This document shows, piece after piece, positions 1-36,834 of a stretch of DNA of 36,834 nucleotides (positions are counted from its first letter, which is position 1; each line of letters opens with the position of its first letter). The translations under genes and the position numbers were made by a program. The notes under the pieces were generated by a model. That model did no database searches, was not told the DNA's origin, and worked only from the letters and a program-made list of their open reading frames with translations. Origin of the DNA: Nitrospirota bacterium (GTDB taxonomy: Bacteria > Nitrospirota > Thermodesulfovibrionia > Thermodesulfovibrionales > JdFR-85); assembly GCA_013151495.1 (NCBI GenBank), contig JAADIE010000001.1:1-36834 (forward strand), given 5' to 3'.

Positions 1-503
1 AGAGCTTTATTGAAAAACATGACAGAACGGAAGAGGCCATTGTATTTGCTGAGGCTGGTGAACATGAATACGCGAGAGAGATTATAAAGCGGGCCGAGGA
101 AGAAAGGAAAAAGATCCTTGTAGTGGGTGGTGAGGAAGGCTTTTCTGAAAGGCTTGTCCACTATGCAATTAGCATGGCAGAGAGAATGCAGCATGACATT
201 GTCGCCCTTAATGTTATCCCTGTAGGAAGGCGTCTGTTTACTTTTCTGAACGAAAAGGTCAAGGAAGAGTTAAGAAAGGGTGCGGAGGAGGCTGTCGAGG
301 CTTTCAGGTTGAGTGCAAAACAGAGGAATATAAATTTTGAGCATATGGTGAAGTTTGGTGATTTCGACAGGGCTATTCGTGAAGCACATAAAGAGAATAA
401 AAGGATCTCCTTTGTGCTGACAGAGCCGGAACATGGCTCTGAAAAGCCAAGTGGAGCTAAGAAGACAAGTATACCTGTCTTCTGTCTTGCTCAGGAGTCT
501 TAA
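1..503 (+). CDS. Universal stress protein-like domain, 5' end outside window
   Basis: The ORF track starts this gene at an internal GTG (123), but the same frame is open all the way to the left edge, so this is the 3' part of a longer gene. About 40 residues precede a beta-strand motif KKILVVGG, followed by ERLVHYAISMAERM and DIVALNVIP, which is the beta-alpha-beta pattern of a UspA fold. A glutamate/lysine-rich helix and a short terminal strand (IPVFCLAQ) complete one domain. No ATP-binding GxGxxG motif is clear, so nucleotide binding is uncertain. It ends just before a strong terminator, so it closes a transcript that begins upstream. Cytoplasmic. Its neighbours are ion transporters, and a role in stress or energy sensing for them is inference only. 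Confidence 0.6.
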   Translation, partial: SFIEKHDRTEEAIVFAEAGEHEYAREIIKRAEEERKKILVVGGEEGFSERLVHYAISMAERMQHDIVALNVIPVGRRLFTFLNEKVKEELRKGAEEAVEAFRLSAKQRNINFEHMVKFGDFDRAIREAHKENKRISFVLTEPEHGSEKPSGAKKTSIPVFCLAQES

Positions 504-510
504 GTAATCG

Positions 511-543
511 AGGAGAGGATCCCAAAAGGGTCCTCTCCTTTTT
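511..543 (+). terminator. Rho-independent terminator after the Usp-like gene
   Basis: A 12-bp stem (AGGAGAGGA + CCC pairing with GGG + TCCTCTCCT, one bulged T) closes on an AAAA loop and runs straight into a T-rich tract. It lies 7 bases after the stop codon at 503, the expected place for an intrinsic terminator. Confidence 0.85.
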
Positions 544-628
544 CTCTCCAAAAAAGGCCTCAGGTCGGCATCCTGAGAAAAGCTGGTTTAACCTGTGAAA
601 ATACTACAGACAAGGAGGAGGAGTTAGA

Positions 629-2434
629 ATGCTAACTGGTGAGATGATTACTGTAATGGCTGTTCTTGTGGCAGCTGTGTTTCTTTTTATTGTTGAGTGG
701 GTCAGGGTGGATGTGGTAGCAATTATCGTAATGGTTACCCTTCCACTTTTAGGTCTGGTCAGTGGTGATGAGGCCTTTATGGGCCTTAGTAGTAATGCTG
801 TTATTTCTATTATTGCGGTAATTATAATTGGCGCAGGGCTTGACAGAACCGGCATAATGAACAAGGTTGCCAAACCTATAACAAAGCTTGCTGGCAATAG
901 TGAATCACGATTGATAGCCTTTGTTTCGGCCACTGTTGCGGTGATTTCATCTTTCATGCAAAACATTGGAGCTGTGGCCCTGTTTCTACCTGCTACCCAG
1001 AGGGTATGTAAAAAAGTAAATATACCTCCTTCCAGAATATTAATACCAATGGGATTTCTTGGTATTATAGGTGGATGTCTTACACTGGTTGGTTCAAGCC
1101 CTCTGATACTTCTTAACGACCTGATGGCACCAAAAGGGCTCGAGCCTTTCGGATTATTTGATGTAACCCCGATAGGTGTATCGCTTGTTATAGCTGCCCT
1201 GGCCTATTTCATACTAATAGGCCGTTTTATACTTCCCAAAAGTGGACAGACAGAGACTGCCCAGCTAATTGATTTCGGGAAGATATACTACACAGCCGAT
1301 GGACTTTATGAGCTAAAGGTACCTGAAGATTTTAATTACGACGATAAGACCCTTGATGAACTAAACATCAGATCAGAGTATCTGGTAACAGTGGTTGCTG
1401 TGGCAAAGCACAAAGAGGAAAGAAAGTACTTTGCCCCAACAAGAAATATGAAACTCTCTCCTGGGGATGATATAGCAGTAATTGGGCCTTATGAAAATGT
1501 CAAAAGGTTTGCCGAGGACTTTGGCATGAAGCTAAAGGATAAGCTGGAGACCTTCGAGGAAGAGCTCTCTACAACCTCAGCGGGTATGGTAGAGGCAATA
1601 ATACCACCCAGGTCAGAGCTGGAAGGAAAGACCCTGAGAGAGATACACTTCAGAGAAAAATATCAGGTAAATCCTGTGGCCATCAGAAGAAGAGACAGAA
1701 TCTACTATGCTGGCCTATCGGATTTGCCCCTTCAGGCTGGCGACATACTTCTTTTACAGGGTCTGTGGGAGAAATTTGCGATACTTAAGGATGCAGAGAT
1801 CCTTACCTTTATCACACCCTTTGAGGCCGAGGTGATGAAGACACACAAGGCAAAGGCTGCTTTAATATGTTTTGCTATTGCCCTGATTCTGGTAATTTCA
1901 GGTAAGGTTAAGCTGTCGGTAGCCTTGATGACAGGTGCCCTGGGTATGATACTTACAGGGGTGTTGAGTATTGATGAGGCATACCATGCTGTTGACTGGA
2001 GAACGGTCTTTTTGCTTGGCGGGCTGATCCCCCTTGGTGTGGCAGTTGAAAAAACAGGTACGGCTGCCTTTATTGCGAAACAGGTACTTGGTCTTCTGGG
2101 TGATGTGAGCCCACTTGTTTTGCTTACTGTTATTGGTATTCTGACATCAATTTTTACGCTGGTTGTCTCGAATGTAGGTGCTACGGTGCTTCTTGTGCCC
2201 CTGGCAATTAACATGGCCCTCGGTGCTGGCGCTGATCCAAGAATGGCTGCCCTCACGGTTGCAGTAGCTGCATCCAATACCTTTGTGCTGCCAACCCATC
2301 AGGTAAATGCCTACATTATGGGGCCAGGTGGCTACAAAACAGTTGATTATATAAAGGCAGGCTCAATTATGACAGTGCTTTATCTGGTGGTTATGATAGG
2401 AGCCATGTCACTGTTTTATGGTATTTCTGGATAG
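629..2434 (+). CDS. SLC13/DASS-family permease with two RCK_C (TrkA-C) domains
   Basis: A 601-residue inner-membrane transporter. Hydrophobic helices fill residues 5-210 and 405-600. Between them lie two TrkA-C (RCK_C) regulatory domains at roughly 215-300 and 312-390, recognisable by their LSPGDDIAVIG and LQAGDILLLQG strands. The two membrane halves carry the inverted-repeat signatures of the divalent anion:Na+ symporter superfamily (QNIGAVALFLP and SNVGATVLLVPLA). Family members carry sulfate, dicarboxylates, silicate or other anions, and the substrate cannot be read from sequence. RCK_C domains usually bind small ligands such as nucleotides. The ATG is preceded by a strong AAGGAGGAGG ribosome site. 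The gene stands alone between two terminators. A sulfate or related anion role would fit the nearby TSUP permease but is inference. Confidence 0.85.
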   Translation: MLTGEMITVMAVLVAAVFLFIVEWVRVDVVAIIVMVTLPLLGLVSGDEAFMGLSSNAVISIIAVIIIGAGLDRTGIMNKVAKPITKLAGNSESRLIAFVSATVAVISSFMQNIGAVALFLPATQRVCKKVNIPPSRILIPMGFLGIIGGCLTLVGSSPLILLNDLMAPKGLEPFGLFDVTPIGVSLVIAALAYFILIGRFILPKSGQTETAQLIDFGKIYYTADGLYELKVPEDFNYDDKTLDELNIRSEYLVTVVAVAKHKEERKYFAPTRNMKLSPGDDIAVIGPYENVKRFAEDFGMKLKDKLETFEEELSTTSAGMVEAIIPPRSELEGKTLREIHFREKYQVNPVAIRRRDRIYYAGLSDLPLQAGDILLLQGLWEKFAILKDAEILTFITPFEAEVMKTHKAKAALICFAIALILVISGKVKLSVALMTGALGMILTGVLSIDEAYHAVDWRTVFLLGGLIPLGVAVEKTGTAAFIAKQVLGLLGDVSPLVLLTVIGILTSIFTLVVSNVGATVLLVPLAINMALGAGADPRMAALTVAVAASNTFVLPTHQVNAYIMGPGGYKTVDYIKAGSIMTVLYLVVMIGAMSLFYGISG

Positions 2435-2437
2435 AGA

Positions 2438-2479
2438 AAAAAAGGCACTGCCTTTTAATTAAAAGGCAGTGCCTTTTTT
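2438..2479. terminator. Perfect-palindrome bidirectional terminator
   Basis: A 42-bp perfect palindrome centred on TTTTAATTAAAA, with A-run and T-run flanks, lies between the convergent SLC13 gene (stop 2434) and the small membrane-protein gene (stop 2485). It can terminate transcription from both strands. Confidence 0.92.
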
Positions 2480-2484
2480 ATCCT

Positions 2485-2898
2485 TTAGTGTCCACCAGTA
2501 ATCAGCCCACTTGCTGCAAGTACCAGTACCACAATCTGAATAAGAAGAATTATCACATAGGGTGTGTCCTTTTTCTTCATAAAAAGAGGCAAAACAACCA
2601 GCATACAAACCACTGTTGCTGCTGCAAGAAGTGCTATTCCAAGAAAGCTTACCATGTCTCCATGGTTTAACAGAACAAACCATTTCCATCCAGTTGGCAT
2701 GCCTGTTTTTTCAACAAACTCATGCACCCTGAGGCCCCAGTACTCAGGGATTTTGTTTACAGGTACAATGGTTGGTAGCACACCAAAGATGTATACCAGA
2801 AATCCGAGAATCAGGATAGCAAGCCCACTAAGACTAACTATTTGCAAGATTGATGCGTACTTAAGTTGTTCCTCTGATGGTCTTGTTCCATTGCTCAT
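2485..2898 (-). CDS. Small three-helix membrane protein, partner of the TSUP permease
   Basis: A 137-residue protein with hydrophobic helices at about 14-40, 78-104 and 112-135 and a polar segment between the first two that contains PEYWGLRVHEFVEKTGMPTG. I do not recognise the family with certainty. Its size, topology and position directly after a TauE/SafE permease resemble DUF1634-type partners of TSUP transporters. It starts 4 bases after the permease stop codon with a GGGGGTGA ribosome site inside the permease tail, so the two are co-translated. It is probably an accessory or stabilising subunit of the exporter (inference). Confidence 0.6.
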   Translation of the reverse strand: MSNGTRPSEEQLKYASILQIVSLSGLAILILGFLVYIFGVLPTIVPVNKIPEYWGLRVHEFVEKTGMPTGWKWFVLLNHGDMVSFLGIALLAAATVVCMLVVLPLFMKKKDTPYVIILLIQIVVLVLAASGLITGGH

Positions 2899-2902
2899 TC
2901 TA

Positions 2903-3868
2903 TCACCCCCATATTCCTAAGCCTTTTAATAGTGCCCTAAGGCCTGCAAGAAACAGAAAGCTTACCACTATCCACTTGACAGCCTTGGGCTTTGCCTTTG
3001 CAAGTATCTTAACGCCAATCCTTGTACCAAGCATCATTCCTGCCACCGATGGTACCGCAATAAGCGGTAACACTGCTCCCTTGTTTATATAGACCCAGGC
3101 TGCTGCCGTATCGGTGATTGAAAGTAAAAAAACACTTGTTGCCACGGATATCTTCAATGGTGCACCAAGCAGAAGATTTAACACGGGTACATTTGCCCAG
3201 CCTGCACCAAGACCAAACATACCAGCCATAAAGCCAATCAGAATAAAAAGGATAAGTCCAAGTGGTGTTCTGTGTATCTTCCATTCTATCTCTTTTCCCT
3301 GAGATTCCTCGAAATATATACCTGAGATCCTGAGGGCCGTTGAAAGGGCATCCGCCTTTTTAACCTCTGGAAAGTCGGATTTTTTTGCTGTGGCCATAAC
3401 AATCACGATTCCAATGATTGTTGCACCAAGGGCAGTCTGTACCACATTAGTAGGCAGGGCAAGTCCCACCATTGCTCCAAGAATTGAACAGGACGATGCA
3501 ATTAATGCCATTGGCAGGGCCAGCCTGAGGTTTGCCAGTCCCCTTTTTAACAGACCCGGCCCAGCAGAAAGGGCACCTGAGAGAGCTACCATCAGACCTG
3601 CACCCCTCACAAAGTCAAGGTTAAATGGGAAAAAGCTACTAACAATGGGTACGAAAAGAACTCCTCCACCCACGCCTGCAACCACTGCCAGTATACCCAG
3701 AAGAAAGGTAAATACAAATAGTATGAGTGGCCACATCCACCATACCAGTGTAGAGCCCTTTTCAGCAGCCTCTTTAACAGCCTCTTCAGCCAGCACAGTC
3801 CCCTGAAAAAGAAATAAAAAAGCAGTCAATAAAACCCCTACCAAAATCACACGCCACCTACTTGACAT
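2903..3868 (-). CDS. TSUP-family (TauE/SafE) sulfite/anion exporter
   Basis: Inner-membrane permease of about 321 residues with eight or so hydrophobic helices. The first repeat carries the TSUP hallmark AVVAGVGGGVLFVP, and the second carries GFMAGMFGLGAGWANVPVLN. The family exports sulfite, sulfoacetate or related organosulfur anions, or acts in sulfur-compound uptake. A 30-residue N-terminal hydrophobic segment ending ...VLAEEA looks like a signal or extra helix, followed by a short acidic periplasmic stretch. The ORF track starts at 3874, but its AAGGAGG site is only 1 base from that ATG and 7 bases from the ATG at 3868, so 3868 is preferred. It forms a two-gene operon with the small membrane protein. 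Confidence 0.82.
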   Translation of the reverse strand: MSSRWRVILVGVLLTAFLFLFQGTVLAEEAVKEAAEKGSTLVWWMWPLILFVFTFLLGILAVVAGVGGGVLFVPIVSSFFPFNLDFVRGAGLMVALSGALSAGPGLLKRGLANLRLALPMALIASSCSILGAMVGLALPTNVVQTALGATIIGIVIVMATAKKSDFPEVKKADALSTALRISGIYFEESQGKEIEWKIHRTPLGLILFILIGFMAGMFGLGAGWANVPVLNLLLGAPLKISVATSVFLLSITDTAAAWVYINKGAVLPLIAVPSVAGMMLGTRIGVKILAKAKPKAVKWIVVSFLFLAGLRALLKGLGIWG

Positions 3869-3925
3869 CTCCATGCCTCCTTTATAGCTGGTAAAAAGTG
3901 TTTAAATATGCAACAGCAGTATTAC

Positions 3926-3960
3926 AAAAAGAAACCAGGGAGTATATTACTCCTCTGGCT
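3926..3960 (-). terminator. Rho-independent terminator after antiporter copy 1
   Basis: Read on the minus strand, a stem of about 10 bp (CCAG..GGAGTA with TACTCC.CTGG, loop ATA) is followed by TTTCTTTTT. It lies about 65 bases after the stop of the antiporter at 4026 and separates that operon from the TSUP operon. Confidence 0.75.
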
Positions 3961-4025
3961 TCTATTATGTCAATTTGATAATTTTAATAGGGGGTCTAAG
4001 TTAGTCTTATAGCAGGGGTACGGCA

Positions 4026-5249
4026 TCAGAACTTTAGCACATAGTATCTGAGCCAGACATAGATCATGGAGAGAAAGACTGTCAGTATCATGATTGGCAT
4101 TCCGTAAAACATAAACCTTACAAAAGAGATCTTTCTACCAGCCCTTTCTGCGAGGCCTACAACAATAACATTTGCAGATGCCCCAATTGCGGTGCCATTG
4201 CCACCCAGGCATGCACCAAGGGCCAGCGACCACCACAGAGGCATGAGTTCGGGGTTATGGAGTAGCTGTATGCCCTGAAGATGAGGCCATAGCTGTTTGG
4301 CCATGTCGATAATAAGAGGATTCATGGTGGCTACATAGGGGATATTGTCCACAAAGGCAGAGGCAAAAGCTGAAAACCACATTACAAGCATACTGGTGGC
4401 AAACATATTGCCATGGGTTATGGCAAGCACTTTCACCGATAACCATTTAATAAGACCTACCTTAACAACGCCACCTATGATAATGAATAGGCCCATAAAG
4501 AAGAAAATGGTAGGCCATTCCACCTCCGCAAGATAGTGATGGGGGTCGTGAGTGCCGGAGATCAGGAGCAACAACCCGGCACCAAAGAGGGCAACTGTGG
4601 CTGGCTCGTAATGTAACATTCCATGAAATACAAAGCCAAGGATAACAACGCCAAGAACGAAAAGGGACTTCTTTAGCATTACAGGGTCCTTGATAGCCTC
4701 TCTTTCGTTCATCTCAAGTACACGTTTTTTTAGCTCGGGCTTAACATGTAACTTCTTGCCGAAAAAGATCTTCAGTACGAAAAGGAAAATGATCATGATG
4801 ATAATTACAGGTGGCGTAAGGTTGATTATAAAATCCATAAAGTTTAACTTTGCCTTAGATGCTATCATGATGTTGGGTGGATCGCCAATCAGGGTGGCTG
4901 TACCTCCTATATTAGAGGCCAGTGCTTCAGATATCAGGAAAGGTATCGGATCAACCTCGAGGGCATCTGCAATTAAAAGTGTTACTGGAGCAAGTAATAG
5001 CACTGTGGTTACATTGTCAAGCAGTGCACTTAACACTGCAGTAACCACGGCAAAGATTGCCATAATGCGAAAAGGTTCGCCTTTGCCCCATTTAGCACTT
5101 TTAATTGCAATGTACTCGAAGAAGCCCGTGGGACGCATAAGGTTAATAATTGTCATCATGGAGATGAGCAGGAAGATAACATTCCAGTCCACACCGAGTT
5201 CCTCAACATGGAAGGCCTCACGTTGTTCAAGTATCTTGAGGATTAACAT
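4026..5249 (-). CDS. NhaD/ArsB-type Na+/H+ antiporter, copy 1 (open part of a 5'-frameshifted gene)
   Basis: A 407-residue ion-transporter-superfamily permease: GVDWNVIFLL, the LLDNVTTVLLLAPVT helix, the ASNIGGTATLIGDPPNIMIA loop and the C-terminal ACLGGNGTAIGASANVIV loop are the signatures of NhaD/ArsB/P-protein carriers. It probably exchanges Na+ for H+; arsenite or another anion is possible. This open frame starts at an internal ATG inside the second helix and lacks the family's first helix. That helix (WTATAIFLLAYAIIVSEKVHK) is encoded just upstream in the same frame, but has no start codon. The natural start at 5394 is in another frame (see the separate entry). Either the gene is disrupted, read by frameshifting, or carries a sequence error. 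It follows the CBS gene in an operon and is a paralogue of the gene at 5980-7203. Confidence 0.8.
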   Translation of the reverse strand: MLILKILEQREAFHVEELGVDWNVIFLLISMMTIINLMRPTGFFEYIAIKSAKWGKGEPFRIMAIFAVVTAVLSALLDNVTTVLLLAPVTLLIADALEVDPIPFLISEALASNIGGTATLIGDPPNIMIASKAKLNFMDFIINLTPPVIIIMIIFLFVLKIFFGKKLHVKPELKKRVLEMNEREAIKDPVMLKKSLFVLGVVILGFVFHGMLHYEPATVALFGAGLLLLISGTHDPHHYLAEVEWPTIFFFMGLFIIIGGVVKVGLIKWLSVKVLAITHGNMFATSMLVMWFSAFASAFVDNIPYVATMNPLIIDMAKQLWPHLQGIQLLHNPELMPLWWSLALGACLGGNGTAIGASANVIVVGLAERAGRKISFVRFMFYGMPIMILTVFLSMIYVWLRYYVLKF

Positions 5250-5394
5250 TAACGAGGCACCAACAATGGCAACAATGGTCTTGTGAACCTTTTCAGAGAC
5301 AATAATAGCGTAGGCCAGCAGGAAGATGGCCGTTGCCGTCCAGACCGTTCATTACCACCTGTTGGGTGGTCTCTGCTACTGCTTCATGAGCCAT
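5229..5394 (-). repeat. Near-identical 5' segment shared by the two antiporter genes (copy 1)
   Basis: This stretch matches 7181-7355 with only two substitutions plus one 7-base gap, whereas the bodies of the two genes differ at many more positions. The abrupt change in similarity points to recent gene conversion. Confidence 0.85.
5250..5394 (-). pseudogene. Out-of-frame 5' end of antiporter copy 1
   Basis: The ATG at 5394 has a good ribosome site (GGAGGT) and sits 2 bases after the stop of the CBS gene. It begins MAHEAVAETTQQVVMNG, a natural antiporter N-terminus, but this frame ends at a TGA after 33 residues. The distance to the downstream ATG at 5249 is 145 bases, so a +1 shift is needed to join the two. 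Relative to copy 2, 7 bases are missing at the junction near 5344. The segment is nearly identical to the 5' end of copy 2. Confidence 0.75.
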
Positions 5395-5396
5395 TT

Positions 5397-5873
5397 TTAT
5401 ACCTCCTCTCCAAGCAGGGCCTTAACCAGTGCCCAGTAAAGGTCCCTGACATATATTATTCCAACCGGTTTTCCGTCCTTCCCAAGTACTGGTACCCTCT
5501 GTAAGTTATGCTTGATTATTATGTCGGCAACCTCCATTAGTGGAGCATTTTCGTTTACAGTTATTACCTTTTTTGTCATTACCTCTTCTACTTTCATGTT
5601 TTCAACTCTTTTTGCCATCTTCTCAAGCATACCTTCCCATGTGAACTCACCAAGCTCTGCCATGGTCATGTACTCTGGTATGATAGCCCTCAGTATGTCC
5701 TTGATTGAAAGCATTCCTATAAGGTTTCCATCTGAGTCTAAGACTACCATACCTTTTACCCCGACTCTTTGCTCACCCCTGCGAGCTAACTTCATTTGCT
5801 TGATCGCTTCTTTGATTGTGGTTTGTGGTCGCAGGGTGTCTTTAATGGGTTCCATAATATCTTTGGCTTTCAC
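5397..5873 (-). CDS. Tandem CBS-domain protein
   Basis: A 158-residue soluble protein made of two CBS domains (about 1-70 and 92-155) and nothing else. Each begins with the classic MxxK/DIM or VMTKKVITV strand followed by an AxxxM/ADIIIK helix, and each ends in GMLSIKDIL or GIIYVRDLYWAL. CBS pairs bind AMP, ATP, SAM or NADH and gate transporters and enzymes. The start is a GTG at 5873 behind GGAGGA. Its stop codon lies 2 bases before the start of antiporter copy 1, so translation is coupled. Placed between two antiporter paralogues, it is probably a regulatory subunit that tunes ion exchange to energy state (inference). Confidence 0.88.
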   Translation of the reverse strand: MKAKDIMEPIKDTLRPQTTIKEAIKQMKLARRGEQRVGVKGMVVLDSDGNLIGMLSIKDILRAIIPEYMTMAELGEFTWEGMLEKMAKRVENMKVEEVMTKKVITVNENAPLMEVADIIIKHNLQRVPVLGKDGKPVGIIYVRDLYWALVKALLGEEV

Positions 5874-5979
5874 GGTCTCCTCCTGGAAAGTTGGAAGTTA
5901 AAAAAATTTTGGTACTTATCTTAATACTAAGTAAACTAATCAGTCAACCAGATACGATTAAATTTCTTTTATAGGGGTA

Positions 5980-7203
5980 TTAAAATTTTATTACATAGTA
6001 CCTGAGCCAAACATAAAGCATGGAAACCGTTATGGATAGTAGAGTTATGGGGATTCCATATAATAGAAACCTAAAGAAACTTATTCTGTTGCCGGCCCTT
6101 TCTGACATACCCACGACAATGACATTAGCTGAAGCGCCAATAGGTGACCCATTGCCGCCCAGACATGCACCAAGGGCAAGTGACCACCATACCGGCATAA
6201 GGTCTGGATGTTGTAACAGTTCTTTTCCTGTTACATGGGGCCAGATCTGTTCGGCCATATCTATAACCAGTGGATTCATTGTGGCTACATAGGGAATATT
6301 ATCAACTATTGCAGATGCAATAGCAGAAAACCACATCAAAACCATACTGGTTGCAAATAGATTTCCCTCTGTTAGATGAAGTATCTTGACTGACATCCAC
6401 TTTACCAGACCAACCTTAACCACACCACCCACAATAATGAACAGCCCGATAAAAAAGAAGATCGTTGGCCACTCTATTTCTGCAAAGTACTCGTGCGGAT
6501 TATGAGTCCTGGATATTAGAAGCAGTAGACCAGCTCCAAATAGTGCAATAGTGGCAGGTTCCAGTTTTAACATACCATGAAAGACAAATCCGGTAAGGAC
6601 AACTGCCAGAACAAATAAGGACTTTTTTAACAATAAGGGATCCTTGATGGCATCCCTTTCATTCATGCGCATTATTCTTTTTTTGTTGTCCTCACTGGTT
6701 ACAAGCCTTTTATTGAATAGAAGCTTCATAATAATGAGCATTATAAAAATTATGAATATTACCACCGGAGTGAGATTGTAAATAAAATCCATAAAATTGA
6801 GTTTTGCCTTGGATGCAATCATGATATTGGGTGGATCGCCAATTAGAGTGGCAGTACCACCAATATTTGAGGCCATTATCTGCATTATCAAAAAGGGTGT
6901 AGGACTTACTTCAAGGGCCTCGCAAATTAGAAATGTAACAGGTACAATAAGCAGCACCGTGGTTACATTATCAAGCAATGCACTTAAGACAGCGGTGACT
7001 ACAAACAGAATCATCAGAATTTTTAAAGGGTCACCCCTTCCAAGCTTTGCACTTTTAATGGCAACATATTCGAAGAAGCCGGTTCTTTTAAGGACATTAA
7101 TAATAGTCATCATGCCTATAAGGAGGAAGATAACATTCCAGTCCACGCCAAATTCCTCGACATGGAAGGCCTCATGTTGCTCAAGTATCTTGAGGATTAA
7201 CAT
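5980..7203 (-). CDS. NhaD/ArsB-type Na+/H+ antiporter, copy 2 (open part of a 5'-frameshifted gene)
   Basis: A 407-residue paralogue of the permease at 4026-5249, collinear over the whole length and mostly identical in protein: same GVDWNVIFLL, LLDNVTTVLL, GGTATLIGDPPNIMIA and ACLGGNGSPIGASANVIV signatures. Differences cluster in the cytoplasmic loop near residues 155-180. As in copy 1, the first helix is encoded upstream in frame without a start codon. The well-supported start at 7355 needs a -1 shift to reach it. The short upstream frame ends in TAATG, whose ATG is the first codon of this ORF, so reinitiation could make a protein lacking helix 1. It is the first gene of the minus-strand antiporter-CBS-antiporter operon. 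Confidence 0.8.
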   Translation of the reverse strand: MLILKILEQHEAFHVEEFGVDWNVIFLLIGMMTIINVLKRTGFFEYVAIKSAKLGRGDPLKILMILFVVTAVLSALLDNVTTVLLIVPVTFLICEALEVSPTPFLIMQIMASNIGGTATLIGDPPNIMIASKAKLNFMDFIYNLTPVVIFIIFIMLIIMKLLFNKRLVTSEDNKKRIMRMNERDAIKDPLLLKKSLFVLAVVLTGFVFHGMLKLEPATIALFGAGLLLLISRTHNPHEYFAEIEWPTIFFFIGLFIIVGGVVKVGLVKWMSVKILHLTEGNLFATSMVLMWFSAIASAIVDNIPYVATMNPLVIDMAEQIWPHVTGKELLQHPDLMPVWWSLALGACLGGNGSPIGASANVIVVGMSERAGNRISFFRFLLYGIPITLLSITVSMLYVWLRYYVIKF

Positions 7204-7355
7204 TAATGAGGCACCAACAATGGCAACAATGGTCTTGTGAACCTTTTCAGAGACAATAATAGCGTAGGCCAGCAGGAAGATGGCCGTTGCCGTCCAGAGA
7301 AGGTGCCGTTCATTACCACCTGCTGGGTGGTCTCTGCTACTGCTTCATGAGCCAT
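7181..7355 (-). repeat. Near-identical 5' segment shared by the two antiporter genes (copy 2)
   Basis: Partner of the repeat at 5229-5394. It contains 7 bases (at about 7307-7314) absent from copy 1. The similarity stops at the start codon: the ribosome-site context differs between copies. Confidence 0.85.
7204..7355 (-). pseudogene. Out-of-frame 5' end of antiporter copy 2
   Basis: The ATG at 7355 is preceded by TAAGGAGGTA and encodes the same MAHEAVAETTQQVVMNG N-terminus as copy 1. The frame then reads through 50 residues and stops exactly at TAATG (7205-7201), overlapping the ATG of the main ORF. The offset to that ATG is 152 bases, so one base is missing (or two extra) relative to an intact gene, at or near the codons after NGTF. 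Confidence 0.75.
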
Positions 7356-7369
7356 CGTTGTACCTCCTT

Positions 7370-7421
7370 ATATGTGATTTGTGAAACAGTAAAAAGCACT
7401 ACTATTTTATCGGTCACATAT
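7370..7421. promoter_or_regulatory. Inverted repeat in the divergent antiporter/trkH intergenic region
   Basis: An exact 8-bp inverted repeat (ATATGTGA ... TCACATAT, 36 bases apart) lies in the 124-base region between the antiporter start (7355) and trkH. The half-sites resemble CRP/FNR-type half-sites, but the spacing does not fit a single dimer site. It could be a looping operator for both directions, or chance. Confidence 0.25.
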
Positions 7422-7443
7422 TTATATACTTAAACAATTTTAG

Positions 7444-7471
7444 TTGAATTTTGATTCGATTTTGCTATACT
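7444..7471 (+). promoter_or_regulatory. Sigma70-type promoter abutting the trkH start codon
   Basis: TTGAAT at 7444-7449, a 16-base spacer and TATACT at 7466-7471. The expected transcription start (about 7478) falls practically on the ATG at 7480, and no Shine-Dalgarno sequence is present, so the message may be leaderless. Confidence 0.55.
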
Positions 7472-7479
7472 TTGTAATC

Positions 7480-8820
7480 ATGGAAAATCTTTCATCAGGT
7501 AGACTTTCGCCGGCCCAGTTGCTGGTAAGTGGATTCCTTGGTGTTATTTTTCTGGGGACTGCCTTGCTAATGCTGCCTTATTCAACTGTTAATGGAATAA
7601 GCCTGATAGATGCTGTTTTTACATCCACATCTGCTGTCTGTGTGACCGGACTTATTGTTAAGAACACACCACAGGATTTTACCCTTTTTGGAAAGCTGGT
7701 TATTCTTGCCCTTATACAGATTGGTGGGCTTGGTTACATGTCCATGTCTACCATGCTTGCCCTGATTGCAGGAAGAAAGATAGGCCTTTTCGAGCGAATG
7801 ATGATCAAGGAGTCATTAAACATTACCACCATGGAGGGTGTGGTCAGGTTTATAAAAAGGATGCTTTTCTTTGTTTTTACAGCAGAGGTCCTGGGAACGG
7901 TGCTGTTATGGATTGGCTTTTCGGGCAGGCATGGCTGGTCAGATGCCCTTTTCCTTGGAGTTTTCCATTCCATATCTGCCTTCAATAATGCTGGCTTCAG
8001 TCTTTTCCCTGATAGCCTTATGCGGTACAGGGCAGATGTGCTTGTAAATTTCACTATTATGTTATTAATAATCTCCGGTGGTATTGGTTTTGTGGTGCTT
8101 GACGACCTGGTGGAATGGTTTAAAAACAGAAGGCGCCATCTTATGCAGCACAGCAAGATCGTCATTACAGTTACGGCTTTACTTATATTTTTGGGGTCCC
8201 TCGTCATTTATCTGAATGAAAGGGTCTTTATGTTCAGTAAAATGGGGCTTAAGGAAACGGTACTTTCCTCTTTGTTTGCCTCTGTTACTGCCAGGACTGC
8301 CGGATTCAACACTATTGATTACTCACTGCTACAGCCTCAGACCCTTTTCTTTACCATCATTTTGATGATAATTGGTGCCTCCCCTGGCTCCACAGGCGGT
8401 GGTATCAAGACCACTACCTTTACGGTTGTGGTTATGCACATATGGTCTACTATCAGGGGAAGAAGGGACACGGTGATATTTAAAAAACGGGTGCCCGAGA
8501 TGCTGGTATCCAGGGCCCTTGTAATAATGGCACTTGCCGTTATATATGTGACCACGGTAACCTTTGTGGTTGAGGACCTCGAGCATACGGGGTTTTTGTC
8601 CACCATGTTCGAGGTTGTAAGTGCCTTTGGTACAGTAGGACTTTCGGTAGGCAACGGAGACGCTTTAAGTCTTTCGGCAGATTTCTCAACCACCTCGAAA
8701 TTGATTATAGTGTTTACAATGCTGATGGGAAGGCTTGGTCCACTTACACTGTTTATGGCAATACTAAAACAGAAAGAGGAGCGTATAAGGTACCCTGAAG
8801 GGAGGTTGATGATAGGATGA
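7480..8820 (+). CDS. trkH: Potassium uptake channel subunit TrkH/KtrB
   Basis: An inner-membrane K+ translocating subunit of 446 residues. The four pore loops of the superfamily are visible: SAVCVTGL, SAFNNAGFSL, TARTAGFNT and SAFGTVGLSVG. The ISGGIGF and GASPGSTGGGIKTTTF segments precede or follow the M2 helices as in KtrB/TrkH. Length fits KtrB better than the longer E. coli TrkH. The ORF track begins at a TTG (7444) that is part of the predicted -35 box, so the ATG at 7480 is preferred; it may be translated from a leaderless message. The final four bases overlap the next gene (ATGA), so it is coupled to the RCK subunit that controls it. Confidence 0.92.
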   Translation: MENLSSGRLSPAQLLVSGFLGVIFLGTALLMLPYSTVNGISLIDAVFTSTSAVCVTGLIVKNTPQDFTLFGKLVILALIQIGGLGYMSMSTMLALIAGRKIGLFERMMIKESLNITTMEGVVRFIKRMLFFVFTAEVLGTVLLWIGFSGRHGWSDALFLGVFHSISAFNNAGFSLFPDSLMRYRADVLVNFTIMLLIISGGIGFVVLDDLVEWFKNRRRHLMQHSKIVITVTALLIFLGSLVIYLNERVFMFSKMGLKETVLSSLFASVTARTAGFNTIDYSLLQPQTLFFTIILMIIGASPGSTGGGIKTTTFTVVVMHIWSTIRGRRDTVIFKKRVPEMLVSRALVIMALAVIYVTTVTFVVEDLEHTGFLSTMFEVVSAFGTVGLSVGNGDALSLSADFSTTSKLIIVFTMLMGRLGPLTLFMAILKQKEERIRYPEGRLMIG

Positions 8821-9491
8821 AAAGGCTTTTTGCCGTGATAGGGCTTGGTAGGTTCGGCTCAGCAGTGGCTGAAACCCTTGCTAACTCAGGAGCTGAGGTA
8901 CTTGCCATAGATAGTGATGAGGCAAAGGTTAAGGCCCTTTCTGATGTGGTAACCATATCGGTTCAATGTGAGGCAACCGATGAAAAGGCCCTTAGAGAGG
9001 CGGGTGTGCAGAATGTTGATGTGGCGGTTGTAAGTATTGGTGAAAACATTGAGGCCAGTATTCTGGTGGTAATGATCCTGAAGGAGATCGGTGTAGACCA
9101 GATTATCGCCAAGGCAGTAAATGAGCTTCATGGTAAGATCCTGAAACACATAGGAGTTACAAGGGTTGTTTATCCTGAAAGGGATATGGCCCAGAGGGTG
9201 GCTCAATCCCTAATCAGGCCAGCCTTTCTGGAGCAAATCGAGCTATCACCAGAGTATAGTATTGTTGAGATGTCTGCTCCTTCCTTTCTATGGGACAAGA
9301 CCATCAGGGAGACCAATTTAAGGGCAGAATACGGTGTAAGTATTATCGCAATTAAGAGACAGTACTTTATTGAAGGTGTAAAGAAGGAGACCTGGAATAT
9401 CAATCCCTCCCCTGATGATGTAATTCAGAAAGAGGATGTGCTTGTTGTGCTTGGTGCAAACAGGGATATCGAGAAGATCAGCTCTTCATAG
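8817..9491 (+). CDS. trkA: Potassium uptake regulatory subunit TrkA/KtrA (RCK)
   Basis: A 224-residue cytoplasmic gating ring subunit. The N-terminal RCK_N Rossmann domain (about 1-125) starts with FAVIGLGRFGSAVAETL and has the acidic AIDSDE at the end of strand 2, which binds NAD(H) or ATP/ADP. The C-terminal RCK_C domain (about 140-222) ends in QKEDVLVVLG. One RCK unit, as in KtrA, rather than the doubled unit of E. coli TrkA. It overlaps the channel gene by 4 bases. Its 3' end overlaps the convergent Smr gene by 6 bases, leaving no room for a terminator. Confidence 0.92.
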   Translation: MKRLFAVIGLGRFGSAVAETLANSGAEVLAIDSDEAKVKALSDVVTISVQCEATDEKALREAGVQNVDVAVVSIGENIEASILVVMILKEIGVDQIIAKAVNELHGKILKHIGVTRVVYPERDMAQRVAQSLIRPAFLEQIELSPEYSIVEMSAPSFLWDKTIRETNLRAEYGVSIIAIKRQYFIEGVKKETWNINPSPDDVIQKEDVLVVLGANRDIEKISSS

Positions 9492-10115
9492 CCTAAGTAG
9501 CACATACACTGCACCAAGCCCACCGTCCTGTTTGCGGGCAGTTGTATAGGCAATTACATATTTTCTGAAATCCCTTTCAAGCCACTGACAGACTGCCCTT
9601 TTCAGTACTGGTCCCCGAACAGACCTGAGCCCTCTTCCGTGTATTATCTTTATGCATCTCAGGGTCTTCCTGCGAGCCTCTCTGATAAAGGCCTCCAGGG
9701 CCTCTCGGGCCTCAACAACCGTATACCCATGCAGGTCTATATAATCCTGTACAGAAAAGGCCCCCCTTTGAAGCAGGCTAAGGAACTCGGCCCTGCCCGT
9801 GGGATTAACCCACTGGACATACTCAGGGGTGTTTTCAATATCAATTGGTGCCTTGCCGGTCACAATATCAAGCAAATGAGACTGTATAGATGAGCTTTCA
9901 TCTTTTCTCTGAGTGGCTTTGGGGCCTGTTTTGCGCCTTGGTGGTTCATAGGGTATGCTTCTGAACTCCTTTATCTCTTTAACCCTTGACATGGCCTCCC
10001 TGAAAAGCTCTTCGTCGTCCTTTGCCGGCGGGAGCTTTTCTGAAAGGGGTTTTTCGGAAAGCCTTTTTTTCAGACCCTCGAGTACGGAGAAAGGCCGATA
10101 AGTAAACCCATCCAC
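9486..10115 (-). CDS. Smr-domain protein (putative nuclease)
   Basis: A 209-residue cytoplasmic protein. The last 80 residues are an Smr domain: the LDxHG-like YIDLHGYTVVEAREAL motif, the IKIIHGRGLRS loop that corresponds to the GxG-type HGxG motif, and a C-terminal GAVYVLLRL strand. The first 120 residues are charged and low in predicted structure, with a proline/lysine linker. Smr domains nick DNA or cleave RNA and are found in MutS2 and in stand-alone proteins of ribosome rescue. Here there is no MutS part. A ribosome site (GGAGGAGG) precedes the ATG. It is transcribed away from the dnaJ promoter region. Confidence 0.85.
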   Translation of the reverse strand: MDGFTYRPFSVLEGLKKRLSEKPLSEKLPPAKDDEELFREAMSRVKEIKEFRSIPYEPPRRKTGPKATQRKDESSSIQSHLLDIVTGKAPIDIENTPEYVQWVNPTGRAEFLSLLQRGAFSVQDYIDLHGYTVVEAREALEAFIREARRKTLRCIKIIHGRGLRSVRGPVLKRAVCQWLERDFRKYVIAYTTARKQDGGLGAVYVLLRL

Positions 10116-10202
10116 TTTTAAAACCTCCTCCCTATATTATACATTAAACTAATAATTAGGTAGAGATTTTGCAATATATTTAATATAAACAAGATTAAGA
10201 TA

Positions 10203-10223
10203 CTTGACAAGAACCTTATCAAG
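10203..10223. promoter_or_regulatory. HAIR-like operator for HspR
   Basis: The inverted repeat CTTGA-N11-TCAAG has the half-site and spacing of the HAIR element (CTTGAGT-N7-ACTCAAG) bound by the MerR-type repressor HspR. It overlaps the -35 box and spacer, where binding would block RNA polymerase. The arms extend to ACTTGACAAG/CTTATCAAGT with one mismatch. An HspR gene lies in the same operon, which makes autoregulation likely. Confidence 0.75.
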
Positions 10224-10232
10224 TATTATAAT
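10204..10232 (+). promoter_or_regulatory. Consensus sigma70 promoter of the dnaJ-hspR heat-shock operon
   Basis: TTGACA (10204-10209), a 17-base spacer and TATAAT (10227-10232): both hexamers are perfect matches. The start of transcription should lie near 10239, giving a short leader with an AAAGGAGGT ribosome site. A vegetative promoter this strong needs a repressor, which the overlapping operator supplies. Confidence 0.9.
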
Positions 10233-10261
10233 AAAGATACAATTAAGAAAGGAGGTTGGGG

Positions 10262-11365
10262 ATGGCAACAACCACCAGGGATTATTATGAGATACTTGGA
10301 GTTTCAAGAGATGCCTCTCAGGATGAGATCAAAAAGGCATACAGGAAACTTGCGCGCAAATACCACCCTGACCTTAACCCTGGCAACAAAGAGGCAGAGA
10401 AACGATTTAAAGAGATAAATGAGGCATACGATGTGCTTAGTGATCCTAAAAAGCGTGCTGAGTACGACAGGCTGGGGCACGCAGCCTTCCAGGGTGCCGG
10501 TTTTGAGGATTTTGCAGGTAGTGGAGGTTTTGATTTTACCGGTGGTGGTTTTGACTTTGGTGGCTTCGAGGATGTTTTCTCCAGCTTTTTTGGAACCGGC
10601 TCAAGGGTGAGAGAGGCCCCTGTAAAGGGTGCAGACCTGGTTACAAAGGCTACCCTTACCCTTGAAGAGGCTTACAAGGGTACTACCAAGCGGATGAGCA
10701 TAAGCCATGAGGTAAACTGTGAGCGCTGCGGTGGTGTTGGTGCTGAAAGTCTTCAGCCCTGCAGTCGCTGTGGTGGTACTGGAAGGATTAGCTCAAGAAA
10801 GGCCTTTTTCAGTATAAGTCAGACCTGTCCCGACTGTGGTGGCCGAGGCCAGAAGGCCCTGAAGTTCTGCACTGTTTGTAAGGGAAGAGGAAAAATACTG
10901 AAGACAGAGACTGTGAATGTAAAGATTCCTGCCGGTGTGGATACTGGCTCAAGGGTAAAGCTAAAGGGAATGGGTGAGGCAGGGCTACATGGTGGGCCAC
11001 CGGGTGATCTGTATATCGAGATAGAGGTGTTGCCTCATCCTTTCTTTAAGCGTCAGGGTAACGACCTTTATGCAGAGGTTCCGGTTACCTTCCCGGAGGC
11101 TGCGCTTGGTGCAAAGATTGAGGTGCCCACCATTGATGGTGTGGCAAAGATGACGCTACCACCCGGAACACAGGGAGGACAGAAGTTCAAGCTAAGAGGA
11201 AAGGGTTTTCCATCTCCTAAAACCGGTGTGCGTGGTGATATGTATGTGACAGTAAAGATTATTACACCTAAGAACCTCACAGAGGAACAAAAGCGGCTGA
11301 TTAAACAGCTTGAGAGTCTTTATAAAGAAAATCCTCGTGAAAGGCTGGTGAAACACCTATGGTAA
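10262..11365 (+). CDS. dnaJ: Chaperone DnaJ (Hsp40), type I
   Basis: Co-chaperone that stimulates DnaK ATPase and delivers unfolded clients. The J domain (about 5-70) has the HPD motif (KYHPDLNPG). A glycine/phenylalanine-rich region follows at about 75-120. The four CxxCxGxG zinc-binding repeats are all present: [24 protein letters not shown] and CTVCKGRG. The C-terminal beta-barrel domains follow. The track start (TTG, 10256) is too near the AGGAGG site; the ATG at 10262 has 7-base spacing. The stop overlaps the hspR start. No dnaK or grpE is in view, so the dnaJ here is expressed with its repressor and the ClpB disaggregase rather than with DnaK. Confidence 0.95.
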
Positions 11366-11700
11366 GGGACAAGAAAAAACCCTTATACATGATAAGCATT
11401 GTTGCTGAGATGCTGGGGGTTCATCCCCAGACATTAAGGATGTATGAACGAGAAGGTCTGATAAGACCGAAACGACAGAACCGTCAGAGACTTTACTCTG
11501 AAGAGGATATCGAGCGATTACACCTTATACTGGAGCTAACGCGAGGCCTTGGAGTGAATAAGGCTGGTGTGGATATTATCCTGAGGATGCGGGAGCGGAT
11601 GATAGCCCTTCAGCGGGAGATTGACGAGATGCTCAAGTTGCTTGAGGATGATGTGAGGAAGGAGTTTCAGCAGAGGATAAGGAGGATTTTGAATAAATGA
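11359..11700 (+). CDS. hspR: Heat-shock transcriptional repressor HspR (MerR family)
   Basis: A 113-residue MerR-type regulator. The N-terminal winged helix reads [26 protein letters not shown] with [11 protein letters not shown] as the wing, the standard HspR pattern. A coiled-coil helix (about 70-110) follows. HspR represses chaperone genes by binding HAIR operators and in known cases uses DnaK as co-repressor. Its ATG overlaps the dnaJ stop (ATGGTAA), with only a weak ribosome site, so translation is probably coupled to dnaJ. A matching operator lies in the promoter of its own operon at 10203-10223. Confidence 0.9.
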
Positions 11701-11710
11701 GTTAATTAAT

Positions 11711-11766
11711 TTTAGATTTCAGATTTAAGATTTTAGATTTTAGATTTATGATTTATAATTTTTGAT
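11711..11766 (+). repeat. Heptamer tandem repeat block 1 (TTNAGAT)
   Basis: Eight consecutive 7-base units between hspR and clpB: TTTAGAT, TTCAGAT, TTAAGAT, TTTAGAT, TTTAGAT, TTATGAT, TTATAAT, TTTTGAT. Variation is concentrated at positions 3-5. The same unit variants recur in two other intergenic blocks in this window, in the same orientation. Confidence 0.9.
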
Positions 11767-11798
11767 TTAGAGAAATTTAATAAACAGGAGGTTATGCC

Positions 11799-14447
11799 AT
11801 GAGAATGGATAAATTGACTATAAAATCGCAGGAGGCCCTTCAGGAGGCCCAGAGGTTTGCTGAAAGCAAAGGCAATCAGGAGATACAGCCTGAACACCTG
11901 TTGTATGCACTTTTAGAGGACTCCGAGGGGATTCCTGTACAGATCATACAACGAATAGGTGCAGACCCGGAGTTAATCAAGAAGGACCTTGACGAGATAA
12001 TCAATCGTTTTCCAAAGGTAATGGGGGCGACCCCACTTGGTCAGCTCTATGTCTCACCAAGGCTTAAGAGGGTCTTCGAGGAGGCCTTCAAGGAGGCTGA
12101 ACATCTGACTGATGAATATGTGAGCACCGAGCACCTGTTGCTCGGGATCATAAAGGAGGATGGTCAGGCTGCTGAATTACTTAAGCGTTACAATGTTACC
12201 GAGCAGAAGGTGCTTGATGAGATGCGCCAGATTCGCGGAGCCCAGAGGGTTACAGACCCCAATCCAGAAGACAAGTACCAGGCACTTAAGCGTTATGCCC
12301 GAGACCTCACAGAGCTTGCAAAGAAGGGCAAGCTGGATCCTGTTATAGGCCGTGATGAGGAGATAAGGCGTGTAATGCAGGTGCTTGCAAGGCGTACCAA
12401 AAACAATCCTGTACTGATTGGTGACCCTGGAGTTGGTAAGACCGCTATTGTTGAGGGCCTTGCCCAGAGGATTGTGGAGGGTGATGTGCCCGAGCCCCTG
12501 AGAGACAAAAGGATTATAGCCCTTGACCTTGGTGCCCTGATTGCTGGCTCCAAGTTCAGGGGTGAGTTCGAGGAAAGGCTGAAGGCCATACTCAAAGAGA
12601 TAGAACAGGCAGAGGGCAGGATAATCCTGTTCATCGATGAGTTACATACCCTTGTTGGTGCCGGTGCTGCCGAAGGTGCAATAGATGCCTCTAACATGCT
12701 CAAGCCAGCTCTTGCAAGGGGCGAGCTGAGGTGTATTGGTGCCACTACGGTGGATGAATACAGAAAGTATATTGAGAAAGACCCGGCCCTTGAGCGCAGA
12801 TTTCAGCCCGTGTATGTGGGTGAACCCTCTGTGGAGGACACCATATCCATATTAAGAGGGCTTAAGGAGCGTTATGAGGTTCACCATGGTGTAAAGATAA
12901 AGGACTCTGCTTTAGTGGCAGCTGCAGTGCTTTCAAACAGGTACATTACCGACAGGTTTCTGCCTGACAAGGCCATTGACCTGATAGATGAGGCTGCAGC
13001 AAGGCTTCGTATGGAGATAGACAGTATGCCTGTGGAACTCGATGAAATAGAAAGAAGGCTCCGTCAGCTTGAGATTGAAAAGCAGGCTGTCATGAAGGAA
13101 GACTCGGCTGATGCAAAAGAAAAACTTGAAAAGCTCCAGAAGGAGATCGCAGAGCTTGAAGAAAAACGTAATAGCCTCAGAGCCCAGTGGCTATCTGAGA
13201 AGGAGGTTATCCAGAAGATCCGTCAGATAAAGGAAGAGATAGAGCAGACAAAGATCGAGGCCCAGAAGGCCGAGCGTGAGGGTGACCTTAACAGGGCAGC
13301 AGAGCTCAAATATGGCCGCTTGCTTGAACTACAGCGTGCCCTTGAGGAGGAGAACAAAAAGCTCCAGGAGTTTCAGCATCGTCGTCGGATGCTCAAAGAG
13401 GAGGTAGATGAGGAGGACATTGCAGAGGTTGTCTCTAAATGGACAGGCATTCCGGTCAGTAAGATGCTCGAGGGCGAGACCGAAAAGCTCCTGAAGATGG
13501 AAGAACGTCTGAAGATGAGAGTGGTTGGTCAGGATGAGGCTATTCAGGCAGTGGCTGATGCAGTGCGCAGGGCAAGGGCAGGTATTCAGGACCCTAACAG
13601 GCCAATTGGTTCCTTCATATTCCTTGGCCCAACAGGTGTGGGTAAAACTGAGCTTGCCAAGGCCCTGGCAGAGTTTCTGTTTGATGATGAAAACGCGCTG
13701 ATCAGGATCGATATGTCTGAGTACCAGGAGCGTCATACCGTTGCAAGGCTGATAGGTGCACCACCTGGTTATGTGGGTTATGAAGAGGGTGGACAGCTTA
13801 CCGAGGCTGTGCGCAGACGACCATACTCAATAGTACTATTCGATGAGATAGAAAAGGCCCATCCTGAGGTCTTTAATGTACTGCTTCAGTTGCTTGACGA
13901 TGGCCGCCTGACAGATGGTAAGGGTCGCACCGTTGATTTTCGTAATACCGTGATTATCATGACCTCAAATATTGGTTCGGCCCATATCCAGCAGATGCTC
14001 GAGGAGGCAGAAAAGACAAAGGGCGTTGAACACTGGAGTGGTGCTAACAACAAGGAGCTTCGTGAGCGTATAATGGAGGATCTGAAGGCCTTCTTCAGGC
14101 CCGAGTTCCTTAACAGGGTGGATGAGATTATTATCTTCAACCCGCTGAACAAGGAACTCCTGAAGCAGATCGTGGATATTCAGATCAACAGGATGAAGGG
14201 TTATCTGAAGCAGAAAAAGATAGATATTACCCTTACAGAGGCTGCCAAGGAGCATCTTGCTGAGGTTGGCTACGACCCGGTTTATGGTGCAAGGCCACTG
14301 AAGAGAGTGATCCAGAAGGAGGTGCTGAACGAGCTTGCCAAGCTGCTGCTTGAGGGTCGTTTCCAGGAAGGCGATATAATTCAGGTAGATTACCGGGACG
14401 GTAAGATGGTATTTGAAAAGGCCCTTCAGGCTGAGGTGGTTGAATAA
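11799..14447 (+). CDS. clpB: Protein disaggregase ClpB (Hsp100)
   Basis: Hexameric AAA+ disaggregase of 882 residues, the usual length. The Clp-N double repeat covers about 4-145. NBD1 has Walker A GDPGVGKT (near 206) and Walker B IILFIDE. A long middle coiled coil (about 410-530, with [11 protein letters not shown]) distinguishes ClpB from ClpA/ClpC. NBD2 has Walker A GPTGVGKT (near 609), [12 protein letters not shown] and the [13 protein letters not shown] sensor-2 region. It rescues aggregated proteins with DnaK/DnaJ. The ATG lies 7 bases after CAGGAGG. It follows hspR after 98 bases containing a heptamer repeat block and no clear terminator, so it probably shares the dnaJ promoter. Confidence 0.97.
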
Positions 14448-14456
14448 AAGACCGAT

Positions 14457-14498
14457 TTCAGATTTCAGATTTTAGATTTAAGATTTTAGATTTTAGAT
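14457..14498 (+). repeat. Heptamer tandem repeat block 2 (TTNAGAT)
   Basis: Six 7-base units directly after the clpB stop: TTCAGAT, TTCAGAT, TTTAGAT, TTAAGAT, TTTAGAT, TTTAGAT, running into the stem-loop that leads to hsp20. Same family and orientation as blocks 1 and 3. Confidence 0.9.
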
Positions 14499-14556
14499 TT
14501 GGGGCTTTGGTTAAGTAAGTAACCAGAGCCCCGAAAAAAAAGGGGCCTTGCCCCTA
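14499..14556 (+). promoter_or_regulatory. Two adjacent hairpins in the hsp20 leader
   Basis: Hairpin 1 pairs GGGGCTTTGGTT with AACCAGAGCCCC around an 8-base loop (12 bp, one G-U). After an 8-A run comes hairpin 2, AGGGGC/GCCCCT. The 3' arm of hairpin 1 (GCCCC) can also pair with the 5' arm of hairpin 2 (GGGGC), so the two states are mutually exclusive. No T-run follows either hairpin, so neither looks like a terminator. Hairpin 2 ends about 10 bases before the AGGAGG of hsp20, so a translational or stability role is possible. Confidence 0.5.
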
Positions 14557-14580
14557 AGAAGTAAAAGGAGGTGAGTGTTA

Positions 14581-15039
14581 ATGTCAATCGTAAAATGGTC
14601 ACCAATGAAGGAGCTTGAGGAGATGAGAAGGGACATGGAAAGGCTCTTTGATGAGTTCTTCGAGCCCATGCGTAGAAGGCGCTGGTGGGGAAAGCCCATT
14701 GCTGAGGGTGTGATTGTGCCCAATATCGAGCTGATTGATAAAAAGGATGAGCTGATAGCCAAGATTGAGATCCCCGGGGTTGATAAAAAGGACATCGACC
14801 TTACAATTACCGAAAATACCATGACAGTAAAGGGTGAGATTAAAAAAGAGGAGGAGTTTAAAGAGGAAGACTACTATGTCTCGGAGATTCGCTATGGTAG
14901 TTTCTCAAGGACCATCCCGTTGCCAGTAGAGATCGACAGCGACAGGGCAAAAGCCTCCTACAAAAATGGTATACTTGAAGTGGTGTTACCAAAGAAGGAA
15001 GAGGCAAAGCCAAAGGAGATAAAGGTGGAGGTGTCCTGA
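14581..15039 (+). CDS. Small heat-shock protein Hsp20 (alpha-crystallin family)
   Basis: ATP-independent holdase of 152 residues. The alpha-crystallin domain (about 45-140) begins VPNIELIDKKDELIAKIEIPGV and ends with the signature NGILEVVLPK (canonical GVLxxxxPK). The N-terminal arm is rich in arginine and tryptophan, and the tail has the IKVEV motif of I-x-I/V type that docks in oligomers. The track start is a GTG at 14575, but the ATG at 14581 has better spacing (9 bases) from AAAGGAGG. Last gene of the heat-shock cluster, followed by a terminator. Confidence 0.93.
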   Translation: MSIVKWSPMKELEEMRRDMERLFDEFFEPMRRRRWWGKPIAEGVIVPNIELIDKKDELIAKIEIPGVDKKDIDLTITENTMTVKGEIKKEEEFKEEDYYVSEIRYGSFSRTIPLPVEIDSDRAKASYKNGILEVVLPKKEEAKPKEIKVEVS

Positions 15040-15043
15040 AAAA

Positions 15044-15066
15044 GGGGATACCTCCCCAGTTTTTTA
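15044..15066 (+). terminator. Rho-independent terminator after hsp20
   Basis: A short GGGGA/TCCCC stem with a TACC loop followed by AG and six T residues, starting 5 bases after the hsp20 stop. The stem is short but G+C-rich. Confidence 0.65.
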
Positions 15067-15091
15067 TTGTAACCTAAAAACAGGAGGCACA

Positions 15092-15670
15092 ATGAGAAAG
15101 GCAAAGCTCAGGAGAAAGACCAACGAGACCGATGTGGATATAGCAATTAATCTGGATGGTAAGGGTAAATGTGATATTCAGACCTCAATACCCTTTGTTG
15201 ATCACATGCTTACCCTTATGTGCTACCACGGGGGATTTGATCTTACAGTAAAAGCCACAGGTGATGTAGAGGTTGATTATCACCACCTGATGGAGGATAT
15301 AGGAATAACACTTGGTCAGGCATTGAACAAGGCCCTTGGTGACAAGACCGGAATCAGACGATACGGATTTGCCAGGGTCCCAATGGATGAGAGCCTCTCA
15401 GAGGTGGTGGTTGATATAAGTGGCAGGGCCTATCTTGTATACAATGTCAAGAAGAGGTCTGGTCATTTAAAAGACCTGCCAGTGTCTCTTTTTGAGGATT
15501 TCTTCAGGGCGCTTACCAATCATGCCATGATAACTCTTCATATAAATCTCTTATACGGTAGAGACCTACACCATATCTATGAGTCAATTTTCAAGGCCTT
15601 TGGCCGAGCCCTGAAAGAGGCTACAACCGTGGAAGGTAAAAGGATACCCTCAACCAAGGGAAAGCTATAA
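15092..15670 (+). CDS. hisB: Imidazoleglycerol-phosphate dehydratase (HisB)
   Basis: Sixth step of histidine synthesis: D-erythro-imidazoleglycerol phosphate to imidazole-acetol phosphate, a Mn-dependent dehydration in a 24-mer. The 192-residue protein is the single-function form without the HAD phosphatase. Metal-ligand motifs are visible in both halves: FVDHM, DYHHLMED (usually DxHHxxED), NHAMITLHI and HHIYESIFKAFGRAL, ending in the usual STKG. RBS AGGAGG precedes the ATG. No other his genes are adjacent. Its 3' end overlaps the convergent mqnB by 6 bases. Confidence 0.95.
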   Translation: MRKAKLRRKTNETDVDIAINLDGKGKCDIQTSIPFVDHMLTLMCYHGGFDLTVKATGDVEVDYHHLMEDIGITLGQALNKALGDKTGIRRYGFARVPMDESLSEVVVDISGRAYLVYNVKKRSGHLKDLPVSLFEDFFRALTNHAMITLHINLLYGRDLHHIYESIFKAFGRALKEATTVEGKRIPSTKGKL

Positions 15671-16396
15671 CTGCCTGATAAGCTCAAGCAAGGCATCCTG
15701 ACATACCCTGGATGCCTCCGCTGTCTTCCACCTTCGGCGGTCTCTATCTTCCACCAGATTGCTTACACCCCGTATCTGTATGGCAGATATCCCAAACCCA
15801 AGGGCAATATGCCCTACTGAGGCGCCCTCCATAGTCTCGCAAAGACACCTGTACTTTCTTCTAAGCCTTTCTGCCCTATCAGAGGTGCCTGTAATGGTTG
15901 ATACGGTTATAAAACTTCCTTTTTTGGGTTTAAAACCCTTTTTAGCGAGTATACTTTCGGCCTTTTCAGTAAGTTTCTGATCAAAGGGGATTTGATTGTA
16001 TACCTTCTGCCCGGGCAAAAGCTCAAGGGAAATGCTTTTTAGCGAGCTAAAACCCCTCTTTGTCTGTACCCCTTCTTCGAGATAGATATCATCAGTGCAA
16101 AGGACAACATCACCTACAGAAATACCTGTTCCGGGAAAGGCCCCTGCTATACCAAAGTTAATGATAAGTTCTGGCCTGTAAAGTATGGCTGCCAGAGTGG
16201 TGGCTGAGGCGGCATTGGCCTTGCCAGGGCCTGAAATTAGCAGAGTGAACAGCCTGTCAGCATACTTGCCCCTGAAGATGGTGATATGTCCTTTTATATC
16301 TCTTTTGAGGGGTTTTATTTTGTGTACAATTTCATCACACTCAAAAGGGACAGCACATATCAGGGATAGCCTCTTTATTTTCCTCCGGGCGTTCAT
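15665..16396 (-). CDS. mqnB: Futalosine hydrolase (MqnB)
   Basis: A 243-residue nucleoside phosphorylase-fold enzyme that splits futalosine into hypoxanthine and dehypoxanthine futalosine in the menaquinone futalosine pathway. Seen are SGPGKANAASATTLAA, the GIAGAFPGTGISVGDVV phosphorylase loop, ETMEGASVGHIA (base/ribose binding, equivalent to the MEGAA motif) and RGVSNLVEDRDRRRWK, which carries the catalytic Asp seen in MTAN relatives. The last motif is typical of MqnB rather than of MTA/SAH nucleosidase. The gene is alone, with no other mqn genes in the window. It suggests that the organism respires anaerobically with menaquinone. Confidence 0.85.
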   Translation of the reverse strand: MNARRKIKRLSLICAVPFECDEIVHKIKPLKRDIKGHITIFRGKYADRLFTLLISGPGKANAASATTLAAILYRPELIINFGIAGAFPGTGISVGDVVLCTDDIYLEEGVQTKRGFSSLKSISLELLPGQKVYNQIPFDQKLTEKAESILAKKGFKPKKGSFITVSTITGTSDRAERLRRKYRCLCETMEGASVGHIALGFGISAIQIRGVSNLVEDRDRRRWKTAEASRVCQDALLELIRQL

Positions 16397-16441
16397 GTTT
16401 TATAAAACCCTAATTTACAGATTGACTCCTCAGTCAGTAAT

Positions 16442-16616
16442 AGGGTAGAAGGGTATAGGCTTTTCGCTCATTCTCAGCGGCTGTCCGCTATGCCCCCAAA
16501 AAGTCTGCGACTTTTCGGGGGCCCTTCGCTTCCGAGGCAGGCAATCTACTTTAGCATCCTGGTGAAGCTATTAGATTGCCTGAATCCGCTCAAACCCTAT
16601 ACCCTTCTGCCCCAAT
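16442..16616. other. Structured intergenic element bounded by a 17-bp inverted repeat
   Basis: This takes up most of the only gene-free stretch over 300 bases (16397-16733). The ends are GGGTAGAAGGGTATAGG and its complement CCTATACCCTTCTGCCC (one mismatch). Inside are three further hairpins in series: AGCGG-CTGT-CCGCT; GCCCCCAAAAAGTC-TGC-GACTTTTCGGGGGC (14 bp, one mismatch); and CAGGCAATCTA/TAGATTGCCTG with an inner TAGC/GCTA stem. No ORF of note lies within. The layout of a closing stem plus internal stems suits a folded RNA of about 175 nt; terminal inverted repeats without a transposase would also suit a MITE-like element. Confidence 0.6.
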
Positions 16617-16665
16617 CAATAATTATGACCTTTTTCTATTAGCAACTTAAGGTAATAAGAAGATG

Positions 16666-16694
16666 TTGACTATATATGCTGATTATTTTAATAA
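16666..16694 (+). promoter_or_regulatory. Putative sigma70 promoter of the AICAR transformylase gene
   Basis: TTGACT (16666-16671), 17-base spacer, TAATAA (16689-16694), in an A+T-rich stretch 40 bases upstream of the ATG at 16734. The gene has its own CGAGGAGG ribosome site. Confidence 0.5.
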
Positions 16695-16733
16695 TATTCA
16701 AGCGAAAATATCCTGTCTTCCGAGGAGGCATCA

Positions 16734-18020
16734 ATGAGTGACCTGAAAAAGATGTATAAAACCATTGTTGAAGATCCCTTCCCACCGGAGATTACAATAG
16801 ATTTTGGTGGTCAAAAACTGATCTACCGAAAGCGTACCTGGCAGATCAGGGATCCTGAGAAGAACGAGATTATTGAAAGGGGGCTTCGTTACGGAGAAAA
16901 TCCAGACCAGCCTGCAGCCCTTTATGAGCTTGTAAACGGAAACCTGGTGCTGGGAGGAGTAGAGTTTATCAACCCTGGAAATGGCCTTGTGAGTTCAATA
17001 ACAGAGGAGGATATGATCCAGGCCGGAAAGCACCCTGGTAAGACCAACCTTACAGATATAGACAATGCCTTGAACATACTGAAGTTTCTGATGAAGAGGC
17101 CTGCTGCGGCAATAATGAAACACAACAACCCCAGCGGAGTTGCTTATGGAGATACCATCTCCGAGGCCTACGACAGGGCAAACATGGCAGACCGTATTGC
17201 AGCCTTTGGTGGCTGTCTGGTGATCAACAGACCCATGGACAAGGCAACTGCCGAGCTTGTCAGCGAGAACTATCTTGAGGTAGTAGCCGCGCCTGATTAT
17301 GAGGAGGGGGTTATTGAGATCCTGGCAAAAAGGAAAAATCTGAGGATAGTACGCATTAAAAGGATAGAGGAGCTTCAGAAATATATGGATATGCCCTTTG
17401 TGGAATTCAAGGCCTTGATAGATGGGGGATTGATTGTGCAGCAGTCACAGATAAACCGGATCAGATCAAAGGATGATTTTCAGCCTGCCAGGGCAGTTTA
17501 TCAGGGTAAGGAATACACCATAAAACGGCAGCCAACAGAAGAGGAGTACGAGGATATGCTGTTTGGCTGGCATGTTGAGCAGGGGGTTACATCAAACTCG
17601 GTAATCTATGTAAAGGACGGCTGTACTGTTGGAATTGGCACAGGCGAGCAGGACAGGGTTGGTGTTGCAGAGATAGCCGTTTATAAGGCCTATACAAAGT
17701 ATGCTGATGCCCTGTGTTTTAAGCGCTATGGAATTTCTTACAAGGATTTTGAGCTTGAAGTCAAAAAGGGTAAGCGAGACAGGGCAGCACTGGATGAGAT
17801 TGATGAGGAGACCAGAAAGGCAAAAGGTGGCCTCATTGGTGCAACCATGGTCTCTGATGCCTTTTTCCCATTCCGTGATGGTGTGGATGTGGGAATAAAA
17901 GAGGGAATTCGAGCAGTGGTTCAGCCCGGTGGGTCGCTCAGGGATCATGAGGTTATTGAGGCCTGTAATGAGGCAGGTGTAACAATGGTCTTTACCGGTC
18001 AGAGGCTTTTTAAGCACTAA
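16734..18020 (+). CDS. purH: Stand-alone AICAR transformylase (PurH C-terminal domain only)
   Basis: Transfers a formyl group from 10-formyl-THF to AICAR to give FAICAR in purine synthesis. The 428-residue protein aligns with the transformylase part of bifunctional PurH: LRYGENPDQPAALY, the catalytic KHNNPSGVA (usually KHxNPCGVA), SNSVIYVKDGCTVGIGTGEQDR (usually KSNAIVxAKDGxTxGIGAGQMSR), and SDAFFPFRDGVD ... QPGGSLRDHEVI ... TGQRLFKH at the end. The MGS-like IMP cyclohydrolase domain (about 190 residues) that normally precedes it is missing. The first 45 residues are unrelated to it. The RBS CGAGGAGG fixes the ATG. A separate cyclohydrolase must exist elsewhere for IMP to be made. Confidence 0.9.
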   Translation: MSDLKKMYKTIVEDPFPPEITIDFGGQKLIYRKRTWQIRDPEKNEIIERGLRYGENPDQPAALYELVNGNLVLGGVEFINPGNGLVSSITEEDMIQAGKHPGKTNLTDIDNALNILKFLMKRPAAAIMKHNNPSGVAYGDTISEAYDRANMADRIAAFGGCLVINRPMDKATAELVSENYLEVVAAPDYEEGVIEILAKRKNLRIVRIKRIEELQKYMDMPFVEFKALIDGGLIVQQSQINRIRSKDDFQPARAVYQGKEYTIKRQPTEEEYEDMLFGWHVEQGVTSNSVIYVKDGCTVGIGTGEQDRVGVAEIAVYKAYTKYADALCFKRYGISYKDFELEVKKGKRDRAALDEIDEETRKAKGGLIGATMVSDAFFPFRDGVDVGIKEGIRAVVQPGGSLRDHEVIEACNEAGVTMVFTGQRLFKH

Positions 18021-18025
18021 AACAT

Positions 18026-18067
18026 TTTAGATTTTAGATTTCAGATTTATGATTTCAGATTTTAGAT
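18026..18067 (+). repeat. Heptamer tandem repeat block 3 (TTNAGAT)
   Basis: Six 7-base units between the AICAR transformylase and cutA: TTTAGAT, TTTAGAT, TTCAGAT, TTATGAT, TTCAGAT, TTTAGAT. It begins 5 bases after the preceding stop codon, just as block 2 follows clpB closely. Confidence 0.9.
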
Positions 18068-18103
18068 TTATTAAAAAGAGGATAAAAGGGATGGAGGTTT
18101 TAA

Positions 18104-18433
18104 ATGTCTGATTATGTCTTGGTTGTAGTAACAGCACCAGATGAGGATGTGGCTGCAGGTATTGCTAAGACTGTGGTGGAGGAGAGACTGGCCGGATGCG
18201 TGAACATCATAAAAGGGGTAAGGTCCATTTATAGCTGGGAAGGCAGGATCGAGGATGAACCAGAGGTGGTGATGTTGATAAAGACAAGGCAGAACCTATA
18301 CAAGTCCCTTGAAAGAAGAATCATTGATCTACATCCCTACAGTGTTCCAGAGGTAATATGTATTGAACTAAAGGACGGCTCCGATAGTTATTTTAAATGG
18401 CTTAAAGAGGTAACTGCAACTATTATTGGTTGA
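18104..18433 (+). CDS. cutA: Divalent-cation tolerance protein CutA
   Basis: A 109-residue trimeric, PII-like ferredoxin-fold protein. Recognisable are the N-terminal VVVTAPDEDVAAGIAKTVVEERLAGCVN with its conserved Cys, the YSWEGRIEDEPEVVMLIKT strand (family: Y-W-G-x-i-x-e-E-x-l-L-x-I-K-T), and HPYSVPEVICIEL. CutA1 is linked to copper tolerance in E. coli and to very high thermal stability, but its molecular function is not settled. RBS GGAGG precedes the ATG. Ends before a shared terminator hairpin. Confidence 0.95.
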   Translation: MSDYVLVVVTAPDEDVAAGIAKTVVEERLAGCVNIIKGVRSIYSWEGRIEDEPEVVMLIKTRQNLYKSLERRIIDLHPYSVPEVICIELKDGSDSYFKWLKEVTATIIG

Positions 18434-18465
18434 TACGGGTATGCAACTTTGTAGTGGTGGATTCA

Positions 18466-18487
18466 GAGGGCGGCATATGCCGCCCTC
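18466..18487. terminator. Palindromic terminator between convergent cutA and nifU-like gene
   Basis: A 22-bp perfect palindrome (GAGGGCGGCAT/ATGCCGCCCTC) sits between the two convergent stop codons. Flanks are only moderately T-rich, so it is a weak intrinsic terminator or a transcript-stabilising hairpin usable from both sides. Confidence 0.65.
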
Positions 18488-18493
18488 AATCAT

Positions 18494-18721
18494 TTATACT
18501 GCCTCTACAGCCTTAACCTCAGGGATGTCCTGTTTCAGTGTTGCCTCAATTCCGCCTTTTAGTGTCATTATTGACATAGGACAGTGACCACAGGCACCGG
18601 TTAGCCTTACCTTAACCACATTGTCCTCTGTTATTTCAACAAGCTCAACATCACCACCGTCACGCTGAAGTGCAGGTCTTATCTTATTGATCACTTCCTG
18701 GACCTTATTTTTGTCGATCAT
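18494..18721 (-). CDS. NifU-like C-terminal domain protein (Fe-S scaffold)
   Basis: A 75-residue protein consisting of only the NifU C-terminal (Nfu) domain: IRPALQRDGGDVELVEI and the cluster-binding CGHCPMS (CxxC), followed by the GGIEATLKQDIPEV helix. Nfu proteins carry [4Fe-4S] clusters to target enzymes; such short versions are common in anaerobes. A strong AAAGGAGGT ribosome site precedes the ATG. The nearby radical-SAM enzyme is a plausible but unproven client. Confidence 0.92.
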   Translation of the reverse strand: MIDKNKVQEVINKIRPALQRDGGDVELVEITEDNVVKVRLTGACGHCPMSIMTLKGGIEATLKQDIPEVKAVEAV

Positions 18722-18792
18722 TATCTATTACCTCCTTTTGGATTGTTTCCAGACAAAAACCGTCTTATTTAGATTATAAACCAAGAGGGATG

Positions 18793-18823
18793 AAAAAAAC
18801 ATGATAAGGCTCATAAAGCCCTT
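18793..18823 (-). terminator. Probable terminator after the solute-binding-like gene
   Basis: On the minus strand AAGG(G)CT/AGCCTT forms a 6-bp stem with one bulged G, and seven T residues follow shortly after. It lies 12 bases past the stop at 18835 and separates this gene from the nifU-like gene. Confidence 0.5.
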
Positions 18824-18834
18824 GCAGATACGGC

Positions 18835-19683
18835 CTAAGAGCTGGAAGATCGTAATGGAATAAAACCGTAAGATTCATAAATTGACTGGGCCTCATCAGA
18901 AAGGATAAAGTCTAAAAACCTGGAGGCATTTTCAGGATTTGGGGCATCCTTAAGCCTGGCAACATAATAGGTAACAGCGTCTCTTTGATCCAGTTCCTCA
19001 CCTGGCTCTATGATCTCTATATCAAGACCCTCTTTGAGGGCATGAACCGCCTCGGTTGACCACACCGGACCCACATCTACAGTGCCCAGTTTCAGCCTCA
19101 AAGGTGTTTCCCTGTGATGAACAATTGTTAAAATGGTGGTTCCCTCTGCCCTTTTTTCCTCCATTATTCTGTGCACGAGCTCCTTTCCACCTGCTTTTTC
19201 ATACATATCAAGAATATAGGTTGTAATATTTTCCATGGCACCTGGTTGTGAGATTCTCACATCCGATCTGGCCAGGTCTGTAACCTTTTTTATATTGGCT
19301 GGATTGCCCTTTCTTGTAATAAGCACAATCCTGTTATGCAGATAGGGATGATAGGATTTTATCAGACCAAGGGTCTGAAGCTCTTCCATTGCCTCCTTTG
19401 TGACGGATGTGTATATGTCGGGCCTGCCTGTTATTACCCTTCCCTTGAATACAGCCCCACCTGCCTTAATCTGTTCGAATTCCAATCCTGGTGGAAGGGT
19501 TTCATAAAAGATCTTCTTTACCTCTGGATGTCTTTTCCTGAAGGCAGCAAGGAGTTCATCCATAACCATAAACTGATTGCCGGCCATGAAAAGTACAAGA
19601 TCAGCATCGTCAGCATACTGGAGATTATGAAGATCATCAGCCCTTGTAGCCGGAATCTCGGGGTATTGTTCCTGATATTTCAT
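18835..19683 (-). CDS. Solute-binding-protein homologue without signal peptide
   Basis: A 282-residue type-2 periplasmic-binding-protein fold, closest in look to ModA/extracellular solute-binding proteins of oxyanion ABC systems: DLVLFMAGNQFMVMDELLAAFRKRHPEV at the first lobe, GRPDIYTSVTKEAMEEL, then RISQPGAMENITTYILDMYEKAGG and a C-terminal PENASRFLDFILSDEAQSIYESYGF, a classical SBP tail. The start is fixed by CGGAGGA before the ATG. Upstream codons hold no alternative start before a TGA, and the N-terminus (MKYQEQYPEIPATRADD) is polar, so it should stay in the cytoplasm. No ABC permease or ATPase is nearby. Ligand unknown; a cytoplasmic sensor or carrier is possible. Confidence 0.75.
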   Translation of the reverse strand: MKYQEQYPEIPATRADDLHNLQYADDADLVLFMAGNQFMVMDELLAAFRKRHPEVKKIFYETLPPGLEFEQIKAGGAVFKGRVITGRPDIYTSVTKEAMEELQTLGLIKSYHPYLHNRIVLITRKGNPANIKKVTDLARSDVRISQPGAMENITTYILDMYEKAGGKELVHRIMEEKRAEGTTILTIVHHRETPLRLKLGTVDVGPVWSTEAVHALKEGLDIEIIEPGEELDQRDAVTYYVARLKDAPNPENASRFLDFILSDEAQSIYESYGFIPLRSSSS

Positions 19684-19718
19684 CCTGTCCTCCGGTTGAT
19701 TTATTACTCTGTGGTGTC

Positions 19719-19728
19719 TGAATATTCA
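19719..19728. promoter_or_regulatory. Small palindrome in the SBP/TrxR divergent region
   Basis: TGAATATTCA, a perfect 10-bp palindrome, 36 bases upstream of the solute-binding-like gene. It could be an operator, but palindromes this short occur by chance in A+T-rich DNA. Confidence 0.2.
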
Positions 19729-19778
19729 TAAGTATATCTCAAAACAGTAGGGATTACAAGCATGTTGGGCTGTTTTTA

Positions 19779-19814
19779 TTCAAATTTAAAACAAAAGATG
19801 GTATATTATCTTTT
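19779..19814 (+). promoter_or_regulatory. Putative promoter with overlapping inverted repeat, TrxR operon
   Basis: TTCAAA (19779-19784), a 17-base spacer and TATATT (19802-19807). The -10 box lies in the loop of an inverted repeat AAAAGAT/ATCTTTT (19793-19814), a layout that suits a repressor site. Start of transcription would be about 35 bases before the ATG at 19849. Confidence 0.35.
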
Positions 19815-19848
19815 AAGAAACTTTTTGAGATTTAAAGGAGACGGGAAA

Positions 19849-21468
19849 ATGGCCTCCATAATACCTGCTGACGCACGAGAGGTTTTAAAGAAGGAGTTTT
19901 CAGCCTTAAAAAGAGATGTTCATCTTTATCTTTACACCAAAAAGGGGATTAACGACAGATATAATGAGCAGACCATCAAGCTTCTTAATGAGCTTTCAAG
20001 GATTAGCTCCAGAGTCAAGGTTAAAAAACTGAACTCAAAAAGCCCCTTTATTAAACAATACTCATTGCAGGATAGCTCACCTGTAATCCTGATCGAACCC
20101 GAAAAGTACCCTATCATAATGCTTGGTGCTCCTTTAGGAGAGGAGGGTCGTACACTAATAGGTACTATTATGATGGTCTCAGAGGGTAAGGGGATTTTGT
20201 CGCCTGAATCTTCAAAGCGTATTAAAGCCCTGAAGCACGATAGAGAAATAATGGTCTTTGTAAGCCCAACCTGTCCGTACTGTCCGCAACAGGCCCTATA
20301 TGCTATTTCAGCTTCAATAGAAAACCCCAAAAGGGTTACGACAAAGATTATAGAGATATTTGAAAACAGGAGCTTATCGGAGATCTATTCTGTATCCACG
20401 GTGCCCCAGACCGTAATTAACGGAAACACCACTTCGGTAGGGCTTCAGCCAGAGGAGGTATTTGTAGATACCATATTTACAGGTGCGCCTGTTGAGGCCC
20501 ATGCACCAGTGGCTAAGAAAGAGGTTATCAAGAAGGACCTGGTTATTGTAGGTGCAGGGCCTGCAGGACTAACGGCTGCCATCTATGCTGAAAGATCGGG
20601 GCTTTCCACGGTTGTTATAGAGCGAGGTGCAATTGGTGGGCAGGTTGCAGTAACACCGATTGTAGAGAACTACCCTGGTTATACCCGTATTCCTGGTAAG
20701 ACATTGATGGATATGATGGCCCAGCAGGCCCTGCAGTATACCGAGATCCATCAGGGAGAGGAGGTATTAAAGATAACAAGAACTAAAAAGGGGCTTTTTA
20801 ATATAAAGACCACTTCCAACCGTTACCAGGCCAGGGCTGTGCTTCTTGCCACCGGAGCAGAGCATAAAAGGCTTGGTGTGCCCGGAGAGCAGAGATTCTT
20901 TGGTAGAGGAGTGAGTTACTGTGCTACCTGCGATGGTTATTTCTTCAAGGATGGTAAAAAGGTGATCATGGTTGGTGGAGGAAACTCGGCAATAACAGAG
21001 GCCCTTTATCTTGAGAGTATAGGAGTGGATGTAACTGTAGTACATAGAAGAGATACCCTCAGGGCAGAAAAAAGGCTCCAGGAGAACCTCTTTGAAAGGA
21101 AGATACCGGTTTTGTGGAATACCGTGGTAGAGGAGATATACGGTGACGAGATTGTCAGAGGTGTAAGGCTAAAAAACACAAAGGACAACTCAGTATCGGA
21201 TATGAAACTGGATGGAGTCTTTATTGCCATTGGTTACGAACCAAACAATGCCCTTGCCAGGATGCTGGGGCTTAAGCTTACACAGGATGGATATATAAAG
21301 GTTGATAGACACCAGCGGACATCCATGCCCGGGGTGTATGCTGCTGGAGATATCACTGGCGGTGTAAAGCAGATTGTTACTGCTGTTGGCCAGGGTGCCA
21401 CCGCAGCAGTTACCGCCTTTGAGGATCTGATGAACCCCTACTGGAAGGGCAAGGGAGATATGTTTTAA
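19849..21468 (+). CDS. Thioredoxin reductase fused to a PDO/AhpF-like double thioredoxin-fold domain
   Basis: A 539-residue cytoplasmic flavoprotein. Residues 1-205 form two thioredoxin folds as in PDO or the AhpF N-terminus; only the second has the redox pair, PTCPYCPQ, with a cis-Pro loop at STVPQTVIN. From about 225 a complete thioredoxin-reductase body follows: VIVGAGPAGLTAAIYA (FAD), SYCATCDG (redox CxxC), VGGGNSAITEAL and VHRRDTLRA (NADPH), and GVYAAGDITGG. It therefore carries electrons from NAD(P)H to its own disulfide domain and on to a peroxiredoxin or proteins. The track start (19762) lacks an RBS, while AAAGGAGA precedes the ATG at 19849. First gene of the ten-gene plus-strand run. 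Confidence 0.9.
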   Translation: MASIIPADAREVLKKEFSALKRDVHLYLYTKKGINDRYNEQTIKLLNELSRISSRVKVKKLNSKSPFIKQYSLQDSSPVILIEPEKYPIIMLGAPLGEEGRTLIGTIMMVSEGKGILSPESSKRIKALKHDREIMVFVSPTCPYCPQQALYAISASIENPKRVTTKIIEIFENRSLSEIYSVSTVPQTVINGNTTSVGLQPEEVFVDTIFTGAPVEAHAPVAKKEVIKKDLVIVGAGPAGLTAAIYAERSGLSTVVIERGAIGGQVAVTPIVENYPGYTRIPGKTLMDMMAQQALQYTEIHQGEEVLKITRTKKGLFNIKTTSNRYQARAVLLATGAEHKRLGVPGEQRFFGRGVSYCATCDGYFFKDGKKVIMVGGGNSAITEALYLESIGVDVTVVHRRDTLRAEKRLQENLFERKIPVLWNTVVEEIYGDEIVRGVRLKNTKDNSVSDMKLDGVFIAIGYEPNNALARMLGLKLTQDGYIKVDRHQRTSMPGVYAAGDITGGVKQIVTAVGQGATAAVTAFEDLMNPYWKGKGDMF

Positions 21469-21510
21469 GGCTGAAGATGCTGAAATTTTTAAACTAACGG
21501 AGGACAATGG

Positions 21511-22848
21511 ATGATAACACTCAATTTTGCAAACCTGATGGAAGAGGTTATAGGAAAAAACGGACTTACAGAAAGGGAAATAGAGGATTTTAAACCCGAG
21601 GCACAAAAGGCATTTCAGCAGTTAATACAACGAAAATGGAAGGAGCTTGATTTTCTTGATCTACCAGAGCAGGATACCCTGAAAATAAAGGAAATAGCAA
21701 GGCAGACTGTTGATGATTCAGAGTATTTTCTTTTACTTGGAATTGGTGGCTCTGCCCTTGGTCCCAGGGCAATTCTTGAGGCCCTGAGCCCCCTTCATAA
21801 CCTGAGAAGAACACCCAGGGTTTTTATATATGACAATGTTGACCCAAGAACCATAGATGCCATACTTGAGATAATTGATCTGAAAAAGACCACTGTAAAT
21901 GTAATAACCAAATCGGGAAGTACTGCTGAAACAGTGGCATCCTTTATGATTCTGTGGGAACAGATGCAGAAGCTATACGGTGAAGAGGCTTTCAAGAGAT
22001 TTATTGCCACCACTGACCCGGAGAAGGGAAATCTAAGGGAGATAGTCAGACGTTATGGGATGTCTTCCCTGGAAATCCCACCTGGTGTAGGTGGCAGATA
22101 CTCTGTGCTTTCCCCTGTTGGGCTTTTGCTTGCAGAGGTGATCGGGGTCGATTCCAAGGAGTTGTTGCTTGGTGCCAGGGATATGAGACAGAGGTGCATG
22201 GAGGAGGATTTATGGAAAAACCCGGCACTACTACTTGCCTCAGCCCTTTACAAGTTTGGACAGGCTGGAAGAACAATTGATGTTATTATCCCATACGCAG
22301 ATGGTTTGAAGTCCTTTTCAGAATGGTTCTGTCAGCTATGGTCAGAAAGCCTTGGAAAGCTTGGGTTGGGTCTTACTCCATATCCATCGGTAGGTACCAC
22401 AGATCAGCACTCCCAGCTTCAGTTATGGATGGAGGGCCCTGAAGATAAGGTGGTGCTTTTTATAAGGGTGGAGGATTATGGAGTAGATAGAAAGATACCC
22501 ATTGTGTTTGAGGATATGGATGGGCTTAACTATCTATCAGGGCATAGCCTTTCTGAGCTTATCAAGGCTGAGGAGGAATCCAGTGAACTGGCCCTTGCAA
22601 AGGCAGGCAGGCCCAATGCCAGGATTACAGTACCTTCAGTGGATGCATACCATCTCGGGCAGCTTTTTATGTTTTTTGAGATTGTAACAGCCTTTACCGG
22701 TTTTATGCTTGGTATAAATCCCTTTAACCAGCCAGGTGTTGAGGAAGGCAAGCACTTCACCTACGGAATGATGGGAAAGAAAGGTTTTGAGGAAAGGCGT
22801 AAAGAGGTTGAGGCATCAAGGGAAAGAAAGATCTGCTGGACTCTTTAG
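21511..22848 (+). CDS. pgi: Glucose-6-phosphate isomerase
   Basis: Interconverts glucose-6-phosphate and fructose-6-phosphate. The 445-residue protein is the shorter bacterial/Thermotoga-type PGI. Motifs: LLLGIGGSALGPRAI, the sugar-phosphate loop VITKSGSTAETV, GVGGRYSVLSPVGLL (PGI signature 1 region), TDQHSQLQLWMEGP with the catalytic His, and GVEEGKHFTYGMM at the end, where a Lys equivalent of the Schiff-base-type residue lies. Two ATGs stand at 21507 and 21511, and only the second is in frame, after CGGAGGA. It follows the TrxR fusion after 42 bases. Confidence 0.95.
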   Translation: MITLNFANLMEEVIGKNGLTEREIEDFKPEAQKAFQQLIQRKWKELDFLDLPEQDTLKIKEIARQTVDDSEYFLLLGIGGSALGPRAILEALSPLHNLRRTPRVFIYDNVDPRTIDAILEIIDLKKTTVNVITKSGSTAETVASFMILWEQMQKLYGEEAFKRFIATTDPEKGNLREIVRRYGMSSLEIPPGVGGRYSVLSPVGLLLAEVIGVDSKELLLGARDMRQRCMEEDLWKNPALLLASALYKFGQAGRTIDVIIPYADGLKSFSEWFCQLWSESLGKLGLGLTPYPSVGTTDQHSQLQLWMEGPEDKVVLFIRVEDYGVDRKIPIVFEDMDGLNYLSGHSLSELIKAEEESSELALAKAGRPNARITVPSVDAYHLGQLFMFFEIVTAFTGFMLGINPFNQPGVEEGKHFTYGMMGKKGFEERRKEVEASRERKICWTL

Positions 22849-22849
22849 A

Positions 22850-23677
22850 ATGAATCCATCATCAAGGGGCATCTTCCTGCTTGTACTGCTTCTTTTATTT
22901 ATAGGCCACAGTACATGGGCAGAGTGTCGATATGTTTATGTAAAAAGGGTGGTCGATGGTGATACCTTTGTTTTTTCTAAAAACACAAGGGTGAGGCTTC
23001 TTGGTGTAGATACACCGGAAAGTGTAGCTGGCAGCAGACCGGTCCAGTGGTATGGAAAGAGGTCGTACTGGTGGCTGGCCGAGAAGATACAGGGTAAAAG
23101 GGTCTGTCTCAAAAGGGATCCAAACAAACAGATTGATAAAGACCATTATGGAAGGCTTTTAAGGTATGTATGGGTTGATGGATTGTTTATAAACAGAGAG
23201 ATTATCAGGCAGGGGTTGGGTCGGCTATATCACAGGGAGCCCTTTAAGTATTTATATGAGTTTCGATTCCTTGAGTTTGAGGCAATCAGACATGGCAAGG
23301 GGTTATGGAACCTCAGGGAGCAGATGAAATGGAAAGAAAAGATAATCAGGAATCTGAAACTGCTTGCCCAGTGCAGTGATCTGGAAGGCATAATCTGCCC
23401 CTGGCAGGCAAGAGGATATATTGGCCAGAGAAAGACCGTCCGGATGTTTGTCCATAAAACCCATGATGCAGGAAAGAGGTTTCTGCTTAACAGCGAGGTT
23501 GACTATCGTGCCTGGGATAATCTGACGGTTGTTGTTTTAAAAGGCCGCCGAAGTGCTCTGGAGCTTGATCGATACCTCTGGGGTAAAACCATTGAGGTTA
23601 CAGGCACCATTACAGAGTATAAAGGACGCCCTGAGATAGTGATCAAAAGTGCCGATTCCATAAAAATAATTAATTAA
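22850..23677 (+). CDS. Secreted thermonuclease (SNase) with C-terminal OB-fold
   Basis: A 275-residue exported nuclease. A signal peptide (GIFLLVLLLLFIGHSTWA|EC) supports the ATG at 22850 rather than the track start inside pgi; it begins 1 base after the pgi stop, so it is probably coupled. The SNase domain (about 28-150) carries VVDGDTFVF, VRLLGVDTPE with the catalytic Arg and Asp/Glu, and DHYGRLLRYV with the second Arg. The last 85 residues match a separate OB-fold nucleic-acid-binding domain (GQRKTVRMFVHKTHDAGKR ... GKTIEVTGTITEYKGRPEI), a two-domain layout known in SNase homologues of anaerobes. It probably degrades external DNA/RNA; a link to the ComEA-like gene in the same run is inference. 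Confidence 0.88.
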   Translation: MNPSSRGIFLLVLLLLFIGHSTWAECRYVYVKRVVDGDTFVFSKNTRVRLLGVDTPESVAGSRPVQWYGKRSYWWLAEKIQGKRVCLKRDPNKQIDKDHYGRLLRYVWVDGLFINREIIRQGLGRLYHREPFKYLYEFRFLEFEAIRHGKGLWNLREQMKWKEKIIRNLKLLAQCSDLEGIICPWQARGYIGQRKTVRMFVHKTHDAGKRFLLNSEVDYRAWDNLTVVVLKGRRSALELDRYLWGKTIEVTGTITEYKGRPEIVIKSADSIKIIN

Positions 23678-23692
23678 TCCTGTGGAGGAGCT

Positions 23693-24820
23693 ATGTTTAC
23701 AGCTGCTTTAAGGGAGATCTTTCATACCAATCTTGGTGTGAAGAAAGGTGAAAGGGTTCTTATATTTACAGACAGGCCCACGAAGCGTGACCATGTATCA
23801 GAGGAGGATCTGATCAGGTGGCAGCGATTGAAGGATCTGCTGTACCTGCTTGAGGACACAGCACGGGGATTTACCTCCAATGTGCTGACCTGTATTTATC
23901 CATCCAGGGGAGGACATGGTAAGGAGCCACCAGAGAGGGTATGGAGACTGGCCTTTGGAGAGAAGGCAGTGGATGAATTAAAAAACCGCGGGGTGCTTAA
24001 AAGAATACTGAATAAAAAGGCAACAGAAGAGGATATCCGGGTGGCTGAAAAGACAATAAAACGTTTTTCCAGAAAACCGGTTCAGGTGGTTGTGGCTGTG
24101 TCAAACTACTCAACAAGTCACACCAGATTCAGGGATTTTCTTACCCGTATTTTTGGTGCCCGCTATGCCAGCATGCCTCTTTTTGATATATCCATGCTTG
24201 AAGGGGCCATGGATGTGGATTGGAAGGAGCTGAAGAGACGGACCAGGAGGGTTGCAACGCTACTTAGAAAGACAGTAGAGGTTGAGCTTACAACACCAAA
24301 CGGTACAGTACTCAGGTTTTCCAAAAAGGGTAGAAGGGTGCAGGAGGACAACGGCGACCTGAGAAGGCCTGGCTCCTTTGGGAACCTCCCGGCTGGTGAG
24401 GTGTTTTTTGCACCTCTTGAAGATAGCTCTGAGGGTACCCTTGTGCTTGAATGGGCCCCTACAAGACATCTTGACTCACCTGTAACAGTCACAATAAAGG
24501 ATGGAAAGGCAGAGGAGGTAACAGGAAAGGAGCCCTTTGTTGAGGTGTTAAAAGAGAAGTTTTCAGAAAGAGAGGAAAACAGGTTTATTGCAGAATTTGG
24601 GATAGGGACCAATGACAGGGCCCGCAGGCCAGACAACATCCTTGAGTCTGAAAAGATACTCGGTACTGTTCATGTGGCATTTGGTGACAACAGCTCTTTT
24701 GGTGGAAAGGTAAAGACCCCCTTTCATCAGGACTTTGTATTCTTCCACCCCACGGTAAAGCTGAAGCTGAAGGATGGCTCTGAGGTTTTCCTGCTCAGAG
24801 ACGGCAGGATGTTGGATTAG
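23693..24820 (+). CDS. M29-family aminopeptidase
   Basis: A 375-residue metallopeptidase of the aminopeptidase T/AmpS family (M29), which removes N-terminal residues using two metal ions. The C-terminal half holds the ligand motifs: FGNLPAGEVFFAP (Glu), IAEFGIGTND (Glu), GTVHVAFGDNSSFGG (His) and HQDFVF (His/Asp). The N-terminal domain (1-190) is the less conserved cap and dimer domain. RBS GGAGGAGC precedes the ATG. No signal peptide, so cytoplasmic. It sits 15 bases after the thermonuclease. Confidence 0.85.
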   Translation: MFTAALREIFHTNLGVKKGERVLIFTDRPTKRDHVSEEDLIRWQRLKDLLYLLEDTARGFTSNVLTCIYPSRGGHGKEPPERVWRLAFGEKAVDELKNRGVLKRILNKKATEEDIRVAEKTIKRFSRKPVQVVVAVSNYSTSHTRFRDFLTRIFGARYASMPLFDISMLEGAMDVDWKELKRRTRRVATLLRKTVEVELTTPNGTVLRFSKKGRRVQEDNGDLRRPGSFGNLPAGEVFFAPLEDSSEGTLVLEWAPTRHLDSPVTVTIKDGKAEEVTGKEPFVEVLKEKFSEREENRFIAEFGIGTNDRARRPDNILESEKILGTVHVAFGDNSSFGGKVKTPFHQDFVFFHPTVKLKLKDGSEVFLLRDGRMLD

Positions 24821-24836
24821 TTAAGAGTAGATAATT

Positions 24837-24842
24837 TATAAT
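24837..24842 (+). promoter_or_regulatory. -10-like box immediately before ftsE
   Basis: A perfect TATAAT ends 6 bases before the ftsE ATG. The best -35 candidate (TTGGAT, 24812) is 19 bases away. ftsE has no Shine-Dalgarno sequence, so a leaderless message may start here in addition to read-through from upstream. Confidence 0.35.
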
Positions 24843-24848
24843 ATCCTG

Positions 24849-25511
24849 ATGATTCACTTCAAGAATGTAACAAAGATATACGACAATATTACGGCCCTGA
24901 GAAATATCTCCTTCTCCATTGAAAAAGGCGAATATGTATTTGTTACCGGTCCATCTGGTGCAGGCAAAAGCACCCTGCTCAAGCTTATTTATCTGGCAGA
25001 AAAGCCTGACGAGGGTATTATCTCCATAGCCGGTTATAGTACGGATACTTTAAAAGACAGGGCTATACCATATCTGAGAAGAAACATTGGTGTGGTATTT
25101 CAGGACTTCAAGCTGCTTGAAAATAAAAATGTATACGACAATATAGCCATTGCACTCAGGATAAGGGGGGTTGGCGAAAGAGAGATACGGGAAAGAGTGC
25201 ATGAGGCCCTAAAACTGGTAAACCTCAGGCACAAGGCCGACAGCCTGCCCTCGGCTCTATCAGGTGGAGAACAGCAGAGGGTTACCATAGCAAGGGCTAT
25301 TGTTGGTGAGCCAACAGTGTTGCTGGCTGACGAGCCAACAGGTAATCTTGATGCCGACAATGCAGCAGGCATAATGAAGATCTTTCGTGAAATAAATGCT
25401 CGGGGCACCACAATACTCTTTGCCACCCACAACAGAGATCTTTACAAGAACACAGGCTGCAGGGTAATAAAGCTTGACAGTGGAAATATAGTGTATGATG
25501 ATCTGGAGTAA
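24849..25511 (+). CDS. ftsE: Cell-division ABC ATPase FtsE
   Basis: ATPase of the FtsEX complex at the septum, 220 residues. Walker A GPSGAGKST, Q-loop VFQDFKLL, signature LSGGEQQRV, Walker B VLLADEPTGNLD and H-loop LFATHNRDL are all intact. FtsEX does not transport: ATP hydrolysis moves FtsX to switch on periplasmic wall-hydrolase activators. No ribosome site is visible. The next gene, ftsX, begins 6 bases after the stop. Confidence 0.95.
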   Translation: MIHFKNVTKIYDNITALRNISFSIEKGEYVFVTGPSGAGKSTLLKLIYLAEKPDEGIISIAGYSTDTLKDRAIPYLRRNIGVVFQDFKLLENKNVYDNIAIALRIRGVGEREIRERVHEALKLVNLRHKADSLPSALSGGEQQRVTIARAIVGEPTVLLADEPTGNLDADNAAGIMKIFREINARGTTILFATHNRDLYKNTGCRVIKLDSGNIVYDDLE

Positions 25512-25517
25512 AGGGTA

Positions 25518-26387
25518 ATGTTTTATTCAGCAAAGGTTGCACTTAAGAGTCTATGGTTTTACAGGTGGATAAATCTGCTTTCTGTTCTGACCATTGCCAC
25601 AGGGCTGTTCATTTATGGGGTCGTACTGTTTTCCCTGTATAATCTTGAAAGAGCCACACAGAGGGTGCCTGAAAAGTTTACCATCACCGTTTTTCTTAAA
25701 AACCGTACCACTGAAAAACAGATTCAAAGGCTCGTGGATAGCCTGTCCAGGGAAAGGATCATAAGCCGAGTAAAGTATATATCAAAAGAGCAGGCCCTTG
25801 AGGAACTCAAGGACTCCCTGGCAGATGCAGCCTATGTGCTTGAGGGACTTGATGAAAACCCTCTGTTTCCCTCTTTGGAGATAAAGCTTAATGAGGATGC
25901 CTTCGATAAAAAGGAAACAGAACTATTTATAAAACGACTGAAGGGGCTTGAGATTGTAGAGGATGTCTTCTATGGCGAGGATATCTTTAGCACAATAAAG
26001 AGCCTCTATCAAAACTTTCGTGTTGTAGCATTAACATTAATAGTGCTTTTTTCAGTGGCTGTTGTTTTTGTCTGTTACAGCACTGTAAAGATACTGTTTT
26101 TCAGAAGAAAAGAGGAGATAGAGATATACAAACTACTCGGGGCCACAAAGGGCTTTATCAGGGGGCCTTTCATTTTTGAAGGAACCTTCATCGGAATCCT
26201 GGGAGGCCTTTTAGCCTCTGGAGCATTGTATACAATATTCAGTGTATTAAAAGGGTTCGGTAATCCTGAGATACCTCTAATGCGAACACTTGAACTTAAC
26301 CCGATTATCATGGTAATTGTACCGGTTTCAGGTATGGTGCTTGGTTTTATTGGTTCAATAATAGCACTTGGAAGACTGAAATACTGA
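25518..26387 (+). CDS. ftsX: Cell-division membrane protein FtsX
   Basis: A 289-residue permease-like partner of FtsE with four helices: one near 18-42, then three between about 165 and 288. The large extracytoplasmic loop (45-160) begins with a beta strand (KFTITVFLKNRTTEKQI) and contains the ISKEQALEELKDSL segment found in FtsX ECD. The FtsX C-terminal domain carries KLLGATKGFIRGPFIFEGTFIGILGG, its usual hallmark. The large loop would bind the EnvC-like protein encoded next, whose start is 1 base after the ftsX stop. Confidence 0.92.
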   Translation: MFYSAKVALKSLWFYRWINLLSVLTIATGLFIYGVVLFSLYNLERATQRVPEKFTITVFLKNRTTEKQIQRLVDSLSRERIISRVKYISKEQALEELKDSLADAAYVLEGLDENPLFPSLEIKLNEDAFDKKETELFIKRLKGLEIVEDVFYGEDIFSTIKSLYQNFRVVALTLIVLFSVAVVFVCYSTVKILFFRRKEEIEIYKLLGATKGFIRGPFIFEGTFIGILGGLLASGALYTIFSVLKGFGNPEIPLMRTLELNPIIMVIVPVSGMVLGFIGSIIALGRLKY

Positions 26388-26388
26388 T

Positions 26389-27579
26389 ATGACCCTCTGG
26401 AAAAGATATATCATTCCTCTGTGTTTCATAGTGGGTCTTTCCCTTATTTCGTCATTTTCATATGCAAATATTAAAAACCCGAAAGAGGAATATCGAAAGA
26501 TTCAAAGGGAGATTAAAAAGCGCGAGCTTGCGGTCAAGAAGGCAAGAAAACGGGAATACTCCATACTTGCTGAGCTGGAAGAGACCAACAAAAAGCTTGA
26601 TGAGCTTAAAAAGAAGATCAGAGCACAGAGGAAAAAGATTTACAGGACAAAGAAACAGCTTTCCAGGCTCAGAAAGAATATGGGTGAACTTGGGCACAGG
26701 ATCCAGAGGCAGAAGAGATGGCTCAAACGAAAGATCATTGCCATGCAAAAGTACGGCTATTCATCTTTTATGGTAAATCCCAGGGAACCAGAGAGTAAAT
26801 TTAATCCAGACCCAATGCTGGTTTTGATGACCTCTGAGAATATAAACCAGATGTTTCGTCTCTGGCATTATCTGAAGAGACTGGCAGATTATGAATACTC
26901 CCTTCTTCATAGCTATAATGAAGACCTTGCCAGGCTTCAAAGACAGAACAGAAAGTATACAAAACTACTTAAAAGGCTATCGGCGCAGGAGGCTGAACTC
27001 AGAAAACAGGAGGACAGTTTAAGACAGAGCAAGAAAAAGAAAAGGCAATTGCTTGCATCTATAAGACGGGAAAAGAGCCTTTACAAGAAAATGATTGCTG
27101 AACTCAAGGCCCAGTCAAGGAAACTCAGAAAACTTATAGAGGAATCAGAAAAGCAAAAGTTCCTTTTCAAAGGATTTTCTAAAAGGAAGAGAAAGCTTAT
27201 GTGGCCGGTTCGTGGTGTTGTAGTAATTCCATACGGCAGTTACAGGGATCCCAAGTTCAAAACCCCGGTGTTTCATAATGGTATTCATATAAAGACCTCA
27301 GAGGATGCCATTGTCAGAGCCGTTTATGGCGGAAAGGTGGTTTTTGCTGACTGGTTCAAAGGCTACGGGAAGGTGGTTATAGTTAACCACGGAGAGGGAT
27401 ACCATACCGTATACGCAAACCTGAGTGAGATTTTTTTAAACAAAGGAGATATAATAAAAGAAGGAGACCAGATTGGAAGGGTTGGGGAATCAAGTACCAT
27501 AAATGCTCCTGATCTTTATTTTGAGGTGCGTTATAAAGGCAGGCCCCTTAACCCCCTCCACTGGCTGAAAAAGAAATAG
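26389..27579 (+). CDS. envC: EnvC-like amidase activator with degenerate LytM (M23) domain
   Basis: A 396-residue exported protein: signal peptide (about 1-27, ending SYANI), a long Lys/Arg/Glu-rich coiled coil (about 28-260) and a C-terminal LytM domain (about 275-395). In active M23 enzymes zinc is held by HxxxD and HxH-type residues. Here HNGIH has lost the Asp, YANLS replaces YxHLS, and LYFEV replaces LHFEI, so zinc cannot be bound normally. This is the state of E. coli EnvC, which activates amidases at the septum under FtsEX control. The gene order ftsE-ftsX-envC with tight spacing supports this role. The target amidase is not in the window. Confidence 0.88.
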   Translation: MTLWKRYIIPLCFIVGLSLISSFSYANIKNPKEEYRKIQREIKKRELAVKKARKREYSILAELEETNKKLDELKKKIRAQRKKIYRTKKQLSRLRKNMGELGHRIQRQKRWLKRKIIAMQKYGYSSFMVNPREPESKFNPDPMLVLMTSENINQMFRLWHYLKRLADYEYSLLHSYNEDLARLQRQNRKYTKLLKRLSAQEAELRKQEDSLRQSKKKKRQLLASIRREKSLYKKMIAELKAQSRKLRKLIEESEKQKFLFKGFSKRKRKLMWPVRGVVVIPYGSYRDPKFKTPVFHNGIHIKTSEDAIVRAVYGGKVVFADWFKGYGKVVIVNHGEGYHTVYANLSEIFLNKGDIIKEGDQIGRVGESSTINAPDLYFEVRYKGRPLNPLHWLKKK

Positions 27580-27597
27580 AATTCTGGAGGTTTTGAG

Positions 27598-28908
27598 ATG
27601 AAGAGGATAAAAGTTCTGCTGGCAATTGCAACGGCTGTGATGATATTTTTTGCTGCCCAGGCTCTGGTAATTCAGTGGTCCATGCCATCGGCTGTTGCAG
27701 ATTCATCAGATTATGAAAAGCTCAAACTCTTTACTGAGGTCCTGGAGATTGTAAAGAAAAGCTATGTAGAAGAGGTAAATACTAAGGATCTGATATACGG
27801 TGCAATAAGGGGGATGCTCCGAACCCTGGACCCCCATTCCGGTTTCATGCCTCCTGATGCATATAAAGAGATGAGGATTGATACAAAGGGTGAATTCGGA
27901 GGGCTTGGTATCAAGATTGGTATCCGTAATGGTGTGCTTACTGTAATAGCACCAATTGAGGACACACCAGCCTGGAGGGCTGGTATAAAGGCTGGCGATA
28001 AGATTATTAAGGTTGATGGCGAGTCAACCAAGGATATGACCCTTTTTGAGGCTGTAAAGAAGATGAGAGGGCCAAAGGGAACCAAGGTTACTTTAACAAT
28101 AATGCGTGAAGGATGGAAGGAGTTTAAGGACTTTACAATAGTCAGAGACATAATCAAGATAAAGAGTGTTAAATATAAGGTAGTTGATGACGGAATAGGC
28201 TATGTAAAGATTAACCAGTTCCAGGAACATACAGCAGATGAGCTTGAAAAGGCCCTTAAAGCCCTTGATGAAAAGGGTATTGATTCCATGATTCTCGACC
28301 TCAGGAACAACCCTGGTGGGCTTTTAAGAAGTGCCATTGATGTGGCCGAGCAGTTTTTACCACCTGACAGGCTGGTGGTATACATAAAGGGACGTAGCGG
28401 GGATAAAACCGAATACTACACGAGAGGAAAGAGAAAACACTACAACTGGCCAATGATTGTGCTTGTTAACTACGGTAGTGCCTCAGCCTCTGAGATCGTG
28501 GCTGGTGCATTGAAGGACTGGAACAGAGCAGTAATCCTTGGTGTTAAGACCTTTGGAAAGGGTTCGGTGCAAAGCGTAATCCCATTAAGTGATGGCTCAG
28601 GCCTCAGGCTCACTACTGCCAAGTACTATACACCAAAGGGTATATCCATCCAGAACACAGGAATAGAGCCTGATATAGAGGTAAAGCTGGTGGTTAAAAA
28701 TGGTAAGGGCCACCCAATACTGAGAGAAAAAGACCTTGAAAGACATCTTGAGAACGAGCAGCTAAAAGGCAAGGAAAAGAAGGAGCAGAAGGAGGAGAAA
28801 AAACCAGTAATCGTTCCATTACAGATAGATGAAAAGGAGGATGTCCAGCTTCAAAGGGCAATCGATGTGCTGAAGAGCTGGCGGGTCTTCAAAAAGAAGG
28901 TTGCCTGA
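27598..28908 (+). CDS. ctpA: S41 C-terminal processing protease
   Basis: A 436-residue periplasmic serine protease with a signal peptide or anchor (about 1-35). The PDZ domain (about 95-180) has GGLGIKIG and AWRAGIKAGDKIIKVDG. The S41 core has LRNNPGGLL, the catalytic serine in NYGSASASEIVAGAL and the general-base lysine in FGKGSVQSVIPL. It trims C-termini of secreted proteins and in several bacteria degrades wall hydrolases or their activators. A charged tail (about 375-436) rich in Lys/Glu follows. RBS CTGGAGG precedes the ATG. Its place after an EnvC-like gene is a widespread arrangement. Likely co-transcribed with ftsEX-envC. Confidence 0.93.
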   Translation: MKRIKVLLAIATAVMIFFAAQALVIQWSMPSAVADSSDYEKLKLFTEVLEIVKKSYVEEVNTKDLIYGAIRGMLRTLDPHSGFMPPDAYKEMRIDTKGEFGGLGIKIGIRNGVLTVIAPIEDTPAWRAGIKAGDKIIKVDGESTKDMTLFEAVKKMRGPKGTKVTLTIMREGWKEFKDFTIVRDIIKIKSVKYKVVDDGIGYVKINQFQEHTADELEKALKALDEKGIDSMILDLRNNPGGLLRSAIDVAEQFLPPDRLVVYIKGRSGDKTEYYTRGKRKHYNWPMIVLVNYGSASASEIVAGALKDWNRAVILGVKTFGKGSVQSVIPLSDGSGLRLTTAKYYTPKGISIQNTGIEPDIEVKLVVKNGKGHPILREKDLERHLENEQLKGKEKKEQKEEKKPVIVPLQIDEKEDVQLQRAIDVLKSWRVFKKKVA

Positions 28909-28921
28909 GCTTTACGATGTT

Positions 28922-29599
28922 ATGTCGCGCATAATCTTTGATATAGAGACCATAGGGCAGGACTTTGAAAGCCTCGATGAAACCCAGCAGGAGTACTTCC
29001 TCAGATATGCTGAGACAGAGGAAGAGGAGGAAAGGGTAAAAGAGAGCCTGGGGCTATATCCTCTTACTGGTGAGATTGTTGCCATTGGTATGCTTAATCC
29101 TGATTCAATGAAGGGGGTTGTTTATTTCCAGGCACCCGATGAGACACTAACACCCTTTGAAGAGGATGGTATAAGGTTTGAGACAGGCACTGAAAAGGAG
29201 ATACTTGAGAGATTCTGGGATGTTGTAAAAAGCTATGATCAGTTTATAACCTTCAATGGAAGGACCTTTGATTGCCCCTTTATTTTGATTCGTTCTGCAA
29301 TACACCGGCTAAAACCCACCCGAGAGCTGATGCCTAACAGATACAATGGTCCTCACATAGATCTGCTTGATCAGCTTACCTTTTATGGGGCCACCAGAAG
29401 GCGGTTCAGTCTTGATATGTGGTGTAAGGCCTTTGGAATAAAAAGCCCCAAAGACGAAGGCATAACAGGTTTAGATGTCAAAAGGCTGTTTAATGAGGGC
29501 CGCTATATCGATATTGCCAGGTACTGTGTGAGGGATCTTATTGCAACCAGGGAGTTGCTATTTTTCTGGGAGAGGTATCTGAAGTTTTCACCTGCATAA
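28922..29599 (+). CDS. PolB-like 3'-5' exonuclease (RNase H fold, DEDD)
   Basis: A cytoplasmic protein of 225 residues. IIFDIETIG at the start is the ExoI DxE motif; ITFNGRTFDCPFILIRS is ExoII with its Asp; and IARYCVRDLIATREL supplies the ExoIII YxxxD-type residue. This matches the predicted 3'-5' exonucleases related to the proofreading domain of PolB (DUF2 of the RNase H-like class). The track's TTG start (28901) overlaps ctpA; the ATG at 28922 places the DIE motif correctly near the N-terminus. No clear ribosome site, so possibly coupled to ctpA. Substrate unknown. Confidence 0.82.
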   Translation: MSRIIFDIETIGQDFESLDETQQEYFLRYAETEEEEERVKESLGLYPLTGEIVAIGMLNPDSMKGVVYFQAPDETLTPFEEDGIRFETGTEKEILERFWDVVKSYDQFITFNGRTFDCPFILIRSAIHRLKPTRELMPNRYNGPHIDLLDQLTFYGATRRRFSLDMWCKAFGIKSPKDEGITGLDVKRLFNEGRYIDIARYCVRDLIATRELLFFWERYLKFSPA

Positions 29600-29623
29600 T
29601 TTTTAAGTTAAAGGAGGGAGTAT

Positions 29624-29920
29624 ATGAGGAGGGGGATACTGGTATTGTCAATTGTCATTTTTTTACTACCTTTTACAATTTCAAACAATAATATCAGTGC
29701 CCAGACAAAAAAAGACATTAACAGCGCTACTGTAGCCGATCTCATGGAAATAAAGGGGATTGGCAGGAAACGGGCTGTCAAGATAGTACGGTTTATAAAA
29801 AAAAGGGGTGGGGTTGAAAGCATTGATGATTTACTTGAGATTAAAGGTATTGGAAGGGGATTACTCAAAAAGATAAGAGAGGTCTTTGAGGTAAAAGATT
29901 CTGTCTCTCCTGATCATTAA
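29624..29920 (+). CDS. ComEA-like secreted helix-hairpin-helix protein
   Basis: A 98-residue protein with a signal peptide (LVLSIVIFLLPFTIS...SAQ) and one HhH2 unit of ComEA type: DINSATVADLMEIKGIGRKRAVKIV followed by FIKKRGGVESIDDLLEIKGIGRGLLKKI. This binds double-stranded DNA in the periplasm in competence systems, though many such proteins in non-competent bacteria have no proven role. RBS AAAGGAGGGAG precedes the ATG. Last gene of the ten-gene run; its stop overlaps the convergent MFS gene by 4 bases, leaving no intrinsic terminator. Confidence 0.88.
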   Translation: MRRGILVLSIVIFLLPFTISNNNISAQTKKDINSATVADLMEIKGIGRKRAVKIVRFIKKRGGVESIDDLLEIKGIGRGLLKKIREVFEVKDSVSPDH

Positions 29921-31125
29921 TTTTCTCTGATTTTTAACATCAACAAGCCACCAGATAAAAAAAGGCCGGCTACAAGAAGTACGCCCATTCTTTGATTGCC
30001 TGTAATGGAAGAGATGAGCCCAAAGGCGGCCGGTCCGATTATCGAGGATGTCTTGCCTGACAGGGCATAAACACCGAAGTATTCGGCCTCTTTACCGGGC
30101 GGGATAAATCTGGTAAAAAGTGCCCTTGATGCAGCCTGCAGGGTACCAAGGAACACACCACCTGCAGAGGCAACCACCCAGAATGAGGTCTTGTCCTTTA
30201 TTAGAAAGGTCCAGACACTAAGGGCAAACCATACTGATATTGAAAGCATAACCACCTTCCAGGGGCCCCATCTGTCGGTTGGCCCCGAAAATACAAAGGC
30301 CCCGAGGGCTGCCATTGCCTGAATAAATAGATACAAAAAGAGTAATTCCTTTTCTTTAAAACCCAGGGTGGTAGAAGCAAAGAGACTCGAGAAGATTATG
30401 ATAGTATTCAGTGCATCTTTATATAAAAAATAGGATGCTAAAAACAGAAGCACCCTTTTGTTTTTTGTGACCTCTTTCAGGGTCTGAATGGTCTGTTCTA
30501 TACCCTTTTTAACTCCATTTATTATGGAACTCTTTTTAGTATCAGCAGGTAGATACAAAAAGGCTGGCACAGAAAAAAACAGAAAAAAAGCCCCTGTAAA
30601 GGGCCATATAAGATAACTGAGTCCTCTGTTGAACATCCATAGTGCTACAAACAGTGAGACAATTGAGCCAAGGTAGCCAGCACCAAAACCAAGGCCAGAG
30701 AGCCTGCCTCTGCTACCTTTATCAGCAATGTCGTTTAGATAGGCATTATAGAATACAAAGGCTCCCTCTGTTGTGGTGTTTGCAATCACCACAAACATGG
30801 TGGCAAGAAGAAGGTCTCCCTTCTGGGGTATAAACAGGGCTGCTGTTGATACACAGGCTGTAAGGGTGTAGATAAAGAGCAGCCTCTTTCTTCTCCCTGA
30901 GTAATCAGAAATACCACCCATCAAAGGGGATGACAGGGCTACCAGGGCCATGCTAATAGAGATAGCCCAGCCCCACCAGAGGTCTGCCTGCGTGGGTGAT
31001 TGGGCAATTGCCTTTGAGAAATAAACAGGAAAGAGTACAGCTAAAATTACGGCTGAATAAGAGGAGTTGGCAAAGTCATAAAGACACCAGCTTGCTGCCT
31101 GACATCTCCTGCTACCTTTAAACAC
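29917..31125 (-). CDS. MFS permease, UMF1/Atg22-like family
   Basis: A 402-residue, twelve-helix inner-membrane transporter. The opening WCLYDFANSSYSAVILAVLFPVYF is diagnostic of the UMF1 (Atg22-like) family, followed by the motif GGISDYSGRRKRLL (MFS motif A region) and later SGPTDRWGPWKVVM. Fungal Atg22 exports amino acids from the vacuole; bacterial substrates are unknown. Start is a GTG at 31125 that follows the hemE stop by 13 bases with a poor ribosome site. Its 3' end overlaps the ComEA-like gene. Confidence 0.85.
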   Translation of the reverse strand: MFKGSRRCQAASWCLYDFANSSYSAVILAVLFPVYFSKAIAQSPTQADLWWGWAISISMALVALSSPLMGGISDYSGRRKRLLFIYTLTACVSTAALFIPQKGDLLLATMFVVIANTTTEGAFVFYNAYLNDIADKGSRGRLSGLGFGAGYLGSIVSLFVALWMFNRGLSYLIWPFTGAFFLFFSVPAFLYLPADTKKSSIINGVKKGIEQTIQTLKEVTKNKRVLLFLASYFLYKDALNTIIIFSSLFASTTLGFKEKELLFLYLFIQAMAALGAFVFSGPTDRWGPWKVVMLSISVWFALSVWTFLIKDKTSFWVVASAGGVFLGTLQAASRALFTRFIPPGKEAEYFGVYALSGKTSSIIGPAAFGLISSITGNQRMGVLLVAGLFLSGGLLMLKIREN

Positions 31126-31138
31126 AGTGTATTCAGGA

Positions 31139-32164
31139 TTAACTGCTTAGTTCGTGAACCAGTTTTACCAGTGTTTTTGCCTTCTCCGGTGGTGTTTGCG
31201 GAAGTATGCCATGGCCAAGGTTGAATATATGTCCTTTAGCCCTTGAACCCTTTTTTAGTATGTCCTTGACCTTTGTTTTCAGCGTTGTGTCATCTGAGAA
31301 AAGGGCCAGTGGATCAAGGTTCCCCTGTATGGCTGTTTCCTTGCCAATCCTTGTGATAGCCTTACCTATATCAACTCGCCAGTCTATACCGATCACATCA
31401 GCTCCGGAGCTGCGAGCAAGTTCTAAGAGTCCACCACAGTTGTTAACAAAGTATATAATCGGGACATCATGGGATTTGAGGTTCTCAATTGTCTCCTTTA
31501 CATAGGGAAGAGAAAACTCCCTGTAATCATCAGGTGCAAGGGCACCTGCCCAGGAATCAAAGATCTGTACAGCCTGGGCCCCTGCCTTTATCTGGGCCCT
31601 CAGATAGGATATTGTGGTTTCGGTTATCTTCTGCATAAGAGCGTGGAATACCTCGGGGGCTGAGAACATCATCTTTTTGGTTTCCAGAAAGTTCTTGGAG
31701 CTACCCCCCTCTATCATATAAGTTGCAAGTGTGAAAGGGGCACCGGAGAATCCGATAAGGGGTACCTTTTTTCTTAATCTTTTACGAAGAATCTTTATTG
31801 TATCAAGCACAAAGGGCACATCCTTTTTTGGCTCAATAGTTCTCAGGGCCTCAATATCCTTCATCTTTCTTACTGGTTTCGACAGCCGGGGCCCCTTTTT
31901 CTCGAGGAATCTAAGCCTCATACCCATTGGTTCAAGGGGTATCAGGATATCAGAGAAAAGGATTGCAGCATCCACCCCGAGTATATCAACAGGTTGCATT
32001 GTTACCTCTGCTGCCAGTTCAGGGGTTTTACAGAGTGTAAGAAAATCGGCCTTTGCCCGTACTGCCTGGTATTCTGGCAGGTATCTGCCAGCCTGACGCA
32101 TTATCCATATGGGTGTGTAATCCACCTTTTCGCCTCTACAGGCACGCAGGAAGGTATCGTTCAT
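31139..32164 (-). CDS. hemE: Uroporphyrinogen III decarboxylase (HemE)
   Basis: Removes four acetate carboxyls from uroporphyrinogen III to give coproporphyrinogen III. Motifs: WIMRQAGRYLPEY with the substrate-binding Arg pair, LFSDILIPLEPMG with the catalytic Asp, GFSGAPFTLATYMIEGG, IFDSWAGAL, GNLDPLAL, and the terminal NLGHGILPQTPPE. The track start (32221) gives a polar non-homologous leader; the ATG at 32164 sits behind AAGGAGG and gives 341 residues, the usual length. Start overlaps the stop of the radical-SAM gene (TAATG), so the two are coupled and probably used in one heme pathway. Confidence 0.95.
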   Translation of the reverse strand: MNDTFLRACRGEKVDYTPIWIMRQAGRYLPEYQAVRAKADFLTLCKTPELAAEVTMQPVDILGVDAAILFSDILIPLEPMGMRLRFLEKKGPRLSKPVRKMKDIEALRTIEPKKDVPFVLDTIKILRKRLRKKVPLIGFSGAPFTLATYMIEGGSSKNFLETKKMMFSAPEVFHALMQKITETTISYLRAQIKAGAQAVQIFDSWAGALAPDDYREFSLPYVKETIENLKSHDVPIIYFVNNCGGLLELARSSGADVIGIDWRVDIGKAITRIGKETAIQGNLDPLALFSDDTTLKTKVKDILKKGSRAKGHIFNLGHGILPQTPPEKAKTLVKLVHELSS

Positions 32165-33255
32165 TATGCCTCCTTCTTGGCAATCAGTTTCTTTTTCATC
32201 TTCACCGGTATGTGGCTGCAAAAGGGCTCCTCTTCAAGGTAGTCTCCTGTTACAGCATAGGCACGGGCACGACAGCCTCCACAGACATTAATATACTCGC
32301 ATGAGCCACAACGGCCTTTATAGCTTTTGAAATCTCGAAGTTCCCGAAACAACTCGGAGTTTTCCCATATTTCCTTAAAGGATTGTTTGAATATATTGCC
32401 GGCTGCCTTTGGAAAATAACTACAGGGCAGCACATTGCCATCCACATCTATCAGGCATATTAACTGGCCTGCTATGCAGCCCTTGGCACCACCGGTTGAG
32501 AATTTCAGGGAGCGACGTTCAAACTTCTGCCCTTCCTCTTTTGATTTCTGAAGCACAATTCTGTAATAATGAGGAGCGCAGGTTGGCCTTACAAGCATCT
32601 CCTTCTCGAGCTTCTCCATATCGTAATGCCACTGAAGGATTTCCTCGTAATCTTCCTTTGAAATAAGTTCGTTCATTATCTCTTCGCCCCTGCCTGTTGG
32701 AACAATCATGAACATATACCAGGCGGTTGCACCGAGTTCCTTTGCAAGTTTATAGACCCTGGGAATCTCCTCCTGATTTCTCTTTGTGAAGGATGAATTG
32801 ATAATAAACTCTATGCCGTGCTTCCTGAATAGCCTTGCTGCCCTTACGGTTCCTTCAAAGGCCCCCTGCTGTTTTCTGAAGTCGTCATGTACCTCGGCAG
32901 TGGAGCCATCAAGGCTCAGGGAAACGATTTTAATACCTGAGGCCTTAATCTTTTCACACTTTTCGTCGTCAATCAAAACACCATTTGTTGCCATGCACAT
33001 CCTCAGGCCCAGTTTGGTACCATGGCTGGCAATATCAAAAACATCCTCTCGCAACAGGGGCTCACCACCTGAGAGCACTACAACAGGCTTTGCATAACTT
33101 GCAATATCTTCAAGTACCTTGAAGGCCTGTTCAGTTGAAAAGTCAGGATGTTCCTTTACCACCTCTTCGGAGGCGGAACGGCAGTGTACACATCTGAGGT
33201 TACATCTGCGTGTAATCTCCCAGGCTATCCATTTTGGTTTAAACTCTGTGATCAT
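32164..33255 (-). CDS. Radical SAM/SPASM protein, AhbD/NirJ-like heme-synthesis enzyme
   Basis: A 363-residue radical SAM enzyme. The cluster-binding CNLRCVHC (CxxxCxxC) is near residue 18, GGEP at about 65, and LDGST.. at about 118. The C-terminal SPASM region has eight or so cysteines ([49 protein letters not shown]) for two auxiliary clusters. PTCAPHYYR is like the PTCAPH segment of AhbD/NirJ proteins. AhbD converts Fe-coproporphyrin III to heme b by decarboxylating two propionates; other family members remove propionates from siroheme derivatives. The tight coupling to hemE suggests a heme role, possibly oxygen-independent, but exact activity is inference. RBS GGAGGGCAA precedes the ATG. 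Confidence 0.8.
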
Positions 33256-33296
33256 TTGCCCTCCAGGCTTTGGGTAAACCCAAAATAACTCACCTA

Positions 33297-34928
33297 TTAT
33301 ACCCCTATTGGAGCTAATTTTTCATTCCAGAGATGCTCTTCGATAGCCCGTAGAAGGGGTGTAAAGGAGGATTTATCAATGGCAGATATGCCAATTCCAT
33401 GGTATCTATGACAGATATTATAGACCTCTTCAGGTGGGAGCCTGTCTATTTTATTGAATACCAGTAGGCGTTCCTTTTCTGACAGACCGAGTTCGTCCAG
33501 GATCTTTTCAACCGATTCGATCTGATCGGGAAAACGTGGGTTGGAGATATCAACAAGATGTATTAATAGATCGGCATCATGCAGTTCCTCAAGGGTTGAC
33601 TTGAAGGCAGCAATAAGATCCTTGGGCAGGTCTCTGATAAAGCCAACGGTATCAGTAATTATTATCTCCCTTTCCCTTGGGAACCTTAATCGTCGGCTTG
33701 CCGTATCAAGGGTTGCAAACATACGCTCCTCAGTAAAGGTGTTACTGTGGGTAAGGTTATTTAACAGTGTTGATTTTCCAGCATTTGTATAACCGATTAT
33801 TGATACAATTGGGATGTTCTTCTGCTTTCTTCTGTGTTTGCGTTGTCTTCTTGCCTCAGCAAGTTTTTTTAACTCTCTTTCAAGCAGACTTATTCTCTCC
33901 CTTACCCTACGGCGGTCTATCTCAAGCTTGGTCTCACCAGGGCCCCTGCCACCTATGCCACCGGTAAGACGACTCATTGCTGTGCCCTTCCCGCTCAGGT
34001 GCGGAAGTCGGTAGCGCAGCTGAGCCAGCTCTACCTGTACCTTGCCGTCTCTGGTATGGGCACGTTTTGCAAATATATCTAAAATGAGCTGTGTTCTATC
34101 AATAACCTTGAGTTCTGTAAGCTCGGAGATTGCCTTCATCTGCGAAGGAGTAAGGTTCTGGTCGAATATAAGCAGGGTGGCACCCTTTGAGAGGGCATTT
34201 ATTATCAACTCCTTCAGTCTTCCCATACCCATGAGGTATCTGGGGTTTACCTCTTTAACACGCTGAATCACCCTGTCTAAAACCACAACATCAGCCGAAA
34301 GGGCAAGCTCCTGAAGCTCATCAAGACACTCCTCCTGACGGTATCTGGGCTCCTTTGAGATACTTATCAATATGGCCCTTTCTCTTGGGTCATCCTGGTC
34401 AATAACCCTTTTACGATTCATCTCCTCTTCTAAGGACTGGATAAACTCTTTAAAGTTCAGGCTAAAGGAGGAGATATGGGCAGGGGGTAATATCTCAAGG
34501 TCATTAGAGTCAGGTTTTAAATGGGCAGAATAGACCGTATGGGGTGTACCGTTTTTTATTCCAAGGGCAACAAAAATATCAAACCTTAAAAGGGCAAGGT
34601 CTGTAAGGTCATCCTGATTAAGGGGTTCATTGTAGAGATGTGTATGGATTAGCCTTAGCCCTCTTAAGGGTTTACGGCCCAGGGGGTAGTCTTCAAGTGA
34701 TGGAATCATAATACCCTTTGTATCACCAACTATCACATGGGTAACGATTCCTTTCCTGTTAAGAAGGACTCCCACCTGCCGGTTTATACTGGATGATATC
34801 GATACAAGATAGTTTGCAAACTCGGTTGTAAAAACTGCCTCAGGAGGGATCTTCCTTCTGTAGATCTTTTCTAAAAGGTTTCGCTCACTCTTTTTAAGAC
34901 CGCCTGTTTCTCCGCAGATGGCTGCTAT
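33297..34928 (-). CDS. hflX: Ribosome-associated GTPase HflX (start uncertain, possibly AUA)
   Basis: GTPase that splits stalled 70S ribosomes under stress. The HflX domain has [36 protein letters not shown] and the hallmark [18 protein letters not shown]. The G domain has GYTNAGKST (G1), DTVGFI (G3) and NKIDRL (G4). The track starts at an internal GTG (34775), but in the same frame about 50 upstream codons encode the usual HflX N-terminus ([20 protein letters not shown] ... [18 protein letters not shown]). No ATG, GTG or TTG exists there; the frame opens at ATA (34928) placed 7 bases after AGGAGG and overlapping the histidine-kinase stop as ATAG. ATC at 34919 is the other option. Confidence 0.85.
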
Positions 34929-36834
34929 TTAGCTTCCTCCTTCAGGGCCTCTTTAATTGCTTTGGCAAGGGTCTTACGTGTGAAAGGTTTTTGTACAAAG
35001 CCTTTTGCCCCGCTCTTCATTAATTCTCTTATTCCAGATAGCCCATCATCAGTATAACCAGATGCTATTATTATTTTAACATTTTTCTCTATATTTTTAA
35101 GCCTCTGAAACACCTCGGCACCGTTTAACTTTGGCATAATCATATCAAGTATAACCAGGTCGATTTCATCCTTTTTTTCCCTGAATATCTCAAGGGCTTC
35201 AACTCCGTCATTAGCTATAGTTACCCTGTATCCGAGAGGTTCAAGCAGATCTTTTACTAAATCGGTTATTTCTTTCTCATCGTCAACAACCAGTATGTGA
35301 GCATTGCCCTCGAGCTGTTCTGGCCGTAACTCTTCTTCGGTCTGTGCCCTTCCTTTAGCTACTGGCAGGTATACGCTAAAACGGGTGCCTTTGTTTGGCT
35401 CTGAATAAAGATTGATATAACCACCATGGTTAGTGATTATTGAATGCACAATGTAAAGACCAAGGCCTGTACCACGACCTTTTTCTTTTGTCGTGAAGAA
35501 GGGATCAAAGATTTTACTCTGCATGTCCTTGTCTATGCCAATGCCAGTGTCAGAAACAGAGAGCTTGACAAAACCATTATCAGACTTTAGTCCGTTGGCC
35601 GCTCCGTTTTCTCTGCCCACCTTTTCTGTTTTAATGTGTAATATGCCCCCGTTTGGCATGGCATCACGAGCATTTATGGCGAGATTCATTATAACCTGAT
35701 GTAGCTGTGAGGGATCGGCTTTTATTGGTGGGAGGTTTTTAGTAAGGGTAACCTTTATCTCTATGTCTTTAGGAATGCTTCTTTTTATGAGTTCTATTGC
35801 CTCTCGCACTATTGTATTAAGGTCGGCAACCTTTAATTCTAATTTTTCTTTACGGGTAATATTAAGTATCTTGTTGGCAAGATCAGCGCCTTTTTGTGCA
35901 GATCTCTCTATTATATCCACAGCCTTTATAACCTTTTCTCCCTTGTCCTTTACAGCATCTTTAAGTATTTCGGCATAACCTAAAATTGCAGTTAGTATGT
36001 TGTTAAAATCATGTGCGATTCCACCTGCAAGTGTGCCGATTGCCTCCATCTTTTGAGCTCGCAGGAGCTGTTCGTAGAGTTTCTTTTCCTCGGTAATATC
36101 ACGCTGTATTGAAACAAATTGACTGATTTCACCAGAGTCGTCAAACAGTGGAAAGATTACAGTAGAGGTTGTAAAGAGTGTGCCATCCTTTCTTTTATTT
36201 ATAAACTCTCCCTTCCAGGGCTTTTTAGAGAGTATGGTTTTCCAGAGGTCTCTGTAGAACTCTGGCTCATGGAAGCCGCTCTTTAGGATGTTTGGTTTCC
36301 GTCCGATAGCCTCCTTCCGTGTGTAGCCAGTAATCTCTTCAAAGGCCCTGTTTACATAAAGGATCACGCCGTCCCGGTTGGTTATTACAATTGCATCAAA
36401 GGAGTTTTCTATAATACGCTTGAACTCTTCGAGGGCCTCTATTTCTTCAGCCCTCTGGATAGCCACAGCAGAATCAGATGCTATTGCTTTTAGTATTTCC
36501 TCATCTTCTTCAGTAAAGTCTCCACTTTGTTTGTTTGCAAAGTATAAAGCCCCCAGTGGTTTTCCTGATGAAGAAAATATAGGATAACCAAGGAAGTTCT
36601 TAATTACTGGATGGCCTTCCGGGAACTGACCTGAGAAGGCCTCGTGGGTGGATACATCGTTTATTCTGACAGGGTGTAAAGTTAGTTGCATAAGTTTCAG
36701 GATGCCTTTTCCTTCAGGTAGACGTCTTAGCTGTCTGATGGTGCTTCTTTCAACACCAGTTACTCGTAGTTTTTTGAACTTTCCGTGTTCATCATAAATT
36801 GCAATAGCTGAAAGTTCGGCATCAATCAGTAGTT
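34925..36834 (-). CDS. GAF-PAS hybrid histidine kinase with receiver domain, 5' end outside window
   Basis: The frame is open beyond the track start (36691) to the right edge, giving at least 635 residues. In order: part of a GAF domain (AIAIYDEHGKF ... FLGYPIFSSSGKPLGALYFANK), a PAS domain with PAC tail (FDAIVITNRDGVILYVN ... FVSIQRDITEEK), a HisKA-like dimerisation helix with the phospho-accepting GGIAHDFNNILTAI, a HATPase domain (NLAINARDAM, DTGIGID, GRGTGLGLYIV), and a receiver domain (ILVVDDEKEI, phospho-acceptor in VILDMIMPKLNG, KPF). There is no output DNA-binding domain. It may sense redox or a soluble ligand through GAF and PAS; the partner regulator is not in view. Its stop overlaps the start of hflX. 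Confidence 0.93.
   Translation of the reverse strand, partial: LLIDAELSAIAIYDEHGKFKKLRVTGVERSTIRQLRRLPEGKGILKLMQLTLHPVRINDVSTHEAFSGQFPEGHPVIKNFLGYPIFSSSGKPLGALYFANKQSGDFTEEDEEILKAIASDSAVAIQRAEEIEALEEFKRIIENSFDAIVITNRDGVILYVNRAFEEITGYTRKEAIGRKPNILKSGFHEPEFYRDLWKTILSKKPWKGEFINKRKDGTLFTTSTVIFPLFDDSGEISQFVSIQRDITEEKKLYEQLLRAQKMEAIGTLAGGIAHDFNNILTAILGYAEILKDAVKDKGEKVIKAVDIIERSAQKGADLANKILNITRKEKLELKVADLNTIVREAIELIKRSIPKDIEIKVTLTKNLPPIKADPSQLHQVIMNLAINARDAMPNGGILHIKTEKVGRENGAANGLKSDNGFVKLSVSDTGIGIDKDMQSKIFDPFFTTKEKGRGTGLGLYIVHSIITNHGGYINLYSEPNKGTRFSVYLPVAKGRAQTEEELRPEQLEGNAHILVVDDEKEITDLVKDLLEPLGYRVTIANDGVEALEIFREKKDEIDLVILDMIMPKLNGAEVFQRLKNIEKNVKIIIASGYTDDGLSGIRELMKSGAKGFVQKPFTRKTLAKAIKEALKEEAK

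Follow-up and report, generated by a model that had tools for sequence, protein, structure and literature searches.

De Bruijn-graph assembly can generate false variants located at distance k from contig ends when repeats are left unresolved, and the same work also describes scaffolds whose contigs overlap (PMC5368935). Gene conversion between tandem paralogues leaves a short near-identical tract in diverged copies, together with trees that conflict. The window studied here (the whole stretch of DNA analysed, 36,834 nt) contains two antiporter genes, copy 1 and copy 2 (Table 1), each with a frame break within such a tract, and we consider it very probable that these breaks are assembly joins, and thus an assembly artefact, rather than mutations. 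Both antiporter bodies belong with the CitMHS/ArsB-NhaD superfamily permeases, with scores of 290 and 293.5 bits for PF03600 (CitMHS), far above the Pfam gathering cut-off of 31.9. Their matches to NhaD (TIGR00775), ArsB and MamN were weaker: the copies scored 63.6 and 63.2 bits against TIGR00775, an NhaD equivalog with a cut-off of 577.1, which was not reached. Both antiporters fell below the cut-off of every NCBIfam equivalog, and substrate assignment was withheld.

In both copies, an AGGAGG sequence precedes a start codon (5394 and 7355, both on the - strand) whose reading frame is not that of the main ORF; the internal ATG is offset from this start by 145 bases in copy 1 and 152 bases in copy 2. 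Alignment of the two copies reveals a 7-base gap at the break, with only two or three substitutions in the surrounding tract, versus ~70% identity for the bodies. The upstream frame of copy 2 terminates as TAATG at the internal ATG, an arrangement absent from copy 1. An earlier, sequence-only reading of this DNA had reported well-formed starts with strong ribosome-binding sites in a different frame from the helix-1 coding sequence after them, offsets of 145 and 152 bases, coinciding break sites differing by seven bases, a scarcity of substitutions near the break and the TAATG of copy 2, and these descriptions were borne out.

Table 1. Features of the antiporter locus and of the assembly (- strand, minus; joins are given without strand)
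Feature	Coordinates	Strand	Details
Antiporter copy 1 (CitMHS/ArsB-NhaD-like)	4026..5394	-	Start 5394; frame break 5344/5345; main ORF begins at internal ATG 5249
Antiporter copy 2 (CitMHS/ArsB-NhaD-type)	5980..7355	-	Start 7355; frame break 7298/7299; main ORF begins at internal ATG 7203
CBS-domain gene	5397..5873	-	Directly upstream of copy 1; between the two antiporter copies
91-nt exact run common to copy 2	5254..5344	-	In copy 1; break to first divergence (k-mer node)
91-nt exact run common to copy 1	7208..7298	-	In copy 2; from the break
Probable contig join, copy 1	5344..5345	.	5 nt fewer than relatives
Probable contig join, copy 2	7298..7299	.	2 nt in excess of relatives (duplicated TC)
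Gene-converted 5' tract, copy 1 (likely donor type)	5200..5404	-	Outer limits approximate
Gene-converted 5' tract, copy 2 (likely recipient)	7154..7365	-	Outer limits approximate
Short N runs	L147:16214-16227, L147:16537-16579, L171:4833-4840, L179:2264-2293

N-termini were compared across homologues at the genus, family and order levels, and also in named MAGs, among them JALUAR010000075 (Thermodesulfovibrio sp.). In the close relatives with sequence in this 5' region, it is in frame (VVMNGTFW followed by TATAIF), as in MTHEVAETTQQVVMNGTFWTATAIFLLAYAIIVS and MAHEAVAEATQQVVMNTTFWTATIIF. At the break, copy 1 has five nucleotides fewer than the relatives and copy 2 has two nucleotides more, the dinucleotide TC being repeated. 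The sequence to the right of the break is identical in the two copies (TCTGGACGG), and the two breaks share this right junction but have different left sides. Because the relatives are in frame and the copies deviate from them by -5 and +2 nt, both copies carry true, mutually different frame breaks in the assembled sequence, and the ancestral state is the intact frame. Third codon positions hold most of the differences from relatives, in the antiporter bodies and in the tract (188 of the 237 differences between the body of copy 1 and the same-genus genome G001), and this excess shows that both antiporter genes, helix 1 included, have been translated and were under purifying selection. The same-genus genome has one antiporter (L119, G001:C113), of the copy-1 type, and no copy 2 was found there.

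The TAATG at the internal ATG of copy 2 would suit recoding, phase variation or reinitiation, in which helix 1 is switched or omitted by means of frameshifting at the break site, possibilities that the sequence-only reading had raised. We consider this extremely improbable, as there is no slippery heptamer and no repeat beyond (TC)2 at the break, the two copies require different shifts, and no slippery or repeat motif is conserved in the relatives, which read through in frame and encode helix 1 without a shift. Reinitiation to give a form lacking helix 1 is also difficult to reconcile with the position of the internal ATG, which, as read from the sequence, lies within the second hydrophobic segment, and with the presence of TAATG in copy 2 only. 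None of these three proposals thus gained support. In the comparison of the locus with relatives that the same reading had suggested, the close relatives with sequence there had the N-terminal stretch, with helix 1 in frame and no shift needed. Helix 1 is thus normally made, and this speaks against an internal start by design.

The 5' tract of ~200 bp is 90-100% identical between the copies. In 50-base bins around the break, identity was 98, 100, 96 and 90%, and it ranged from 48 to 84% beyond. The tree based on the bodies only separated the copies, copy 1 grouping with the ‘a’ paralogues (100/100) and copy 2 with the ‘b’ paralogues (100/99); in the tract-only tree, copies 1 and 2 paired (100/97), and the ‘a’ sequences were the nearest to them. 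Because the body and tract trees conflict and several relatives have similar tracts, the tract is attributed to real gene conversion between the copies, the cause that the sequence-only reading had already given for the 5' identity. The donor was likely a copy 1-type sequence, and copy 2 the recipient, because the ‘a’ sequences lie nearest to the paired tracts. Near-identical tracts (59-140 nt exact) were also observed at other positions in the paralogue pairs of G009 (L127), G007 (L126) and G013 (L128), a sign that the tandem antiporter genes have undergone conversion repeatedly in this family. A literature search found no report of gene conversion in this antiporter family.

The longest exact run between the copies is 91 nt and starts exactly at both breaks, each of which lies exactly one k-mer (91 nt) away from the first divergence between copies 1 and 2. 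Exact repeats were surveyed in the window and 100 other contigs, corresponding to 1.08 Mb of the 1.73-Mb draft in 128 contigs. Four repeats of at least 87 nt were identified in this 1.08 Mb, all of exactly 91 nt, and no exact repeat was longer. Three were contig-end overlaps (end of C2 with start of C90, end of C90 with start of C87, and end of C70 with end of C73), and the fourth was the antiporter pair; terminal 91-nt sharing between two contig ends was already found in the first 80 other contigs. When a de Bruijn assembler runs at k=91, a k-mer is shared only at the branching ends of contigs. As the 91-nt repeats are confined to contig ends and the antiporter pair, the right-hand pieces of both copies originated as two contigs that emerged from a single k=91 de Bruijn repeat node. 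By our own estimate, the chance of a coincidental 91-nt exact run is roughly 1%. The G009 pair, which served as a control, has a shared exact run of 140 nt and both frames are kept; the contig name HyVt-450_k145 suggests that G009 was assembled at k=145. Runs of N (8, 14, 30 and 43 nt) occur elsewhere in the assembly, and are probably assembly gaps left by scaffolding at an estimated distance, and not masking. Two short N runs sit in an apparent membrane transporter gene. A dispersed repeat of ~77-150 bp is present in the window (16527-16603), and several other contigs of the genome carry copies of it at 86-92% identity.

The two joins probably arose as follows. About 200 bp of the 5' end of copy 1 was copied onto copy 2 by gene conversion. 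Were both genes to keep the frame seen in relatives, their exact shared run would in truth be 113 nt, exceeding the k of 91, and a de Bruijn assembler blocked by this run would start the right contigs with the last 91 shared bases and end the left contigs with the first 91, for a true left/right overlap of 69 nt. If paired-read distances then served to position the contigs, and an estimated overlap was trimmed from the left contig (~74 nt for copy 1, ~67 nt for copy 2), differences of -5 and +2 nt would result. We infer this last step, a mis-trimmed overlap leading from the k-node to the indels; mis-trimming of the left side only would produce one shared right-hand junction with differing left sides. 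Assembly error, which the sequence-only reading had mentioned as a caveat, therefore provides the best answer, the distance from break to divergence being equal to the length of the contig-end overlaps. The paired frame breaks are most likely not a real feature of the organism, in which each gene most likely continues without interruption from MAHEAVAETTQQVVMN through helix 1.

There is only a slim chance that both breaks are real and that the adjacent paralogues are expressed without helix 1 or via recoding. Real pseudogenisation, in which one frameshift was spread by gene conversion and one copy then received a second hit at the same spot, is likewise very unlikely. A genuine conversion tract does surround the breaks, and the relatives establish the ancestral frame, but the differing indels would require the second hit to fall on the same base, the bodies display no other decay and are under strong purifying selection, and the match of 91 nt to the assembly k-mer would be left unexplained. 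The differing indels and this coincidence leave the earlier proposal of a lesion spread by conversion unsupported. Scars of a double-strand break in the tract, repaired by conversion and end joining to leave the -5 and +2 indels, are hardly credible at all: such repair would fit the small indels at one site, which lack microhomology, and the TC repeat, which could be a filled-in overhang, but no Ku gene was found in the genome, which led us to reject an NHEJ scar, and a third matching site, such as a third copy or a CRISPR spacer, was rejected because no match was above chance. End joining also leaves the 91-nt length unaccounted for.

Other frame breaks are rare. A homology-based frameshift search of the 47 kb of G000 comparable with relatives, blind to the first ~25 codons, yielded no convincing case, its sole match being two ORFs antisense to each other. 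Frameshifts were also sought with a codon-usage HMM in G000 (255 kb) and G001 (224 kb), but this model, which is blind near gene starts, flagged mostly gene boundaries and was set aside. In another MAG, a copy-2-like antiporter (L230:1441-2641, G015:C40) is frame-disrupted, being ~14 nt short in the conserved GDPPNIM segment, which the adjoining paralogue has kept; this disruption is possibly an assembly join of the same class. Contigs end inside an antiporter gene in G006, G012 (two pieces), G043 and G013 (L229, L231, L232, L233 and L128), a hint that these paralogues are hard to assemble.

These observations provide a simple test by which false frameshifts can be recognised in draft metagenome assemblies without reads: it is asked whether a break lies exactly k bases from the divergence of repeat copies, with k taken from contig-end overlaps. 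False pseudogenes would be expected to gather in recently converted paralogues. The real biology is repeated conversion between tandem antiporter genes in this family, whose members among the relatives bear the name Nitrospirota MAGs, and its interest is modest.

The short near-identical tract in diverged copies and the conflicting trees do not differ from those of known gene conversion between tandem paralogues, several relatives having tracts elsewhere in the same pair. The frame breaks resemble the de Bruijn-graph artefact described previously (PMC5368935), in which a difference likewise occurs exactly k bases from contig starts and is caused by a repeat longer than k; however, that artefact is a false SNP call, whereas the antiporter case is an indel produced where contigs were joined within a scaffold.
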